From assembly GCF_024636815.1 (NCBI RefSeq), contig NZ_JAGXGF010000020.1, positions 1 to 64,000 of the forward strand: a DNA stretch of 64,000 nucleotides, written 5' to 3'. The DNA is from Marivirga sp. (lineage in GTDB: Bacteria > Bacteroidota > Bacteroidia > Cytophagales > Cyclobacteriaceae). The position numbers were made by a program, and so were the translations under genes. Below the pieces are notes generated by a model, which made no database searches, was not told the origin of the DNA, and worked only from the letters and a program-made list of their open reading frames with translations. Below, piece after piece: positions 1-64,000 of this stretch; within the stretch, counting starts at the first letter, position 1, and every line of letters starts with the position of its first letter.

Positions 1-67
1 ACTTTCTTGTTAAGTGTCCGAAATGGACACCAGCTTCAAGTAAGTCGTTGTACTCAAGCTTAGCCAT
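1..67 (-). CDS. rpsB: 30S ribosomal protein S2, N-terminal part (runs off window)
   Basis: The reverse strand from position 67 reads MAKLEYNDLLEAGVHFGHL and continues out of the window. This is the highly conserved N-terminus of ribosomal protein S2, with the family signature LLEAGVHFGH. Only 22 codons are visible. It lies 33 bp downstream of rpsI on the same strand, giving the order rplM-rpsI-rpsB that is common in Bacteroidota. It is too short for the ORF track. Confidence 0.93.
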   Translation of the reverse strand, partial: MAKLEYNDLLEAGVHFGHLTRK

Positions 68-100
68 AAGTTTTTAAATTTATATGTTGTTGTGTAAAAA

Positions 101-487
101 TTAACGTTTAGAGAACTGGAATGCTCTTCTCGCTTTTCTTCTTCCGTATTTCTTACGTTCAACCATTCTAGGGTCTCTGGTAAGAAATCCTTCTGCTTTC
201 AATGCTGGCCTGTGCTCAGGATCAAGTTCGCAAAGTGCACGAGCAATTGCTAAACGTACAGCTTCTGCCTGACCTGCCACTCCTCCACCATCAACATTCA
301 CTTTTAGGTCGAAAGAACCTTCAGTTTTTGTTGTAGCAAATGGTTGGTTAATGATTGCTTGAAGAATTTCAGTTGGGAAATAATCTTTTATATCCTTTGT
401 ATTAACGGTAATAGCACCTTTGCCCGACTGCATATACAATCTAGCAACAGATGTTTTTCTTCTACCAATGGTGTTTATAATTTCCAT
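101..487 (-). CDS. rpsI: 30S ribosomal protein S9
   Basis: 128 aa, the normal length for bacterial S9. The N-terminus [12 protein letters not shown] and the basic C-terminal tail [17 protein letters not shown] are the two S9 signatures; the tail reaches toward the P-site tRNA in the ribosome. It starts 11 bp after the rplM stop and is followed by rpsB, so the three genes are probably co-transcribed. Nothing unusual is seen. Confidence 0.98.
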
Positions 488-498
488 CTATTGATTTT

Positions 499-942
499 TT
501 AGATTTCTTTAACTTTAGGTTTTTGTGCTTCATGACCGTGTTCTGCTCCTTCATATACATAAAGGTTTCTGAACAAGTCTCTGCCCAATCTGTTTTTCGG
601 CAACATGCCTCGTATAGCTCTTTCTACTAGTAAAGTAGAAGATTTTGCTTTCAACTGACGAGGGGTGATTTCACGCTGACCACCAGGATAACCTGTGTAG
701 TGCTGGTAAACTCTATCATCCCATTTCTTTCCAGTCATAAGGATTTTGTCTGCATTGATAACGATAACGTTATCCCCACAGTCCACATTAGGCGTAAAAC
801 TCGGTTTATTTTTACCACGAAGAATTTTGGCTACATCGCTGGCAAATCTACCTAATACTTTTCCTGCAGCATCTACTACAACCCAGTCTTTTTCAACTGT
901 TGCTTTATTTGCCGAGATGGTTTTGTAACTAAGCGTATCCAC
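499..942 (-). CDS. rplM: 50S ribosomal protein L13
   Basis: 147 aa. The family blocks are present in order: WVVVDAAGKVLGRFAS near residue 20, GDNVIVINADKI near residue 56, the TGKKWDDRVYQHYTGYPGG segment and the RAIRGMLPKNRLGR motif. L13 is an early-assembly large-subunit protein. It is the first gene of the rplM-rpsI-rpsB run, and a promoter-like sequence is visible about 100 bp upstream of its start. Confidence 0.98.
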   Translation of the reverse strand: MDTLSYKTISANKATVEKDWVVVDAAGKVLGRFASDVAKILRGKNKPSFTPNVDCGDNVIVINADKILMTGKKWDDRVYQHYTGYPGGQREITPRQLKAKSSTLLVERAIRGMLPKNRLGRDLFRNLYVYEGAEHGHEAQKPKVKEI

Positions 943-1038
943 TATTTTTTCTTTTTGTTAGTTCTTAACTCCTTATTAATTAGCTTTTTACAGATAGTAA
1001 ACATTTATGATCGGGCGAACTATCCGCTAAAAGGGACA

Positions 1039-1070
1039 CAAAGATAGAAGCTTATTAATTGAAAAACAAC
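1039..1070 (-). promoter_or_regulatory. Candidate promoter of the rplM-rpsI-rpsB run
   Basis: On the minus strand TATCTTTG matches the Bacteroidota -7 consensus TAnnTTTG, with GTTG about 20 bp upstream in place of TTTG for the -33 box. Transcription would begin near 1033 and give a leader of about 90 nt before rplM. Long leaders are common for ribosomal operons, but I see no clear autoregulatory fold. Confidence 0.45.
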
Positions 1071-1154
1071 ATCCTACGAAAAAAATCGCATGGATTTACG
1101 TATTGTTTTTGCTCTTTTTCAAGCTAAATCTCTAAGACTTGCAAATTTCTAAGA

Positions 1155-1868
1155 TTATCTATTTTTTTTCAACTGCTTTAGCGCAACTTCTATATCTTTA
1201 GGATAGGGTGCTTCGGCTGTGATAACTTTGCCTTTTAAATCAGTTAAAACTAAAGATTTTGCATGCAAAGCAAATCTTTTAATTATAGGTTGCTCTTCCT
1301 TTTCTTTTCCCCTAACAAAATTCTTTTTAAAAGAAGAAAGATATAATAATTGACCACCATAAGTTTCATCTCCTGTGATGGAGGCATTCAAAGAAGCCAA
1401 ATGAACCCTTATTTGATGCATTCTGCCTGTTTCGGGTTTGCAGGCTACTAAAGAATGCTTTTTAAAAGTTTCTATTGTATTAAAAATTGTCTTAGCAATT
1501 TTACCTTGCCTGTGAGAAATTTTCACATAACCTGAGGCTGTGGTATGTAAGGGTAAATTTACTTCTTCATCCTTAAATTGATGTAAACCATCTACTATCG
1601 CGTGATAGGTTTTATCTACTTGTCGGTGTTCAAATTGCATAGATGAATTTCTGTAAGCTTCGGTATTTTTGGCTACCAATAAAACCCCGGAAGTTTCTTT
1701 ATCAAGCCTGTGACAGATTTGATAATCATCATTATATTTTTTCACTAAGGATAAAATCGTTACCGAATCGTTTCTATCCGCTAATGTTGAAACGAAAGGT
1801 GGCTTATTTATAAAAATATAATCATCTGATTCATCTATAATCAGTGGCTTAAGTGATTTGTAATACAT
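1155..1868 (-). CDS. RluA-family pseudouridine synthase
   Basis: 237 aa. The catalytic motif HRLDKETSGVLL (residues about 54-65) contains the nucleophilic Asp of the RluA/RluC/RluD class, and ETGRMHQIRVHLAS follows as motif III. There is no S4 RNA-binding domain, so it belongs to the short TruC/RluA-like group that modifies rRNA or tRNA. The exact target cannot be read from the sequence. It lies 18 bp downstream of the sensor kinase gene on the same strand and may be co-transcribed with it. Confidence 0.9.
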   Translation of the reverse strand: MYYKSLKPLIIDESDDYIFINKPPFVSTLADRNDSVTILSLVKKYNDDYQICHRLDKETSGVLLVAKNTEAYRNSSMQFEHRQVDKTYHAIVDGLHQFKDEEVNLPLHTTASGYVKISHRQGKIAKTIFNTIETFKKHSLVACKPETGRMHQIRVHLASLNASITGDETYGGQLLYLSSFKKNFVRGKEKEEQPIIKRFALHAKSLVLTDLKGKVITAEAPYPKDIEVALKQLKKNR

Positions 1869-1886
1869 TCTAAAATTAAAGTTAAC

Positions 1887-2972
1887 CTATTCTGAATCTT
1901 CTTCCTTATCTGCTATCGGTACAAAAGGTTCTGGTGCTTTTTTCACAGGGAGTTTAAAACTAAATAGCGAACCTTTACCCACAGTACTTGTAACGGATAC
2001 TGAGGAGCCATGTGCTTCAATAATATGCTTCACAATCGCTAAGCCCAAACCTGTTCCGCCCCTTTCTTTCGATCTACTTTTTTCAATACGGTAGAATCTT
2101 TCAAATATCCTTTTTATGTGTTCGGGTGAAATTCCAGCACCATGGTCCTGTATGGCTATGGTGACATCCTTTTCTGTGATTTCAAAACCGACCACAATTT
2201 CGGTATTTTCATCGGAATATTTGATGGCATTGGATATCAAATTTACAATTACTTGATAAATTCGTTGATAATCAGCAATTACGTTTATTGGGCCTTCATA
2301 CGTTTTGTCAAATTGAAGATTCATATTCTTTTTGTCTGTCTTCCCTTCAAACTGGTCAAAAACGTCCTCTACTAAAGCCAATAAATCAAGTTCTTCAAAA
2401 TGCATGGTGATTTCACCGGCTTCAATATGAGATAGCGTCAATAAATCATTTACCAACATTTCTAAGCCATCTAAACTTTTGGCGGCTTTTTTAAGAAATT
2501 TACCTCTTACGTTTTTATCTTTTACAGCACCATCTATAAGTGTATAAACAAACCCTTGGGCGGCAAAAATTGGAGTTTTTAATTCATGGGATACATCAGC
2601 CAGAAACTCACGCCTGTAGGTAGCCATCCTTTTTAATTCATCAATTTCTTGTTGTTTATTGGCGGCATAACTAAAAATCTCCTGATTGATTTTCCGTAAA
2701 GGATTAAAAGATTTTTGAGTTTCCATATCATTTACGAATGAATAATCTTTTTCTCCTAATTTATTAAAAACTTCATATAGCTTGTTGATTTCTTTAAAAA
2801 AGAGAAATTCTAGCACTATACTGATGAGCAAATAAGACGAGGAAGAGGATAAAATAAAGGTTAGAATTAATGCTGTGGCACCTACTCCTTCCAACAAACT
2901 TAAAAAAGCAGTTGTAACAATAGCAATTGTAAGTGCTAACAAAACAGAAACTCCTCTGGAATTAAAAAGCAT
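1887..2972 (-). CDS. PhoR-like membrane sensor histidine kinase
   Basis: 361 aa. Two N-terminal membrane helices (about residues 7-28 and 34-56) lead into a short linker and a HisKA domain with the phosphoacceptor motif DVSHELKTPI (His near 128). An HATPase_c domain follows, with N box NLISNAIKYS, G1 DHGAGIS and G2 GTGLGLAIV. There is no large periplasmic sensor, so stimulus detection may be intramembrane or through partners. It starts 8 bp after the response regulator stop, a typical regulator-kinase operon. The PhoR/VicK-like label rests on architecture; no phosphate-uptake genes are nearby. Confidence 0.92.
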   Translation of the reverse strand: MLFNSRGVSVLLALTIAIVTTAFLSLLEGVGATALILTFILSSSSSYLLISIVLEFLFFKEINKLYEVFNKLGEKDYSFVNDMETQKSFNPLRKINQEIFSYAANKQQEIDELKRMATYRREFLADVSHELKTPIFAAQGFVYTLIDGAVKDKNVRGKFLKKAAKSLDGLEMLVNDLLTLSHIEAGEITMHFEELDLLALVEDVFDQFEGKTDKKNMNLQFDKTYEGPINVIADYQRIYQVIVNLISNAIKYSDENTEIVVGFEITEKDVTIAIQDHGAGISPEHIKRIFERFYRIEKSRSKERGGTGLGLAIVKHIIEAHGSSVSVTSTVGKGSLFSFKLPVKKAPEPFVPIADKEEDSE

Positions 2973-2980
2973 AAATTTCC

Positions 2981-3670
2981 TTATTCCGTATCAAATTTAT
3001 AACCAACTCCTTTTACCGTAGAAATATAACCATCGCCTACTTTTTCCCTCACTTTACGAACATGAACATCTACCGTTCTAGCTAATACATATACGTCTGA
3101 TCCCCAGATATTTTGCAATAAATCATCTCTATTGAAAACCTTATTTGGATTTTGAGCCAGAAAATATAATAATTCAAATTCTTTTTTCGGTAAAGATACT
3201 TGTTTTCCGTCCACAGTAACCGTGTAGCTGGTTCTGTCAATCATTAAGCCACCAATTGTAATTTTATTGCTGTCCTTTTGTTTTTTTATGTCACGCCTGA
3301 AATAAGCATTTATCCTGCTCATTAAAGCACGTGGTTTAATAGGCTTGGTAATATAATCATCCGCGCCATTTTCAAAGGCAGCAACTTCAGAATATTCTTC
3401 TGATCGGGCAGTCAAGAAAATAATGAATGCATTAGCTGATTCAGGATTTTCTCTTAGCTGACGGCAAGTTTCTACCCCATCTTGATTGGGCATCATGATG
3501 TCAAGTAAGATCAATTGTGGCTGAAATTTTTGAGCTTTTTCAACTGCCGTTTTTCCATCTTGAGCGGTTTTCACCTCATAGCCTTCTTTTGTGAGGTTAT
3601 ATTCCAATAACTCTAGTATGTCTGATTCATCATCAACGACAAGCACCTTGTGGCTTTGCTTGTTTCCCAT
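2981..3670 (-). CDS. OmpR/PhoB-type response regulator
   Basis: 229 aa. The N-terminal receiver domain has the acidic pair VVDDES, the phosphoacceptor Asp in LILLDIMMPNQDG (near residue 57), the switch Thr in FLTAR and the conserved Lys in ITKPI. The C-terminal winged helix (about 135-228) carries RTVDVHVRKVREKVG, the recognition-helix pattern of the OmpR/PhoB class. It is the first gene of a two-gene operon with the kinase. It is best described as PhoB-like; the regulon is unknown. Confidence 0.94.
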   Translation of the reverse strand: MGNKQSHKVLVVDDESDILELLEYNLTKEGYEVKTAQDGKTAVEKAQKFQPQLILLDIMMPNQDGVETCRQLRENPESANAFIIFLTARSEEYSEVAAFENGADDYITKPIKPRALMSRINAYFRRDIKKQKDSNKITIGGLMIDRTSYTVTVDGKQVSLPKKEFELLYFLAQNPNKVFNRDDLLQNIWGSDVYVLARTVDVHVRKVREKVGDGYISTVKGVGYKFDTE

Positions 3671-3782
3671 GGTTAATTGTGTTTTATTTTAGGCTAAATT
3701 CGATAAAAATATTTATAAATTAAGCGATTAAAATGGTAATAACAATTTCTTAATATCTAATTAAACTTAAGGATACATTCAT

Positions 3783-4817
3783 TTATAAAGAATCAAGGTT
3801 CTTTTGATAAAAATCTAACATGCTTAAAATTTCTCCATTAAACTTCTCTTTTAAATCCTGTGCTAGCATTTGTTGATGACCCGAATAGCGTTTAAATGAT
3901 AATAAGTAAGCATTATTGACATCTATTTCACTTTTTAGGAATTCAGTATATTTTGGATTTTTAAATTTTTGATTCCTTAAATCTTCTTTAAATTTTTCAA
4001 TAAAATAATATTTTTGATTTTCTTTTTTGGTGGTATTAAATGCTTCTATTTGATGATAAAGACTGTCGAATCTTGGTAAATAATCTCTAACAAATTGATT
4101 AAGAGAGTGCTTATCTTCAAGGTGATCTAAATATTCATTATGGTCTTTTTTGAATAGTTCAGGCTGTTTTTCAAAAAACATTTTAGTGAATTCTTGTCCG
4201 AAAAAAGAAGCTAAATTTTCATTGAAATCCACACTATCTCTAATGAAAATTTCATCATGAGTTAACTCATGGAAAATTAATTCCGCCAATCTACCATTGC
4301 TGTATTGTAATACATTGCTTAATATGGGATCCTTTAACCAACCCAATGTTGACCATGCACTTGCAGTTCGCAACCGCACATCAAATCCGTTTGTTTTTAG
4401 CTCTTGCTCCAATTTTAAAGCTTCCTCTTCAATAAAGAATCCTTTATAACTAACCTTTCCTAAAACCGGAAATTTCCATTCATAGCTTTCCAAACTATAG
4501 GGGTAGGCTGCTGTTGCAACCCACATTAATTCTTTTCCTTGCTGATCATACATTTTTTCGTATTGGTCCTCAGATGAAAATCCTAATTCAGAATTAGCAA
4601 ATGATTTAACGGATTTAACTAATTCAATTTTTGTCTTTAGAGAATCAGGATATGATGGGTTTTCCAAATAAAACTCCAAAGGCTCAGCATTGTACATAAT
4701 AGAAAACTGGCCTTTAGCCTGTTGTAAACCATATCGGATCAAATCCCATTTTAAAACAATGAAAATAGTGATTACGGTTAAACCGAGTAGTAATATTTTG
4801 CGAAATATAGATTTCAA
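3783..4817 (-). CDS. Predicted membrane-anchored aminopeptidase (COG4324 type)
   Basis: 344 aa with one N-terminal membrane anchor (residues about 7-24). The zinc-site motif HELTHDEIF (an HExxH gluzincin motif) is followed about 13 residues later by FNENLASFFGQE, which supplies the downstream Glu. This pairing is characteristic of the poorly studied predicted aminopeptidases of COG4324. The catalytic domain would sit in the periplasm. It directly follows the outer-membrane protein gene (the two abut at 4817/4818), so they are probably translated from one transcript. Substrate is unknown. Confidence 0.8.
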   Translation of the reverse strand: MKSIFRKILLLGLTVITIFIVLKWDLIRYGLQQAKGQFSIMYNAEPLEFYLENPSYPDSLKTKIELVKSVKSFANSELGFSSEDQYEKMYDQQGKELMWVATAAYPYSLESYEWKFPVLGKVSYKGFFIEEEALKLEQELKTNGFDVRLRTASAWSTLGWLKDPILSNVLQYSNGRLAELIFHELTHDEIFIRDSVDFNENLASFFGQEFTKMFFEKQPELFKKDHNEYLDHLEDKHSLNQFVRDYLPRFDSLYHQIEAFNTTKKENQKYYFIEKFKEDLRNQKFKNPKYTEFLKSEIDVNNAYLLSFKRYSGHQQMLAQDLKEKFNGEILSMLDFYQKNLDSL

Positions 4818-5945
4818 TTATTTGTTTTTTATTGGGAGCGTTTTAAAGATATTAAAATATATGGCGTGAGAAAATTCAAATAATCGATTATTGAAATCCC
4901 AATAGGGTTCAAATCTTAACAAAAGCATAGAAGATTCTCCGATATGAAATTCATTCATGACTCTTAATATGAGAAGTTTTCTTTCATCTTCATAAAATCT
5001 TGAATTAGGATCAGTACTGTAGGATTGATATAATCTCCCACCTTTATAAGAATAAAAATGATCTCCTTCCCAATAACTCAGCATAAAATCTCCCATTTTT
5101 GTTTCCAGGGTACCATTTAAATAATAGCCATACCCTTCAGTATAAGGTAGGCTAAATTCTTGACTGTTATCTATATAATGTAAAAAATAACCTTCCCATT
5201 TATGTCCTTTTATAAAGCCTTTATTATATTTTTTATGATAAGAAGCTCCAATGGCATTATTAAATCTTGTAACCAAGGGTTGTCCTCTTAAAGCATCAAT
5301 TTGTCCAGCCCGATGATAGCCTCTAAACTGATAATGAAGTGTGGCTGTATTACCATTTTTTTTTATCACATCATATTGACTCACTATTCCTCCGGAAACT
5401 TCTTCTTTAAAAGGGGAGTTTTGATAAATCATTTTCTCCCAGTTGATCCAGGCATCAAAAAATATTCTTTCTTTATTGAATAAATATTGAATGCCATTTT
5501 CAGGTGTATCAACTAATAGTCTTTCAAAATCTTCAAGTGGTTCTAACATGCGGTGATGAACGGAGCCATTGTAATTTCCGAAAATCAATTGGCTGTTATT
5601 CCAATCGTACAAAATACTGAAATAGGGGATGGAATAAGTTAGGTTATTGTTACCGAAATCTTTGTGTAAAAATATTCCAGCTTGTATATTGACTTGTTCA
5701 TGTAATTGGTATCCAATGCTAGGAATAAATCTAGTTCCAAACAAAGTGTAGCCTTTTACGATTTGATTGAAATATTCATTATTTTTATTGAATGATAAAG
5801 CCCTTATAGAAAAACTGAAAGGATTATCTAAAGTACTGTCTTTTACAATTTTTTGTTCGAACCCTGTATTGTCTAATTGAGCCAACAAAGGATAAGTACA
5901 AAAGACTAAAATAATGAGAGAAACAGTAATAAATTTGATTTGCAT
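4818..5945 (-). CDS. Hypothetical outer-membrane beta-barrel-like protein
   Basis: 375 aa with a clear signal peptide (MQIKFITVSLIILVFCTYPLLAQ). The mature part is rich in aromatic residues alternating with polar ones in short strands, and ends in a strand-like IYFNIFKTLPIKNK. This suggests an outer-membrane barrel, but I do not recognise a named family. Its only linkage is the aminopeptidase gene immediately downstream. It is divergent from recA across about 100 bp. Confidence 0.6.
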   Translation of the reverse strand: MQIKFITVSLIILVFCTYPLLAQLDNTGFEQKIVKDSTLDNPFSFSIRALSFNKNNEYFNQIVKGYTLFGTRFIPSIGYQLHEQVNIQAGIFLHKDFGNNNLTYSIPYFSILYDWNNSQLIFGNYNGSVHHRMLEPLEDFERLLVDTPENGIQYLFNKERIFFDAWINWEKMIYQNSPFKEEVSGGIVSQYDVIKKNGNTATLHYQFRGYHRAGQIDALRGQPLVTRFNNAIGASYHKKYNKGFIKGHKWEGYFLHYIDNSQEFSLPYTEGYGYYLNGTLETKMGDFMLSYWEGDHFYSYKGGRLYQSYSTDPNSRFYEDERKLLILRVMNEFHIGESSMLLLRFEPYWDFNNRLFEFSHAIYFNIFKTLPIKNK

Positions 5946-6048
5946 AAAATTTAGTTATAAAGCAAGGCTAAAGCATTTGGCAATTGTCTCTTTTCCTGCT
6001 AAATTCGATGCAGCAAGTTACAAATAAGCCCTATACAAAATATTAAAG

Positions 6049-7089
6049 ATGAGCGAAAAAAGCGAAAAATTAAAAGCATTACAACTAACTATTGATAAAC
6101 TGGATAAAACTTACGGGAAAGGTTCCGTAATGAAGTTGAGTGACGAAAAGGTAATGGATGTTCCATCTATTCATACCGGTTCTTTAGGATTGGATATAGC
6201 CTTAGGAATTGGTGGTATTCCGAGAGGAAGAGTGATTGAAGTTTATGGCCCTGAATCTTCAGGTAAAACTACCTTAGCCATGCACTGTATTGCTGAAGCC
6301 CAAAAAGCAGGTGGCATGGCAGCTATTATTGATGCTGAGCATGCTTTCGATAAAGGCTATGCTGAAAAATTAGGAATTGATACTGAAAACTTATTGATTT
6401 CTCAACCCGATAGTGGTGAACAGGCTTTGGAAATAGCTGAACACTTAATTCGCTCTGGAGCTTTGGATATAGTAGTGATTGATTCTGTTGCGGCTTTGGT
6501 TCCTAAAGGGGAATTAGAAGGCGAAATGGGAGACAGTAAAATGGGACTTCAAGCTAGATTGATGTCTCAGGCATTGAGGAAATTAACCGGAGCAATCAGT
6601 AAAACTGGCTGTTCATGTATTTTCATCAACCAGTTAAGAGAAAAAATCGGGGTGATGTTCGGAAACCCTGAAACAACTACAGGTGGTAACGCATTGAAAT
6701 TTTATGCTTCTGTTCGATTGGATATCAGAAGAATAGGAAGTATCAAAGAAGGTCCTGATAACATCACTGGTAACAGAGTGAAGGTGAAAGTGGTGAAAAA
6801 TAAAATGGCTCCTCCATTTAAAGTTGTGGAATTTGACATTATGTACGGAGAAGGAATTTCTAAAGTAGGAGAGATCATTGACCTCGGTGTAGAATTGGAT
6901 GTGATTAAGAAAGCCGGTTCCTGGTTCTCTTATATGGATAACAAATTGGGCCAAGGAAGGGATTCCGTTAAATCCTTGATTTTAGATAATCCAGAACTGA
7001 TGGAAGAATTGGAAACTAAAATCAGAGCTAAAATAAATGGAGAGGATTTAGACGCGAAAGTGGGGAAAGCAGAAAAAGCTAAAAAGTAA
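6049..7089 (+). CDS. recA: Recombinase RecA
   Basis: 346 aa. The Walker A motif GPESSGKTT lies near residues 67-75, Walker [13 protein letters not shown] near 140-151, and the DNA-binding loops are in [21 protein letters not shown] and [10 protein letters not shown]. RecA forms ATP-dependent filaments on single-stranded DNA for strand exchange and SOS induction. The lysine-rich C-terminus (GKAEKAKK) replaces the acidic tail of the E. coli protein. It is monocistronic, with a good hairpin terminator just downstream. I see no obvious LexA box upstream. Confidence 0.98.
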
Positions 7090-7117
7090 TATCGATATTA
7101 ATCGCTTTAAATATAGT

Positions 7118-7150
7118 AAAAGCAGCTGCTGAAAGGTAGTTGCTTTTTTT
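7118..7150 (+). terminator. Rho-independent terminator of recA
   Basis: AAAAGCAGCTGC pairs with GTAGTTGCTTTT (12 bp including two G-T wobbles) around a 6-nt loop and runs into a stretch of seven T. It sits about 28 bp after the recA stop and fits a recA-only transcript. Confidence 0.8.
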
Positions 7151-7227
7151 GTATCCAACTACATGTAAAATTCACTAAAGCTTAACACAATCTATTAATC
7201 TTATGGCTTATTTTCACGTATATTTAT

Positions 7228-7848
7228 GTGAAAATGAGCCCAGAGCTATTAAAAAATAACAGCCAGTACAAAAATGTGCTTTCCATCATGGATAGCTCTG
7301 AATGGTTGCTGTTTATTACTACTTTCATCCGCAGGAAAAACCCTATCACCAGAACTTATTGGATTTATCTATTGGTAGGTTTAATCGGAGGTATTTATAT
7401 CCTTTTCAATTACGATTTAGTTAGCATTGAATCCAGATTTTGGATAGTGGGTATTACAGGGGGATTGTTAATTTCATTATTAGTCAGTCCTGTTTTGCAT
7501 GAACTAATTCACGCATTAATTTTTAGGTTTTTCGGAGCAAGCAGTATTAAATTCAAATGGAACTGGAATCTTTTTCGCTTCAATGTTCAAGCCAATGATT
7601 TTGTTTTAAGCAAGAAGAAGTATTTTTTCACTTGCATTATCACCTTTTTCCTTTTCTCCATATTACCATTCGTTTTAGCCTTCTATACAGATGGAATATT
7701 GCTTTTTACTTTGCTTTCTCTCTCTTTTTTTCATGCACTCTATGCTATGAAAGATTTAGCAGTATGTAGTTATTTATACAAGTTTCCAAACTGCTATATT
7801 TACAGCTCGGAAGAAAATAAGACTATTTTTTATAAGTCAATACCATAA
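7228..7848 (+). CDS. DUF3267-family putative zinc metalloprotease
   Basis: 206 aa integral membrane protein with about four hydrophobic segments (near residues 46-66, 72-92, 130-150 and 152-172). HELIHALIFRFFG provides an HExxH zinc motif at the end of the second segment, the hallmark of the DUF3267 putative zincin family. Substrate is unknown; a site-2-protease-like role is only an analogy. The track start is GTG at 7228, and an in-frame ATG lies two codons on (7234), so either may be used. Confidence 0.75.
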   Translation: MKMSPELLKNNSQYKNVLSIMDSSEWLLFITTFIRRKNPITRTYWIYLLVGLIGGIYILFNYDLVSIESRFWIVGITGGLLISLLVSPVLHELIHALIFRFFGASSIKFKWNWNLFRFNVQANDFVLSKKKYFFTCIITFFLFSILPFVLAFYTDGILLFTLLSLSFFHALYAMKDLAVCSYLYKFPNCYIYSSEENKTIFYKSIP

Positions 7849-7911
7849 TTTTGATTTTATAAAACCTCCATCTTTTCTTATCGTTTTCGAAATAAAATCT
7901 AAATTATTGAT

Positions 7912-8313
7912 ATGAAATCTGTATTTAAACTAAGCTTGATGCTTTTTGCTTTCCTTATGATCAGTTGCGAATCAAAGGAAAAAGAAATTGAGAAATTAAA
8001 ATCTGAAACCATTGCGGTGCATGATGAGGTGATGCCAAAAATGGATGATATCATGAAGTTGAAGAAATCTTTAAGGGCTAAAGAAGATTCTGTTTCTTCC
8101 CACGATAGCACGAAAATTAAAGGGCTGATACTATCTTTAGAAAAGTCAGATAAAGTGATGATGAATTGGATGCGAAATTATGATCCACAGATGGAAGGTA
8201 TGTCTGATGAAGAAAAAATTGAATATTTAAAGCAGCAAAAATCTTCAATTCAAGAGGTAAGCGAACAAATGAGAAGCAGTATTTCTGAAGCAGAAGCTTA
8301 TCTGAATCAATAA
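7912..8313 (+). CDS. Small coiled-coil lipoprotein
   Basis: 133 aa. The N-terminus MKSVFKLSLMLFAFLMISCES ends in a lipobox with the acylated Cys at residue 19. The rest is almost entirely helical and charged, with heptad-like runs (EKEIEKLKSETIAVHDEVMPK). Such proteins are frequent in Bacteroidota and are sometimes mislabelled viral A-type inclusion protein. Function is unknown. It converges on the cytochrome c gene with only two bases between stops. Confidence 0.7.
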   Translation: MKSVFKLSLMLFAFLMISCESKEKEIEKLKSETIAVHDEVMPKMDDIMKLKKSLRAKEDSVSSHDSTKIKGLILSLEKSDKVMMNWMRNYDPQMEGMSDEEKIEYLKQQKSSIQEVSEQMRSSISEAEAYLNQ

Positions 8314-8315
8314 AA

Positions 8316-8945
8316 TTATTGACAGTTGGAGAGCGATTCTTCAATTGTCTCTATTTCAATCATACCCTTTTCATTCTCCCAGCTGTTGTAAATATAAGTT
8401 GAAATCTCTGCTATTTCCAGGTTGGTCAATCTCTCCAATGCCGGCATTGCCTGATTATAAGTTTTTCCATTTACCTCAATTTCTCCTTTCAATCCATTTT
8501 TTATAGCACAAATACTTCTAGGAATATCAGCTAACATATAATCTGATTTAGCCAATGGTGGGAAAAGCTTTCCCAAACCATCTCCATTTTCCTGATGGCA
8601 ATTGCTGCAATGCGTAGTGTAAAGTTGCTTGCCCTGTATCATGTATTTGGCATACTTCTGCATTTTGGTATCTGAATAATTTTCAGTAGCTGAATTTCTA
8701 AATTCTTCATATCTGCCACAAGAAAAAAGGATAAGGCTAAAAATTACAATTGAAAATAATCCTGCTTTATCAAGTTTATAGTGGAAATTAAACCTGTCAG
8801 ATTTTAGCCTTGAAAGCGGCTTAAAATACTTGAATAACCTAAATATAATGTAGATATAAACGTGACAGGTTTTGAGAAAAGTACAAACAATACGAGTGAA
8901 ATAAAGAAACTTTTTATTCATCATAAGTAGCCAAAAGGAGTTCAA
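8316..8945 (-). CDS. Membrane-anchored monohaem cytochrome c
   Basis: A single haem c motif CSNCH is followed by NGDGLGKLFPPL, with a Met ligand candidate in NQAMPAL. This is a class I cytochrome c domain of about 90 residues at the C-terminus. A lipobox-like segment SLILFSCG lies just before the mature domain, suggesting a lipid-anchored periplasmic carrier. The reading frame extends about 65 codons upstream of that signal and overlaps the sco1 stop region. Met9 (ATGATGAATAA overlap) is a plausible start, but the long N-terminus is odd. Context (sco1, hemJ) points to respiratory electron transfer. Confidence 0.85.
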   Translation of the reverse strand: MNSFWLLMMNKKFLYFTRIVCTFLKTCHVYIYIIFRLFKYFKPLSRLKSDRFNFHYKLDKAGLFSIVIFSLILFSCGRYEEFRNSATENYSDTKMQKYAKYMIQGKQLYTTHCSNCHQENGDGLGKLFPPLAKSDYMLADIPRSICAIKNGLKGEIEVNGKTYNQAMPALERLTNLEIAEISTYIYNSWENEKGMIEIETIEESLSNCQ

Positions 8946-9576
8946 TATCTGTAATGAGTTTATCTACTTCTTCAGATCGAGTGCCGTCATAAACGCCTCT
9001 AATTTTTCTTTCCTTATCCACCAATAAAAAGGCACCACTATGAAGAAAACCGCCTACTTCGTTTTCATCTTCCATGGCTGTCACCATATAACCTTTTTGG
9101 CCTAATTCATAAATATCTTCCTTTTCGCCCGTTACAAAGTGCCATTTAGGTGCTTCAACATCCAGTTTTTCAGCAAAATCTTTCAGCAAAGCAACGGTGT
9201 CATATTCAGGGTCAATGGTATGAGAGATTATAGCAACTTCATCATTTTCTTTATAAGCTTCGTAAACTCTCAACATTTCCTTTTTCATGGTAGGACAAAT
9301 GGTGGGGCAAGAAGTGAAAAAGAAATCGGCAACATATACTTTACCTTCAAAGGTTTCTGGGGTTACCCAATTGCTGTCCTGATTCACAAGCTTATAATCA
9401 GGTATTGTGTGGTCAACCGTATCGGTTACAGTTTTTCCATCCACTATTTTTTCCACGTATTGCTTTCTACCCAAAACAGGAAATTCAGCTTTTTTATTTT
9501 TTTGATTCTCTAAACCACAAGCCGCTAATGTTAGGCTTATTAAAGTAAAAAAAAGTATTGATTTAAAAGTGTTCAT
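8914..9576 (-). CDS. SCO1/SenC-family copper chaperone
   Basis: 220 aa. It has a lipoprotein signal with lipobox LTLAACG and a thioredoxin-like fold carrying the copper-binding motif FTSCPTICPTM (CxxxC), with the conserved distal His in GGFLHSGAFLLVD. SCO proteins deliver copper to the CuA site of cytochrome c oxidase subunit II, acting at the outer face of the cytoplasmic membrane. It sits between hemJ and a cytochrome c gene on the same strand. The oxidase genes themselves are not in this window. Confidence 0.93.
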   Translation of the reverse strand: MNTFKSILFFTLISLTLAACGLENQKNKKAEFPVLGRKQYVEKIVDGKTVTDTVDHTIPDYKLVNQDSNWVTPETFEGKVYVADFFFTSCPTICPTMKKEMLRVYEAYKENDEVAIISHTIDPEYDTVALLKDFAEKLDVEAPKWHFVTGEKEDIYELGQKGYMVTAMEDENEVGGFLHSGAFLLVDKERKIRGVYDGTRSEEVDKLITDIELLLATYDE

Positions 9577-9583
9577 TATATAT

Positions 9584-9624
9584 AATTATGAATTATGAAT
9601 TATGAATTATGAATTATGAATTAT
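9584..9624. repeat. Heptanucleotide tandem repeat (AATTATG)5
   Basis: Five perfect copies of AATTATG (9584-9618) and a partial sixth occupy almost the entire 44-bp spacer between the hemJ stop and the sco1 start. Seven-bp units change spacing, not reading frame, here because the tract is intergenic. A change in copy number could alter translation initiation or read-through of sco1. Confidence 0.9.
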
Positions 9625-10154
9625 TTATTTTCCCTAATAGCTTTATAAATTTTAATGGCTACCATTAGCAAAACTCCAAAACCTATGAATCCTACAATAC
9701 CGTAGATCCAGTCAAGCTCATTTTTAAGTACTATTAAGAATACTACGGCAACCAAGAATAGAGTTGCTATTTCATTCCAAATTCTTAACTGTGTGGAACT
9801 GTATTTGATTTCTCCTTTTTGAAGTTTTTTGTAAATATAATGACAGGAAAAATGATAAAGGTAAAGCAAAAACACAAAGGTCAGTTTGATATGCATAAAA
9901 GGCTGCTTCAACCAAAAAGGTTGTAGAACCAGTAAACTTGTAGCTAAAATCAATGTAATAATTGCTGATGGCCAGGTAATGACATTCCATAACAACCTGG
10001 ACATCTTGCTTAACTGATTATGCAAGATCGTTTTTTCAGGCTCGGATTTTTGAAGAGCTTCAGTTTGATAAATAAAAAGCCTAACGATATAAAATAATCC
10101 TGCGAACCATGTGACTACAAAAATGATATGCAAAGATTTAATATATAAATACAT
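9621..10154 (-). CDS. hemJ: Protoporphyrinogen IX oxidase HemJ (UPF0093/CopD-like)
   Basis: 177 aa with four predicted membrane helices. The N-terminal block IKSLHIIFVVTWFAGLFYIVRLFIY is the HemJ signature with its conserved His; WPSAIITL and the HIKLTFVFLLYLYH region also fit. HemJ oxidises protoporphyrinogen IX to protoporphyrin IX, the penultimate step of haem synthesis. The haem-pathway gene hemF is also in this window at 40 kb. It is transcribed toward sco1 and divergently from the Crp/Fnr gene. A minus-strand TACTTTTG at 10209-10216 could be its -7 box. Confidence 0.85.
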   Translation of the reverse strand: MYLYIKSLHIIFVVTWFAGLFYIVRLFIYQTEALQKSEPEKTILHNQLSKMSRLLWNVITWPSAIITLILATSLLVLQPFWLKQPFMHIKLTFVFLLYLYHFSCHYIYKKLQKGEIKYSSTQLRIWNEIATLFLVAVVFLIVLKNELDWIYGIVGFIGFGVLLMVAIKIYKAIRENK

Positions 10155-10204
10155 ATTTTGTTAATTAGGATTTCAATTTTTTGAATTAGGAAATATTTTA
10201 TCCT

Positions 10205-10237
10205 GTTGCAAAAGTAATGAATATGAACTTATTTTTG
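10205..10237 (+). promoter_or_regulatory. Candidate promoter of the Crp/Fnr gene
   Basis: GTTG (10205-10208), 21 bp and TATTTTTG (10230-10237) match the Bacteroidota -33/-7 pattern. It overlaps a minus-strand -7-like TACTTTTG (10209-10216) for hemJ, so the divergent pair would share this region. Confidence 0.4.
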
Positions 10238-10301
10238 TTTAGTTCCGTAAAGTATAAAGTTGTATTGAGTAACAAATATCACCTTTTTTAATCCAAGTAA
10301 A

Positions 10302-10982
10302 ATGTCAGACTCTACCAAATTATGGTATTTCGAAAATATTGATTTATTCAACTTACTTTGCCCACATAAGATTGAGGGTATTGAAGATGAACATCCGATG
10401 ACTCAATTTAAGAAAGAGGAGTTCGTGTATTTTGCTGAGGAGGCATCGAATTACATTTATATGATAGCTGAAGGCAGGATCAAAATTGGTTCTTATCTGG
10501 AAGATGGAAAAGAATCGGTAAAGGCGATATTGGGTAAGGGTGAGATTTTTGGTGAATTAGCTTTAGCAGGAGAGGAGAAAAGACAGGATTTTGCTCAGGC
10601 AATGGATAGCGGCACTATTGTTTGCCCTATGACTTTGGAAGATATGCAAAACTTGATGTCTGAAAATAAGCCCTTGAGTTTTAAGATGATGAAATTGATA
10701 GGTCTTCGTTTGCGCAAAACGGAAAGAAGATTAGAGTCACTCGTTTTTAAAGATGCCAGAACAAGAATTGTTGAATTCCTAAGAGATGAGGCTAATGAGC
10801 GAGGAAAGAAAGTCGGATATGAAACCATGATTCCAAGTCATTTAACGCACAAAGATATAGCGGCCCTAACAGGAACTTCTCGACAAACTGTTACCACTAT
10901 TTTAAATGAATTAAGAGAGAAAAATATTATCAATTTCGATAGACGGAAGATTCTAATCCGAGACATGGAATTATTAGCATAA
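10302..10982 (+). CDS. Crp/Fnr-family transcriptional regulator
   Basis: 226 aa. The N-terminal cyclic-nucleotide-binding-like domain includes GRIKIGSYLEDGKESVKAILGKGEIFGELAL, and the C-terminal helix-turn-helix (about 170-220) reads HKDIAALTGTSRQTVTTILNELR. There is no N-terminal cysteine cluster for an Fe-S sensor. The RxSRQTVT pattern is usual for Crp/Fnr recognition helices. Location next to respiratory genes hints at control of electron-transport functions, which is inference. A palindrome of Crp/Fnr type occurs at 48.4 kb in this window. Confidence 0.9.
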   Translation: MSDSTKLWYFENIDLFNLLCPHKIEGIEDEHPMTQFKKEEFVYFAEEASNYIYMIAEGRIKIGSYLEDGKESVKAILGKGEIFGELALAGEEKRQDFAQAMDSGTIVCPMTLEDMQNLMSENKPLSFKMMKLIGLRLRKTERRLESLVFKDARTRIVEFLRDEANERGKKVGYETMIPSHLTHKDIAALTGTSRQTVTTILNELREKNIINFDRRKILIRDMELLA

Positions 10983-11014
10983 AAAAAGGAAGCACTTTTC
11001 AGGCTTCCTTTTTT
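10982..11014. terminator. Bidirectional terminator between convergent genes
   Basis: AAAAAAGGAAGC and GCTTCCTTTTTT form a perfect 12-bp inverted repeat with a 9-nt loop. It has A and T tracts on both flanks, so it can serve the Crp/Fnr gene on the plus strand and the FecR-like gene on the minus strand. Confidence 0.88.
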
Positions 11015-11034
11015 GGTTAAAGTAGGTTTTAATT

Positions 11035-11961
11035 TCAATTCGTAAATCCATTTCTGATTAAGAAATCTTCATAAGCTTTTTCAAAAACCGGCACATTTGG
11101 TGCCATTTGAATGGCTTGCTCATATGCTGTTAAAGCATCCAATAATAAATCGTTGTCTTCATAAAATGCAGCCATTACTAATTTGTCCATTGCTGACTCA
11201 CCTTCAATTTCACTTTTCAATTGCGCCAATGTTTCTTTAATTTCGGAAGTTTCTTCTTCTGGCTTAATAGTAATAGCATAATCATCAGATTTCAAATCTT
11301 CTCCTTTTACTTGCACTTTCACTTTAATAAAATTTTGACCTTTAAAAGGAGCTTCACTTCTGTTCAATAAATAAGAAGTTTTATCAACAGTCTCTGTTGC
11401 GATAGTTTCATCGAATAAATTACTGAAAGTAAGTTCATACTCTAATTTTTCGGTATCTCCTTCTTGCTTAGGCTCGTTCCATCTTAAAATGACTTCATCA
11501 TTGATAATTTCACTTGAACTTAGAGCCATAATTTTGATAGATGCACCACTTGCTAATGCTCTATCAACAGCTCCTGTAGCTCCCATACTTTGTCTGTAAT
11601 CGCCACTTCCTTCATCATCACTCATTTTGTTCATTACAAAATCAGCATATTTACTTGCTACACTGGTGTTTTTACTCTTTAAGTTTGCAGCTAAACCTGA
11701 TACCGTATGAGAACCGGGAGTTTTAACTTCTAAGGTTTTACCCGAATTGTGCATCAAGCCTAAATACGCTTCTTCCGATAACTTCAACTCATCACCTGAG
11801 TTTAATGACTGACCTGTTTTTAGGGTAGTCCAATCAGCGCCTTCTATTTTTACTGAATTATCACCCTTATTGGCCAATACCTTGAATACATATTCTTGAG
11901 CATTTGCCGTAAAATTACCTAACATTAATGCTACAACTAAAATTTTGAATATAGATTTCAT
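11035..11961 (-). CDS. Secreted FecR-like protein with C-terminal TPR-like helix pair
   Basis: 308 aa with signal peptide (MKSIFKILVVALMLGNFTANA). Residues about 25-90 (LKTGQSLNSGDELKLSEEAYLGLMHNSGKTLEV) resemble the FecR fold, in which a small beta domain follows a threshold phrase like this one. The middle looks like a beta-sandwich and the C-terminus (LLDALTAYEQAIQMAPNVPVFEKAY) reads as one TPR unit. It follows the CHASE2 gene by 10 bp, so the pair is probably an operon. In other bacteria FecR and CHASE2 domains also co-occur, which supports a shared envelope-sensing role. Confidence 0.65.
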   Translation of the reverse strand: MKSIFKILVVALMLGNFTANAQEYVFKVLANKGDNSVKIEGADWTTLKTGQSLNSGDELKLSEEAYLGLMHNSGKTLEVKTPGSHTVSGLAANLKSKNTSVASKYADFVMNKMSDDEGSGDYRQSMGATGAVDRALASGASIKIMALSSSEIINDEVILRWNEPKQEGDTEKLEYELTFSNLFDETIATETVDKTSYLLNRSEAPFKGQNFIKVKVQVKGEDLKSDDYAITIKPEEETSEIKETLAQLKSEIEGESAMDKLVMAAFYEDNDLLLDALTAYEQAIQMAPNVPVFEKAYEDFLIRNGFTN

Positions 11962-11971
11962 AATTTCTGAT

Positions 11972-13252
11972 TTAATTGATTTCTACTTTGTCTTTTCTTC
12001 TTTTATTTACACTAAACAATTCTTTTCGACCTTCTTTGGTGAACATATTTTTTACTACTCCATTATAAACTTCTAAGGAGTCACCCACTACCGCCACAAC
12101 ACCCATTGCGAGTGTTAATTCTAAATTAATATTATATAAATGATAACTGTATATTATTGCACCTAAAATAAGCAATAATTCAATTAATTGTACCACTTTG
12201 GTTATTCCGTCATACCAGTTTTTTAATGCATAATAAACCCACATAAAGGCTACTACGTTCAGGTAGCATAATAAAACAGCTATTATGATTTGATAATGCT
12301 CTTCTAATTTATAAACATAGTCTTCATCTAATATCATCGAAATGATATTTGCATGTATCACAGCACCATACATATCAGGTTTACCTCTACCAGCATATTT
12401 TTCATTTAATGGCGTATAATACTTATCCTCAATATTATATGGATCGCCAAAATATTCCCCCAGCATTCCAAAAATAACGATCTTACCTTCTATTAATTCA
12501 GGTACAAAATTTTCATTAAATACATCCGGGATATCTAATGCAAAAAAGGTAGGAGCAAAGTTAGTTTGACTACCCATCGCATTTCCTTTGTAATTAATGT
12601 ATTCAACTTCATTATCTCTTTCGAGAAATCTTTCTACTTTTTTAGGTCCTAAATATTGTGCCAATTTTACTGCAAAAAATAAATGGGTGCTATCTTTATT
12701 ATACAAAATATCTTTAGGAACAAAAGAACGACAAGTTTTAACGTCTTCCTGACTCACTCCTTCTGCAGTTATCAAATTTGCAAAACCAAAATCTTCAGCA
12801 TGCACTCTGAATTTTTCAGCGGATAGTTTTAATGAGTCTACTACATTTTTATCATTCCACCTTTCTAATTTTGTGGCCATTACTAAATTATCTACTTCAC
12901 TTAATGCATTAGCTAATGCTGAATCTTGAGCTTCGCCTTTTGGAAATGGGAAGAATGTATCTAAACCAATAACTTTAGGATTGTATTTGTTAATAATCCT
13001 AATTTGCTCGGCTATCATTCTTCTGGGCAATCGACCAATATTAACAATTACGATATTATCATCAGCGGGTGGATCTTCTCTTAAAGTGGAATAAACAATA
13101 TCGTTGAATTCAACATCTTCCAATGCTTCACCTACTGGATCAATTGCATCGAAAACATTTATTAAAGAGAATAAGCCAAAAATTACAACAAATATAAAAG
13201 CAGTTGCTAATACTGAATCAATCCATATATTTTTGAATATACTTCCTCGCAT
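11972..13252 (-). CDS. CHASE2-domain membrane protein without output domain
   Basis: 426 aa. A membrane helix (about residues 14-35) precedes an extracytoplasmic CHASE2 domain with the typical NIVIVNIGRLPRRMIAEQIRIINKYNPKVIGLDTFFP and GKIVIFGMLGEYFGD blocks. Three closely spaced membrane helices follow (about 315-400). CHASE2 is normally the sensor half of kinases, cyclases or Ser/Thr kinases, but here the chain stops about 25 residues after the last helix with no catalytic domain. The signal may pass to another protein, for example the FecR-like partner downstream. Confidence 0.85.
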   Translation of the reverse strand: MRGSIFKNIWIDSVLATAFIFVVIFGLFSLINVFDAIDPVGEALEDVEFNDIVYSTLREDPPADDNIVIVNIGRLPRRMIAEQIRIINKYNPKVIGLDTFFPFPKGEAQDSALANALSEVDNLVMATKLERWNDKNVVDSLKLSAEKFRVHAEDFGFANLITAEGVSQEDVKTCRSFVPKDILYNKDSTHLFFAVKLAQYLGPKKVERFLERDNEVEYINYKGNAMGSQTNFAPTFFALDIPDVFNENFVPELIEGKIVIFGMLGEYFGDPYNIEDKYYTPLNEKYAGRGKPDMYGAVIHANIISMILDEDYVYKLEEHYQIIIAVLLCYLNVVAFMWVYYALKNWYDGITKVVQLIELLLILGAIIYSYHLYNINLELTLAMGVVAVVGDSLEVYNGVVKNMFTKEGRKELFSVNKRRKDKVEIN

Positions 13253-13387
13253 TCTATATTGAAATAGTTAAAATTTTTATCTGAATAGTAAAATTATGAT
13301 ATATTATTGAATTTAACAATAATATGGAAAAAAATTGTATTTTGATCCTTTTGCATCTTAACTTTTGGTTTTAAACAATATATAAGC

Positions 13388-14377
13388 TTGAAAAGAAAAA
13401 ATAGATTATCATTAGAGGAATACAAATCAGGTGTCCTTTCAGGGGATAGAGTTGGTTTAAGTAGAGCTATAACTCTGGTAGAAAGCACTTTAGATAGTGA
13501 TAATGAATTGGCAGCAAAATTAATAGATGAAGTATATCAGTACACTGGGAATTCATTTCGGGTTGGGATTACCGGGGTGCCCGGAGTGGGGAAAAGTACT
13601 TTTATTGAGTCATTTGGACATCATGTAATTGATAGTGGAAAAAAATTGGCTGTCCTAACAATAGATCCTTCAAGTCAAAAAACAAGCGGAAGCATTTTGG
13701 GAGATAAGACTAGAATGGAAAAACTCAGTCGATCTTCTCAAGCCTTTATCAGGCCTTCAGCTTCAGGTGATGCATTGGGTGGTGTAGCTCATAAAACTAG
13801 AGAAACTATGCTGCTTTGTGAAGCGGCAGGATATGATTTTATTTTTATTGAAACTGTAGGCGTAGGGCAGTCAGAAACTGCCGTGAAGAATATGGTGGAT
13901 TTCTTTTTGCTGTTGATGTTGGCTGGCGCAGGAGATGAGTTGCAAGGCATAAAAAAAGGCATAATGGAAATGGCTGATGCAATTGCAATTAATAAGGCAG
14001 ATGGTGATAATATTAAAAATGCTAGCAATGCAAAAAGAGAATATCAGAATGCTTTGCATTTGTTTCCGGCTAATGAGAATGGCTGGATTCCTAAAGTTCA
14101 AACTTGTTCTGCTTTGAAGGATGAGGGTTTAGCAGATATTTTAAAACTTTTAACAGACTTCCATTTACAACAAAATGAATCCGGATATTTTGAAAAAAAC
14201 AGAAAAGAACAGGCAATTCATTGGATGCATCAGACTATTCATCATTATTTGAAGAGAAACTTCTACAAAAGTCCGGAAATATTAAAGAAATTAAGCAATT
14301 TTGAAGAAGAGGTTCGGAATGGAAACAAACATTCCGTGCAGGCTGCCAGGACTTTATTAAATCATTATTTTAAATAA
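13388..14377 (+). CDS. meaB: Methylmalonyl-CoA mutase-associated GTPase MeaB
   Basis: 329 aa. It is a G3E GTPase with P-loop GVPGVGKST (about 61-69), TIDPSSQKTSGSILGDKTRM (switch I), ETVGVGQSE (switch II) and the guanine motif NKAD. MeaB loads and protects the adenosylcobalamin cofactor of methylmalonyl-CoA mutase. The frame begins with TTG and there is no in-frame ATG before the P-loop, so TTG at 13388 is the likely start. The mutase genes are not nearby. This is one of three cobalamin-linked functions in the window. Confidence 0.93.
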   Translation: MKRKNRLSLEEYKSGVLSGDRVGLSRAITLVESTLDSDNELAAKLIDEVYQYTGNSFRVGITGVPGVGKSTFIESFGHHVIDSGKKLAVLTIDPSSQKTSGSILGDKTRMEKLSRSSQAFIRPSASGDALGGVAHKTRETMLLCEAAGYDFIFIETVGVGQSETAVKNMVDFFLLLMLAGAGDELQGIKKGIMEMADAIAINKADGDNIKNASNAKREYQNALHLFPANENGWIPKVQTCSALKDEGLADILKLLTDFHLQQNESGYFEKNRKEQAIHWMHQTIHHYLKRNFYKSPEILKKLSNFEEEVRNGNKHSVQAARTLLNHYFK

Positions 14378-14383
14378 ACTATC

Positions 14384-16579
14384 ATGACCAAATTATTGAC
14401 TCTATTTTTTATTTTGTTATCCATTAATTTGATAGCTCAAACTCCATGTGAAAATGGGGTAGCAGATGGATATCCATGTAACCAAGTTGATTTTTTCAGC
14501 AATTTGAATAATAATACTTTATCTGGAACCTCAGGGGTGCAATCCAATGATATTTGGGGATGGACTGATTCACAAACTAATAAAGAATATGTGCTTATTG
14601 GCCAAACTAATGGGACTGTATTTGTGGATATTAGTAATCCCTCCTCTCCGGTTATTGCGGGAAGACTCCCGAGCCATACAGGTAATGCCAGTTCTTGGCG
14701 TGATATAAAAGTTTATAACAATTATGCTTTTATAGTAGCAGATGGAAATACCGGACATGGAATGCAAGTCTTTGATTTAACTCGCCTGAGAAATGTTGGA
14801 AATTCGATTGAAATATTTGATAATGATGCGCATTATAATGGAGTTTCGAGTGCTCACAATGTAGTAATTAATGAGGAAACAGGTTTTGCATATATTGTGG
14901 GAGCTAGAGGAGCTGGTAATAATTGCGGTAGTGGTGGATTACATATTGTGAACATTCAAGAACCTAAAAGACCTACTTTTGAAGGTTGTTTTGATGTTGA
15001 TGGTTATACTCACGATGCTCAGTGTGTTATATATAATGGACCTGATACCAATTATCAGGGTAAAGAAATTTGTTTTAATGCCAATGAAAATACAGTAACT
15101 ATTGCAGATGTAGACGATAAAGACAATACAAGCTTAATTTCAAAAGTTAGCTATCCTCAGTCCGCTTATTCTCATCAAGGTTGGTTAACTGAAGACCATC
15201 AATATTTTATTTCAAATGATGAGTTAGATGAATTAAATAGAGGTATTAATACCAGAACCTTAATATGGGATGTTCGAAACTTAGATAATCCGATATTGCT
15301 CAATGAATACTTTTCTGAAAGAATAGCTATTGATCATAATTTATATACCAAGGATTTCAAAATTTTTCAATCTAATTATACCAATGGATTAATAATTTTG
15401 GATGGAAAAAAAGTAGCCAAAGGAGACTTAAGAGAATTAGCTTTTTTTGATACATATTTTCAAGGTAATAATACCTCATTTAATGGATCATGGAGCAACT
15501 ATCCTTATTTTGAAAGTGGGGTTGTGGCTATTAGTGATATTAATAATGGCCTTTTTCTTGTCCAACCAAATATAGAGGAAAAGATTACACAGCACCCTGT
15601 CTTCACTTCTTGCGGTGTTGAAGCTGTTTTAAATGTTGGGGTTGCAAATGGATTTACAGTCGAAAGCTATCAGTGGCAAATTTTAACTGGTGGCACTCCT
15701 GAGAATTTAACCAATGATGCGAATTATTCAGGCGTAAATACTGCGCAATTAACTATTAATCCTGAGCTTAGTGGCTTAGCGGATATGCAATTTAGATGTA
15801 AAATAGAGTTGGCAAATGGAGAAATTTTGACAAGCTATTTATCTAATACAATTGATGGATTTCCTGATGCGAATTTTTCTGCTTCAATGACTGATTTAGC
15901 AGTACAGTTTGAGAATAATAGCTTGGGAGGCCAAAATTATGAATGGGATTTTGGCGATGGTTCACAAATATCGACTGAACCTAATCCAAGTCATACTTAT
16001 GAAAGTGCGGAAATTTATGAGGTAAGGCTAACAACTTCTAATGACTGTGGATCTTCTGAATTTGTTTATAGCGTTAATTTGTCACAATGTTTACCTTTTG
16101 CAGATTTTACAGTTTCTGTTGATGAAGGCGAAATTTCATTTATTAATTTGACTAGAAATTCTAATCTATTTGAATGGGATTTTGGAGATGGGTCGCCTAT
16201 AATAACCGATAAAAATCCTGTTTATACATATGATAGCGAGGGACCGTATGAGGTTACCTTAACGGCTTATAATAATTGTGGAGCCAGCACTGCAACTCTT
16301 ACAATCGATGCAGCTGTGCTCAATAATGATAATATTTTAGAAAAGTCAGTAAGTATTTATCCTAATCCAGTTCAAGATCAATTATTTATCAATTACAATT
16401 CTACTGCAGAAGTTCAAGATGTAAATATTGTTTCTTCAGAAGGAAGGAAAATGTATTTTAATGACGTCCTAAAAAATCAAGAATCTATTAAAATGTCTTC
16501 ATGGGAAGAAGGAATATATTTTCTGATTATTACAAATGCAAAAGGGGAGAGAGCAGTTAAGAAAATCATTAAAAATTAA
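14384..16579 (+). CDS. Secreted choice-of-anchor B protein with PKD domains and T9SS sorting signal
   Basis: 731 aa with a signal peptide ending near LIAQ (residue 19). Residues about 35-400 show the choice-of-anchor-B repeat pattern (VFVDISNPSSPVIAGRLP, VINEETGFAYIVGARG, GLHIVNIQEPKRPTFEG). Two PKD domains follow (EWDFGDGS at about 525 and 600). The last about 75 residues (SVSIYPNPVQDQLFINY to KKIIKN) form a type A T9SS C-terminal domain, so it is exported by the type IX system and attached to the surface or released. It starts only 6 bp after meaB; a functional link is unlikely. Confidence 0.9.
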   Translation: MTKLLTLFFILLSINLIAQTPCENGVADGYPCNQVDFFSNLNNNTLSGTSGVQSNDIWGWTDSQTNKEYVLIGQTNGTVFVDISNPSSPVIAGRLPSHTGNASSWRDIKVYNNYAFIVADGNTGHGMQVFDLTRLRNVGNSIEIFDNDAHYNGVSSAHNVVINEETGFAYIVGARGAGNNCGSGGLHIVNIQEPKRPTFEGCFDVDGYTHDAQCVIYNGPDTNYQGKEICFNANENTVTIADVDDKDNTSLISKVSYPQSAYSHQGWLTEDHQYFISNDELDELNRGINTRTLIWDVRNLDNPILLNEYFSERIAIDHNLYTKDFKIFQSNYTNGLIILDGKKVAKGDLRELAFFDTYFQGNNTSFNGSWSNYPYFESGVVAISDINNGLFLVQPNIEEKITQHPVFTSCGVEAVLNVGVANGFTVESYQWQILTGGTPENLTNDANYSGVNTAQLTINPELSGLADMQFRCKIELANGEILTSYLSNTIDGFPDANFSASMTDLAVQFENNSLGGQNYEWDFGDGSQISTEPNPSHTYESAEIYEVRLTTSNDCGSSEFVYSVNLSQCLPFADFTVSVDEGEISFINLTRNSNLFEWDFGDGSPIITDKNPVYTYDSEGPYEVTLTAYNNCGASTATLTIDAAVLNNDNILEKSVSIYPNPVQDQLFINYNSTAEVQDVNIVSSEGRKMYFNDVLKNQESIKMSSWEEGIYFLIITNAKGERAVKKIIKN

Positions 16580-16584
16580 TACAG

Positions 16585-16624
16585 GTTATTCGGTGATCCT
16601 TCAGTGTAAACCGAATAGCTTTTA
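16585..16624. terminator. Terminator hairpin between convergent genes
   Basis: TATTCGGT and ACCGAATA pair over a 15-nt loop, extended by a further G-T and G-C pair, and the plus-strand arm is followed by CTTTTATT. It would end the T9SS protein transcript and probably also the minus-strand run ending at 16622. Confidence 0.65.
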
Positions 16625-17329
16625 TTCAAGCTCAGCAAAGTAAAATTCGCTTTTCACTGTTTTTATTTCTCCATCGTCATCTGTTTTATATTTATAGAAG
16701 TGAGATTGAATAGATTTTAAATCTAGTTTAACGGCTTTTAGGAAAAGTGGGCCATCATAAACAAAAGTGTGAAATTCACCATTTTCCCCGCAAGGATCAA
16801 CATCTTGTGGGAGTTGCTTTAGAAGATCCTGATTGATAGTCATACCTACAACCTTCCGGCTGATTTTAGAGGCATCCCCTGCACAAATTTTGGTTTGATA
16901 ACCTAAATCTAAAAACTCTTTAATAACTTCTTTAGTTGGTTTTTTCCATAAGGGGAATAAACATTTCATACCAGCTTCAGCCATTTTATCTTCTCTGTAT
17001 TTCTTCAAATCTTCCAGGAAAATATCACCAAAAGCTACGGTGTCTATACCTTTTGATTTACAATATTCTGCATATTCCTGCATCACTTGCTCATAGGATA
17101 TATTACTTTTATCTGAGGAGAGATAGCTTATTTTCAGTGGGATATTTAAAGCTTTTGCTTGAGCTTCAATTAATTCTTTTTTTATTCCATGCATACCTAC
17201 TCTGTTGGTTTCTTCTCCTATGACGGTATGCAGGTGATCTATTTTATATTTCTCTGACTGAATTAGATAATGTAGAGCTAAACATGCATCCTTTCCTCCA
17301 CTCCAACTTAGCGAAATTTTCTTTTTCAT
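16622..17329 (-). CDS. Dph6-related ATP pyrophosphatase (adenine nucleotide alpha hydrolase)
   Basis: 235 aa. The N-terminal PP-loop SWSGGKDACLAL (residues about 7-18) and the late block DPCGENGEFHTFVYDGP are characteristic of the Dph6/MJ0570 family. These enzymes activate a carboxylate with ATP for amide formation. In eukaryotes that is the last step of diphthamide synthesis, but bacteria lack diphthamide, so the bacterial substrate is unknown. It begins one base after the DUF3667 gene and is the last gene of the run that starts with the riboswitch-controlled btuB. Confidence 0.85.
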   Translation of the reverse strand: MKKKISLSWSGGKDACLALHYLIQSEKYKIDHLHTVIGEETNRVGMHGIKKELIEAQAKALNIPLKISYLSSDKSNISYEQVMQEYAEYCKSKGIDTVAFGDIFLEDLKKYREDKMAEAGMKCLFPLWKKPTKEVIKEFLDLGYQTKICAGDASKISRKVVGMTINQDLLKQLPQDVDPCGENGEFHTFVYDGPLFLKAVKLDLKSIQSHFYKYKTDDDGEIKTVKSEFYFAELE

Positions 17330-17330
17330 T

Positions 17331-18314
17331 TTAAAGCGTTAAAAATGATATATAAAGTTCAAGCAACAGTCCAAATGATAAAAGAACAAAATAGAGAAAT
17401 CCTAAAGAAAAGAATTTAAAAACGGATTTTGCCCAACTGTTTTGGTAAAGTCTTTTGATGGAGAATGACGTATAAGTACTTACCCAGACAAAGCTTAGAA
17501 AAATTATCCAATCTTCGGCTCCTGAGAACAGACTAATTAGTAAAATTGCCAGTCCATAAACGAAATAAGCAAAAGCATGTAAGTGCAAGCCATGGATTAG
17601 GTGTTCTATAAAATATCTTTTTTTGTAAAAAAGTATTAGGAGAATTAGAGCAAAAACAGGCAAGAAAAAAAACATCATCACAGGTAAATTCCTAATTGCC
17701 AAGTAAGTGAACATAGAAGAATTTAGTAAAAATGATCTTTTATAATGAGCAGGAATACCTTCAATATTCCCACCTACTTTATTGAGATTTGCCTCGAATT
17801 CCTCATCGCTCAATGTTTCATCTGCAGCCCAGTATTTTAAAGTTGCCCATTTATTTAGTGAATCTTCCTGATTTACAGCTTTATTCTGCTCAACTTTTTT
17901 AATCAGTTGTTGAACTCCTGTACTATCGAAATTTTCAATTTTCAAGGAATCCAAATCAGGTTTTTTATTGATAAATGATTTTAACCCTGAGTCAATTAAA
18001 TCTTTAGGAACCGTAAGGCTAATCATGAAAAAGTAGAAAAGGGAAAATATTAAATACATCCTTATAGGATTAATATACCTTCTTCTTTTCCCTTCATTAA
18101 AAGCTTTGGTTAATTTTCCTGGCTTAAAAATGAATGGATTCAGTGTTTTGAATAAGATGGTATCAAAACTCAGGTAATTGGAAAAGAAATCCTTCAAAAA
18201 AGCTCCTAGAGCTAATTTTTTATCTGAATTTTCTTGCCCGCAATTAGGGCAGTAATTTTGATCTGTATCTAATTGCTCTCCGCAATTCAGACAACTCGTT
18301 AATTTATTTTTCAA
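17331..18314 (-). CDS. DUF3667 zinc-ribbon membrane protein
   Basis: 327 aa. An N-terminal zinc ribbon (CLNCG...CPNCGQ) is followed by the DUF3667 block FLKDFFSNYLSFDTILFKTLNPFIF, the GKRRRYINPIRMYLIFS segment, and about five membrane helices, four of them packed in the last 120 residues. A roughly 90-residue charged loop lies between the first and second hydrophobic regions. The family is common in Bacteroidota and its function is unknown. It is separated by 53 bp from the DUF5522 gene upstream and by one base from the Dph6-like gene downstream. Confidence 0.85.
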   Translation of the reverse strand: MKNKLTSCLNCGEQLDTDQNYCPNCGQENSDKKLALGAFLKDFFSNYLSFDTILFKTLNPFIFKPGKLTKAFNEGKRRRYINPIRMYLIFSLFYFFMISLTVPKDLIDSGLKSFINKKPDLDSLKIENFDSTGVQQLIKKVEQNKAVNQEDSLNKWATLKYWAADETLSDEEFEANLNKVGGNIEGIPAHYKRSFLLNSSMFTYLAIRNLPVMMFFFLPVFALILLILFYKKRYFIEHLIHGLHLHAFAYFVYGLAILLISLFSGAEDWIIFLSFVWVSTYTSFSIKRLYQNSWAKSVFKFFSLGFLYFVLLSFGLLLELYISFLTL

Positions 18315-18367
18315 TCTTACGTTCGATTAGGTTGCTACGAAAGTAAAAAATAATATGAAAAATTTTA

Positions 18368-18526
18368 CTATTTTTTTGATTTCACATTTTTAAATTGGTA
18401 AGGACAATGTCTGCATTTATTTCCACAGCAATAACCCCTTTTTAGATGGTATTTTTCCGTGAAAACAAAAAAACCATTTTCCATATAAAAATCATCAGTT
18501 TCTATTTTTATATTTTTTTCACTCAT
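18368..18526 (-). CDS. DUF5522 small cysteine-rich protein (not in ORF track)
   Basis: The minus strand from 18526 encodes 52 aa beginning MSEKNIKIETDDFYMENG and continuing VFTEKYHLKRGYCCGNKCRHCPY, the conserved core of the DUF5522 family. Four cysteines in CCxxxCxxC spacing suggest a metal or Fe-S site. Its ATG overlaps the TGA of the thioesterase gene (ATGA), implying translational coupling. It was missed because it is under 60 codons. Function is unknown; the family is widespread in Bacteroidota. Confidence 0.88.
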   Translation of the reverse strand: MSEKNIKIETDDFYMENGFFVFTEKYHLKRGYCCGNKCRHCPYQFKNVKSKK

Positions 18527-18912
18527 ATAATCGAAACAGGTTTTTTGTTTTCATCCACTGCTACCATTATGAAACGGCCTGAGATAGATTTTTCTCTATG
18601 ATCCGAATACATTTCTTCCGTAAAAACATCCACTCTGACTTCAAGGCTTGTTTTACCTACTTTTTCTATTTGACCAACTAATTCTACTATGGTTCCAGCT
18701 GGAATTGCTTTGTTAAAATCAATTTTATCACTGCTAACTGTTACCATTTTTTGTCTGGAATAGCGAGTGGCTGTAATAAAAGCCACCTCATCCATCCATT
18801 GAAGGGCAGTCCCTCCAAATAACGTATCATAATGATTAGTCGTATTTGGAAAAACTGCCTTGGTTACTTTAGTTATGGCATGATTGATTTTTTGTTCTTT
18901 TGATTCAATCAT
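18523..18912 (-). CDS. Acyl-CoA thioesterase, hotdog fold (YciA/BFIT-like)
   Basis: 129 aa. The hotdog helix motif HYDTLFGGTALQWMDEVAFITATRYS contains the catalytic Asp of this class, followed by VTVSSDKIDFNKAIPAGTIVELVGQI. It hydrolyses acyl-CoA thioesters in the cytoplasm; chain-length preference cannot be read. Its start overlaps the stop of the BtuG-like gene by 4 nt and its stop overlaps the start of the DUF5522 gene by 4 nt, so all three are translationally coupled. Confidence 0.88.
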   Translation of the reverse strand: MIESKEQKINHAITKVTKAVFPNTTNHYDTLFGGTALQWMDEVAFITATRYSRQKMVTVSSDKIDFNKAIPAGTIVELVGQIEKVGKTSLEVRVDVFTEEMYSDHREKSISGRFIMVAVDENKKPVSII

Positions 18913-19952
18913 CTATCACGCTCGATGTTAAAAGTAAATTGAGTAGGGATAATACCGGCTGTAAAAGAATCTAACAATTTTCCATCATTACTGTACCTCT
19001 GTACCAGACCTTCACTTGAATAATCTACTGCATCTCCTAAGTAAAAGTCACCCGAAACAGGATCAATACCAAATGCATAGGGTGTTTGCATGTCAACCGA
19101 GATATTGGTGTTAGTCACATTGTAATCAGTTGTATTTAATAAAAATATCTCACCATTTGAATAAAAGAATATGTTCATTTCAAAGATGTCGATATCACCA
19201 AGTATTTCATTATCATGATCAATTTGGTTTTCAATACCTGTTAATGAAGTGTTGAGCTGGACTAAACTTCCACTAGTGCAAACAATCCAAATCTTTCCAT
19301 TATCATCTTCGATAATTTCTTGAGGCCCTTTGGGCACAGATATAGTTTGTTCTATTTCTAAATTATCAATATTTATAATTGACAATTCGCTGATACTTCC
19401 ATCAAAACTAGCATGTCCTACAATAAGCTTATTGTTTTTAATAATAAGATGCTCAGGATATTCTTGGGTTTCTATTCTACCGATAAGTTGATTTGTTTCT
19501 AATTCAACAACGAGTATTTCACTAGAGGTTAAAGCAAAATTCTCATTATAGGGTCCCCAATTTGATATAAATGCCAAATCATCTGATATAGCTATGTCCC
19601 TAGGCTTGTCTAATTCAGGAAACTTTATCAATGTTTCGTAATCTAAATTAGCATCCATTATTTTTATATCGTTGCTACCATTCAGAACGCTGTATATTTT
19701 GGAATCATAAAGTGATGCATTTTGCTGTACATCTCCCAAACTCATATTACTCTGTCTTCGGAAAGCAATGGGCGTGTATTCATTTATTTCTGGATCATAA
19801 TTTCCTATAGTAGCATTATTGTTTCCAAACGACCCCTCGTTGTAGATGTAAACTCCTGAGGTTTTCAGTTTAATTTCTTCCTTTTCTTCACAGGCTGAAA
19901 GTAAAAATAAAAGGGCAATTACTTTAAAAAAGTTAGTGTAATTTTTTTTCAT
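18909..19952 (-). CDS. BtuG-like surface beta-propeller lipoprotein (YncE/DUF5074 type)
   Basis: 347 aa with a lipoprotein signal (lipobox LFLLSACE). The body consists of repeated beta-propeller blades (for example VYIYNEGSFGNNNATIGNYDPEINEY, ILVVELETNQLIGRIETQEYPEHLII, GPQEIIEDDNGKIWIVCTSG). Known: BtuG of Bacteroides is a surface propeller lipoprotein encoded next to btuB that captures cobalamin with very high affinity and passes it to BtuB. Here the gene lies 2 bp after btuB and under the same cobalamin riboswitch, so the same role is strongly suggested. Direct similarity to BtuG was not computed. Confidence 0.8.
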   Translation of the reverse strand: MKKNYTNFFKVIALLFLLSACEEKEEIKLKTSGVYIYNEGSFGNNNATIGNYDPEINEYTPIAFRRQSNMSLGDVQQNASLYDSKIYSVLNGSNDIKIMDANLDYETLIKFPELDKPRDIAISDDLAFISNWGPYNENFALTSSEILVVELETNQLIGRIETQEYPEHLIIKNNKLIVGHASFDGSISELSIINIDNLEIEQTISVPKGPQEIIEDDNGKIWIVCTSGSLVQLNTSLTGIENQIDHDNEILGDIDIFEMNIFFYSNGEIFLLNTTDYNVTNTNISVDMQTPYAFGIDPVSGDFYLGDAVDYSSEGLVQRYSNDGKLLDSFTAGIIPTQFTFNIERDR

Positions 19953-19954
19953 GT

Positions 19955-21841
19955 TTAATTAATTTTAAAGGTTTTATTTATACTGATTTGAAAATTTCTC
20001 CCCGGCATAGCATATCCGGAATACAACTGATATTCTTTATTTAATATATTTTTTACTTGAGCTGAGGTCGTCCAAATTTTATTACTCCATTTCAACCCTA
20101 TGTCTGATAATAGAAAGGATTCTAATGCATAGATGTCTGAATTGCTGTTAGTAGTATAAACTTTTCCTGTCCATTGCTGAAAAACGTCCAATGAAAATTC
20201 CCTCCAATGGAAAGAAGATGAGGCATTTGCTTTGTGTAAAGGAGTGTAAATTAATTGCTTACCAATTTCATTTTGATTGCTTTCGCTTTCAAGTACAGTC
20301 GATTTTGTGTAACTGTATTGACCATTAACCTCAAATTTCAATTCTGAAGCTATAGGAAACCTAACATTTGCACTGGTTTCAATTCCCCCAGCCAAAACCT
20401 CTTTAATATTTCTAGGTCTCCATTGATTATTTTCATCAGGTACCCATTGAATCCAATTGTCTACTTGATTATGATAGGCTGTTATGGAAAAATTCGATTT
20501 TAAATCATTCCAATGATGTAGAGATGATACAGTAACTTCTTTGTTCCAAGAGGTTTCAGAATTAAGCTCAGGCCTTCCAGCTTCGTTCCAAAATCTATCG
20601 TTTAATGTGGGTAATCTAAAATTGTAAGAGGTATTTAACTTCAGGTTTAACTGATGGTTTTTAGTATTATATAGTTGAGTAGATATGCCTACATAAGGTG
20701 AAATTGGGATATTTACTTGTGGAACAAATTGCTGTCTTAAATGAACTGCATAGTCTGTTTTTTTCCAGATTTTCCCTTTAAATAGAGCACCCAAGCTATA
20801 GCGTTCTTCAGTGGCGCCACCACCCTCATAATTTTGATTCTTTGCATCTATGTAATTATATCTTGCCGAAAATTTCATTTGATGCCTAGTGGAGAAATTG
20901 TATTTGTAATCAGCAAAACTCTCCCATCTGTCTACTTTATAATAAGAGACAGCGCGATTAAGTTGATATTCCATTTCGTCCATGAAATAACCAGTGCCAA
21001 CATTCAAACTACTTTTTACTCCTGTTTTTTTATAATTGAGATGAGTTCTTATATTTTGATCTTTTTGTTCATTTACATCTCGAGTTGAACCTATAGGAGG
21101 TTGTATTTCTCTGAAATTGTCATTGAACCAAATTGCCAGTTTTATTTTTTCAGATTCATTGATTTTATATCCGATGCTTTGGTTTATCCCCCATTTTTCA
21201 AATCTTGCATTATCTTGTTTTTCACCAGTTTGTAAAATCTCAAAATTATTTTCGGCTTTTCCCCAATACAATCGAGTATCATAAGCCCATTTTCCGTTAC
21301 TGCCATTTGCATTTAGGTTACTATTTAAAAGTCCAAAGCTTCCTATTTGCTGACCAAGTGATAATTTATTGCCTGATTTAAAATGAAGTGGATTTTCCAG
21401 CAATACTGCACCCCCAAAAGCGCCACTGCCTCCCATGCTACTTCCACTTCCCGGAATGATAGATATTTCAGAAATGGCTTGAGAAGGCAATAGCGAAAAG
21501 TCTGTTTGCCCTAAGGTGAAACTGTTGATATTGAAATTATCCCAAAGCACTGCGGTTTGACTGGCATTGGTTCCACGGAAAGAAATGGTAGTCAGCATTC
21601 CATTTCCATATTCTTTGAAATAGATACTGCTGTTTTGTTTTAAAATCTCACTGATATTATCCCCATTATAAAAGTCAAGGGTTTTTGCTTTAGGCAATAT
21701 TATATTGTTGCCAGGCAGAAACTGTTTTTCAAAATTGCCTTGCACAGAAACTTCCTCTAACACAGGAATACTATCCTGATGATTTTGTGCCCATAGTTCA
21801 TTAGTGAACCATAGCAATAAAAATACTACACCTAATCGCAT
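19955..21841 (-). CDS. btuB: TonB-dependent vitamin B12 receptor
   Basis: 628 aa with a signal peptide ending at LWAQ. The plug domain (about 25-160) includes DNISEILKQNSSIYFKEYGNGMLTTISFRGTNASQTAVLWDNFNIN and SEISIIPGSGSSMGGSGAFGGAV. The rest is a 22-strand barrel ending in a terminal strand with GRNFQISINKTFKIN. Assignment to cobalamin rather than iron uptake rests on the cobalamin riboswitch in its leader and on the BtuG-like gene directly downstream. No N-terminal carboxypeptidase-like domain is present, as usual for BtuB. It transports B12 across the outer membrane with TonB energy. Confidence 0.9.
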   Translation of the reverse strand: MRLGVVFLLLWFTNELWAQNHQDSIPVLEEVSVQGNFEKQFLPGNNIILPKAKTLDFYNGDNISEILKQNSSIYFKEYGNGMLTTISFRGTNASQTAVLWDNFNINSFTLGQTDFSLLPSQAISEISIIPGSGSSMGGSGAFGGAVLLENPLHFKSGNKLSLGQQIGSFGLLNSNLNANGSNGKWAYDTRLYWGKAENNFEILQTGEKQDNARFEKWGINQSIGYKINESEKIKLAIWFNDNFREIQPPIGSTRDVNEQKDQNIRTHLNYKKTGVKSSLNVGTGYFMDEMEYQLNRAVSYYKVDRWESFADYKYNFSTRHQMKFSARYNYIDAKNQNYEGGGATEERYSLGALFKGKIWKKTDYAVHLRQQFVPQVNIPISPYVGISTQLYNTKNHQLNLKLNTSYNFRLPTLNDRFWNEAGRPELNSETSWNKEVTVSSLHHWNDLKSNFSITAYHNQVDNWIQWVPDENNQWRPRNIKEVLAGGIETSANVRFPIASELKFEVNGQYSYTKSTVLESESNQNEIGKQLIYTPLHKANASSSFHWREFSLDVFQQWTGKVYTTNSNSDIYALESFLLSDIGLKWSNKIWTTSAQVKNILNKEYQLYSGYAMPGRNFQISINKTFKIN

Positions 21842-21943
21842 AAATTGAGTTTAATGCGACCACGGTAAAAATCAGATGTAAAAAAGTTAGCTTATAGCTT
21901 TCGTACATTCCTGACCTTTCACCCGAAAGTCGAAAATATTTAT

Positions 21944-22153
21944 GAGCTATGGCAGGTCTCCTGACTCGTCCTATGAAGTAGCGGCCTTCCCGTCAACCTA
22001 AAGGCTAACAGTGGCAAGGGTGTTGCACTTCAATTAAAAGTGGACTTACAGTTGCGGGGACAGTTTCGGAATATTAGTTTTAAAAATTAAAACCAAGCAC
22101 CGAATTCCCTTTTAATCCTGAAGGAATGAAATCCAACAGGAACCATAATTCTC
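21944..22153 (-). ncRNA. Cobalamin riboswitch
   Basis: Read on the minus strand, the leader contains the invariant blocks of the AdoCbl riboswitch in order: AAAAGGGAATTCGGTGC, CTGTCCCCGCAACTGTAAG, TTGCCACTGTTAGCC, GACGGGAAGGCCGC and GACGAGTCAGGAGACCTGCC. GAG and ATGG near 22150 can pair with CCAT and CTC near 21946 to close P1. The aptamer ends about 100 nt before the btuB ATG. A hairpin GACTTTCGGGTGAAAGGTC in that interval may belong to the expression platform. Binding of adenosylcobalamin would repress the btuB run. Confidence 0.95.
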
Positions 22154-22224
22154 TGCAAATGTAGGGGAATGAAAGATGAATTCAAATTTTTATTTTTAAC
22201 TTTAATAATTAAAATTCTTACGCT

Positions 22225-22869
22225 ATGAAAGTAGTTCCAATGTATCCTAATCCTTATAAGCTCAAAATCCATCTGGAGCACACAGATATTTATAGGGTTA
22301 TTATGGTGCCGAGAGATATTAATATGTTACAATTTCATCTGATTTGTCAAGAAGCGATGGGATGGATGATGGCCCATTTGTTTACATTCACTGACAAAAA
22401 AGGTTCTTCAGCTAAATTAAAAGCAGGCTTACCAATGGGTGATTTGCCGTTTTTATCAGGGCCGGAAGAAATAAAGGCTAATGAGGTTAAGTTATCTGAT
22501 TTTCATGAAGTCTCGAATGGTAAATACTTTTGGTATTGGTATGATTTCGGAGACGATTGGTGGCATAAAATCAGTTTTCAAAAACCATCTAAAAATGATT
22601 TGGAATTATTTAAGGGCGATCCTGTTTGTCTGCAAGGTGAAAAAGCTTGTCCCCCTGAAGATATTGGTGGAGTGGGAGGATACCAACATTTCCTGAAAAT
22701 TATTGATGAAGATATCCAGCCTGATAAGGATGAATTGATGGATTTTTATGGTTTTATGGATGGGGATGTATTTGACCCAGATTTTTTTGAAATTGATTTT
22801 ATTAACGAGGAGCTTTCACAAATTATGGAATGGGATGATTGGCATAAAACTGCTGATGACTTTACTTGA
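22225..22869 (+). CDS. pRiA4b ORF-3-family protein
   Basis: 214 aa. YKLKIHLEHTDIYRVIMVPRDINMLQFHLICQEAMGW and the later YDFGDDWWHKI and CPPEDIGGVGGYQHFL blocks are the signatures of the plasmid pRiA4b ORF-3 family. The family is small, cytoplasmic and widespread, often on mobile elements; its biochemical role is unknown. It is divergent from the B12 riboswitch, with about 70 bp between the riboswitch 5' end and this ATG. The C-terminus is unusually acidic and aromatic (DGDVFDPDFFEIDFINEE). Confidence 0.85.
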   Translation: MKVVPMYPNPYKLKIHLEHTDIYRVIMVPRDINMLQFHLICQEAMGWMMAHLFTFTDKKGSSAKLKAGLPMGDLPFLSGPEEIKANEVKLSDFHEVSNGKYFWYWYDFGDDWWHKISFQKPSKNDLELFKGDPVCLQGEKACPPEDIGGVGGYQHFLKIIDEDIQPDKDELMDFYGFMDGDVFDPDFFEIDFINEELSQIMEWDDWHKTADDFT

Positions 22870-22959
22870 TTGCAGTGAAATTAAACAAATAAAAATATTG
22901 ACCCTTATTAATCATGGTTATCATTAGCTTGGCACAGAATCTTCATTACCGATTTCTGT

Positions 22960-23046
22960 AGTAGGAGAAAATCCTACTAGCTTAAATTCAAATGACGTTA
23001 TTTAGAAGTTTTTCCTGCTTTCCTCGCTGCGATACCATGGTCATTT
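22960..23046. repeat. Pair of inverted repeats of unknown role
   Basis: AGTAGGA-gaaaa-TCCTACT is a perfect 7-bp stem with a 5-nt loop (22960-22978). Twelve bases on, AAATGAC (22990-22996) pairs with GTCATTT (23040-23046) around a 43-nt loop containing TTCCTGCTTTCCTCGCTGCGA. There is no U tract, so this is not a simple terminator. It lies downstream of the pRiA4b ORF-3 gene and just before the structured repeat. Confidence 0.55.
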
Positions 23047-23162
23047 AAAGAATAAATAATTTTAGTCTCGTAATTAAAAATTATCTAGAAACAAGGTAAT
23101 TTTGATTTATATAAGGGTAAAATAAGACCGAATTTATTTGATGAGTTAATTATTGGCTAATT

Positions 23163-23321
23163 CCCCCAATTTCGCCTTAAGCGAAAAAGTGGGCTGGAGG
23201 GTAAAATGGCGGGCCAGCGTTGGGAATTGTTGCTAGTAGCATCATTTTACCTAGATTTTTTGCCAGCCAATAGCTGGTCCGCCTCTGGCTGACATACTTT
23301 TTCATCATTGGAAAAAGTATG
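23163..23321. repeat. Three-hairpin intergenic repeat, copy 1
   Basis: Hairpin I is TTTCGC-cttaa-GCGAAA flanked by CCC/GGG. Hairpin II is GTAAAATG (23201-23208) with CATTTTAC (23243-23250) around a GC-rich loop starting GCGGGCCAGCG. Hairpin III is CATACTTTTTC-atcattg-GAAAAAGTATG (23293-23321), an 11-bp perfect stem. The second copy at 55.8 kb has the same order of stems and the same GCGGGCAGCG loop core, but different stem sequences that still pair. Copy 1 has about 30 extra bases between hairpins II and III (a CCAGC/GCTGG-rich stretch). Confidence 0.8.
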
Positions 23322-23548
23322 AATGATTAGGCTAGAATTAAAATGTAAAATTGGCAATTTAATGCTTAATTCTGCTCTCTGGGACACCATAAAACAATGA
23401 AAAGCTGCCCTTACACCAATAGAATGCACTAATGTATTTTTACCGAGGAAAACGGGTGAAGTTATTTGGAAGTTTTTCAGTTTGTCTTTTAACAAATAAT
23501 ACTTGAATCTTATTGATTAAATCGAATTCAGTCAAAGTTAGATATTAA

Positions 23549-24445
23549 CTACTTATACTTTTGATACCATTTAAATTTATCATTTAGAATATCATTTTTA
23601 TGCAGCCTTATGAAATCAAGGTATGCGCGAGAAACAGGTGAAATTCTTTTTCCTTTCAGCCAAATTAACCTCCATTTTGTTTTGACTGGTAAGTCCTCTG
23701 CTGCTAAAATATATAATTGCTTATTTATTAGTTCATTTTTTATACCAATCAAAGGCATAATAGAATTGCCTAATCCTGCGATAACAGCTTGTTTTACAGC
23801 CTCATTTGATGTTAATTCTAATCTCTTTCTAATCTTTGAATTGTGTGTTCCATAGTAATGTTCCATGGCGCTCCTTGTAGCCGAGCCTTCTTCCCTGTAG
23901 ATTAATGGCTTCATTTCATTTGATTTTGGTTCATTACTAACCAAATACAATTTATTATCAATTAATAATTCTTCTTCAACATCTAATAAGTCTGGAAGAA
24001 CACTTACTAGTGCGAAATCAATTTCATTATTTTTTAAGCTTTGTATTACCTTACTTTTATTAGTTACATCCAAAACCAAATCAATTCCAGGGTTTTTAGA
24101 CAAGAACTCTTCCAGGAAAAAAGGGATCACATATTTTCCTGTTGAGGCTGAAGAAATTTTTAATTTTCCAGTCATAATGCCATTATAGGCTTCTGTTTTA
24201 TAATTTATATTGTTTAATTCTTCTATTACTCTCTCAGCAATCAGTGCTACTTCACTTCCGAAATCAGTGATGTGTAATTTTCTTCCAACAATCTCATATA
24301 GGGGGATGTCGAATTGATCTTGAAAGTTTTTTAATTGAATAGAAACAGCAGGCTGTGACATGAAAAGCTCTTCAGAAGCTTTCGTGATGCTCAGTTTTTG
24401 TACCACTTTCAGAAATATCTGTAGCTGGTGTATAGTATAATTCAT
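23549..24445 (-). CDS. LysR-family transcriptional regulator
   Basis: 298 aa. The N-terminal winged HTH (MNYTIHQLQIFLKVVQKLSITKASEELFMSQPAVSIQLKNF) and the C-terminal substrate-binding domain with AVIAGLGNSIMPLIGI are typical of LysR regulators, close in pattern to CysB/CbbR-like members. LysR genes often control a divergent neighbour. The next gene is the divergent DinB-family gene 275 bp away, a weak candidate target. Inducer is unknown. Confidence 0.93.
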   Translation of the reverse strand: MNYTIHQLQIFLKVVQKLSITKASEELFMSQPAVSIQLKNFQDQFDIPLYEIVGRKLHITDFGSEVALIAERVIEELNNINYKTEAYNGIMTGKLKISSASTGKYVIPFFLEEFLSKNPGIDLVLDVTNKSKVIQSLKNNEIDFALVSVLPDLLDVEEELLIDNKLYLVSNEPKSNEMKPLIYREEGSATRSAMEHYYGTHNSKIRKRLELTSNEAVKQAVIAGLGNSIMPLIGIKNELINKQLYILAAEDLPVKTKWRLIWLKGKRISPVSRAYLDFIRLHKNDILNDKFKWYQKYK

Positions 24446-24484
24446 AAGAACAATTTATTACGTTTAGTTTAGGTGGTTAATTAA

Positions 24485-24515
24485 AGCCTCATTATTAATT
24501 TAATGGGGCTTTTTT
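24485..24515 (+). terminator. Terminator-like hairpin in the LysR-DinB interval
   Basis: AGCCTCATT pairs with AATGGGGCT (one G-T wobble) over 8 nt and is followed by TTTTTT on the plus strand. No plus-strand gene precedes it, so it either ends an unseen short plus-strand transcript or is a leader structure upstream of LysR. The rest of the 275-bp interval shows nothing clear. Confidence 0.4.
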
Positions 24516-24720
24516 AGTGAATAGCTGTAAATTCTCTAGCTTTAAGTTTTTGCTCTTGTATTTAAAATTCTAATTGAAATTGCACAACTGATAATATTTA
24601 TCAGGCTATAATTCCAAATAATCTTTCATAAATTACTTTTAATTAATGGCAGACCTTAAATTTCCTGCTTTTTAAGGCGATAATTTAGGGAGACTTTTAC
24701 TACGATAAAAAAAATCCAAT

Positions 24721-25239
24721 ATGACAAGAATTTGTATACTAATTAGTTTTTTTTTAATCAATACGATAGAGGGAAAAACACAAGGTTATTTTCAAGAGGA
24801 ATTTCCAAAGGTTTGGGAGCGAAGCACTAACTACACTAAAGCCATTGTGAAAGCAATGCCAGAAAAGCTTTATGATTTTAAAGCCTATGAAGATGGTATG
24901 AGTTTTAAGGAGCAGCAATTGCATATTGTTGACAACATCAGTTTTCTAACTAATTATATCACAGGAGACTTTAAGAGCTTTTATAAGAAGGACAAGCTAG
25001 ATGAACTGAACAAACAGCAAGTTTTGGAGATTTTGGATTCAGCTTTTAATTATGTATCAGTTTTAATTGAAAATACTGAAACTAGCGCACTTTCAGAAGA
25101 GATAATTTTTAAGGATGCTGAAATGTCAAAACAGAATATTTTCTACTTGATCAGAAGTCATATAATTCATCATATGGGGCAATCAGTTTTCTATTTACGC
25201 ATGAATAATATAAAGGCACCTACATATGTGGGATGGTAA
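24721..25239 (+). CDS. DinB-family protein with signal peptide
   Basis: 172 aa. The segment after a probable signal peptide (ending near GKTQG) fits a DinB/DUF664 four-helix bundle: TKAIVKAMPEKLYDFKAY, QLHIVDNISFLTNYI and the C-terminal SHIIHHMGQSVFYLRMNNIKAP. The His residues in QLHI and IIHHMGQ are the usual metal ligands. DinB-fold proteins include thiol-dependent metalloenzymes such as bacillithiol transferases, but the substrate here is unknown. Export to the periplasm is common for Bacteroidota members. Confidence 0.82.
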   Translation: MTRICILISFFLINTIEGKTQGYFQEEFPKVWERSTNYTKAIVKAMPEKLYDFKAYEDGMSFKEQQLHIVDNISFLTNYITGDFKSFYKKDKLDELNKQQVLEILDSAFNYVSVLIENTETSALSEEIIFKDAEMSKQNIFYLIRSHIIHHMGQSVFYLRMNNIKAPTYVGW

Positions 25240-25385
25240 TGGGTGTCTGACACATATTCTTCTATTAAGGTGCTTAAGTCAATTAATTGATTAGTACTTA
25301 AAATTCACAAAGCATTTTTAATAATAGGTGTAAATCAAGTGATGATCATACATTCACTGCGTAAATAAAGTTGTTATTTTTTTTT

Positions 25386-25425
25386 ATTTAAGAATTTGCT
25401 TAAATAATAAACTTAATTAGTTTTG
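25386..25425 (+). promoter_or_regulatory. Promoter and operator of the ArsR-led metal operon
   Basis: ATTTAAG-aatttg-CTTAAAT (25386-25405) is a 7-6-7 inverted repeat typical of ArsR/SmtB operators. TTTG within it (25395-25398) and TAGTTTTG (25418-25425) are separated by 19 bp and match the Bacteroidota -33 and -7 boxes exactly. The operator therefore covers the -33 element, as expected for a metal-relieved repressor. The start codon of the ArsR gene lies 31 bp downstream. Confidence 0.8.
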
Positions 25426-25456
25426 CATTCGTTATGAAACCACAAACAACGCACTC

Positions 25457-25834
25457 ATGGATAAAAATCAATCATGTATAAGAGTATTGGCTGATGAAGT
25501 ACAGATTCAGCAATGCAAAGAAGATTTGCAGGAAAATGAAGCGTCTTTTGGGAAGTTAAGTGGTATTCTGAATCTGGCTGGGAATGAGGTTCGTTTAAAA
25601 ATATTATACCTCTTAGAGCAAGAAGGACAATTATGTCCCTGTGACCTATCTGATATTTTAAATATGAGTATTCCTGCCATATCTCAGCATATCAGGAAAA
25701 TGAAAGATCGAGATATCATTACTGGAAAGAGAAGCGGGCAAACGATATTTTATTCTATAAACGAAGAACATTTAGGGCTTTTGAAGCCCTTGTTTCAGGA
25801 AGTTAAAGTAAATGAACAAAGTAAAACTATATGA
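25457..25834 (+). CDS. ArsR/SmtB-family soft-metal sensor
   Basis: 125 aa winged-helix repressor. LCPCDLSDILNMSIPAISQHIRKMKDRDII is the DNA-binding region, and Cys60 and Cys62 (CPC) lie at the start of the recognition segment. With Cys7 and Cys20 in the N-terminal extension, this reproduces the alpha3N cysteine site of CadC-type sensors for Cd, Pb, Hg or Bi. It is the first gene of a four-gene operon and overlaps merTP by 4 nt (ATGA). It probably represses its own promoter through the operator at 25386 and a second site at 26480. Confidence 0.9.
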   Translation: MDKNQSCIRVLADEVQIQQCKEDLQENEASFGKLSGILNLAGNEVRLKILYLLEQEGQLCPCDLSDILNMSIPAISQHIRKMKDRDIITGKRSGQTIFYSINEEHLGLLKPLFQEVKVNEQSKTI

Positions 25835-26463
25835 ATTCTCAGGAAAACTCAAATATTGAATCAGGTAATAACAATAAACTATTGGGTGCAGGATTGGTAT
25901 CAGCAATTGCAGCATCGTTATGCTGTATTACTCCAGTTTTAGCCTTGGTCTCGGGTGCATCCGGCATTGCCTCTACCTTTTCTTGGTTGGATCCATTAAG
26001 GCCTTATCTGATTGGAGTGACTATATTGGTTTTAGCATTTGCCTGGTACCAAAAACTAAAGTCCAGAACGGAGGAGGAAATAGCTTGCGCTTGCGATGTG
26101 GACGAAAAACCTAATTTTTGGCAAAGCAAAAAGTTTCTTGGACTCGTTACTGTTTTTGCAGTGGTGATGATGGCTTTTCCTTTGTATGCAGATATGTTCT
26201 ATTCATCTCAAGACCAAAAACAGACAATAGTGGTAGAAAGTGATAATTTGAATACTGCCACTTTCGAAATTAAAGGAATGACCTGTAGTGGTTGTGCTTC
26301 TCACATTGAAAATGACGTGAATAAATTGGATGGCATAGTGAAAGTAGACGCTAGCTATGAAGATGCTAATGCCACGGTGAAATATGACAATTCAAAAGTA
26401 ACTGTACAAGAAATTAAAGGTGTCATTAATGGCACTGGATATAAAGTAATTAGTCAGAGATAA
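25831..26463 (+). CDS. merTP: MerTP-type mercuric/heavy-metal transport fusion
   Basis: 210 aa. The N-terminal MerT-like part has membrane helices with the Cys pair ASLCCITPVLALVSG in helix 1 and a Cys pair in the loop (ACACD, near residue 88). The C-terminal part (about 145-210) is an HMA domain, MTCSGCASHIENDV, corresponding to MerP. In mer systems MerP binds Hg(II) outside the membrane and MerT moves it inward for reduction; the fused form is common in Bacteroidota. Metal identity (Hg versus another soft metal) is inferred from family only. Confidence 0.88.
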   Translation: MNSQENSNIESGNNNKLLGAGLVSAIAASLCCITPVLALVSGASGIASTFSWLDPLRPYLIGVTILVLAFAWYQKLKSRTEEEIACACDVDEKPNFWQSKKFLGLVTVFAVVMMAFPLYADMFYSSQDQKQTIVVESDNLNTATFEIKGMTCSGCASHIENDVNKLDGIVKVDASYEDANATVKYDNSKVTVQEIKGVINGTGYKVISQR

Positions 26464-26479
26464 TTTTTTTGACTTTTAT

Positions 26480-26499
26480 ATTTAAGAAATTGCTTAAAT
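26480..26499 (+). promoter_or_regulatory. Second ArsR-type operator inside the operon
   Basis: ATTTAAG-aaattg-CTTAAAT is identical in both arms to the operator at 25386 and differs by one base in the 6-bp centre. It ends 10 bp before the ATG of the oxidoreductase gene. No clear -7 box follows, so it may act as a roadblock or modulate an internal promoter. Confidence 0.7.
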
Positions 26500-26509
26500 A
26501 AAAAATAGG

Positions 26510-27856
26510 ATGAAAAAATATAGTGTATTCGTAATCGGTTCAGGCATGGCGGGCATGAATATTGCCAACCGCTGTGCTTCCAAAGGATTAAAAGTCGGGA
26601 TCACGGATGAACTACCCTATGGCGGAACCTGTGCCCTTCGTGGTTGCGATCCGAAGAAAATCATGTTGGCTGCTGCAGAAGTAAAGCATATGGCAGCTAA
26701 TCTTCAAGGAAATAATACTTCTACCGTTCCTGAAATTTCCTGGACTGATGCTATGAAAAGCAAACAGGAATTTGTGGGTGCAATACCCCCTAAAATTGAA
26801 AAGGGGTATGAAAAAAATGGCATAGATACGTTTCACTCTTCTGCCCGTTTTATTAATGAAAATCAGCTTCAGCTAGGGGATGAAATCATTGAAGCAGATA
26901 AAATTGTGATTGCAACAGGAGCTAAAGCACGGCAACTTGAATTTACGGGTGGCGATTTGGCTTTAACAAGCACTGATTTTCTAGATTTTGAAACACTTCC
27001 TAAATCGCTCATCTTTATTGGGGGAGGCTATATTGCGTTTGAATTTGCACACATGGCCGCCCATTATGGTAGCAAAGTGACTATTATTCATCGGGGTTCA
27101 AGACCACTGGAAAATTTTGATCCCTTTATTGTGGATGAAATCACCAAAGCCACCAAGGAATTAGACATAGATTTAGTACTTAATACAGAGGTAAGAGCCA
27201 TTGAAAAATCTGACAAAGGATATAAAGTATCAGGTAACGGCCAAAGTAATGATAAGAGCTGGGAAGCTGAAGTCGTGGTGAATTCAGCAGGAAGGATTCC
27301 GGCTATTTTTGACCTTGACTTGGAGAGAGGGAATGTCGATTTCAATGAAAAAGGAATAACTGTAAATGAATACTTGCAAAGTAAATCTAACCCTAAGGTG
27401 TATGCGGCTGGAGACGCAGCTTATACAGAGGGCTATCCTCTAACTCCTGTTGCAGTGATGGAAGGCCATATTGTAACTTCCAACATTTTAAAAGGAAACA
27501 GTAAAAAACCGGATTATAGTGCTATCCCTACCGTAGTTTTTACTTCTCCTGCTATGGCATCAGTTGGATTGTCTGAAAAACAGGCTAGTAAAAAAGAACT
27601 GGATTACATTGTTAAAAAGAATAGCGTCCCGGAATGGTTTACTGCCAAGCGTCTCAATGAAAAAACCTATGCTTTTAAGACACTTATCGAAAAAGATAGT
27701 GGTAAAATTTTGGGAGCACACCTCACGGGGCCGCACGCAGAAGAGGTCATCAATCTTTTTGCCATGGCCATTAAAGCGGGATTTACCTCAAAGGATATAA
27801 AAACCATGATATTGACCTATCCTTCTGCAAGTTCGGATATAGTCTATATGGTATAA
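26510..27856 (+). CDS. FAD/NAD(P)-dependent disulfide oxidoreductase, MerA/Lpd-like but atypical
   Basis: 448 aa. FAD motif VIGSGMAGMNIAN, redox-active disulfide GGTCALRGCDPKK (Cys41/Cys46), NAD(P) motif IFIGGGYIAFEFAHMA and the second FAD motif KVYAAGDAA follow in the usual order. Two features are missing: the vicinal C-terminal cysteines of mercuric reductase, and the His-Glu dyad of the class I C-terminal domain, replaced here by YPSASSDI. It has no N-terminal HMA domain. Its position in the operon suggests a role in metal or thiol reduction, but it should not be called MerA without assay. Confidence 0.8.
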   Translation: MKKYSVFVIGSGMAGMNIANRCASKGLKVGITDELPYGGTCALRGCDPKKIMLAAAEVKHMAANLQGNNTSTVPEISWTDAMKSKQEFVGAIPPKIEKGYEKNGIDTFHSSARFINENQLQLGDEIIEADKIVIATGAKARQLEFTGGDLALTSTDFLDFETLPKSLIFIGGGYIAFEFAHMAAHYGSKVTIIHRGSRPLENFDPFIVDEITKATKELDIDLVLNTEVRAIEKSDKGYKVSGNGQSNDKSWEAEVVVNSAGRIPAIFDLDLERGNVDFNEKGITVNEYLQSKSNPKVYAAGDAAYTEGYPLTPVAVMEGHIVTSNILKGNSKKPDYSAIPTVVFTSPAMASVGLSEKQASKKELDYIVKKNSVPEWFTAKRLNEKTYAFKTLIEKDSGKILGAHLTGPHAEEVINLFAMAIKAGFTSKDIKTMILTYPSASSDIVYMV

Positions 27857-27883
27857 ATTGAAAATCATTAAAATAAAATCGAA

Positions 27884-28090
27884 ATGGAAGTAATATTAGA
27901 ATCAACGATAAAATGCCCCAATTGTGGACATGAAAAAACAGAAGAAATGCCAACGGATGCTTGTCAGTTCTTTTATGAGTGTGAAAACTGCAAAACAGTT
28001 ATGAAACCGAAAGCTGGTGATTGCTGTGTATATTGTAGTTATGGAACTGTGCCTTGTCCACCAATTCAGCAAAATAAAAGTTGTTGTTAA
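27884..28090 (+). CDS. GDCCVxC-domain small metal-operon protein
   Basis: 68 aa. Two cysteine pairs (CPNCG and CENCK) precede GDCCVYCSYGTVPCPPIQ, the signature of the GDCCVxC family, in which some relatives contain selenocysteine. All positions here are ordinary Cys codons. The total of about ten cysteines suggests a metal-binding or metal-shuttling protein. It is the last gene of the ArsR-MerTP-oxidoreductase operon, and families of this type are usually found in mercury or other soft-metal operons. Confidence 0.85.
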   Translation: MEVILESTIKCPNCGHEKTEEMPTDACQFFYECENCKTVMKPKAGDCCVYCSYGTVPCPPIQQNKSCC

Positions 28091-28102
28091 TAAGAATATA
28101 GT

Positions 28103-28145
28103 AAAAAAGGCATCAAACAAATCAATATTACTTGATGCCTTTTTA
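28103..28145. terminator. Strong bidirectional terminator
   Basis: AAAAAGGCATCAA pairs with TTGATGCCTTTTT over a loop of about 15 nt, with A and T tracts on both sides. It separates the metal operon from the convergent MFS gene and can terminate both. Confidence 0.88.
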
Positions 28146-28151
28146 TTTATG

Positions 28152-29393
28152 TTAAGTGCTTTTTATTTGTTTTATAGTAGCCGGCATACGGAATTTTATA
28201 ATTAGTGATGAAATAATGGTAAGCCCGGCTATCGTTAAAATCGCATATTCAACGCCAAATAAATCTGCTGTAATACCGGAAATTATGGCTCCAAAAGCAT
28301 ATCCTAAATCTCTCCATAGCCTGAAAGTTCCTACGCTTTCGGCTCTTTGTTGCGGACTGGTGGCTTGTGCAATTGTTGAGAGAAAAGTAGGGTAAACCAA
28401 GGCTGTTCCTAAGCCTAAAATAGCAGAAAGACTCGCTAAAACTCCAAAACTACTACTATAGGGAATAAATAATATGGCAACACCTTGTAATAGCATCCCC
28501 CAGAATAACATTCCTTTTTTAGAGTAATGATCTGACATTTTACCCGTAAACAACTGACCAATTCCCCAAACTGTAGGGTAAATAGCGGTAATAATCCCAA
28601 TATTTTCATTGTCGAAATTCAGTGACAAGAGCACTATGGGTAACAGGCCCCATATCATTCCATCATTTAGGTTATTGATTAGACCTGCCTGAGTCACAGA
28701 GCTCAAAGTTTTGTTTTTGAAAGTAGTTTCTAAAAAGATGTTCTTTAACTGAACAGTTTTGTCCGTGCTGCTTTCTTTATGAACAAAATCACGGGTGTCT
28801 TTCACCCAGAAAAAGGTTAAAAGGAAACCGACTATTGAAAGAAAAATACCGATATAGAAAGGATAAGGAGTGATTCCGTAATCATTAGCTACATAACCAG
28901 TGATGAAAGCTACAACGCCTACGGCAAAGTATCCAGCAAATTCATTTAATCCCATCGCAAATCCACGATCTTTTTCGCCTACTAGATCTATTTTCATTAC
29001 TACTGTACTACTCCAGGTCAAACCTTGGCTTAAACCTAATAAAACATTAGCGAAAATGACAAATGTCCAGCTAGGGGCGTAAATTAGCATGAATGGGACA
29101 GGAATTGCTAAAATCCAACCAAAGAGCAGGAGGTTTCTTCTTCCAAATTTATTGGCAAGTTTGCCTGTATAATAATTAGCTAATGCTTTACTGATTCCGA
29201 AAGCAGTAATAAAGGTGAGAATAGCCGTTTTGGATGCTACTCCAAACTCCACTTCTGCAAATTGTGGGAATATACTCCTTTCCATTCCCACCATACCGCC
29301 AACAAATCCATTGACGATAACCAACAATGTAAACTGTTTCCAGTTTTCTTTAAGTCCTAATTTTATATTATCCATTGTAATTCCTTCATTCAA
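28152..29393 (-). CDS. MFS transporter
   Basis: 413 aa (or 407 aa if the second Met, ATG ending at 29375, is used; MDNIKLGLKENW looks like the better start). About twelve hydrophobic segments are present, with the MFS loop motif GKLANKFGRRNLLLFG after helix 2 and a similar GKMSDHYSKKGMLFWG in the second half. It is a 12-helix secondary transporter, probably a proton-driven exporter. Substrate is unknown. It converges on the metal operon, but shared function is not shown by any common promoter. Confidence 0.88.
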   Translation of the reverse strand: MNEGITMDNIKLGLKENWKQFTLLVIVNGFVGGMVGMERSIFPQFAEVEFGVASKTAILTFITAFGISKALANYYTGKLANKFGRRNLLLFGWILAIPVPFMLIYAPSWTFVIFANVLLGLSQGLTWSSTVVMKIDLVGEKDRGFAMGLNEFAGYFAVGVVAFITGYVANDYGITPYPFYIGIFLSIVGFLLTFFWVKDTRDFVHKESSTDKTVQLKNIFLETTFKNKTLSSVTQAGLINNLNDGMIWGLLPIVLLSLNFDNENIGIITAIYPTVWGIGQLFTGKMSDHYSKKGMLFWGMLLQGVAILFIPYSSSFGVLASLSAILGLGTALVYPTFLSTIAQATSPQQRAESVGTFRLWRDLGYAFGAIISGITADLFGVEYAILTIAGLTIISSLIIKFRMPATIKQIKST

Positions 29394-29628
29394 AATACAA
29401 AAGTCGTCATTTCAAAAATAAAGTTATGTATCAATTGTTATAGAAGTTTATAATTGAATCAAATATGAAGATAAAATTATCTTTAAAATCCGTTCCTTTT
29501 TTCTATCACCAGGCCCGCCAAACTGGTCTTGATAATCGTCAGAAAACATATAAATCATCATATCATTTTAGCTATTCTGTTTTAAATCAATTCCAAATCC
29601 TTAATTTTGGATTCTCAATTAATTAAAG

Positions 29629-30726
29629 ATGAAAAAGAAAGTATTATTTATAGATAGAGACGGTACCATTATTCAGGAGCCGCCTACAGATTATCAAGTT
29701 GATTCTTTGGAGAAACTGGAGTTTTTGCCTTTTGCCATTAGTGCTCTTCAATTTATAGCTCAGAATTCGGATTATGAATTGGTGATGGTAACCAATCAGG
29801 ATGGTCTGGGAACAGATTCCTATCCTGAAGATACTTTTTGGCCTGCGCACAATAAAATGTTGAAGCAATTAGAAATTGAGGGAATAACATTTACTGAGCA
29901 ACATATAGATAAAAGTTTTGAAAAAGAAGGAAAGAATACTCGCAAACCTGGTACAGGTATGCTCCAAAAATATTTCTCAGATGAATACGATCTAGCTAAT
30001 AGCTATGTGATTGGAGACAGAAAAACGGATGTAGAGCTAGCTAAAAATTTGGGAGCCAAATCAATTTTTATTGGTGAGGAATTACCTGAAGCAACTTTTA
30101 CTTCCAAAGATTGGAGAGAGATTGCTCGTTATTTGGTAATGCCTTTAAGAACTGCTTCCATTTCCCGTAAAACCAATGAAACGGATATTAAAATCAATTT
30201 AAACCTTGATGGCAGTGGAAAAGCTGAGAATTCAACAGGATTGAAGTTTTTTGACCATATGCTTGACCAATTAGGCAAACACGGAGGATTGGATTTATCT
30301 ATCAAGGTAAATGGTGATTTGGAAGTGGACGAACATCACACCATTGAAGACACAGCATTAGCTTTAGGAGAGGCATTTAAGCAAGCTTTAGGTAATAAAA
30401 GGGGGGTTTATCGCTATGGGTTTTTGTTGCCTATGGATGATGCTTTAGCTCAAGTTGCAATAGATTTTGGGGGGAGACCGTGGATAAACTGGAAAGCAGA
30501 ATTTAAAAGAGAAATGGTAGGGGATATGCCCACTGAAATGTTTTTTCATTTCTTCAAATCTTTCTCTGATGCTTCACAATGTAATTTAGATATTCAAGTG
30601 AGCGGGGATAATGAACATCATAAAATTGAAGCTATTTTTAAGGGTTGGGCTAGAGCTATTAAAATGGCGGTTAGTCGTGATGAAAGTAGGTTAAATGATC
30701 TGCCTTCTACTAAAGGTGCTTTGTAA
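29629..30726 (+). CDS. hisB: Bifunctional histidinol-phosphatase/imidazoleglycerol-phosphate dehydratase
   Basis: 365 aa. The N-terminal HAD phosphatase domain ([33 protein letters not shown]) is fused to an IGPD domain (about 175-365) with the metal-binding motifs [15 protein letters not shown] and [15 protein letters not shown]. It catalyses steps six and eight of histidine synthesis. It stands alone here with no other his genes in view. TAATTTTG at 29602-29609 is a plausible -7 box. Confidence 0.97.
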
Positions 30727-30832
30727 ATCCTCTTGATTTGTAAACATGTTTTTTGGTAATAATATTTGAAATAAGGATATGTTGAATTACATTAATAAAT
30801 GTATTCATGTATCTATCCATAAATTAAGCTTT

Positions 30833-32167
30833 ATGAAATTCAATTTTATTTATTTTCTGATAATCTCTTTTTTCATTGCTCAAAGTAGTTTTGCTCAATA
30901 TCCTGAAATTCTGAGTCTGGAAGATCAGGCTAAACTTAAGGATGAAATTTTAAAAGAACGTTTTGAGACCGTTCTTCCCGAAATTATGGAGCGGACAGGT
31001 TTTGATATGTGGTTGATAATTTCCAGTGAATATAATGAGGACCCTGTAATCAAAACTATGCTGCCGTCTACCTGGATGGCCGCAAGAAGAACCACTATGC
31101 TGGTAATTTATCAGCCTGAGAAAGGTGCTGAATTACAAACACATGCAGTAGCGCGATATGATGTAGGAGAGATTTTTAAAAGAGCCTGGAATCCCGATAC
31201 TCAAGCTGACCAATGGAAAAGATTAGCGGAAATTATTGAAGAAAAAAATCCAAAGAAAATAGGGGTGAATATGTCCAATGATTTTTCCCATGCCGATGGA
31301 TTGGTGAAATCTGAATATGATTTATTAATGGACGCTTTATCGAAATCACAACAGAAAAAAGTCGTTTCTGCGGAGAAATTGGCAGTTGGATGGCTGGAAA
31401 CGAGAACAGAAAGAGAAAGGATAGTATATGAGCAGTTATGCAATATTGCGCATAAAATTATAGCCAAAGGATTTTCTTTGGAAGCAATTACACCGGGCGT
31501 CAGCACTACAGATGATTTAGTTTGGTGGTATAGACAAGAAATCAATAGGTTAGGCTTAAAAACATGGTTTCATCCGACAGTAGATGTTCAGAGAGCAGAT
31601 CCTGAAAGTTTTGATCATTTAAGAAGCTTTAGCAAAAGACCTGATTTGCAAATCATTCAGCCTGGAGATTTATTGCATGTGGATTTTGGTATCACCTATT
31701 TAAGATTGAATACAGATACACAACAGCATGCTTATGTATTGAAATCAGGAGAAGAAAGAATTCCTAATTATTTGGTGAAAGCATTTGAAGAAGGAAAAAG
31801 TGTGCAAGATCATTTGACCAATCAATTTAAAACAGGTAGAACCGGAAACGAAATGTTATTAGCGGCTTTAGAAGAAGCAAAGGCAGAGGGCTTAAAGCCA
31901 ACTATTTATACTCATCCAATAGGTTATCATGGTCATGCGGCAGGTCCAACAATCGGAATGTGGGATTCGCAAGGAGGAGTACCAGGTAGTGGAGATTATC
32001 CATTATATCCTAATACCACTTACTCCATAGAATTAAACACAGCCGTTTTCATTAAAGAGTGGAATAAAGAAATCCGAATTATGCTTGAAGAAGAAGCCTT
32101 TTTCGATGGAGAGGAAATCTATTATATAGATGGAAGACAGGAAGAGATTTATGCTATTCCAAGGTAA
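30833..32167 (+). CDS. Secreted M24-family metallopeptidase (Xaa-Pro aminopeptidase-like)
   Basis: The track ORF starts at 30779, but the signal peptide MKFNFIYFLIISFFIAQSSFA begins at Met19 (30833), which I take as the start (444 aa). The C-terminal half carries the pita-bread metal ligands: HVDFGITYLRLNTDTQQHAYV (two Asp-like ligands), YTHPIGYHGHAAGP (His) and the two Glu regions YSIELNTAV and RIMLEEEAFFDGEE. It probably releases N-terminal residues next to proline from peptides in the periplasm. A good terminator follows. Confidence 0.88.
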   Translation: MKFNFIYFLIISFFIAQSSFAQYPEILSLEDQAKLKDEILKERFETVLPEIMERTGFDMWLIISSEYNEDPVIKTMLPSTWMAARRTTMLVIYQPEKGAELQTHAVARYDVGEIFKRAWNPDTQADQWKRLAEIIEEKNPKKIGVNMSNDFSHADGLVKSEYDLLMDALSKSQQKKVVSAEKLAVGWLETRTERERIVYEQLCNIAHKIIAKGFSLEAITPGVSTTDDLVWWYRQEINRLGLKTWFHPTVDVQRADPESFDHLRSFSKRPDLQIIQPGDLLHVDFGITYLRLNTDTQQHAYVLKSGEERIPNYLVKAFEEGKSVQDHLTNQFKTGRTGNEMLLAALEEAKAEGLKPTIYTHPIGYHGHAAGPTIGMWDSQGGVPGSGDYPLYPNTTYSIELNTAVFIKEWNKEIRIMLEEEAFFDGEEIYYIDGRQEEIYAIPR

Positions 32168-32192
32168 ACTTAACTAACAATGATTTTCACCT

Positions 32193-32221
32193 AGCCCAAG
32201 CGTCTCGCTTGGGCTTTTTAT
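32193..32221. terminator. Rho-independent terminator between convergent genes
   Basis: AGCCCAAGCG and CGCTTGGGCT form a perfect 10-bp GC-rich stem with loop TCT, followed by TTTTTAT. It lies between the M24 peptidase and the convergent DbpA-like helicase. Confidence 0.92.
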
Positions 32222-32222
32222 C

Positions 32223-33536
32223 TTAAATAGTCTTAATCCTTACTTTTTTCTTTTTTAATCTACTGTTATCTAGGGTCTTAACTAAATTCTTTGCCTTTGC
32301 TGCATTTATGGCTACAAAAGCACAATCTGATTTTAATTCAATCACCCCAATATCTTCTTTTTGAAGCTTGCCTTCTTTCATAAATAAGCCGGCAATATCT
32401 CCTTTTGAGATTTTATCTTTTCTTCCTCCCGAAACTAATAGCGTTTGAAATTCTATTGCATCAGGATTCGTATTTTCTATTTCTTGGATTGATGTATAGT
32501 CTGCTTGGATAAAATTAGGAAGTTTTTCTTCCGCTCCTTCTAAAACATATGCTAACCCAGATTGATGCATACGGGCAGTTCTACCATTTCGGTGAGTAAA
32601 TTCATCTTCTTTTATGGGTAAATGATAATGAATAATAAATTTAATTTCAGGAATGTCAAGGCCTCTAGATGCTAAATCTGTGGCTAATAATAAATGATAG
32701 CTACCATTTCTGAATTTTATTAAAGCTCTCTCCCTATCTTTTTGCTCCAAACCACCAAAAAAGCAACCATGGTTTATATTAAGCTTATTTAAATACTCAC
32801 TGACTCTTTCTATACTGTCCTTAAAGTTACAAAAGACAATACCGGGCTGACCATCTAATTTCTGAATTAATTGACCTAGTGTTTCCAGCTTATCTTTATC
32901 AGGAGATTTTATGACTTTAATGCTTAACTTATTAATCTTTTCATCTAAATAATTGATATAAAAAGGGTCACGTAAACCTATGAATTCTGGAATAGATTTT
33001 GGTTCCGTGGCAGAAGTCAAAACTTTTCTTCTTACTTGCGGAAGCTCCCAAATAATGGCTTTCATTTCTTTTTCAAAACCGATTTCCAATGATTTATCAA
33101 ATTCTTCCAACACCAAAGTTTTAATATTTTTCACAGCAAAACTTTCCCTTTCTATATGGTCAGCAATTCTACCAGGTGTCCCTATTAAGATAGCAGGAGG
33201 ATGTTGTAAGTCAATTTTATCCTTTGCACCTGCTCTTCCTCCATAAATGGCATTAGCTTTATAGCCACTGCCCAATTCTCTCACTACTTGTTCAATTTGC
33301 AAAGCTAATTCACGAGAAGGAACGATTATAAGTGCCTGGATTTCTTTACATTCAGGGTCTAGCGATTCTATAATAGGCAATAAAAAGGCTAATGTTTTTC
33401 CACTTCCAGTAGGGGACAGCAGAATGGTGTCTTCAGAAGTTTTAAGAACTTGAAGCACTTCTTTTTGCATAGGATTTAATCCTTTGATACCCAGCTTGGC
33501 CAGCATCTCAGACTGTGATTTGATTTTTTGAACCAT
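32223..33536 (-). CDS. DbpA-like DEAD-box RNA helicase with variant motif II
   Basis: 437 aa. Two RecA-like domains contain motif I SPTGSGKT, Ia PSRELALQ, III TSATEPK and VI HRNGRTAR. Motif II reads LEEFDKS where the family has DEAD (or DEFD), so the first Asp is Glu. The last 75 residues (GDIAGLFMKEGKLQKEDIGVIELKSDCAFVAINAAKAKNL) look like the DbpA C-terminal RNA-binding domain, which targets 23S rRNA hairpin 92. It is divergent from a second helicase gene 143 bp away. Confidence 0.9.
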   Translation of the reverse strand: MVQKIKSQSEMLAKLGIKGLNPMQKEVLQVLKTSEDTILLSPTGSGKTLAFLLPIIESLDPECKEIQALIIVPSRELALQIEQVVRELGSGYKANAIYGGRAGAKDKIDLQHPPAILIGTPGRIADHIERESFAVKNIKTLVLEEFDKSLEIGFEKEMKAIIWELPQVRRKVLTSATEPKSIPEFIGLRDPFYINYLDEKINKLSIKVIKSPDKDKLETLGQLIQKLDGQPGIVFCNFKDSIERVSEYLNKLNINHGCFFGGLEQKDRERALIKFRNGSYHLLLATDLASRGLDIPEIKFIIHYHLPIKEDEFTHRNGRTARMHQSGLAYVLEGAEEKLPNFIQADYTSIQEIENTNPDAIEFQTLLVSGGRKDKISKGDIAGLFMKEGKLQKEDIGVIELKSDCAFVAINAAKAKNLVKTLDNSRLKKKKVRIKTI

Positions 33537-33679
33537 TTTGCAAAGCTAAGGAAATAAAGCTGGAATTAGGTTTGATTTATAATAACCAAAGGAAATACTG
33601 AGGATTAAAATTAATTGTTTAGTGCTTCCATATACAATTTTTAGATACCTTTGCCTATCTAATTTTATACCCTTCCTTT

Positions 33680-34822
33680 ATGTCTTTTTTAAAATTTAAT
33701 TTACCAATTGCTCTTACTAATTCTTTAGAAAAACTGAATATTAAAAGTCCTTTTCCTATTCAGGAGGAAGTAATCCCCCTTGTAAATGAAGGCAAGGATG
33801 TATTAGGAATAGCCAAAACTGGCTCAGGTAAAACACTATCTTATGTTTTACCAATATTGACTAAACTGAATTTTTTCCACGGAGGAATAAATCGACAGCC
33901 ACAAGTATTAATTTTAGTGCCTACTCGTGAGTTAGCTCAACAAGTATTAGAGGTTTTTAAGCTTTTTATAGATCCTAATAGGAATCAAAGTAAAACCCTT
34001 GCAGTTTTTGGCGGCACCTCTAAAAACCCACAAATGCAATCTATGGGAGAGGTTAAAATTTTGATTGCAACGCCAGGTAGGTTGTTAGATTTAATTTCTT
34101 CCAACGCATTGAGGTTAAGTAGTTTAGAAATGTTGGTGATTGATGAGGCCGATAAATTACTAAATACAAATTTCAAAAAGGAGCTAGATGATATTTTAAA
34201 ACTTATGCCAAGCAGAGTACAAAAGCTTTTGTTTTCAGCCACTTTAAGCCCTGAAGTGCAAAAATTAAATCACCTTTATCTAAACCAGCCAGCCATCATT
34301 CAATTAGAGCAGGCAGAGGAAAAGATTGAATTGATTAAGCAATCAGCTTATGCAGTGGATTCAAATCAAAAGGGACCATTTCTTCGGTATTTAATAAAAT
34401 CTAAAGATTTAAAGCAGTTATTGGTTTTCACCTCTTCAATTACAACTGCAGATAAAGTTGCTGATAAATTAAGAAAGAATGGAGTTGAGGCATTGGCAGT
34501 TCACAGTAAGAAAAGTCAGCTTGCTAGAAATCAATCATTAAAAGATTTTAAGGCAGGAAAAATTAATGTTTTGGTGACTACAGACCTTTTATCCAGAGGT
34601 ATTGATATTGAATTTTTGCCGCTTGTGATTAATTATGAATTACCTCGTTCACCAAAAGATTTTGTTCATAGAGTGGGAAGGACTGGTAGAGCAGAGAATT
34701 CCGGAGAGGCCATTTCTTTAATTGCGCCTGAAGAACAACATCATTTTGAAGTGATACAAAAGAAAATCAAGCAAAAAATTGAGATGAAAGATGTTTTGAA
34801 TATTGATTTGCAGGGCTTTTAA
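33680..34822 (+). CDS. RhlE-like DEAD-box RNA helicase
   Basis: 380 aa. It has canonical motifs: Q motif PFPIQEEVIP, AKTGSGKT, PTRELAQQ, VIDEADKLL, FSATLS and HRVGRTGR. There is no long basic C-terminal tail. It probably remodels structured RNA during ribosome assembly or at low temperature; the exact role is not readable. TACCTTTG at 33646-33653 upstream fits the -7 box consensus. The head-to-head arrangement with the DbpA-like gene is notable. Confidence 0.93.
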   Translation: MSFLKFNLPIALTNSLEKLNIKSPFPIQEEVIPLVNEGKDVLGIAKTGSGKTLSYVLPILTKLNFFHGGINRQPQVLILVPTRELAQQVLEVFKLFIDPNRNQSKTLAVFGGTSKNPQMQSMGEVKILIATPGRLLDLISSNALRLSSLEMLVIDEADKLLNTNFKKELDDILKLMPSRVQKLLFSATLSPEVQKLNHLYLNQPAIIQLEQAEEKIELIKQSAYAVDSNQKGPFLRYLIKSKDLKQLLVFTSSITTADKVADKLRKNGVEALAVHSKKSQLARNQSLKDFKAGKINVLVTTDLLSRGIDIEFLPLVINYELPRSPKDFVHRVGRTGRAENSGEAISLIAPEEQHHFEVIQKKIKQKIEMKDVLNIDLQGF

Positions 34823-34895
34823 ATTATCATAAAGTTACATTGCTTGTGATTTACTTAAAATTTTAATATTCTAAATTTTCCTTATCTTTAATGAT

Positions 34896-35129
34896 ATGGA
34901 GAAGAATCAAAAAGATATGATTAAAGTTTATACTGACTCTGAAATAAATGTTGAAATGGTCAGGGCTGAATTAGCCAAAATAGGAATCCCTTCTTTGGTT
35001 AAAAATGATTTTAAATCTGGTGTAATGGCTGGTTTTGGGGCTTCACCTAATGCGGTTGAGTTATATGTAAACCCTTCTGATTTGGATGAAGCAACTTCAC
35101 TAGTACAAGATTTAAACAAGGGTAGCTAA
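34896..35129 (+). CDS. DUF2007 domain-containing protein
   Basis: 77 aa, or 70 aa if Met8 (34917) is used. IKVYTDSEINVEMVRAELAKIGIPSLVKND and the AVELYVNPSDLDEATSLVQDL ending are the pattern of the DUF2007/putative signal-transducing family, a small PII-like alpha-beta fold. Function is unknown. It lies 39 bp upstream of a membrane protein with a kinase-like dimerisation domain on the same strand and could be co-transcribed with it. Confidence 0.82.
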   Translation: MEKNQKDMIKVYTDSEINVEMVRAELAKIGIPSLVKNDFKSGVMAGFGASPNAVELYVNPSDLDEATSLVQDLNKGS

Positions 35130-35168
35130 GTTACGTATTGAATAAGTTTTTATATAAAATTAAGCTGA

Positions 35169-36146
35169 TTGGATAAAAAATTTTTAAAAAATCAACATTT
35201 TAGGGATATCATATTAAGTGTGATATTTGGATTGCTTTCAACACTATTAAGTTTGGTGAAATTTAATATTCCAGGCTTCACTGCTGCCATTAGTAGTTTG
35301 AATGAGATTCCTTTGTTGATTAGTGTGTTCTACGTTAGTAATCCATTTTACCTAATCATTGCAGTGGTTATTTCAGCCTTAACCACCCCTGAGCAGGGGT
35401 CAATTTATTCTACAATTTTGATGCATGCAGGAGGGTTAGCTTTTTTTGGTATTTATTATCATCTGTTTTTGAGAAGATTTTCAGACGACTTAATTAGAAG
35501 TATTTTATATTGTGCACTCGGAATCGCTATCTATTATGCCGTATTTTTAATGCCTATATTTATAGTAACTAATATATTGCTAGGGTTAAATGAAACTGAT
35601 TTCATTCCTTTTTATACTGAACTTAGTAAGTCAGTATATTTCGAATTTATCACTTCTTTATTAGTGGTGACTTTATTTTTGATCCAATTTAATTACAGTA
35701 AAAAATTAAAAAAATACTCAACAAGCTTAGAAGAGTTAGTCAATAATCGTACAGAAGAACTAAGAAATACCGTAGAAGAACTTAACCATGCCAATGAAGA
35801 GCTTACTTCTATGAATGACGGTCTGGATTTAATGGTTAAAAATAGAACGGCAGAGTTGGAAGATAGAAACTTTCAGCTAACAGAATATGCCTTCATAAAT
35901 TCTCATTTACTGAGAGCCCCTTTAGCAAGAATTTTGGGTTTGACAGACTTGATAAGAATGGAAAGTACGGACCCAAAAACTCAGGAATTAATGGATAAAT
36001 TATTTAATTCATGTGAGGAACTGGATGAAATTATTAAGCTAATGAGTACCCAATTATCAGATGGAAGCATTCTCAATTATGCTCAAAAGGAAGATTTGAA
36101 AAATAAGATTAATGAGATTATTGCTCAAAGGGATAAATTAAGTTAA
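35169..36146 (+). CDS. Membrane protein with HisKA-like domain but no ATPase domain
   Basis: 325 aa. About five or six membrane helices (residues about 12-175) are followed by a coiled coil (YSTSLEELVNNRTEELRNTVEELNHANEEL, about 185-235). Next comes a HisKA-like helix with NSHLLRAPLARILGLTDLI, which keeps the phosphoacceptor-like His. The protein ends about 65 residues later without the N, G1 or G2 boxes of a catalytic domain. It may dimerise with or be phosphorylated by a separate kinase. The start codon is TTG at 35169; no ATG lies close by. Confidence 0.8.
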   Translation: MDKKFLKNQHFRDIILSVIFGLLSTLLSLVKFNIPGFTAAISSLNEIPLLISVFYVSNPFYLIIAVVISALTTPEQGSIYSTILMHAGGLAFFGIYYHLFLRRFSDDLIRSILYCALGIAIYYAVFLMPIFIVTNILLGLNETDFIPFYTELSKSVYFEFITSLLVVTLFLIQFNYSKKLKKYSTSLEELVNNRTEELRNTVEELNHANEELTSMNDGLDLMVKNRTAELEDRNFQLTEYAFINSHLLRAPLARILGLTDLIRMESTDPKTQELMDKLFNSCEELDEIIKLMSTQLSDGSILNYAQKEDLKNKINEIIAQRDKLS

Positions 36147-36234
36147 AGAATAGAGACTAAAACCTCGAATCAAGGTGAGGTTATATCCAAACTCTCCAAA
36201 ATTTAATACTTATTCACTTCAACACTTTCAAACC

Positions 36235-36987
36235 TCAAGACTTGTTCACCATTGTGGAAGAAGCCTGTGCAGTTGGGAAAATTAGTACATCTGCTAAATT
36301 TACATGTGCTGGTCGAGTCGCCATAAACAAAATTAAATCAGCTATATCCTCAGCTTTTAAGGCATCAAATCCTTCATATACTGATTGAGATCGATCCTTA
36401 TCGCCTTTGAATCTAACTAAGGAGAATTCGGTTTCCACTAGACCTGGTGCAACTTGCGAAACTTTAATTCCATGTTTATTTAAATCCATTCGCATGGAGC
36501 TGTTTAATGCGTCCACTGCATGTTTGGAAGCACAATATACGTTTCCATTAGCATAAGCCTCTTTTCCTGCGACCGATCCAATATTGATAATATGCCCGGA
36601 TTTCTGAGCGATCATTTTCTGAATGATAGGTTGAGAAACGTATAATAAACCTTTTACATTTATGTCAATCATGGCTTCCCAGTCTTTCATACTACCGTTC
36701 TCTATTGATGCCAATCCATGAGCATTTCCTGCATTATTAATCAGTAAATCAATGTTTTGCCATTCTTTGGGAAGACTTTCAATAGCATTTAAAACTGCTT
36801 TTTGATCACGAACATCAAAGTTTAGTGTATAAATTTCAGTATGCTGGCTTAAATCCTTTATTAGTTCATCAAGTCGTTCCTGCCTTCTTCCTGTTGCAAT
36901 AATTCTAAAACCATTTTTCCCTAATATTACGGCAGTAGCACGTCCAATGCCTGAAGTTGCGCCTGTTATAAATGCTGTTTTTTTCAT
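36235..36987 (-). CDS. SDR-family NAD(P)-dependent oxidoreductase (YdfG-like)
   Basis: 250 aa classical short-chain dehydrogenase. Cofactor motif TGATSGIGRAT, structural NNAG (LINNAGNAHG), and the catalytic Ser...Tyr-x-x-x-Lys in GSVAGKEAYANGNVYCASKHAV. ATGRRQERLDEL after the first strand carries the Arg pair typical of NADP preference. Relatives oxidise 3-hydroxy acids such as serine or allo-threonine; the true substrate is unknown. Confidence 0.9.
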   Translation of the reverse strand: MKKTAFITGATSGIGRATAVILGKNGFRIIATGRRQERLDELIKDLSQHTEIYTLNFDVRDQKAVLNAIESLPKEWQNIDLLINNAGNAHGLASIENGSMKDWEAMIDINVKGLLYVSQPIIQKMIAQKSGHIINIGSVAGKEAYANGNVYCASKHAVDALNSSMRMDLNKHGIKVSQVAPGLVETEFSLVRFKGDKDRSQSVYEGFDALKAEDIADLILFMATRPAHVNLADVLIFPTAQASSTMVNKS

Positions 36988-37463
36988 TGTTTTTTGTTCT
37001 AATATTATCTCTCAAAGAATGCAAAGAAGTACACAGAAAGAATTTTTAATCACTAAAAATAAAAAATTGATATTGATTGCTATAATCTAAATTGATTTAA
37101 TTAATGATTCTAAGCAAGCTTTCACTATCAACTAGTTTTGAGACATTGAAGTTAACCAAAAGGCCTAATTTTTTAAATACGGTATAGATAGCTCCTCTTA
37201 TTTGGTAGATCAATTCTTTTAAACTCATTAAGTTGGTTTAAAGGTTGAATAATTAATTGGAGTGTTAAATTAATACTAATTAAGTTAAGTACAAACCATT
37301 TTTGAATGCTTACTCACATTTAATTACTCACAGAAAAGGGGCTTTTGAGACTGTTTATTAAGGATTAATTAATATAGTGATTTTTCCGAAAGAAAGTAAT
37401 AGATTCATTAAGGTAAGCTAACATCTATTTTATTTCTGTGGTTTTCCGGGCATTATGTGAGCC
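36988..37463. other. Long intergenic region with gene remnant
   Basis: This 476-bp interval holds the GxxExxY remnant described separately (37097-37228). Just upstream of it on the plus-strand side, a stretch reads ctctcaaagaatgcaaagaa. The remaining about 235 bp to the prmC stop is AT-rich, and I see no gene or clear regulatory site in it. Confidence 0.6.
37097..37228 (-). pseudogene. GxxExxY-family remnant with internal deletion
   Basis: The minus strand from 37228 reads 43 aa: MSLKELIYQIRGAIYTVFKKLG followed directly by LLVNFNVSKLVDSESLLRIIN. The first part matches the N-terminal helix of GxxExxY proteins (typically xLIYxIRGAIxxVxxxLG). The second matches their C-terminal end (LLINFN...L..G..RIIN). 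About 80 central codons, including the GxxExxY motif itself, are missing while the frame is kept. This is best explained by an in-frame internal deletion. Whether the 43-aa peptide is made is unknown. Confidence 0.78.
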
Positions 37464-38309
37464 TCATTTCCTCCCAAAAACAAAGCGATCCTTTCCCTGC
37501 ATATCTCCCATGATTTTTACATTTCGGAAACCGTTATCTTCCATAAGCTTTTTTACTTCTTTCCCGAACTGCTCATTAATTTCAAAATATAATTCTCCTC
37601 CTTGCACTAAATGTTTAAAGGCCAGCTTTGATATTCTTTCATAAAAAATCAAAGCATCATGGTCTGGTACAAAAAGAGCATTTGCAGGTTCATGTTCAAA
37701 TACCTTAGTCTCCATTTCTGCTTTCTCTTTTTCTAATACATAAGGAGGGTTGCTTATCCATATATTGGATTTAGGTAAATCCAAGTCTTCTTCTAATATA
37801 TCAGCCTGCAGGAAGCTTACTTTAGCATGGTTAAGTTTAGCATTTCTCTTGGCGGTTGCCAATGCTGAAGAGCTAATATCTACTGCAAATACCTCGCAGT
37901 GTTTTCTTTCCTTTGCAATGGTAATGGGAATAATACCACTTCCTGTTCCTATATCCACTATTAGCTGTTCACTCAAATCAGGATGGTTTTCTAGTATTAG
38001 GTGCACCAATTCCTCGGTTTCTCTCCTAGGAATCAAAACATTAGGGTTGACTAAAAACTGCCTGCTATAAAACTCTACTTTTCCTAAAATATGCTGGATT
38101 GGTTTTCCAGTTCTTAGTTCAGAAAGAATAGAATCTAATTTTTCATGGATGGAGTCAGAGGTCTCAATTTCTTTTTCCATCATTACATCCATTCGTGAAA
38201 TCTGGAGTATATCTTCAAGAATTAAAAACGCAATCGCTTCTGCTTCGCCTTCAGTTTCAAATTCTAATATCGATTTTATTAATTTTTCTAATAGTAGTTT
38301 ACTGTTCAT
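37464..38309 (-). CDS. prmC: Release factor glutamine methyltransferase PrmC
   Basis: 281 aa. The SAM-binding motif VDIGTGSGIIPITIA (about 112-126), FAVDISSSALATAKRNA and the catalytic NPPYV motif (about 185) are present, along with the N-terminal helical domain that contacts RF1 and RF2. PrmC methylates the Gln of the GGQ motif of release factors. It is divergent from ribD with a very short spacer, so the promoters must overlap the 5' ends. Confidence 0.95.
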   Translation of the reverse strand: MNSKLLLEKLIKSILEFETEGEAEAIAFLILEDILQISRMDVMMEKEIETSDSIHEKLDSILSELRTGKPIQHILGKVEFYSRQFLVNPNVLIPRRETEELVHLILENHPDLSEQLIVDIGTGSGIIPITIAKERKHCEVFAVDISSSALATAKRNAKLNHAKVSFLQADILEEDLDLPKSNIWISNPPYVLEKEKAEMETKVFEHEPANALFVPDHDALIFYERISKLAFKHLVQGGELYFEINEQFGKEVKKLMEDNGFRNVKIMGDMQGKDRFVFGRK

Positions 38310-38360
38310 TTAAGATCCCTTTCCTCAAAGTTCATGAATTTTTATTTAGTTTTGCCTGTG

Positions 38361-39425
38361 ATGAGTAAACAAGACGAATTATTTATGCAACGTGCCCTGC
38401 AATTGGCTGGTTACGGTAAATCAACAGTAAGCCCTAATCCGATGGTAGGTTGTGTAATTGTTTATGATGACAAAATAATAGGAGAGGGCTGGCATCAGAA
38501 AGCTGGAGAACCCCATGCTGAAGTTTTAGCAATTCGTTCTGTTAAAGATGAAGAATTTCTGAAATTAGCGACTGCTTATGTCACCTTAGAACCTTGTGCC
38601 CATTATGGAAAAACACCTCCTTGCGCTGAATTATTAGTAGAAAAAAAACTGAAGAAAGTTGTGATTGGAGCTGTTGACCCCAATCCATTAGTGGCAGGAA
38701 AAGGAATTGAAATACTAAAGAATGCAGGAATTGAAGTGAGAACTGCAGTTTTAGAACAAGAATGTTTATCAATTATTAAAGCATTCTTTACTTTTATGGA
38801 GAAAAAACGTCCATATATTGTTATAAAGTGGGCACAGACTGCTGATGGTTTTATCGCAAGAGACGATTTTGATTCCAAATGGATTAGTAACCCTTTATCT
38901 AGGCAACTAGTGCATAAATGGCGTACTGAAATTGACGCTATATTGGTTGGAAAAAATACTGTGAAATATGATGATCCAAAACTAACTGCTCGCGATTGGT
39001 CGGGTAAAAACCCGGTTCGAATAGTGATTGATCATAATTTGAATCTGAGTGAGGATTTAAAAATCTTTGATGGTGAGCAAAAAACCATTTTGTATCATTC
39101 TAAGGATTTAAAAGCAAAAAGGTTAGGAGCAATATTCGTTCAATTGGATGAAAAGGATTTCCTTAATAATATGATGAGTCATCTTCATGAAGAAAAAATC
39201 CAATCGGTTTTGGTAGAAGGCGGGGCTCAAACTGTGCAATCTTTCATTGATGCTGGTTTATGGGATGAGGCTCGTATTTTCACTTCTCCTGTAAGCTTTG
39301 AAAATGGAATTAAAGCAGCGGAACTAAAAAACCATAAGCTCGTTTCCCACGAAAATATTCTAGATAAAAATCAAACTGATATTTTATCTATTTACTGTAA
39401 TTCAACAAATAGTCTAAAATCTTAA
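38361..39425 (+). CDS. ribD: Bifunctional diaminohydroxyphosphoribosylaminopyrimidine deaminase/reductase
   Basis: The track ORF opens at 38334, but MSKQDELFMQRALQLA (ATG at 38361, 354 aa) fits the family N-terminus better. The deaminase domain carries the zinc motif GEPHAEVLAI and TLEPCAHYGKTPPCAELL. The reductase domain (about 150-354) contains VIKWAQTADGFIA and VLVEGGAQTVQSFI. It catalyses the second and third steps of riboflavin synthesis. TAGTTTTG at 38347-38354 resembles a -7 box, which would put the transcript start almost at the ATG. Confidence 0.95.
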   Translation: MSKQDELFMQRALQLAGYGKSTVSPNPMVGCVIVYDDKIIGEGWHQKAGEPHAEVLAIRSVKDEEFLKLATAYVTLEPCAHYGKTPPCAELLVEKKLKKVVIGAVDPNPLVAGKGIEILKNAGIEVRTAVLEQECLSIIKAFFTFMEKKRPYIVIKWAQTADGFIARDDFDSKWISNPLSRQLVHKWRTEIDAILVGKNTVKYDDPKLTARDWSGKNPVRIVIDHNLNLSEDLKIFDGEQKTILYHSKDLKAKRLGAIFVQLDEKDFLNNMMSHLHEEKIQSVLVEGGAQTVQSFIDAGLWDEARIFTSPVSFENGIKAAELKNHKLVSHENILDKNQTDILSIYCNSTNSLKS

Positions 39426-39444
39426 ATCTAATAATCTTATAAAA

Positions 39445-39927
39445 ATGTCAGAATCATTATTAATAGATATAAATGCATCCAAAGAGGAAAAATATAAAGC
39501 CTTAATTCCACAAATAAATGCTTTAGTGGATGGAGAAGAAGATGTTGTGGCTAATTTAGCCAATATAGCAGCTGCATTGAAAGAAGCTTTTGGTTATTTC
39601 TGGATAGGTTTTTATATAGTTAAAAATGGAGAATTAGTATTAGGGCCATTTCAAGGACCTATTGCATGTACCCGCATTCAAAAAGGAAAAGGCGTATGTG
39701 GTTCAGTCTGGGCAGATGCCAAAACCATTATAGTAGCTGATGTAGAAGCTTTCCCTGGACATATTGCTTGTAGTTCAGCTTCCAAATCAGAGATAGTAGT
39801 TCCTGCTTTTAAAAATAATGAGGTGGCATTGGTCTTAGATATCGATAGCAATGAGCTCAATACATTTGATGAAACTGATCAAAAATACCTTGAAGAACTA
39901 ATGAAAACAGTTTCTAAATTTTTATAA
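39445..39927 (+). CDS. msrC: Free methionine-(R)-sulfoxide reductase, GAF domain
   Basis: 160 aa single GAF domain. The family block GPFQGPIACTRIQKGKGVCGSVWADAKTIIVADVEAFPGHIACSSASKSEIVVP contains the three redox Cys (in IACTRI, GVCGSV and IACSSA) used to reduce free Met-R-sulfoxide with thioredoxin. The length is normal. It lies 19 bp after ribD and may be on the same transcript. Confidence 0.92.
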   Translation: MSESLLIDINASKEEKYKALIPQINALVDGEEDVVANLANIAAALKEAFGYFWIGFYIVKNGELVLGPFQGPIACTRIQKGKGVCGSVWADAKTIIVADVEAFPGHIACSSASKSEIVVPAFKNNEVALVLDIDSNELNTFDETDQKYLEELMKTVSKFL

Positions 39928-40038
39928 ATAGAGCCTATTACCCAATAACTTGAGGATCATTTGTATTGAGTTGAAAACAAGAAGCAAATGACACATGTTA
40001 GTGCAATTTAATTTTAGAATCCATATAATCCTTTTTTA

Positions 40039-40956
40039 ATGAATACTGATAAAGCATCTATAGGACATTTTTTTCAGGAACTACAAACTGACATTTGTGA
40101 TAAAATATCTTCAACTGATGGTAAAGGAAAATTTAAGCTTGATGAATGGAGGCATACTAAAGGCGGAGGAGGAAAATCTCGTTTATTGCAAAATGGCAAT
40201 ATTTTAGAAAAAGCTGGTGTTAATTTTTCGGCTGTCGAAGGACCTGCTCCGGAAGGATTATTGAAAACCCTGGAAATTGATGCGGAACAAAAAGATGATT
40301 TAAACTTTTTTGCCACTGGCGTTTCCATAGTGATGCATCCTTTTAGCCCGATGGTGCCCATTATTCATATGAATGTGCGCTATTTTGAATTGAGCAACGG
40401 TACATATTGGTTTGGTGGCGGAATAGATCTTACACCTCATATTATTGATAAATCTCAAGCTCAATTTTTCCATCAGGAAATTAAAAAAGTTTGTGATCAA
40501 CATGATATGGGCTATTATCCCAAATTCAAAAAATGGGCAGATGATTACTTTTATTTGCCTCACCGAGATGAAACTCGTGGGGTAGGAGGTATTTTCTTTG
40601 ATCGACTTTTAGAAAATGAAAAGCACAGCAAGGAAGATATTTTTGCTTTTGTACAAGATATAGGGGAATTATTTGCACCAGTTTACAGCCATTTAATGGA
40701 GATTAATAAGGCTAAAAACTTCTCTGAGGAACATAAAAAGTGGCAATATTTGAGAAGAGGAAGGTATGTAGAGTTTAATTTAGTGTGGGATAGAGGAACA
40801 AAATTCGGCTTGCAAACCAACGGAAGGACAGAGTCTATTCTCATGAGTATGCCACCTCAGGCCAATTGGGCTTATGATTACCAAGCAGAAAAGGATTTTG
40901 AAAAAGAAACTATGGCTTTATTAAAGAAAGATGTAGATTGGGTGAATATTCTATAA
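40039..40956 (+). CDS. hemF: Oxygen-dependent coproporphyrinogen III oxidase
   Basis: 305 aa. MHPFSPMVPIIHMNVRYFEL, the WFGGGIDLTPHI block and HRDETRGVGGIFFDRL are HemF signatures; the RRGRYVEFNLVWDRGTKFGLQTNGRTESILMSMPP segment lines the substrate site. It decarboxylates coproporphyrinogen III to protoporphyrinogen IX using O2, upstream of HemJ (also in this window). It stands alone on its transcript as far as can be seen. Confidence 0.97.
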   Translation: MNTDKASIGHFFQELQTDICDKISSTDGKGKFKLDEWRHTKGGGGKSRLLQNGNILEKAGVNFSAVEGPAPEGLLKTLEIDAEQKDDLNFFATGVSIVMHPFSPMVPIIHMNVRYFELSNGTYWFGGGIDLTPHIIDKSQAQFFHQEIKKVCDQHDMGYYPKFKKWADDYFYLPHRDETRGVGGIFFDRLLENEKHSKEDIFAFVQDIGELFAPVYSHLMEINKAKNFSEEHKKWQYLRRGRYVEFNLVWDRGTKFGLQTNGRTESILMSMPPQANWAYDYQAEKDFEKETMALLKKDVDWVNIL

Positions 40957-41010
40957 GTTCTTTTTAGGTCATTTGTAAGTTAAGCAGTAATTTTCCTCAA
41001 ATTTTCAAAG

Positions 41011-41586
41011 ATGCTAGAAACCTTAATTGAACTCGATCAGCAATTTTTTTTATGGCTTAATGGTTTACATGCCGATTGGTTAGATCCAATAATGTTAGCC
41101 ATAACTGGGAGAAACATCTGGGTCCCTTTATATGCAGTTATTTTGTTTTTTGTCATTAGAAAATTGAAATGGCAGAGTTGGTCAATGATTTTGGCTTTTG
41201 CTTTATTAATTACTTTGGCGGATCAGGCAGCTTCAGGTTTTTTTAAGCCTTTTTTCGAACGATTTCGTCCTTGTCATGAACCAGCAATTAAGGATATGGT
41301 ACATTTGGTGAAACATTGCGGTGGACAATACGGATTTGCTTCTAGTCATGCATCCAACACATTTGCTTTAGCTTTTTTTCTATTATTTATTTACAGAAAT
41401 GTTTATGTTCGATGGATGATTGTTTGGGCAGTACTGGTTTCTTATTCACGAATATATGTGGGAGTTCATTATCCTGGAGATATTATAATGGGAGCTATAT
41501 TAGGATTATTAGCAGCTGTTATAACTTATGAATTATACAAAAGAATTTTCCCTAATCACTTAGAGAAAATTCATGGTATTGTATAA
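41011..41586 (+). CDS. PAP2-superfamily membrane phosphatase
   Basis: 191 aa with five or six membrane helices. The three acid-phosphatase motifs are complete: KPFFERFRP, SSHASNTF and SRIYVGVHYPGDI. Related enzymes dephosphorylate undecaprenyl diphosphate or other lipid phosphates on the periplasmic side. The 3' end overlaps the convergent LytTR gene by 27 nt, so the two transcripts are antisense to each other at their ends. Confidence 0.92.
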   Translation: MLETLIELDQQFFLWLNGLHADWLDPIMLAITGRNIWVPLYAVILFFVIRKLKWQSWSMILAFALLITLADQAASGFFKPFFERFRPCHEPAIKDMVHLVKHCGGQYGFASSHASNTFALAFFLLFIYRNVYVRWMIVWAVLVSYSRIYVGVHYPGDIIMGAILGLLAAVITYELYKRIFPNHLEKIHGIV

Positions 41587-42258
41587 AGTTTCTTTGTAAG
41601 AGGCACCAATAGGAATAGATTTTGCTTTTATATGCACGGTTAAATCTTCTATATAATCTATCTTTTCAATGTTTACAATAAATGAGCGATGCACGCGCAC
41701 AAACCTGTGAACTGGTAATTTCTTTTCAACTCCCTTCATTGTATGGTGTACAATGTATTTTTTCGCTTCTGTATTAATGACTACATAATCAGCTAAGGCT
41801 TCTACAAAAAGGACATCTTGTAATCTCAAATGAACAATTTTACCATCACTTTTGATGAAGATATGTTCAATAATATTTTTCTTTTTACGAAATGCCTCAA
41901 TATTTTTTTGAGCTTTTGTAATGGCTTGGGCAAACCTCTCGTATTCGAATGGCTTAACAAGATAATCTGTTACTTTTTGTTCAAAAGCATCTACTGCATA
42001 GCTATCATTGGCAGTAACTAGAATTACTTCATAGCCATTGTTTAGTCTTTGCGTCAACTCAATACCCGACATTTCAGGCATTTGAACATCCAGGAATATA
42101 ATGTCAACCTCATGTTCTTCTAATAAATCAAGAGCGGTTGCGGCATTTTCAGCCTCCGTAACTAATTTTAGCCCATTAGTTTCCTTGATTTGTTTAGAAA
42201 TATATTGTCTGAATATTGGATCGTCATCCACTATCATGCAATTCAATTCTGAAGCCAT
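41560..42258 (-). CDS. LytTR-type response regulator
   Basis: 232 aa. The receiver domain has DDDP, phosphoacceptor IIFLDVQMPEMSG (Asp near 55) and the conserved Lys in YLVKPFEY. The C-terminal LytTR DNA-binding domain (about 135-230) includes HIFIKSDGKIVHLRLQDVLFVEALADYVVI and HRFVRVHRSFIVNIEKIDYI. No LytS-type kinase lies next to it, so it is an orphan regulator. It precedes ribE by 11 bp on the same strand order (ribE is upstream). Confidence 0.94.
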   Translation of the reverse strand: MASELNCMIVDDDPIFRQYISKQIKETNGLKLVTEAENAATALDLLEEHEVDIIFLDVQMPEMSGIELTQRLNNGYEVILVTANDSYAVDAFEQKVTDYLVKPFEYERFAQAITKAQKNIEAFRKKKNIIEHIFIKSDGKIVHLRLQDVLFVEALADYVVINTEAKKYIVHHTMKGVEKKLPVHRFVRVHRSFIVNIEKIDYIEDLTVHIKAKSIPIGASYKETLYNTMNFL

Positions 42259-42269
42259 AGTGTTGTTGG

Positions 42270-42857
42270 TTAGTTAGTTTTATTTATTAGTTTATGCACA
42301 TATTTCCCAATTATATCGAATTCTAAGTTCACTTCATCGCTTTTTTTCATTTTTTTGAAGTTAGTGTGCTGAAAAGTATAAGGAATAATGGCTATACTAA
42401 ATTTTTCATCTGAAACATTGAAACATGTAAGACTCACACCATTTATACAAATAGAGCCTTTTTCTACTAATACATTCTCTGAAGAATCATAGGAAAATTG
42501 GAAAAGCCAGCTTCCATCTTCATCCTTAATATCTAGACATTTTCCTTTCGCGTCCACATGTCCTTGAACAATATGACCGTCTAACCTTCCATTCATTATC
42601 ATGCATCTCTCTAAATTTACAAAATCACCTACAGCTAGGTTTCCTATGGATGACTTTTGTAAAGTTTCATTCACAGCAACAACGGTGTGTGCATTCGGAT
42701 GTAACTCTGTCACTGTAAGGCAAACTCCATTATGAGAAATACTTTGATCTATTTTTAATTCATTAGAGATATCGCTTTTGATAGTCAACTTTAAATTAGT
42801 CCCTTCTTTTTCAGCTAATTTTAGTTCTCCTAATGATTCTATTATTCCTGTAAACAT
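42270..42857 (-). CDS. ribE: Riboflavin synthase alpha subunit
   Basis: 195 aa. It consists of two lumazine-binding barrels: MFTGIIESLGELKLAEKEGTNLKL with SISHNGVCLTV, and GRLDGHIVQGHVDAKGKCLDI with KGSICINGVSLTC. It converts two molecules of 6,7-dimethyl-8-ribityllumazine to riboflavin. It is 4 kb away from ribD, so the pathway genes are scattered. No FMN riboswitch is visible upstream. Confidence 0.96.
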   Translation of the reverse strand: MFTGIIESLGELKLAEKEGTNLKLTIKSDISNELKIDQSISHNGVCLTVTELHPNAHTVVAVNETLQKSSIGNLAVGDFVNLERCMIMNGRLDGHIVQGHVDAKGKCLDIKDEDGSWLFQFSYDSSENVLVEKGSICINGVSLTCFNVSDEKFSIAIIPYTFQHTNFKKMKKSDEVNLEFDIIGKYVHKLINKTN

Positions 42858-42932
42858 TGTGTAATATTAATAAAAGTAAATGGATTGAAAAACAGCTTTT
42901 AATCTAAATAGTTTAGATATATGAAAATTCGA

Positions 42933-43838
42933 TTAATTCATTTTATTTCTTTTGATTAGAAATTCTGCCATAACTTTTTGAATATTATCATTTATATCAA
43001 CTCTAGTTAAATCCACTTTATATTGATGGCATTTTAAAGCAATTTGCTTATAGTATTCATCTACCTTTTTATGATAATTCTCTTTGATTTGAGACGGATT
43101 CAATTTCATTTTTTGTCCACTTTCCAAATCCTCAATTACATAAGGCCGATCTTCCAATTCAAAGTCAATCTCTGTAGCTGGTTCATTTACCTGAAAAAAC
43201 AACACTTCATGTTTGCGATGTTTTATGTGTTGAATAGATTTGAAAAACTCCTCTAATTGCTCAGGTTTAGTCATTAAATCGCTGAAAATAATTACCAGAG
43301 AGCGTTTATGAATTTTTTCAGCCACTATATGGAGACTTTGGCTGATTTCAGTGCTTTTATGTTGTTGGTTTTGTTTTAAAATGTGTTGAAGATGTACGAA
43401 AATGTTTTGAAGGTGCGCCCTGGTTGATTTAGCTTCAGTAAATACGTCAATTTTATCTGAAAAGGAAATCAAGCCAACTGCATCTCGCTGTCTTTGTAAT
43501 AAATATGCTAAGGTAGAAGCTGCTAAAATACTAAATCTAATTTTTCCGTTATTTTGCGTTGGGTAATACATAGAAGAGCTATTATCCAACAATATATAGG
43601 CTCTTAAATTGGTTTCCTCATCGTATCTTTTGGTGTAAAGTCTGTCTGTTTTAGCATAAACTTTCCAGTCAATGTGACGAGTACTTTCCCCAGTATTGTA
43701 TAATCTGTGTTCAGCAAATTCTACAGAGAATCCATGGAAAGGAGATTTATGCATGCCCGTAATAAATCCTTCCACCAGCTGTTTGGCCAATAAATCAAGA
43801 GAAGGAATTTCAGGAAGATTTTCTAACGATATTTCCAT
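42933..43838 (-). CDS. DUF58 domain protein (VWA-like)
   Basis: 301 aa. The DUF58 signature GESTRHIDWKVYAKTDRLYTKRYDEETN lies at residues about 52-79 and is followed by a von Willebrand A-like fold with the MIDAS-type LLDNSSSMY. Such proteins usually accompany a MoxR AAA ATPase and batA/B aerotolerance genes, but none is adjacent here. It is soluble and probably cytoplasmic. Function is unknown in detail. Confidence 0.88.
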   Translation of the reverse strand: MEISLENLPEIPSLDLLAKQLVEGFITGMHKSPFHGFSVEFAEHRLYNTGESTRHIDWKVYAKTDRLYTKRYDEETNLRAYILLDNSSSMYYPTQNNGKIRFSILAASTLAYLLQRQRDAVGLISFSDKIDVFTEAKSTRAHLQNIFVHLQHILKQNQQHKSTEISQSLHIVAEKIHKRSLVIIFSDLMTKPEQLEEFFKSIQHIKHRKHEVLFFQVNEPATEIDFELEDRPYVIEDLESGQKMKLNPSQIKENYHKKVDEYYKQIALKCHQYKVDLTRVDINDNIQKVMAEFLIKRNKMN

Positions 43839-43962
43839 TAATATTATTTACTTATTTATTTAAAGTTATGTTTTGGCAATTTAGTAAGGTCAATTTGCAA
43901 AAGTGTAAGGGTTTATACTATATTTAAGCCAAATAATAAAAAAACAACATTTAGAAAGATTA

Positions 43963-44277
43963 GTGAAAGAGTTTATGGAAAGAGAACAGGAAGAATTATT
44001 TTCAAAGAGAGTAAGGGCAGGAAAGAGAACTTATTTTTTTGATGTAAGAACAACGAAGGCTAACGATTATTATTTAACTATAACCGAAAGTAAAAGAAAG
44101 CCTAAAGATGACGGATTTACTTTTGAGAAGCACAAAATATTCTTGTATAAAGAGGATTTTAATAAGTTCGTAAATGCATTGAATGAAAGTGTTGAACATA
44201 TCAAAACTGATTTAATGCCTGAATTTGACTTCACTCAATTTGATAGAGATGAAGATGATGATTCAAGCTGGGATTAA
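43963..44277 (+). CDS. DUF3276 (PUR-alpha-like nucleic-acid-binding) protein
   Basis: 104 aa from a GTG at 43963, or 100 aa from the ATG at 43975. EELFSKRVRAGKRTYFFDVRTTKANDYYLTITESKRK and HKIFLYKEDFNKFVNAL form one PUR repeat, the DUF3276 family of Bacteroidota and spirochaetes that binds single-stranded nucleic acid as a dimer. The acidic tail (DRDEDDDSSWD) is typical. It is a single-gene transcript with a strong terminator. Confidence 0.9.
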   Translation: MKEFMEREQEELFSKRVRAGKRTYFFDVRTTKANDYYLTITESKRKPKDDGFTFEKHKIFLYKEDFNKFVNALNESVEHIKTDLMPEFDFTQFDRDEDDDSSWD

Positions 44278-44304
44278 ATTTTAATCTTATTTTATTATAA
44301 ATAC

Positions 44305-44338
44305 TAAAGCTCCTACTTATGGCTAGGAGCTTTATTTC
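44305..44338. terminator. Terminator after DUF3276 gene
   Basis: TAAAGCTCCTA and TAGGAGCTTTA form a perfect 11-bp stem with an 8-nt loop, followed by TTTC. It lies 28 bp after the stop codon. Confidence 0.8.
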
Positions 44339-44447
44339 ATTTTTTATTGATTTGTATTTAATTTTCAATCAATTACAAGGATTTATAAAATCTATGTCAG
44401 AACTTTGGGTTTCATTGTAGAATTTCAAATTCCTGAATTTTGATTTG

Positions 44448-45488
44448 ATGTATAAATCCATAATTAGACCATTATTATTTCAGTTGTCAGCTGAAAAAGC
44501 CCACCATTTCACTTTTTCTTTAGCTCATTTTTTTTTTAATATTCCAGGTGTAAAATCCTTTAATAGGAGCTTATTTCAAATTAAATCTGCTAAGTTAGAG
44601 AGAGAATTATTTGGTTTAAAATTCCCTAATCCAGTAGGTTTAGCAGCAGGTTTTGATAAAGATGCAAAATTAATTGATGAGTTAGAATCACTTGGTTTTG
44701 GATTTATTGAAATAGGAACCATCACCCCGAAAGCTCAACCTGGCAATCCTCAGCCAAGGTTGTTTAGATTGCAAGAAGACAGTGGTATAATAAACCGAAT
44801 GGGTTTTAATAATCAAGGTATTGAAGCAGCAATAGAGCGTTTAAAGAAAAGAAAAAGCAAGGTCATTATTGGAGGGAATATCGGTAAAAATAAAGTAACT
44901 CCTAATGATGAAGCATTTAATGATTATGAGAAATGTTTCCTGCAACTTTATCCTCATGTAGATTATTTTGTAGTGAATGTAAGCTCTCCCAACACACCCG
45001 GACTGCGGGAACTTCAAGAAAAGGAGCCGCTTATGCAATTATTAAATCACTTAAAGGAGCTCAATAAACAGCAAGAAAAAACAAAACCAATATTATTAAA
45101 AATTGCTCCTGATTTAACGAATCAACAATTAGATGATATTATTGAGATTGTAAGGGAGACGAAAATTGATGGAGTAATTGCTACCAATACTACCATCAGT
45201 CGTGATGGATTGAAAACCCCAGAATCAGCAATTAATGAAATAGGAAATGGCGGATTGAGTGGAAAGCCTTTAGGGAAAAGAGCAACAGAAGTAATTCGTT
45301 ATTTAAATGAGAAATCAAACAGTGCTTTTCCTATTATTGGGGTTGGAGGAATTATGTCTGAAGAAGATGCACTTGAGAAGTTAGAAGCTGGTGCAAGTTT
45401 AATCCAACTCTACACAGGCTTTATTTATGAAGGACCAGGATTAGTAAAAAGAATTAACGAAGCTATTCTCAAAAAGTCAGATACTTAA
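44448..45488 (+). CDS. pyrD: Quinone-dependent dihydroorotate dehydrogenase (class 2)
   Basis: 346 aa from the ATG at 44448 (the track counts a TTG one codon earlier). The N-terminal membrane-associating helices ([27 protein letters not shown]) mark the class 2 type. [17 protein letters not shown], the catalytic Ser in [14 protein letters not shown], and [35 protein letters not shown] complete the flavin barrel. It oxidises dihydroorotate to orotate with electrons passed to menaquinone. Confidence 0.97.
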
Positions 45489-45554
45489 AAATGGGTTCTG
45501 CTAATTGCAGAAAAGAAATAAATTCAGCATTTTTCGGGTAAAAAACTGATTGTC

Positions 45555-46451
45555 ATGGAACAAAGTGCTGTAACTGCCATATTTCTTCCCTTAGCTTTGG
45601 GGATTATTATGTTAGGAATGGGTATGACACTTACCCTTAATGATTTTAAAAAAGTTGCGCGCTATCCAAAAGCGGCTGTTATTGGATTAATTAGTCAACT
45701 CATTCTTTTACCTCTGATTGGCTTTGGCTTAGCTGCTTTATTTTTCACTATTCCCGAACTTGCAGTAGGCTTGATTTTAATATCCCTTTGCCCTGGTGGA
45801 GCAACATCTAATTTAATATCTCATTTAGCAAAAGCAGATTTGGCACTATCCATAAGTTTAACAGCTATTAGTAGTATCATTACCAATTTCAGTATTCCAA
45901 TATTATTGAATATTGCACTGGCCCATTATATGACTGGAGAAAAGGCAATAACACTTCCTTTTTTTAAAACATTTATTCAAATCTTTTTAGTGACTATTTT
46001 CCCTGTAATCATAGGGATGATAATTAAGAAAAAGCGGCCTCAATTTGCATTAAAATCAGAAAAGGCTATGAATATAATTTCTACATTTTTCTTTATTCTT
46101 ATTTTGTTAGCAGCAATATTAAAGGAAAGAGAAAATATCATCCCATATTTTGAACAAGCAGGGGTAGCCGCTATTATTTTGAATATATCAGCTTTATTAA
46201 TAGGTTTTATTCTGGGCAAAATGTTTGGTTTAAATAAAAGGCAAAGAAGCTCTATTGCAATTGAAACCGGTATTCAAAACGGAACCTTAGCTATTGCATT
46301 GGCTTTAAGTCCTGCAATATTAAATAATACGCAAATGGCAGTCCCAGCTGCAATCTACAGCTTATTGATGTTTGTGACCGCTGCTGTAGTTATTATGATT
46401 TCTAAAAAACAAAACTCACAAGAGGCTTTAAAAGAACTATCTTTAACCTAA
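45555..46451 (+). CDS. Bile acid:sodium symporter family (BASS) transporter
   Basis: 298 aa with nine or ten hydrophobic helices. The conserved block LISLCPGGATSNLISHLAKADLALSISLTAISSII and the later ETGIQNGTLAIALA match the sodium-coupled BASS family (ASBT/PanS-like). Bacterial members carry small organic acids such as pantoate rather than bile acids. Substrate is unknown. The M28 peptidase gene starts 18 bp downstream. Confidence 0.9.
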   Translation: MEQSAVTAIFLPLALGIIMLGMGMTLTLNDFKKVARYPKAAVIGLISQLILLPLIGFGLAALFFTIPELAVGLILISLCPGGATSNLISHLAKADLALSISLTAISSIITNFSIPILLNIALAHYMTGEKAITLPFFKTFIQIFLVTIFPVIIGMIIKKKRPQFALKSEKAMNIISTFFFILILLAAILKERENIIPYFEQAGVAAIILNISALLIGFILGKMFGLNKRQRSSIAIETGIQNGTLAIALALSPAILNNTQMAVPAAIYSLLMFVTAAVVIMISKKQNSQEALKELSLT

Positions 46452-46468
46452 TTCTAAACTTATCAAAC

Positions 46469-47959
46469 ATGACTAAAAAATTATGGATTATTTCAGCTTT
46501 GATGCTGACTTCTCTTTGGGTTTTCGCTCAAGATGAAGCTGAGTTAGTAGAAAATACTATTCAAAAAAGTACAATTAAAGGACATATTTACTTCTTGGCT
46601 TCTGATGAACTAGCAGGACGAGAAACAGGTACTCACGGAATTGATGTTGCAGCAAAATATATTGCTACCACTTTTCAAAGATATGGAGTCTCTCCAGTTA
46701 AGGGTGCTACAGATGGGTATTTCCAAGAAGTTCCTTTAGTGAAAAATGTCGCACCTAACGCTTATGCCCTGCAACTTGGTGAAGAGGCAGTAAATGCAGA
46801 GAACTTATTGCGAATAGAAGGTTCTGGAGTTGATTTGCAATCAGACTATATTTTTCTGAATTATGGAACTGAGGAAGATTTCGATAATAAAAAAACTGAA
46901 GGCAAGATTGCAGTGGTTATAGCAGGTCATAAGGATAATCAAGATTACAGATTTGTTTATCAGGCAAGTGCCAAAAAATCAACTTTGGCAAAAGAATCTG
47001 GAGCACTTGGTATAATTGAATTACATACGGATAAGCCGGATAATTGGAAGACCTTTAAAAGTTTTATGGGTAGAGGGTCTTCAATAGGCTTTAAATCTGA
47101 ACATGATATTGAATCTAGTTTTTTCAAAATTTGGGTAAACGATAGTGAAAAACAATGGCTTAATAAACTTGATGCAAGGAAAAAATCTGACTTGAAAGTA
47201 ACTATTGGTCAAGCTATGCAATTACCAATGCCTTCGAAAAATGTTGTAGGCATGGTGGAAGGAACGGATCCTGAATTAAAGAATGAATTTATTATTTACT
47301 CAGCACATTATGATCACTTGGGGATAGGTAAACCAAATGCTGAAGGCGATTCTATTTATAATGGTGCTCGTGATAATGCGGTTGGTGTAGTTACTGTAAT
47401 GAGTGCAGCAGAAAGCATTGCAAAAAATCCAACTAAGCGTTCCGCATTATTTATACTTTTTACAGCTGAGGAAAAAGGGTTGTTGGGAAGTAAATATTAT
47501 GTTGAAAATCCTCTGCTACCTTTAGATCAGATGGTCTATTGTTTTAATAGCGATAATGGAGGATATAATGACACCACTTTGGCAACCATTATTGGGTTGG
47601 AAAGAACAACAGCTGGAAAACATATCAAAGAAGCTGCCGAAACTTTTGGCTTAAAAGCCATTGATGATCCTGCTGGTGAGCAAGGGCTTTTTGATAGAAG
47701 TGATAATGTGAATTTTGCCAAGAAAGGGATTCCTGCACCAACTTTTAGTTTAGGGTTTACAGCTTTTGACGCTGAAATTGGTAAATATTATCATCAGCAG
47801 TCTGATAATCCTGAAAGTCTGGATTATGATTATATGAAAAAGTTTTTCAGGGCATTCGTTTTATCTGCCCGCTTAATTGCCAATGATGAAGAAACCCCTT
47901 TCTGGACGGAGGGTGATAAATATTATGAGGCTGGAAAATCCCTTTATAGTAACAAATAA
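46469..47959 (+). CDS. Secreted M28-family zinc aminopeptidase
   Basis: 496 aa with a signal peptide ending at VFAQ. A PA-like insertion (about 100-250) precedes the peptidase domain, in which YSAHYDHLGIG, NGARDNAVGVVTVMSAAE and FTAEEKGLLGSKYYVEN provide the two-zinc site and the catalytic Glu. The C-terminal DRSDNVNFAKKGIPAPTFSLGF and YYHQQSD add the last ligands. It is expected in the periplasm or outside the cell, releasing N-terminal residues from peptides. Confidence 0.93.
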   Translation: MTKKLWIISALMLTSLWVFAQDEAELVENTIQKSTIKGHIYFLASDELAGRETGTHGIDVAAKYIATTFQRYGVSPVKGATDGYFQEVPLVKNVAPNAYALQLGEEAVNAENLLRIEGSGVDLQSDYIFLNYGTEEDFDNKKTEGKIAVVIAGHKDNQDYRFVYQASAKKSTLAKESGALGIIELHTDKPDNWKTFKSFMGRGSSIGFKSEHDIESSFFKIWVNDSEKQWLNKLDARKKSDLKVTIGQAMQLPMPSKNVVGMVEGTDPELKNEFIIYSAHYDHLGIGKPNAEGDSIYNGARDNAVGVVTVMSAAESIAKNPTKRSALFILFTAEEKGLLGSKYYVENPLLPLDQMVYCFNSDNGGYNDTTLATIIGLERTTAGKHIKEAAETFGLKAIDDPAGEQGLFDRSDNVNFAKKGIPAPTFSLGFTAFDAEIGKYYHQQSDNPESLDYDYMKKFFRAFVLSARLIANDEETPFWTEGDKYYEAGKSLYSNK

Positions 47960-47963
47960 TTAA

Positions 47964-47997
47964 AATAGGTTTCTGAATTTATTTTCAGGAACCTATT
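47964..47997. terminator. Bidirectional hairpin between convergent genes
   Basis: AATAGGTTTCTG pairs with CAGGAACCTATT (12 bp, one T-G wobble) over a 10-nt loop. It overlaps the last codon region of the minus-strand lipoprotein gene and follows the M28 peptidase stop by four bases. Confidence 0.65.
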
Positions 47998-48334
47998 CTA
48001 CTTTAATTTCAAATACCCACCGTTTCTGATCTGTAAAATTATTATTTCCTATACTAGTAGATAATACAATCTCCACAGTTTCCGAACCCTGATAGCCTTC
48101 TTTCGCCTGAAATTGATATTCACCCCAATTCATTTTACTGATTTGATATACTTCAGCTTGCTTTCTAATTTCATAACCTCCTTCAGTAGGAATGGAAGTA
48201 GCTATTTTATAACTGTAAGGTTCTGATCCTTTGAGGAGGACTTCTATTACCTTAGTATCCAATTCGTCTTTCATATCTACTTTACAGCTTATTAAGCAAA
48301 GGACAAGAAATATACTTAATATTTTGTGCTCCAT
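47993..48334 (-). CDS. Small hypothetical lipoprotein
   Basis: 113 aa. The N-terminus MEHKILSIFLVLCLISCKVDM has a lipobox with Cys near residue 17. The mature part looks like a single beta-sandwich domain (YSYKIATSIPTEGGYEIRKQ, ETVEIVLSTS). No family is recognised. It is divergent from the rhodanese operon across about 146 bp. Confidence 0.6.
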   Translation of the reverse strand: MEHKILSIFLVLCLISCKVDMKDELDTKVIEVLLKGSEPYSYKIATSIPTEGGYEIRKQAEVYQISKMNWGEYQFQAKEGYQGSETVEIVLSTSIGNNNFTDQKRWVFEIKVE

Positions 48335-48402
48335 GATATTTGTTTTTCTAATAAACTCTTAAAGAGGCCACTAAGTTGTATAGTTTTTGGATTTGTAAAT
48401 AA

Positions 48403-48420
48403 TTGTAACTCCTGTTACAA
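48403..48420 (+). promoter_or_regulatory. Perfect palindrome TTGTAAC-N4-GTTACAA, probable Crp/Fnr-type site
   Basis: TTGTAAC (48403-48409) and GTTACAA (48414-48420) are exact inverted copies with TCCT between. The -7 box TACCTTTG lies at 48442-48449, so the palindrome centre would be about 43 bp upstream of the expected start. That is the position of class II activation by Crp/Fnr proteins. The target would be the rhodanese-HMA-thioredoxin operon. Confidence 0.65.
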
Positions 48421-48480
48421 ACAAAGCTTTGCTAAAAATCGTACCTTTGCTTAAGAATATTTAAAATAAAAAAGATCATT

Positions 48481-48792
48481 ATGAATCATAAAAACATTAC
48501 TCCCGAGGAATTTGATAAGCTTTCCAAAGAGCCTAATACTGAAATAATAGACGTTCGTTCCCCAGAGGAAAAGGTGGAAGGCTTTATTGAAGGAGCTAAA
48601 GTAATCAATATTATGGGACCTTCTTTTGCTGAAGATATCAAGGCTTTGGATAAAGATAAAACGTATTTGGTGTACTGCAGAAGTGGAAACAGAAGCAGTA
48701 CTGCTTGTGGCTTTATGGCTAGCAATGGTTTTGATAAGCTTTATAACTTAGATGGAGGAATTCAAGCCTGGAATCAATACGCTAAATCATAA
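48481..48792 (+). CDS. Rhodanese-like single-domain protein
   Basis: 103 aa. The active-site loop YCRSGNRSSTAC carries the catalytic Cys, and IIDVRSPEEKVEGFIEGAKVINI is the rhodanese N-terminal block. Single-domain rhodaneses move sulfane sulfur between donors such as thiosulfate or persulfides and thiol acceptors. It leads an operon with an HMA protein, thioredoxin and a small membrane protein; a thioredoxin acceptor next door fits sulfur-relay or thiol-repair chemistry. Probably regulated by the palindrome upstream. Confidence 0.92.
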   Translation: MNHKNITPEEFDKLSKEPNTEIIDVRSPEEKVEGFIEGAKVINIMGPSFAEDIKALDKDKTYLVYCRSGNRSSTACGFMASNGFDKLYNLDGGIQAWNQYAKS

Positions 48793-48802
48793 TTTTTTTG
48801 AT

Positions 48803-49000
48803 ATGGAAGTTTTAGAAGTTAAAAATGTAAAATGTGGAGGTTGCGTAGATGCTATCAAGAATGGTTTAGCGGAGCTTGAAGGGATTGATGTGATAAATGT
48901 TGATATCTCAACAGCTAAGCTGGAATTTGAAAGTGATGGCAGTACTCCATTAAATACAGTGAAAGAAAAATTGGATAAGTTGGGTTATCCTGCAAATTAA
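48803..49000 (+). CDS. HMA-domain metal-binding protein
   Basis: The track ORF begins at 48752 inside the rhodanese gene, but MEVLEVKNVKCGGCVDAIKNGLAEL (ATG at 48803, 65 aa) is the natural start, 10 bp after the rhodanese stop. The CGGC motif replaces the usual MxCxxC with a CxxC metal site. Copper or another soft metal is the likely ligand. It lies between rhodanese and thioredoxin genes, so it may be a metal-responsive partner in the same redox module. Confidence 0.85.
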   Translation: MEVLEVKNVKCGGCVDAIKNGLAELEGIDVINVDISTAKLEFESDGSTPLNTVKEKLDKLGYPAN

Positions 49001-49005
49001 GAGAT

Positions 49006-49305
49006 ATGGCTAGTTTTGGTGATTTAATAAAAAGTGAAACACCTGTATTGGTTGATTTTTATGCCGATTGGTGTGGTCCTTGTAAAATGATGGCGCCATA
49101 TTTAGAAGAAGTGGCGCAGAAAATGAAAGGAAAAGTGAAAGTGATTAAAGTGGATGTAGATAAAAATCAACAAGCATCAGCAAAATATAAAGTTCAAAGT
49201 ATTCCCACTTTGATTTTATTTCAAAATGGGCAAATTAAATGGAGACAAGCAGGAGTAGTGGATCCTAATACTATTATGTCCCAAATCAATAATTTAAACA
49301 ATTGA
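49006..49305 (+). CDS. Thioredoxin
   Basis: 99 aa with the active site YADWCGPCKMM and the cis-Pro loop SIPTLILF. It has no signal peptide, so it acts in the cytoplasm, reducing protein disulfides. It begins 5 bp after the HMA gene and its stop is followed by the next ATG after one base. The genome probably has other thioredoxins; this one is dedicated by context. Confidence 0.95.
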   Translation: MASFGDLIKSETPVLVDFYADWCGPCKMMAPYLEEVAQKMKGKVKVIKVDVDKNQQASAKYKVQSIPTLILFQNGQIKWRQAGVVDPNTIMSQINNLNN

Positions 49306-49306
49306 A

Positions 49307-49537
49307 ATGAAGTCAAATAAATTACTACTTCCAATTTTAGCAGTCCTTACTTTAGGATTAGCACCTTTTTATCCAGAGCCCCATTTTTTTGGGAAAGTTC
49401 GTTGGATTTTAGGTGGTGGAGAAGGAATGCAAGCTGCTGATTACTTTGATTTATTGATGCATGGTGCACCTTGGGTGTTTTTAGCCTATCGATTGGTAGA
49501 AATGTTGATTAAATCATTGAAAAAGCAAAACTCATAA
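49307..49537 (+). CDS. Small inner-membrane protein of the rhodanese operon
   Basis: 76 aa with two hydrophobic segments (LLLPILAVLTLGLAPF and APWVFLAYRLVEMLI) joined by a loop PEPHFFGKVRWILGGGEGMQAADYFDLLMHG. No enzymatic motif is visible and I cannot name the family with certainty. It is the last gene of the operon and is followed by a terminator. Confidence 0.7.
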   Translation: MKSNKLLLPILAVLTLGLAPFYPEPHFFGKVRWILGGGEGMQAADYFDLLMHGAPWVFLAYRLVEMLIKSLKKQNS

Positions 49538-49595
49538 AAAAGAGTTCGTCTCAAAAAATGTCATCCCTAGGGAAGCTTTCGAGGCGAACTCTTTT
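49538..49595. terminator. Terminator between convergent genes
   Basis: AAAAGAGTTCGTCTC pairs with GAGGCGAACTCTTTT (15 bp, one G-T wobble). The large loop contains the palindrome CCCTAGGG. It has A and T tracts outside the arms and can act for the rhodanese operon and the DUF4286 gene. Confidence 0.8.
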
Positions 49596-49598
49596 ACA

Positions 49599-49901
49599 TT
49601 AAACCGTTTCTAAGAAAGTTCTAAAGGAAACACATTTATCTTGAAATTTCTTATTGTGTTCATCTCTTAGTCTTGGAGCTTCCTCTGACATATATTTTTC
49701 TAACTTGTCTAATTCATCAGTAAAATACTGAACAGCATAAGTTTCTCCTTCACCTTCAGTTTCATTCAATAGACGCAGCATTTTATGCTCATGGAATAAT
49801 CCAGTAGCTAAAATTTCCGGGATATGGGTTTCTTTCATCCACTTTATCCAGATTTCTTCTACCTCTTTTTCAACATTCACAGTAACATTATAAATAATCA
49901 T
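49599..49901 (-). CDS. DUF4286 family protein
   Basis: The track ORF (131 aa) is over-extended; MIIYNVTVNVEKEVEEIWIKWMKETHIPE (ATG at 49901, 100 aa) is the normal DUF4286 start and length. VQYFTDELDKLEKYMSEEAPRLRDEHNKKF follows the family pattern. It is a ferredoxin-like alpha-beta fold resembling antibiotic monooxygenase/EthD domains, but function is unknown. Convergent with the rhodanese operon. Confidence 0.85.
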   Translation of the reverse strand: MIIYNVTVNVEKEVEEIWIKWMKETHIPEILATGLFHEHKMLRLLNETEGEGETYAVQYFTDELDKLEKYMSEEAPRLRDEHNKKFQDKCVSFRTFLETV

Positions 49902-50062
49902 GGTGTTTTTCAGATTTTTTTTACAAATTTGACACATTGTTTTGTTTCTAAAAAACATTTTCAAGGTCTTATGGTTATTTTTTTTACTTATCAACCTAAA
50001 AGAAATTACATATTAACATTATACTTTAATTTAAACAGGTAAGTAGAAAGGAGAGAAGCATT

Positions 50063-50998
50063 GTGAGCAGTTATTCAATTAAAGATTTAGAGCACCTATC
50101 AGGAATTAAAGCCCATACCTTAAGGATTTGGGAACAACGTTATAATTTTATCGAACCTAAGAGGACCGATACCAACATTCGTTACTATAGCGATAAAGAT
50201 TTAAAGTTGGTATTAAACATATCCACTTTAAAGGAGAATGGATATAAAATATCCAAGATTGCCAAAATGAGTGAGAAGGAGTTAGGTCAGGAGGTATTGA
50301 AGATAGCAGAAACCAATTTAAGATTCCCTGACCAAATCAACTCATTAACCTTGAGCATGATTGATATGGATGAAGATAGGTTTGAGAGTATATTAAATAA
50401 TAATATTCTGAAATATGGTTTTGAACGAACCATGTTAAATATCATCTACCCTTTTTTGGCAAAAATTGGTATGCTTTGGCAAACAGGAAGTATTTTGCCG
50501 GCCCAGGAGCATTTTATATCCAATTTAATTCGTCAAAAAATGACTGTTGCCATTGATGGACAATATGTCACTGAAAAGGAGTCAAAGGGTAAATGGTTAT
50601 TATATCTGCCGGAAGGAGAGTTGCACGAGTTATCTTTGATGTTTGCGTCATTCTTATTAAGAGCACGAAAGTTTAAAGTAATCTATTTAGGTCAAAATCT
50701 TCCGAAATCAGATTTATACTCAGTTAGAGAAATACACAACCCTGATTACGTTTTAACAATTTGTACAGCAGCACCTAAAAAATCAGAAGTACAGGAGTAT
50801 ATAGATGAAGTAGCTGAATTATTTAGTAGTGCTACCTTGTTTGTTGGAGGTTTTCAGGTTATAGGTCAGGATATTAGCAGAAAAAAGAATGTTGAATTTA
50901 TAATGAAGATGGAAGATCTAATAGAATTCATTAAAGAAAAAGATATTGAACTTTCGCCTAAAAGTCCTGAAGTACAAAGAAATATGAAATATGAATAA
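50063..50998 (+). CDS. MerR-family regulator with CarH/LitR-like B12-binding domain
   Basis: 311 aa from a GTG start. The N-terminal MerR HTH (SSYSIKDLEHLSGIKAHTLRIWEQRY, about 1-70) is followed by a helical bundle (about 90-170) and a Rossmann-like cobalamin-domain fold (about 175-290). Trp139 and the EH pair 149-150 reproduce the W-x9-EH motif of CarH photoreceptors. His188 in EGELHELS sits where the lower axial His of the E/DxHxxG motif is expected, but the Gly is Ser, and the residue after Trp is Gln rather than His. Cobalamin binding is likely but not certain. It precedes the carotenoid genes, the known targets of CarH/LitR. Confidence 0.85.
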   Translation: MSSYSIKDLEHLSGIKAHTLRIWEQRYNFIEPKRTDTNIRYYSDKDLKLVLNISTLKENGYKISKIAKMSEKELGQEVLKIAETNLRFPDQINSLTLSMIDMDEDRFESILNNNILKYGFERTMLNIIYPFLAKIGMLWQTGSILPAQEHFISNLIRQKMTVAIDGQYVTEKESKGKWLLYLPEGELHELSLMFASFLLRARKFKVIYLGQNLPKSDLYSVREIHNPDYVLTICTAAPKKSEVQEYIDEVAELFSSATLFVGGFQVIGQDISRKKNVEFIMKMEDLIEFIKEKDIELSPKSPEVQRNMKYE

Positions 50999-51025
50999 AA
51001 TTTTATTCTTATTGTTAATTATTCC

Positions 51026-51058
51026 AAAAGCTATCCAATTACGATAGCTTTTTTCTTT
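51026..51058 (+). terminator. Terminator of the MerR/CarH-like gene
   Basis: AAAAGCTATC pairs perfectly with GATAGCTTTT over a 7-nt loop and is followed by TTCTTTTC. It separates regulator transcription from the ECF-crt genes. Confidence 0.82.
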
Positions 51059-51165
51059 TCCCTACTAATTACCACCCCTCTTCCCACAATATTTTAGTAA
51101 AGTTTCTTCCAATTGATATTTGATCTTCACCAAAAAGATTAATAAAAATTAGTAAAATTGGTTTT

Positions 51166-51185
51166 TGTTCAATATGTATTAAACA
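51166..51185 (+). promoter_or_regulatory. Upstream inverted repeat TGTTcAA-N6-TTAAACA
   Basis: TGTTCAA (51166-51172) and TTAAACA (51179-51185) are one base short of a perfect inverted repeat, with 6 bp between. The arms are the same heptamer found in the two downstream operators but at a shorter spacing. Confidence 0.5.
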
Positions 51186-51274
51186 TTTTTAATGGATGTA
51201 TATACATAAAAAAAATGCTTTTAAAATCATTTTAAGCAATATAATGCAAAATATGGCTAAAATTGATCATATAA

Positions 51275-51304
51275 TGTTTAATGAAAAAATAAAATAATTA
51301 AACA
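51275..51304 (+). promoter_or_regulatory. Operator-like inverted repeat TGTTTAA-N16-TTAAACA, site 1
   Basis: TGTTTAA (51275-51281) and TTAAACA (51298-51304) are exact inverted copies separated by 16 bp. The same arms and the same 16-bp spacing recur 44 bp downstream, about four helical turns away. Confidence 0.7.
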
Positions 51305-51309
51305 AAAAG

Positions 51310-51341
51310 ATTGTATATTGTTTAATAATATCATAGATTTG
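51310..51341 (+). promoter_or_regulatory. Promoter of the ECF sigma/carotenoid genes
   Basis: TAGATTTG (51334-51341) matches the -7 consensus TAnnTTTG, and ATTG (51310-51313) lies 20 bp upstream in place of the -33 TTTG. Transcription would begin near 51348, about 20 nt before the ATG at 51368. Confidence 0.65.
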
Positions 51342-51348
51342 TTAAACA
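51319..51348 (+). promoter_or_regulatory. Operator-like inverted repeat TGTTTAA-N16-TTAAACA, site 2
   Basis: TGTTTAA (51319-51325) and TTAAACA (51342-51348) again have a 16-bp spacer. One arm lies in the promoter spacer and the other covers the start site, so a protein bound here would occlude the -7 box. This is the expected geometry for repression by a MerR/CarH-type tetramer. Confidence 0.75.
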
Positions 51349-51367
51349 ACATTAAATATTGACAATC

Positions 51368-51871
51368 ATGACAGCATTAGAATTTGGTTACGCGATTAAT
51401 AACATGACGAAATCTATGAAACCGTTTGCATTAAGGCTTACGAAAGACATGGAACAGGCAAATGATTTAATTCAGGAAACTGTATTAAAAGCATTTTCAA
51501 ACCGTGAGAAATTCTCAGAGGGTACTAATTTGAAAGCATGGTTGTTCACTATCATGAAAAATACTTTTATCACCAATTATCAAAGAATGGTGAGAAGAAA
51601 AACTTTCATTGATACTACTGAAAATTTACATTTCATCAACTCAACAGAAAACATAGCACAAAATTCTGCTTATGGATCATTTGCAATGGCTGATATCGTA
51701 GGTCAAATTTCAAAATTGGATGATGTTTATAAAGAGCCATTTATGATGCATTACAGAGGGTTTAAATATCATGAGATAGCTGAAAAATTAGAAATCCCAA
51801 TTGGAACTGTTAAAAATAGAATACATATTGCCAGAAAAGAGTTGAAAGATGCTCTTAAAATATATGCTTAA
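51368..51871 (+). CDS. ECF RNA polymerase sigma factor
   Basis: 167 aa from the ATG at 51368 (the track uses a TTG three codons earlier). Region 2 includes KDMEQANDLIQETVLKAFSNREKF and NLKAWLFTIMKNTFITNYQRMVRR; region 4 includes LDDVYKEPFMMHYRGFKYHEIAEKLEIPIGTVKNRIHIARKEL. There is no adjacent anti-sigma gene, so control is probably transcriptional through the operators upstream. In Streptomyces a LitR-controlled ECF sigma (LitS) drives carotenoid genes; the same logic is suggested here. Confidence 0.93.
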   Translation: MTALEFGYAINNMTKSMKPFALRLTKDMEQANDLIQETVLKAFSNREKFSEGTNLKAWLFTIMKNTFITNYQRMVRRKTFIDTTENLHFINSTENIAQNSAYGSFAMADIVGQISKLDDVYKEPFMMHYRGFKYHEIAEKLEIPIGTVKNRIHIARKELKDALKIYA

Positions 51872-51878
51872 AATAATT

Positions 51879-51926
51879 CTTATAAGATAATCACATAAAA
51901 TGATTTACTAATTATCTTATTATAAG
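51879..51926. other. Hairpin between ECF gene and crtI
   Basis: AAGATAAT (51884-51891) pairs with ATTATCTT (51911-51918), and outer CTTATA can pair with TATAAG. The stem is AT-only with a 19-nt loop and no T tract, so it may attenuate or process the transcript rather than end it. Confidence 0.45.
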
Positions 51927-51984
51927 TATCAAATGAGAATTTTTTGTGTAATTTAATCCTAGGTGTTTTATAATTAACTCATTA

Positions 51985-53466
51985 ATGGCTAGTAAAAAAG
52001 TAGTTGTAATTGGTTCTGGTTTTGCAGGTTTATCTACTGCGACTTATTTGGCTAATGAAGGCTGTGATGTAACAGTTTTAGAGAAAAATAGTGATCTAGG
52101 AGGACGAGCCCGTCAGTTTAAAGCTGAGGGCTTTACTTTTGATATGGGTCCAAGCTGGTATTGGATGCCAGATGTTTTTGAAAAATATTTTGAGAACTTT
52201 GGTAGAAAAGTAACTGATTATTACGATCTCCAAAGATTAGATCCTTCCTATCATATAGTATTCGGCAAAGATGACATAATGAAAGTGCCTGCAAATATGC
52301 AGGAATTCAAAGCCTTGCTGGAGAAACTCGAAGCCGGAAGTGGGGATCAATTAGATATATTCCTAGAACAAGCAGCCTACAAATACGAAAAAGGAATAAA
52401 TGATTTGGTTTATAAACCAGGTCGTTCGCTCACCGAGTTCATGAGTATTAAATTACTTTTTGATATGGTTAGAATGGATATTTTCTCTTCTATCTATAGC
52501 CATGTTCGCAAGTTTTTTAAAAATGACCGCATTATTCGATTAATGGAATTCCCTATTTTATTCCTTGGAGCTCTCCCTGAAAATACGCCTGCACTTTATA
52601 GTCTCATTAACTATGCTGACATCAGCTTGGGAACATGGTATCCCAAAGGTGGGATGCATAAAGTTGTAGAGGGTATGGTGAAGCTAGCAGAAGAAAAAGG
52701 AGTGAAATTTAAAACTGATCAGGAAGTATTGTCCGTAGATTGTGAAGGCAATCTTGCCAAAAAGGTGATTACTAAAGATAAAGCGTACGAAGCAGATGTA
52801 GTCGTTTCATCTGCGGATTATGAACATACTGACCAGAATATTCTTCCTGAAAATCTCAGAAATTATAATGCCAAATATTGGGAAAGCCGAACAATGGCGC
52901 CATCTTCTTTGATTTTTTACCTTGGAATTGATAAAAAAATTAAAGGTTTAGTCCATCATACCTTATTCTTTGATCATGATTTTGGTCCGCACGCTAAGGA
53001 AATTTATGAAACTCCTAAATGGCCGGAAGAGCCATTGTTTTATGTGAGTGCACCTTCTAAAACTGATGCCACTGTGGCACCAGAAGGCAAAGAAAATGTA
53101 TTTATTTTGATGCCTGTGGCTCCGGGGCTGGAAGATAATGAAGAAATAAGAGAAAAATATTATGATCTTATTATGGACAGAATGGAGAAAATATTAGGAG
53201 AAGATATCAAGAAATATGTAACTTATAAGCGAAGCTATGCACATAATGATTTCATTAATGATTATCATTCATTTAAAGGGAATGCTTATGGTCTGGCTAA
53301 TACTTTAAAGCAAACAGCTATATTGAAACCAAGCTTGAAGAATAAAAAACTTAAAAACTTTTATTATGCTGGTCAGTTAACTGTTCCTGGACCAGGAGTG
53401 CCTCCTTCATTGATTTCAGGACAGGTTGTGGGCAAGGAAGTAATGAAAGATCTAAATAAGAATTAA
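51985..53466 (+). CDS. crtI: Phytoene desaturase/dehydrogenase
   Basis: 493 aa. The FAD-binding start VVVIGSGFAGLSTATYLANEGCDVTVLEKN and the C-terminal CrtI signature YYAGQLTVPGPGVPPSLISGQVVG are both present. GGRARQFKAEGFTFDMGPSWYWMP is the conserved second block. It introduces double bonds into phytoene to give lycopene (or a related product) at the membrane. It is followed by crtB after 4 bp. Confidence 0.96.
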   Translation: MASKKVVVIGSGFAGLSTATYLANEGCDVTVLEKNSDLGGRARQFKAEGFTFDMGPSWYWMPDVFEKYFENFGRKVTDYYDLQRLDPSYHIVFGKDDIMKVPANMQEFKALLEKLEAGSGDQLDIFLEQAAYKYEKGINDLVYKPGRSLTEFMSIKLLFDMVRMDIFSSIYSHVRKFFKNDRIIRLMEFPILFLGALPENTPALYSLINYADISLGTWYPKGGMHKVVEGMVKLAEEKGVKFKTDQEVLSVDCEGNLAKKVITKDKAYEADVVVSSADYEHTDQNILPENLRNYNAKYWESRTMAPSSLIFYLGIDKKIKGLVHHTLFFDHDFGPHAKEIYETPKWPEEPLFYVSAPSKTDATVAPEGKENVFILMPVAPGLEDNEEIREKYYDLIMDRMEKILGEDIKKYVTYKRSYAHNDFINDYHSFKGNAYGLANTLKQTAILKPSLKNKKLKNFYYAGQLTVPGPGVPPSLISGQVVGKEVMKDLNKN

Positions 53467-53470
53467 CAGC

Positions 53471-54313
53471 ATGGATGCTAGAGAATTATTTAACCAAACT
53501 ACTTTCGAATGCAGTAAGCTGATCACGAACAGATATAGTACATCCTTTAGCTTAGGCATCAAAAGTCTTGATAAGAAATTTCATTTTCCTATTTATGCGA
53601 TTTATGGCTTTGTGCGATATGCAGATGAAATTGTAGATACCTTTCATGAAAAAGATAAAGCAGCCCTTTTAAAAGATTTTAAAAGACAAACCTTTGAAGC
53701 AATAGAACAACAAATCAGCTTAAATCCTGTTTTGCATTGTTTTCAGATGGTAGTGAATGAATATCAAATAGACCATAAATTGATAGAAGCATTTCTACAC
53801 AGTATGGAAATGGATTTGCTTGATATTGATTATGAACAATCTTCCTATGAAGAATACATCTATGGCTCTGCTGAAGTAGTAGGTTTAATGTGTTTGAAGA
53901 TTTTTTGTGAAGGAAAAGAAGAGGATTATCAGAAATTATTGCCTTCAGCAAAAAGTTTAGGATCGGCCTTTCAGAAAGTAAACTTCTTACGTGATATCAA
54001 ATCTGATTATTTCGAAAGGGGTAGAGTTTATTTCCCTGGAGTTGATTTCAATGATTTTTCTGCATCTCATAAAGAGAAAATTGAAGCGGATATTCAAAAA
54101 GATTTCGATCATGCTTATGAAGGAATTATCCAGTTGCCACGAGGCGCAAGATGGGGCGTTTATTTGGCCTATACTTATTATTTGAAATTATTTGATAAAA
54201 TAAAACGATTTCCCCCTGATAAAATATTAGAAGAACGAGTAAGAGTTCCAGATTCAAAAAAACTATTTTTACTGTTGGGTAGTTATGTAAAACATCAGTT
54301 CAATACGCTTTAA
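53471..54313 (+). CDS. crtB: Phytoene synthase
   Basis: 280 aa. The first Asp-rich site is YADEIVDTFHE and the second is LGSAFQKVNFLRDIKSDYFERGRVYFP, the pattern of the trans-isoprenyl diphosphate head-to-head synthases. It condenses two geranylgeranyl diphosphates to phytoene, the committed step of carotenoid synthesis. It is co-transcribed with crtI and ispH (gaps of 4 and 9 bp). Confidence 0.95.
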   Translation: MDARELFNQTTFECSKLITNRYSTSFSLGIKSLDKKFHFPIYAIYGFVRYADEIVDTFHEKDKAALLKDFKRQTFEAIEQQISLNPVLHCFQMVVNEYQIDHKLIEAFLHSMEMDLLDIDYEQSSYEEYIYGSAEVVGLMCLKIFCEGKEEDYQKLLPSAKSLGSAFQKVNFLRDIKSDYFERGRVYFPGVDFNDFSASHKEKIEADIQKDFDHAYEGIIQLPRGARWGVYLAYTYYLKLFDKIKRFPPDKILEERVRVPDSKKLFLLLGSYVKHQFNTL

Positions 54314-54322
54314 AAATCAGCC

Positions 54323-55168
54323 ATGATGAACCTAAACGTTAAAATAGATAATAGTTCCGGATTCTGCTTTGGGGTAGTGTATGCTATCGAAATGGCAGAA
54401 GACATGCTCGATGAACAAGGTTACCTTTATTGTTTGGGCGATATTGTGCATAATGATGAAGAAGTAAAAAGACTTGAAGCAAAAGGATTGAAAATTATCG
54501 ACCGCGAAGCTTTAAAAGAATTGACTGATGAAAAGGTCTTAATCAGAGCCCATGGAGAGCCGCCTAGTACCTATAAATTAGCCATTGAAAATAATCTCAC
54601 CTTAGTGGATGCTTCATGTCCTGTAGTTTTAAAATTACAGAATAGAATTAAGAATTCTTTCGATAAAAAAGAACAAATATACATCTACGGAAAGCATGGG
54701 CATGCAGAAGTTGAAGGCTTATTAGGACAAACTAATCAGGAAGCAGTCGTTTTTCAGGATATAAACGAGTTGGATATCGACAGTTTACCAAGAGAAATGA
54801 CGCTTTATAGTCAAACCACCAAAAGCACTGATAATTTCTATAAAATAAAAGAAACCTTAACCGAGGCTGGTATAAGTGTTAATGCTAATGATACTATTTG
54901 CCGACAAGTTTCTAATAGAGATAAAGAGTTAAGATCATTCGCTGGAGAATTTGATAAAGTTATTTTCGTATCGGGAACAAAATCATCTAATGGAAAGGTT
55001 TTGTATAATGTATGCAAGGATAAAAATCCAAATACATATTTCATCTCAAACATTACTGAATTAGATAAAAGCTGGTTTGCTGAAAATGATTCTGTAGGAA
55101 TTTGCGGGGCCACTTCCACACCTATGTGGTTGATGGAGCAAGTTCGGGATGAACTATTGAAATATTAA
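54323..55168 (+). CDS. ispH: 4-hydroxy-3-methylbut-2-enyl diphosphate reductase
   Basis: 281 aa, the short Bacteroidota form. The three Fe-S cysteines lie in SGFCFGVVYAIEMA, VDASCPVVLKL and NDTICRQVSNRDKE. HAEVEGLLGQ keeps the catalytic Glu, and RAHGEPP and GTKSSNGKVL bind substrate. IspH is the last enzyme of the MEP pathway and supplies IPP and DMAPP. Its place inside a carotenoid operon couples precursor supply to pigment production. Either of the two adjacent Met codons may be the start. Confidence 0.93.
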   Translation: MMNLNVKIDNSSGFCFGVVYAIEMAEDMLDEQGYLYCLGDIVHNDEEVKRLEAKGLKIIDREALKELTDEKVLIRAHGEPPSTYKLAIENNLTLVDASCPVVLKLQNRIKNSFDKKEQIYIYGKHGHAEVEGLLGQTNQEAVVFQDINELDIDSLPREMTLYSQTTKSTDNFYKIKETLTEAGISVNANDTICRQVSNRDKELRSFAGEFDKVIFVSGTKSSNGKVLYNVCKDKNPNTYFISNITELDKSWFAENDSVGICGATSTPMWLMEQVRDELLKY

Positions 55169-55193
55169 GCTTAATTTAGTAGAATAATAAATC

Positions 55194-55673
55194 ATGTCAG
55201 ATATATTAACCATCTTATTTTATGCTTTATTGATTGTAGGTACCTTCTTCTTTATGGAAGGGGTGGCTTGGTTTACGCATAAGTATATCATGCATGGATT
55301 TCTTTGGACTTGGCATAAATCACATCATAAAGTGCATAATCATAAGCTGGAAAGAAATGATTTGTTTGCAGTGGTATTTAGTGTTCCTTCTGCTGCATTG
55401 ATCATGGCAGGAATCGAATTTCCTGAGTTAAGATGGTTACTATTTGTAGGGATTGGAGTGGCGTGTTATGGAGTATTCTATGTTTTGTTCCATGATATTT
55501 TAGTGCACAGAAGAGTGAAATTAAAATTCAAAGCTGAAAATTCTTACTTGAAAAGAATGATGAGAGCACATTACATTCATCATGAAGTACATACGAAAGA
55601 AGGAGCTGAGGCTTTCGGGTTTTTATATGCCCCAAAAAAATATGAGCCTAAAGAGGAGAAAAGTAAAGCTTAA
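55194..55673 (+). CDS. crtZ: Beta-carotene hydroxylase (sterol desaturase/FA hydroxylase family)
   Basis: 159 aa membrane protein with four hydrophobic segments. The di-iron histidine clusters are HKYIMH, HKSHHKVHNH, FHDILVHRR and HYIHHEVH. It adds 3-hydroxyl groups to beta-ionone rings, making zeaxanthin. A lycopene cyclase gene, which must supply cyclic substrate, is not in this cluster, so it must be encoded elsewhere in the genome. Confidence 0.93.
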   Translation: MSDILTILFYALLIVGTFFFMEGVAWFTHKYIMHGFLWTWHKSHHKVHNHKLERNDLFAVVFSVPSAALIMAGIEFPELRWLLFVGIGVACYGVFYVLFHDILVHRRVKLKFKAENSYLKRMMRAHYIHHEVHTKEGAEAFGFLYAPKKYEPKEEKSKA

Positions 55674-55995
55674 TGTGGAAATTCAGTATAGGAATGACTT
55701 CGAAATTCTATCTTTTTTATTAAAAATTTGCGATTTCAAAACTTATTTTCATAGAAGATAACATGAATTTTGATTTACAGGAACAAAAGGATTAACCCGA
55801 CCACTTCCGAGGAACTCGGAAAAGCGGGAGGGAGGACAAAACAGCGGGCAGCGTGGGAACGGGGAGGAAGCTTTGTTTTGTCTTGAATTTTTGTTTCTTT
55901 TTATTCAAGTAAAAAGAAAGGCAAAAAGCAACCAAAGAATTGAAAATATACAAAAATTTCAAATAAACTGAGTTATTGGTTTTTAGTAATATTCA
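55674..55995. other. 322-bp non-coding interval with repeat copy 2
   Basis: No gene is seen. The interval carries copy 2 of the three-hairpin repeat (55796-55919) and is otherwise AT-rich. It separates the carotenoid genes from the convergent TPR protein gene. Confidence 0.75.
55796..55919. repeat. Three-hairpin intergenic repeat, copy 2
   Basis: Hairpin I is TTCCGAG-gaa-CTCGGAA with outer CCCG/CGGG. Hairpin II is GACAAAAC (55835-55842) with GTTTTGTC (55875-55882), around a loop that begins AGCGGGCAGCG. Hairpin III is TTTCTTTTTA-ttcaag-TAAAAAGAAA (55894-55919). The order and spacing match copy 1, and all three stems remain paired in spite of different sequences. Confidence 0.8.
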
Positions 55996-56502
55996 TTAGT
56001 CACCACAGTGTCCCAGAACTTTATCATAATCTAGTTGAAAAGATGGATTTCGATTAACTGCAAACTCTAAATCAACCAAAGCTGAGTCACAATTTCCTAA
56101 TAGAGCAAACGAATAGCCTCTCCAAACAAAGGATTTCAAATGAGAAGAATCAGAAAGATTTATAGCCTCTGTAAAAACCCTCTTTGCATTCTCATAGTTT
56201 TCCAGATTGAATAATAACTTGCCTTTTTCAAATATGTAGTTGTCATGGAAATCAGAATGAAGACTGTTATTAATAATTTTATTTATGAACTCAAAAGCAG
56301 GATCGTATTTACCCGAACTAACTAAGGAATCAAAGAAATAAGTGTTTGTATGAAATTGATTTAGTTCATTCCTTTCTTTAATTGGATTATTTCGAATTTC
56401 TTCTATGTCAGCTAAAATATCTATATGTTCAATATAAAAGATTAACGATAAAGCAACTAAACCAACAATGATCAAGAGTATTGGTCTTTTCATCATCCAC
56501 AA
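55996..56502 (-). CDS. Membrane-anchored TPR-like protein
   Basis: 168 aa. One N-terminal membrane helix (RPILLIIVGLVALSLIFYI) is followed by helical repeats that read as two or three TPR units (KGKLLFNLENYENAKRVFTEAINLSDS, FVWRGYSFALLGNCDSALVDLEFAVNRNPSF). The repeat region probably faces the periplasm. No specific family or partner is evident. Met1 or Met4 could be the start. Confidence 0.7.
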   Translation of the reverse strand: MWMMKRPILLIIVGLVALSLIFYIEHIDILADIEEIRNNPIKERNELNQFHTNTYFFDSLVSSGKYDPAFEFINKIINNSLHSDFHDNYIFEKGKLLFNLENYENAKRVFTEAINLSDSSHLKSFVWRGYSFALLGNCDSALVDLEFAVNRNPSFQLDYDKVLGHCGD

Positions 56503-56649
56503 ATTAACAAAAAGTAAGCTTATAACACAAGGCTACAGGTTACGGAAGAAAATAGCGTGTTATTAATCTGCCATAACTCTTGACTCAACTAATAACTGAA
56601 TATATACTTTAAGCTTGTTGTATAACATTATTATTTAACTTCTTAACTC

Positions 56650-57303
56650 TTAATCCAACATCTCTTCCTTCAACTTCTCCCAATCTTCATTTTTATACTT
56701 CTGATAACAATGCTGATGGTAACCATCAAGCTTTATAAGGGAATCAAAAAGTTGCACTTTTTCGGACTTATTCAAATTTCCAACTAAATGCTGGCTTACC
56801 TCATTAGCTCGGCTCATTACAGAGAAGCTTGCTATTTTTCCTTTTTCAGTAAGCTTTAAATGTTTACTTCTTTTATCGGTTTCGTTTGATTTTTCTTCTA
56901 AGATGCCATTCTTTACCATTCTTTTAATGGTTTCAAATATGGTGGTTTTCTCTTGTAGTGAGTGATTGGCTACTTCCGATTTACTGCATCCTTCATGGCT
57001 CATTACAAATAAAGCAACTCCAAATTCCGTAATATTATGGATCGGTTGATTGGCAAAAGCTTTCTTTTCCCATATTTGAGTAAAATTCATCATTCTACCC
57101 CAAACCCAGCCAATATACTCATCCGGTGATTGGGCAGGAAATGGAAAAGGCATCTTTCTGCTCATTTCCTCTAATTCAGTTCCAGTATTTTCTTTCTTTT
57201 CATCATCTATCAAACTTTTTCCAAACTCACTCATAGAACCATCAGGATTCTTTTTTAAGAAATCCCTATAGAGCTGTAGAAGTTTAATCCCATTATCTAA
57301 CAT
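56650..57303 (-). CDS. MarR-family transcriptional regulator
   Basis: 217 aa, longer than typical MarR (about 150 aa) because of an N-terminal extension of about 90 residues. The winged helix region CSKSEVANHSLQEKTTIFETIKRMVKNGILEEKSNETDKRSKHLKLTEKGK has the characteristic DxRxxxxxLTxxG wing. It is divergent from the TonB receptor gene with a 94-bp shared region containing an inverted repeat, suggesting that it controls that receptor. Confidence 0.88.
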   Translation of the reverse strand: MLDNGIKLLQLYRDFLKKNPDGSMSEFGKSLIDDEKKENTGTELEEMSRKMPFPFPAQSPDEYIGWVWGRMMNFTQIWEKKAFANQPIHNITEFGVALFVMSHEGCSKSEVANHSLQEKTTIFETIKRMVKNGILEEKSNETDKRSKHLKLTEKGKIASFSVMSRANEVSQHLVGNLNKSEKVQLFDSLIKLDGYHQHCYQKYKNEDWEKLKEEMLD

Positions 57304-57341
57304 TTTCTGAAAAATTTTATTTCAATAATAAAACAACTTTG

Positions 57342-57355
57342 TAACATAAATGTTA
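57342..57355. promoter_or_regulatory. Inverted repeat TAACAT-AA-ATGTTA, possible MarR operator
   Basis: A 6-2-6 perfect inverted repeat lies in the 94-bp divergent region between the MarR gene and the TonB receptor gene, about 42 bp from the receptor ATG. MarR proteins bind such short palindromes as dimers. Confidence 0.55.
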
Positions 57356-57397
57356 TGATTTTGCAATAATATTAAATCCTAAACTTAATTATTAAAA

Positions 57398-59785
57398 ATG
57401 CAACGTAATATTTTTGGTTTAATCGGCCCACTTATTGTTTTTTTGATCACCTCTCAATCAATTTTTGCTCAGGGTACAGCTAGTTTTGGTGGCTATGTAA
57501 AGGATGCTAAAACGGAAGAACCATTAATTGGAGCTACTGTGATAATAGAAGGAACAGAATTAGGTGCGGTAACGAATGTTGAGGGCTATTATGAAATTAG
57601 AAATATAGAACCACAATCTTATACGGTTACCGCTTCTTATGTAGGATATGAAAAAAGTTCAAGGTTCAATATAACGGTACGTTCGGGTGGTATTCCTAAT
57701 GTTAATTTTGAATTACAGGAAAATGTAGAACAGCTTGAGGGAGTAACAGTTCGAGCGAATCCATTCAAAAAAAATGAGGAAACTCCTCTTTCAATCCAAA
57801 GATTATCGCCAGAGGAAATAGCTACCTATCCTGGTGGAAATAATGATATTGCTAAAGTAGTACAGTCCTTGCCCGGAGTAAGTGGCTCAGTGGGTGGTTT
57901 TAGAAATGATATTATTATCCGAGGAGGTGCTCCTAATGAAAATGTATACTATCTGGATGGTATTGAGATCCCGAATATCAATCACTTCAGTACACAGGGA
58001 AGTGCCGGGGGACCGGTTGGATTACTCAATGTGTCTTTTTTCGAGGGCGTAACTTTATCCTCCAGTGCTTTTGCCAGTCAATATGATAATGTACTATCAG
58101 GAGTATTACAATTTGACCAAAGGGATGGGAACAGAAGAGAATTTAGAAATAATTTCCGATTGAGTAGTAGTGAAGCTGCTGTTACCACAGAAGGTCCATT
58201 ATTCAAAAAGAAAGGTGAAGAAAAGAGTAATACTTCATTTATAGCCTCAGTCAGAAGATCTTATTTACAATTATTGTTTCAAGCTATTGGGCTGCCATTT
58301 TTGCCTGATTATTGGGATTATCAATATAAAGCGACTCATAAATTTGATGAATATAATGAGTTGATTTTTACGGGGGTTGGTTCTATTGATGATTTGACCA
58401 TCAATGCTCCTGATGATTTTGATGCTGAGCAACAAGCCTTTTTAGATCAAATTCCCGTGATTAATCAGTGGACTACTACTGCAGGTTTAAGCTGGAAAAG
58501 GAGATTTAAAGATAATTCTGGTCTTATGACCACCGCCTTAAGTACTAACATTTTGAATAATTTATTTGAGCAATTCGAGGATAATGTAAATCAGGAAGGC
58601 TTAGTATTTAGCAATAACTCACAAGAACAGGAAGTCAAGCTCCGATATAATTTGACCAAGTTTGTTGAAGATTGGACTTTCAATACAGGATTTATAGTAC
58701 AAGAAGCCATTTATTCTAATAATTCTGAATTGATAGATGAAAATAGAGGGTTTAGTTATGATAACAGCTTGAATTTTACACGCTATGGATTAAACGGCCA
58801 AGCTTCCCGAAATTTTGTGAACGATAGATTAGGGCTTTCCGCTGGCTTCAGGATTGATGGAAATACTTTTACTGAAACAGGAAATGAGATTTATAGAACT
58901 TTTAGTCCTCGATTTTCAGCTTCTTATACTTTTGATGAAAAACGGAAATGGACAGTCAATGCTTCTGTAGGTAGATATTATAAAATTCCGCCATACACGA
59001 TATTAGGATTTACTGACCAAAATAATGATTATGTAAATCAAGACGCTGAATATATCCAAAGTGATCATTTAGTTGCAGGAATTGAGTATTTAGTAACACC
59101 ATCAGCACGTTTTAGCATCGAAGGGTTTTATAAGAAATATGATAATTATCCGGTTTCTTTAGTGGATAGTGTTTCGCTGGCTAATTTAGGTGGAGGTTTT
59201 TCTGTCCTAGGTAATGAAAATATTGAAAGTGTAGGATTAGGTAGAACATATGGAATGGAATTTCTGTATCAGCGAAAGCTAACCAAAGATTTCTATGCAA
59301 TTTTAGCTTATACGCTTTATCGAAGTGAATTTACTGGTTTTAATAAAAATGAATATTTACGGTCCACTTGGGATAACCGAAATTTATTAACTTTTACTGG
59401 AGGTTATCAATTTGGTAATAACTGGGAACTGAGTGCTCGTGTTCGCTATTTAGGTAAAACGCCATTAGCACCAGTCGATCAGGAGGCTACCTTACAATCT
59501 TATCCTTCTATAATTAGAGATTATTCAAGGCAAGGAGAATTACTACTGGATCCATTTAATCAAACTGATATTAGGATTGATAAGAAATGGAATTTTGATA
59601 ACTGGACTTTCAATATCTTTTTTGAAGTGCAAAATGCTTTTGCTCAAAATTTACCCTTAGAGCCTAATTTCGGCTTAAGAAGAAATGATGAAGGAGAAAT
59701 ACAACAACCTCGGCAATTAGTACGTATTCGTGATGTAAGTAATAGTTCTTTATTGCCTAATTTAGGTATAGTAATTGATTTTTAA
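57398..59785 (+). CDS. TonB-dependent receptor with carboxypeptidase-like regulatory domain
   Basis: 795 aa. A signal peptide is followed by a CarboxypepD_reg-like domain (FGGYVKDAKTEEPLIGATVIIEGTELGAVTNVEGYYEIRNI, about 28-110), then a plug (NNDIAKVVQSLPGVSGSVGGFRNDIIIRGG, DGIEIPNINHF) and a barrel that ends in LPNLGIVIDF. It belongs to the broad Bacteroidota receptor class that lacks a paired SusD. Substrate is unknown. The next gene is ugd, 120 bp on, probably a separate unit. Confidence 0.92.
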   Translation: MQRNIFGLIGPLIVFLITSQSIFAQGTASFGGYVKDAKTEEPLIGATVIIEGTELGAVTNVEGYYEIRNIEPQSYTVTASYVGYEKSSRFNITVRSGGIPNVNFELQENVEQLEGVTVRANPFKKNEETPLSIQRLSPEEIATYPGGNNDIAKVVQSLPGVSGSVGGFRNDIIIRGGAPNENVYYLDGIEIPNINHFSTQGSAGGPVGLLNVSFFEGVTLSSSAFASQYDNVLSGVLQFDQRDGNRREFRNNFRLSSSEAAVTTEGPLFKKKGEEKSNTSFIASVRRSYLQLLFQAIGLPFLPDYWDYQYKATHKFDEYNELIFTGVGSIDDLTINAPDDFDAEQQAFLDQIPVINQWTTTAGLSWKRRFKDNSGLMTTALSTNILNNLFEQFEDNVNQEGLVFSNNSQEQEVKLRYNLTKFVEDWTFNTGFIVQEAIYSNNSELIDENRGFSYDNSLNFTRYGLNGQASRNFVNDRLGLSAGFRIDGNTFTETGNEIYRTFSPRFSASYTFDEKRKWTVNASVGRYYKIPPYTILGFTDQNNDYVNQDAEYIQSDHLVAGIEYLVTPSARFSIEGFYKKYDNYPVSLVDSVSLANLGGGFSVLGNENIESVGLGRTYGMEFLYQRKLTKDFYAILAYTLYRSEFTGFNKNEYLRSTWDNRNLLTFTGGYQFGNNWELSARVRYLGKTPLAPVDQEATLQSYPSIIRDYSRQGELLLDPFNQTDIRIDKKWNFDNWTFNIFFEVQNAFAQNLPLEPNFGLRRNDEGEIQQPRQLVRIRDVSNSSLLPNLGIVIDF

Positions 59786-59825
59786 ATTAAACCTTTCTTA
59801 TCTTAATTTCTACCGAATATTAGTT

Positions 59826-59874
59826 TAATTTTGACCTAAAATTTATTTCGGAATCTGATCTATTTTTAGATTCC
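59826..59874 (+). promoter_or_regulatory. -7-like box and leader hairpin before ugd
   Basis: TAATTTTG (59826-59833) matches the -7 consensus, though no -33 box is clear at the right distance. GGAATCT (59850-59856) pairs with AGATTCC (59868-59874) over 11 nt, giving a hairpin near the 5' end of the ugd leader. Confidence 0.4.
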
Positions 59875-59905
59875 AATGAGATTTGACAAATAATTAAAAG
59901 TTTAG

Positions 59906-61204
59906 ATGAAAATAGCAGTAGTAGGTACAGGTTATGTAGGATTAGTGACAGGAACATGTTTTGCGGAGACCGGCAATAGTGTTACCTGTGTAGATATTGA
60001 TGAAGCCAAAGTAAAAAAATTACAATCGGGTAAAGTGACCATTTACGAGCCGGGTTTGGAAGTGATTTTCGAAAGGAATGTCAATCAAAACAGATTACAT
60101 TTTACCACTAATTTAGCTGAAGGAATTAAAGGAGCTGAAGTTATTTTCTTGGCTTTACCAACACCTCCGGGTGGAGATGGAGCAGCAGATTTGCAATACG
60201 TATTAAAAGTGGCTGATGATTTAGGACATATATTGGAAGATTATGCAGTTATTGTAGATAAGAGTACTGTACCAGTTGGTACTGCCGATAGAGTGCATGC
60301 AGCTATTTCTAAAAACGCTAAAGTAGATTTTGATGTAGTATCTAATCCGGAATTTTTAAGAGAAGGTGTTGCAGTAGATGATTTCATGAAACCAGAAAGA
60401 GTGGTCATTGGAACGCAATCTCAAAGAGCAACCAAAATAATGGAAAGATTGTATGCTCCATTAGTTCGTCAGGGTAATCCTGTTATCTTCATGGACGAGA
60501 AATCCGCTGAATTAACTAAATATGCAGCCAATTCATTCTTAGCAACCAAGATTACTTTCATGAATGAAATTGCCAATATATGTGAACTTTTAGGTGCGAA
60601 TGTGGACATGGTCCGTAAAGGAATTGGTACTGACACTAGAATTGGTAAAAGGTTTCTTTTTGCTGGGATCGGATATGGCGGTAGTTGTTTCCCAAAAGAC
60701 GTGCAGGCATTGGCAAAATCTGCTAAGGATGCCAATTATGATTTCAAGATATTGAACGCAGTAATGGATGTAAATGCTAAACAGAAAACTCGTTTGATGG
60801 ATAATTTGAATGGCTATTTCAAAAATGATTTAAAAGGGAAAACCATTGCAATGTGGGGCTTGGCGTTTAAACCAAATACAGACGATATTAGAGAAGCACC
60901 AGCATTGTATAATATAGAGGCTTTGATAGAAGCAGGAGCAAAAGTTCAGGCTTACGATCCGGAAGCAATGAAGAATGTAAAAGAACAGATAGGTGATAAA
61001 ATCACTTATTGCGAAAATCCTTACGAAGCTCTAAAAGGAGCGGATGCATTAATGATTATGACTGAGTGGCCGGTATTCAGAACGCCTGATTTTGAAGAAA
61101 TTAAAAAAGAATTGAAAGAGCCTTTGATTCTGGATGGAAGAAATTTATATGAAGTAGAGCAGATGAAAGAATTAGGCTTCACTTATTTTAGTATAGGAAG
61201 ATAA
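59906..61204 (+). CDS. ugd: UDP-glucose 6-dehydrogenase
   Basis: 432 aa. It has NAD motif [18 protein letters not shown], the [15 protein letters not shown] block and the catalytic Cys in [16 protein letters not shown]. It oxidises UDP-glucose to UDP-glucuronate. It is followed 5 bp later by the UDP-glucuronate decarboxylase gene, which consumes its product. Confidence 0.97.
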
Positions 61205-61209
61205 AATTT

Positions 61210-62202
61210 ATGGCTAAAGAGAGAGTTTTAATTACTGGAGCAGCAGGATTTTTAGGATCACATTTGTGTGATAGGTTTATCAAAGAAGGTTATGATGTAA
61301 TTGGGATGGATAATCTCATTACAGGATCAATGGATAACATAGCTCATTTGATGGGGAAAGAACATTTTGAATTTTATCATCATGATGTTAGCAAATATGT
61401 ACATGTTCCAGGTGAATTGAAATATATTCTACATTTTGCTTCTCCTGCTAGCCCTATTGACTACTTGAAAATCCCTATTCAAACTTTGAAAGTGGGTGCA
61501 CATGGAACTCATAATCTATTGGGGCTTGCAAAAGATAAAAAAGCCCGAATTTTAGTTGCTTCCACTTCTGAAGTTTATGGAGATCCCCTAGTTCATCCAC
61601 AAACAGAGGATTATTATGGAAACGTGAACCCAATTGGCCCTCGAGGAGTGTATGATGAAGCCAAGCGTTTTATGGAATCCATTACAATGGCTTACCATAC
61701 TTATCATCAATTGGAAACACGGATTGTCAGGATTTTCAATACCTATGGCCCCAGAATGAGACTAAATGATGGTAGAGTATTGCCTGCTTTTATTGGTCAA
61801 GCTTTGAGAGGAGAAGATTTAACCATTTTTGGCGATGGTTCCCAAACCCGTTCATTTTGTTATGTAGATGACTTAGTAGAGGGCATCTACCGATTATTGT
61901 TGAGTGATCATGTTTACCCTGTGAATGTTGGAAACCCTGATGAGATTACCATTTCGGAATTTGCCGAAGAAATTATTAAATTGACGGGAACGAAGCAAAA
62001 AGTAATTTATAAAGATCTGCCTGAAGATGACCCTAAAAAGAGACAACCTGATATTACCAAAGCTCAAAAACTTTTAGGCTGGGAACCGAAAGTCAACAGG
62101 CAGGAAGGTTTGAAAATCACTTATGAATACTTTAAGTCCTTGGACAAGGAAAAATTGTTCCAGAAAGAACATAAAGATTTTGAAAAATATATAGTGAAGT
62201 AA
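61210..62202 (+). CDS. uxs: UDP-glucuronate decarboxylase (UDP-xylose synthase)
   Basis: 330 aa extended [18 protein letters not shown] binds NAD, and the catalytic YxxxK is in [15 protein letters not shown]. The block [31 protein letters not shown] is diagnostic for UXS. It converts UDP-glucuronate to UDP-xylose. Its stop overlaps the galE start by one base (TAATG). Confidence 0.94.
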
Positions 62203-63224
62203 TGGCAAATAAAGTACTAGTTACAGGCGGATTAGGATATATAGGTTCTCATACTGTAGTAGAATTGATGAATCAAGGTTATGAACCTCTCATTATTGAT
62301 AATCTTTTGAATAGTGATATTTCTGTTTTAGATAGGATAGAGAAAATTACCGGGAACCGACCTGAATTCCAGCAAGTTGAAATGCGAGATAAGGAGCAAC
62401 TGCAGGAAGTTTTCTGGAGTAATAATAACCAAATTGTTGGTGTAATCCATTTTGCAGCCGTATTGTTAGTAGGGGAATCTGTTGAACAGCCTTTGCATTA
62501 TTATTTTAATAATCTTACTTCCACCATTAATTTGCTGGAATGCATGAATGAGTTTGATGTGAAATCCATCGTATTTTCTTCTTCATGCACCGTTTATGGC
62601 AATCCTGATCAATTGCCAGTAAGTGAAAATGCCCCAATTAAACCTTCTATTTCTCCTTACGGAAATACTAAAAAAGTATGTGAGGATATTTTAAAAGATG
62701 CAAGTATTGCTCATCCTCTAAAAGTAGTTTCACTAAGATATTTCAATCCAATTGGAGCTCATAAATCTTCTCTAATAGGAGAGTTTCAGTCTGGTCCACC
62801 ACATCATTTGGTACCATTTATCACGGAAACAGCAACAGGGAAAAGAGAAAAGCTTAATATTTTCGGTGGCGATTGGAATACTCCAGATGGAACGTGTGTC
62901 CGTGATTATATACATGTTTCTGATTTAGCAGAAGCCCATATCAATGCTATGGAATATGCAACAAAGCAATCAGTTAATTCATTTAATGTATTTAATGTAG
63001 GTTCGGGGGATGGATATTCAGTTTTGGAAATGGTCAAAAGCTTTGAGAAAACAACTGGAGTGAAAGTCCCTTATGAGATTGTGGATAGACGCCCTGGTGA
63101 TGTGGAAGCAGTATATGCTGACACCACTAAAGTAACCAATGAATTAGGTTTCAAAACCAAAAGAAGCTTAGATGATATGTTAAAGTCTGCTTGGGACTGG
63201 GAACAAGCCTTAGCTAAAGAGTAA
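62202..63224 (+). CDS. galE: UDP-glucose 4-epimerase
   Basis: 340 aa. GGLGYIGSHTVVELM binds NAD, and the catalytic block includes SSSCTVYGNPDQLPVSE and YGNTKKVCEDIL (Tyr and Lys). CVRDYIHVSDLAEAH and YSVLEMVKSFEK are GalE-specific segments. It may interconvert UDP-glucose and UDP-galactose, or, because it follows UXS in one operon, UDP-xylose and UDP-arabinose. Start and stop of uxs overlap, so they are translationally coupled. Confidence 0.93.
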   Translation: MANKVLVTGGLGYIGSHTVVELMNQGYEPLIIDNLLNSDISVLDRIEKITGNRPEFQQVEMRDKEQLQEVFWSNNNQIVGVIHFAAVLLVGESVEQPLHYYFNNLTSTINLLECMNEFDVKSIVFSSSCTVYGNPDQLPVSENAPIKPSISPYGNTKKVCEDILKDASIAHPLKVVSLRYFNPIGAHKSSLIGEFQSGPPHHLVPFITETATGKREKLNIFGGDWNTPDGTCVRDYIHVSDLAEAHINAMEYATKQSVNSFNVFNVGSGDGYSVLEMVKSFEKTTGVKVPYEIVDRRPGDVEAVYADTTKVTNELGFKTKRSLDDMLKSAWDWEQALAKE

Positions 63225-63353
63225 TTAAGAATTACTAATTATGAATTGTTCAATTGCGAATTTCCCTAATTGAGTTTGACAGGTGTTAAGAATTATATCA
63301 ATTATTACATTGATTTTCAACTAATTCTTTATTAGATTTCGCAAAAAACTATC

Positions 63354-64000
63354 ATGCGTATTCTTCTATTTATTTTTGGTGTATCTCTATCCATAATCTT
63401 TTCTTCTTGTTCATCTGAAACAGAGAATAAAATTGTAAGTGATTCTGATATTGAATATAAATTTGAGATAGTCGATTCTTTAACCGTTGACTATCTTGGG
63501 ATTCCATTTTTGTGCGACTTTTCTCCAAATCAAGAGCATATACTTTTATTCAATAGTAGTAATAGGGAATTTATTATTACAGATGCTAAAGGAGAAATAA
63601 TAAGCCAATTTACCAAAGAAGGAGATATTCCTGATAATCCAGGTTCATTAGCCGACAGACCTATTTTTTATGATAATAAGACCATTATTGCACATGGTCA
63701 AAAAGGAATATGGGCTTACAATTTTGAAGGTGAGAATGTTTGGAAAATTGAAAGAGAAGATCCAATAGGTTATTGGATAAGTATCAACAATGGAAGAAGC
63801 ATGTATTTAATGGAACCAAAGCATTTTTTTACTGTAATCAATTATGACCAACTGGTCATTGATCCCTCAAATGATAGTTTGTATGAAAATCATCATGCTT
63901 TTAAAATTATAAATAGAAAAGCAAAATCTATTAAACCTGTTATTTCTTTAGAGTCATTTAGTCGTTACCTTGACGGAAAAGGATACAAACCTTCTGATAT
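63354..64000 (+). CDS. Propeller-like lipoprotein, 5' part (runs off window)
   Basis: From ATG at 63354 the frame stays open to the end (215 codons visible); the ORF track omits it because no stop is reached. MRILLFIFGVSLSIIFSSCS is a lipoprotein signal with lipobox Cys at residue 19. Blade-like phrases follow (FIITDAKGEIISQFTKEGDIPDNPG, KGIWAYNFEGENVW), suggesting a beta-propeller of the DUF4221 type seen in Cytophagales, though this name is tentative. Upstream, 129 bp separate it from galE, with AATTATG-like sequence but no clear terminator. Confidence 0.7.
   Translation, partial: MRILLFIFGVSLSIIFSSCSSETENKIVSDSDIEYKFEIVDSLTVDYLGIPFLCDFSPNQEHILLFNSSNREFIITDAKGEIISQFTKEGDIPDNPGSLADRPIFYDNKTIIAHGQKGIWAYNFEGENVWKIEREDPIGYWISINNGRSMYLMEPKHFFTVINYDQLVIDPSNDSLYENHHAFKIINRKAKSIKPVISLESFSRYLDGKGYKPSD

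Follow-up and report, generated by a model that had tools for sequence, protein, structure and literature searches.

The structured intergenic repeat found twice in the window (the whole 64,000-nucleotide stretch of Marivirga sp. DNA analysed here) is probably, at roughly two chances in three, the structured core within a family of short non-autonomous transposable elements, the unit around copy 1 being MITE-like with long, variable target duplications. The case for a transposon is strong for the GTAAAATG subfamily, which includes copy 1; the other subfamilies may or may not be mobile in this sense. Core copies in those subfamilies and in other genera have the same fold, but may be of greater age or use a different route of movement.

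Covariation of the core and the hexamer/loop pairing

In copy 1 (window coordinates, + strand throughout), hairpin 1 lies at 23170-23186 (TTTCGC 23170-23175 / GCGAAA 23181-23186) and covaries between two subfamilies only. The central stem, delimited by covariation, has its 5' arm GTAAAATG at 23201-23208 and its 3' arm CATTTTAC at 23243-23250; the conserved apical core GCGGGCCAGCG (23209-23219) follows the 5' arm and was recognised from the loop-pattern matches. The hexamer CTAGAT (23251-23256), partner of the hairpin 3 loop according to the hexamer/loop comparison described below, comes next, then a 30-bp palindromic module inserted before CAT (CCAGCC...GGCTGA, 23263-23292), and finally hairpin 3 at 23293-23321, with arms CATACTTTTTC (23293-23303) and GAAAAAGTATG (23311-23321) and the loop ATCATTG. 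Copy 2, also on the + strand, has hairpin 1 at 55805-55821 (TTCCGAG 55805-55811 / CTCGGAA 55815-55821), a central stem at 55836-55881 with arms ACAAAACA (55836-55843) and TGTTTTGT (55874-55881) and the core GCGGGCAGCG, and, at 55882-55919, the hexamer CTTGAA and a hairpin 3 with the complementary loop TTCAAG, whose arms are TTTCTTTTTA (55894-55903) and TAAAAAGAAA (55910-55919). The motifs quoted for both copies in the preliminary description were all found in place, and its three stems, with different bases in the two copies, do still pair.

The 30-bp module between stems 2 and 3 of copy 1 is missing from several sister copies. Modules of this CCAGCCAGAGGCTGGTCAGCCTCTGGCTGA type stand before CAT at two different sites of the element, depending on the subfamily, the site in the AAAGTTTA subfamily not being that of copy 1; they also occur in loci L001, L013, L016, L131 and others. 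Other small palindromes have been inserted in the element at L006, L040, L086, L125 and L062.

Folded as single-stranded DNA, copies 1 and 2 both did better than 200 of 200 dinucleotide shuffles (z -4.05 and -4.50). When 14 copies from the genome that the window comes from (the source genome) were aligned, 13 of them found by the loop pattern and one by BLAST, 95.1% of the cells were paired. The alignment has 52 double changes where shuffles give 17.7, and pairing fell to 38-57% once the partner arm was slid. Because the loop alone picked the copies, the arms of those loop-selected copies provide a fair test of pairing. Among 30 copies from several genera, 97.0% of the cells of the central stem were paired as against 67% in shuffles, with 94 double changes against 29.4 and with 10 of the 11 pairs changing on both sides; this set was found with a stem-aware model, which biases its pairing percentage upwards and affects the variety of pairs to a lesser degree. 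Both alignments bear out the earlier claim of helices kept by compensatory change. Of the three conserved hairpins that had been proposed, the central stem holds, but hairpin 1 is common only to subfamilies within the genus and is not conserved outside it. The order of parts over 92 copies is a variable hairpin 1, GGAGG, an 8-base arm, GCGGGCCAGCG with a G-rich apical part ending in AGCAT, the complementary arm, a CTTGAA-type hexamer, TTTTTG, and a T-rich/A-rich hairpin 3. The core is predicted to fold either as RNA or as single-stranded DNA.

A further pairing, new here and overlooked in the preliminary description, joins the loop of hairpin 3 to the hexamer that follows the central stem: the two are complementary and change together, as in CTTGAA/TTCAAG, CTTGAT/ATCAAG, CTTGTA/TACAAG, CTTGAC/GTCAAG and CTTGGC/GCCAAG. 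A left tetramer CTAG goes with a loop CATG or CAATG, and a left CATG with a loop CTAG, so in this swap the order in which the two middle bases correspond is parallel, not antiparallel. The two variable bases of hexamer and loop match in 23 of 45 distinct combinations (2000 shuffles: mean 7.8, maximum 14), a count in which the parser misreads some cases. The pattern CTTG/CAAG, CTAG/CATG, CATG/CTAG offers a concrete candidate recognition code. An H-type pseudoknot of hexamer and loop was set aside by reasoning, there being no linker between the loop and the 3' stem; by the same reasoning the contact would have to involve a fully paired loop or an alternative fold. At the locus of copy 2, a related genome (G004) also holds a copy, with the arms AAAGTTTA / TAAACTTT where the window has ACAAAACA / TGTTTTGT; both arms are different, and together with them hexamer and loop alike, which may reflect compensatory change, gene conversion or separate insertions.

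Ends and target duplications of the GTAAAATG subfamily

In the GTAAAATG subfamily, that of window copy 1, 27 copies align over about 410 bp, and their consensus stops at 13-bp terminal inverted repeats, CCTGTTTTCCTCG ... CGAGGAAAACAGG. The unit so delimited, about 380-443 bp long, encodes no conserved protein and sits between genes, mostly downstream of at least one. For copy 1 it extends from 23014 to 23456 on the + strand, 443 bp by the 27-copy alignment and the abutting repeats, with the left terminal repeat CCTGCTTTCCTCG (consensus CCTGTTTTCCTCG) at 23014-23026 and the right one, CGAGGAAAACGGG, at 23444-23456. Flanking it on the + strand is a target duplication, the direct repeat TGACGTTATTTAGAAGTTTTTC at 22993-23014 being identical at 20 of 22 positions to that at 23457-23478; the left direct repeat adjoins the terminal repeat, and its final base is the terminal repeat's first base. 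The 159-bp feature first reported is a real repeat, enclosed in a much longer unit in the case of copy 1. The sequence of the central arm of this subfamily (ATTTTACC, window 23201-23250) recurs beside the right terminal repeat (TTTTACCGAGG, 23438-23444), which may be chance.

Duplications of 22 (window copy 1), 43, 70, 88, 128, 155 and 181 bp were seen at copies with recognisable ends; all seven touch the terminal repeats, closely so in six of the seven. In three further GTAAAATG copies the direct repeats, 24-62 bp long, are separated from the ends. At L163 and L032 the duplicated segment, read by eye, seems to take in a host gene's 3' end. When left and right flanks were compared, 36 of 102 copies scored above the 95% level of a mismatched-flank control, a figure to which arrays and other repeats contribute. 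At L035 (G000 contig 234) the element lies between the two copies of an 88-bp duplication with one mismatch, and the locus in G001 has neither the element nor the second copy of the target. A 660-bp block containing window copy 1 is absent from G007, where the two flanking genes lie a few bases apart. The GTAAAATG subfamily has MITE features: terminal inverted repeats, target duplications of 22-181 bp and, in G001, an empty site.

Most DDE transposons have target duplications far shorter than these. A SINE-like retroelement, in which a structured RNA is copied by reverse transcriptase at a nicked target, would account for long, variable duplications of this kind, and the covarying core could be such an RNA. 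Both ends carry precise terminal inverted repeats, however, and no series of copies truncated at one end is seen among the GTAAAATG units with duplications, so that we consider this explanation quite improbable.

The AAAGTTTA and ACAAAA subfamilies, which include window copy 2, have the core, but neither terminal repeats nor abutting duplications were seen in them. A search of ten genomes for an autonomous partner with the ends of the GTAAAATG unit (22-base pattern, up to 3 mismatches) found none, the only matches being the ends of the MITE copies themselves; the source genome is incomplete, and Y1 was the transposase family covered.

Distribution, setting and the RAYT question

The loop core GCGGGCN{0,2}AGCG, expected 0.01 times in the 64-kb window, occurs there twice. 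It has 16 matches in the source genome, as against none for the reversed control, and 15 of the 16 are the structured repeat, in agreement with the loop core GCGGGC(C)AGCG that had been singled out as conserved. With the covariance model, 35 matches are found in that genome (a draft of 242 contigs, 88% complete), so the repeat is not confined to the two copies first noticed. It is present in nine of the ten genomes examined from the genus, at 8-53 covariance-model copies per genome in eight of the nine others. Over the class, the core was found in 38 of 247 genomes and in at least 25 of the 142 sampled genera; carriers of the core pattern include Marivirga aurantiaca, M. sericea and Algoriphagus ratkowskyi. 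Rfam 15 yielded no match at or near gathering score, a plasmid collection and viral contigs gave no match, and no published description of the family was found in the open-licence literature, which is weak evidence.

Gene context was available for 88 copies, none of which falls within an ORF of at least 90 aa, as expected from the earlier view of an extragenic element without a protein frame; 35 of them are in convergent, 46 in tandem and only 7 in divergent intergenic settings. Apart from RAYTs, what recurs beside the copies is mainly shared loci and repeat-derived frames, and a recurrent partner gene was accordingly rejected. A replication-strand bias was looked for in G004 (GC skew, 20 samples), where a hand count placed 19 of 30 copies on one side, no bias; dnaA was not located at the GC-skew switch of that genome.

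A functional host RNA that mobile DNA carries along only passively, for instance a 3'-UTR element, a terminator or an RNA-stability element, would suit three observations: the central stem covaries strongly (97% of its cells pair in the 30 copies), copies are enriched downstream of genes, and at the copy-2 locus of G004 both arms and both hexamer/loop partners are different. Against it, the flanking genes are many and unrelated, the repeat has no Rfam match and is missing in one species of the genus and in the majority of genomes of the class, and promoter-like and terminator-like signals are not clearly above shuffles; a promoter or terminator role as such was discarded with those signals at chance level. 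Taken together, a host RNA seems unlikely beside the transposon core that we prefer.

In other families of the class the core is found in mosaics of several hairpin repeats, sometimes as tandem arrays. At L331 (G175) and L330 (G288) it alternates with other hairpin repeats, among them the GTGCCAGC...GCGCTGGCGC repeat and CTCCTACGGAGC, in mosaic tandem arrays with a unit of about 290-520 bp. At L148 (G006 contig 1), L149 (G006 contig 2, 25,320 bp) and L150 (G009) copies lie between replication-module-like genes; the L148 and L149 settings, on the chromosome and on a small contig, are 97% identical, and there are three tandem cores at this place in G006 and one at the matching place in G009. Integron-like cassette arrays were considered and dropped, as no conserved small genes were seen in the tandem arrays of G006, G009 and G175, which contain other repeats.

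Several other features were observed in the window. Copy 2 lies just downstream of an apparent carotenoid cluster (51985-55673) with, judging from translations only, phytoene desaturase-like, phytoene synthase-like, IspH-like and CrtZ-like hydroxylase genes. A cobalamin riboswitch (21934-22162, - strand, 103.8 bits) is found upstream of a TonB-dependent-receptor-like gene (19955-21841, - strand), and a strong inverted repeat, AAAAGAGTTCGTCTCAAAA / TTTCGAGGCGAACTCTTTT, lies at 49538-49595, its arms 89% complementary and 20 nt apart.

The preliminary description had likened the repeat to REP/BIME elements mobilised by RAYT transposases. Its extragenic habitat and clusters agree with that likeness, but mobilisation by RAYTs is not supported: other palindromes flank the RAYTs that were read, and the counts do not track. 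If REP/BIME-like hairpins were mobilised in trans by a Y1 transposase (RAYT), with loop and hexamer as guide and cleavage site as in IS200/IS605, this would fit with copies that are extragenic, clustered and partly in alternating orientation, with the joint variation of hexamer and loop, and with the HUH transposases of the genus. In addition, a RAYT subclass of Bacteroidetes is reported to have atypical secondary structures next to it, of which the genome contains further copies (PMC6006769). We nevertheless think it no likelier than the host RNA, since the RAYTs that were read have different flanking palindromes, copy number does not follow RAYT number, and terminal inverted repeats together with target duplications occur in one subfamily. 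IS200/IS605 and REP elements are not known to possess either.

A search for RAYT (Y1) genes in the source genome did reveal such genes, two above the Pfam cut-off and a third, divergent HUH gene, but all sit among other palindromes. G006 holds 15 copies and has no PF01797 match (two divergent RAYT relatives were found by protein query), while G008 has one PF01797 match and no copies; Y1 counts thus do not track the repeat. The model was run over 25 Y1/RAYT loci and found a copy in only two: at L019 it lies about 1.9 kb past the last RAYT, and at L111 it is next to a broken RAYT. In a third case, L113, an intact RAYT about 300 bases downstream of a copy stands between inverted copies of a different palindrome. 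No REPtron, that is, no RAYT flanked by copies of the repeat, was seen in the RAYT loci read, nor does the repeat, a multi-helix core of about 100-150 nt, contain a short REP palindrome (20-40 bp) with a foot of the GTAG or CGTC type. A RAYT partnership was given up on these grounds, the Y1 genes of the source genome and 58 relatives, as well as a divergent RAYT of the genus, being found with other palindromes. With palindromes from other families on either side (CCCGCCATGCTCTGCATGGTGG; GCGCGCGTTGCG type), the RAYTs at L113:1886-2437 and L111:1808-2065 are candidate Marivirga REPtrons in their own right.

Possible mechanism and comparison with known systems

For the transposon core preferred here, a transposase acting in trans, IS1634/IS1549-like to judge from the long, variable duplications, would cut the two target strands far apart, and gap filling would then duplicate the target; the fold of the core might be needed for mobility, or might make insertions harmless at gene ends. 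A bolder extension is a Bacteroidia-wide mobile class whose transposition depends on a folded core with a variable but always complementary central stem and a hexamer/loop recognition pair, inserted via two independent, distant nicks by DNA- or RNA-primed synthesis; this we regard as doubtful. With many copies, precise ends and duplications of 22-181 bp, the elements lend themselves to a comparative study of the long-duplication mechanism, and their core is a structured family that covaries strongly and has no counterpart in Rfam 15. They also serve as a warning that covarying intergenic hairpins of Bacteroidota can be parts of transposons rather than host RNAs.

Like REP/BIME elements and their RAYTs, including subclass 2.6 of Bacteroidetes (PMC6006769), the repeat forms many extragenic palindromes, clusters and mosaics. 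Its unit, however, is about 100-440 bp long with several helices and without a GT[AG]G-footed single palindrome, one subfamily has terminal repeats and target duplications, and no RAYT has the repeat on both sides. The ends of IS200/IS605-type elements have hairpins and, as here, a short sequence 5' of the hairpin that is complementary to a second site. In IS608 that second complementary site lies outside the hairpin, whereas here it is in the hairpin loop; and the GTAAAATG subfamily, unlike IS200/IS605 and its derivatives, combines terminal inverted repeats with a target duplication.

MITEs such as MITECca01 of Cardinium, also a member of the Bacteroidota (PMC9769881), are likewise short, non-coding, present in many copies, bounded by terminal inverted repeats and mostly intergenic. 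The unit described here differs in being built on a covarying hairpin core shared far beyond the genus and in its long, variable target duplications, and the end-pattern search of ten genomes found no parental IS for it. IS1549 and IS1634 have direct repeats of 8-514 bp, reported without a mechanistic model in a 2008 review (PMC2266710), and their end consensus C-----YT (PMC2266710) is compatible with CCTGTTTTCC of the present element. No transposase gene lies in the unit or is linked to it; the likeness is one of ends and of long, variable duplications, 8-514 bp there and 22-181 bp here.
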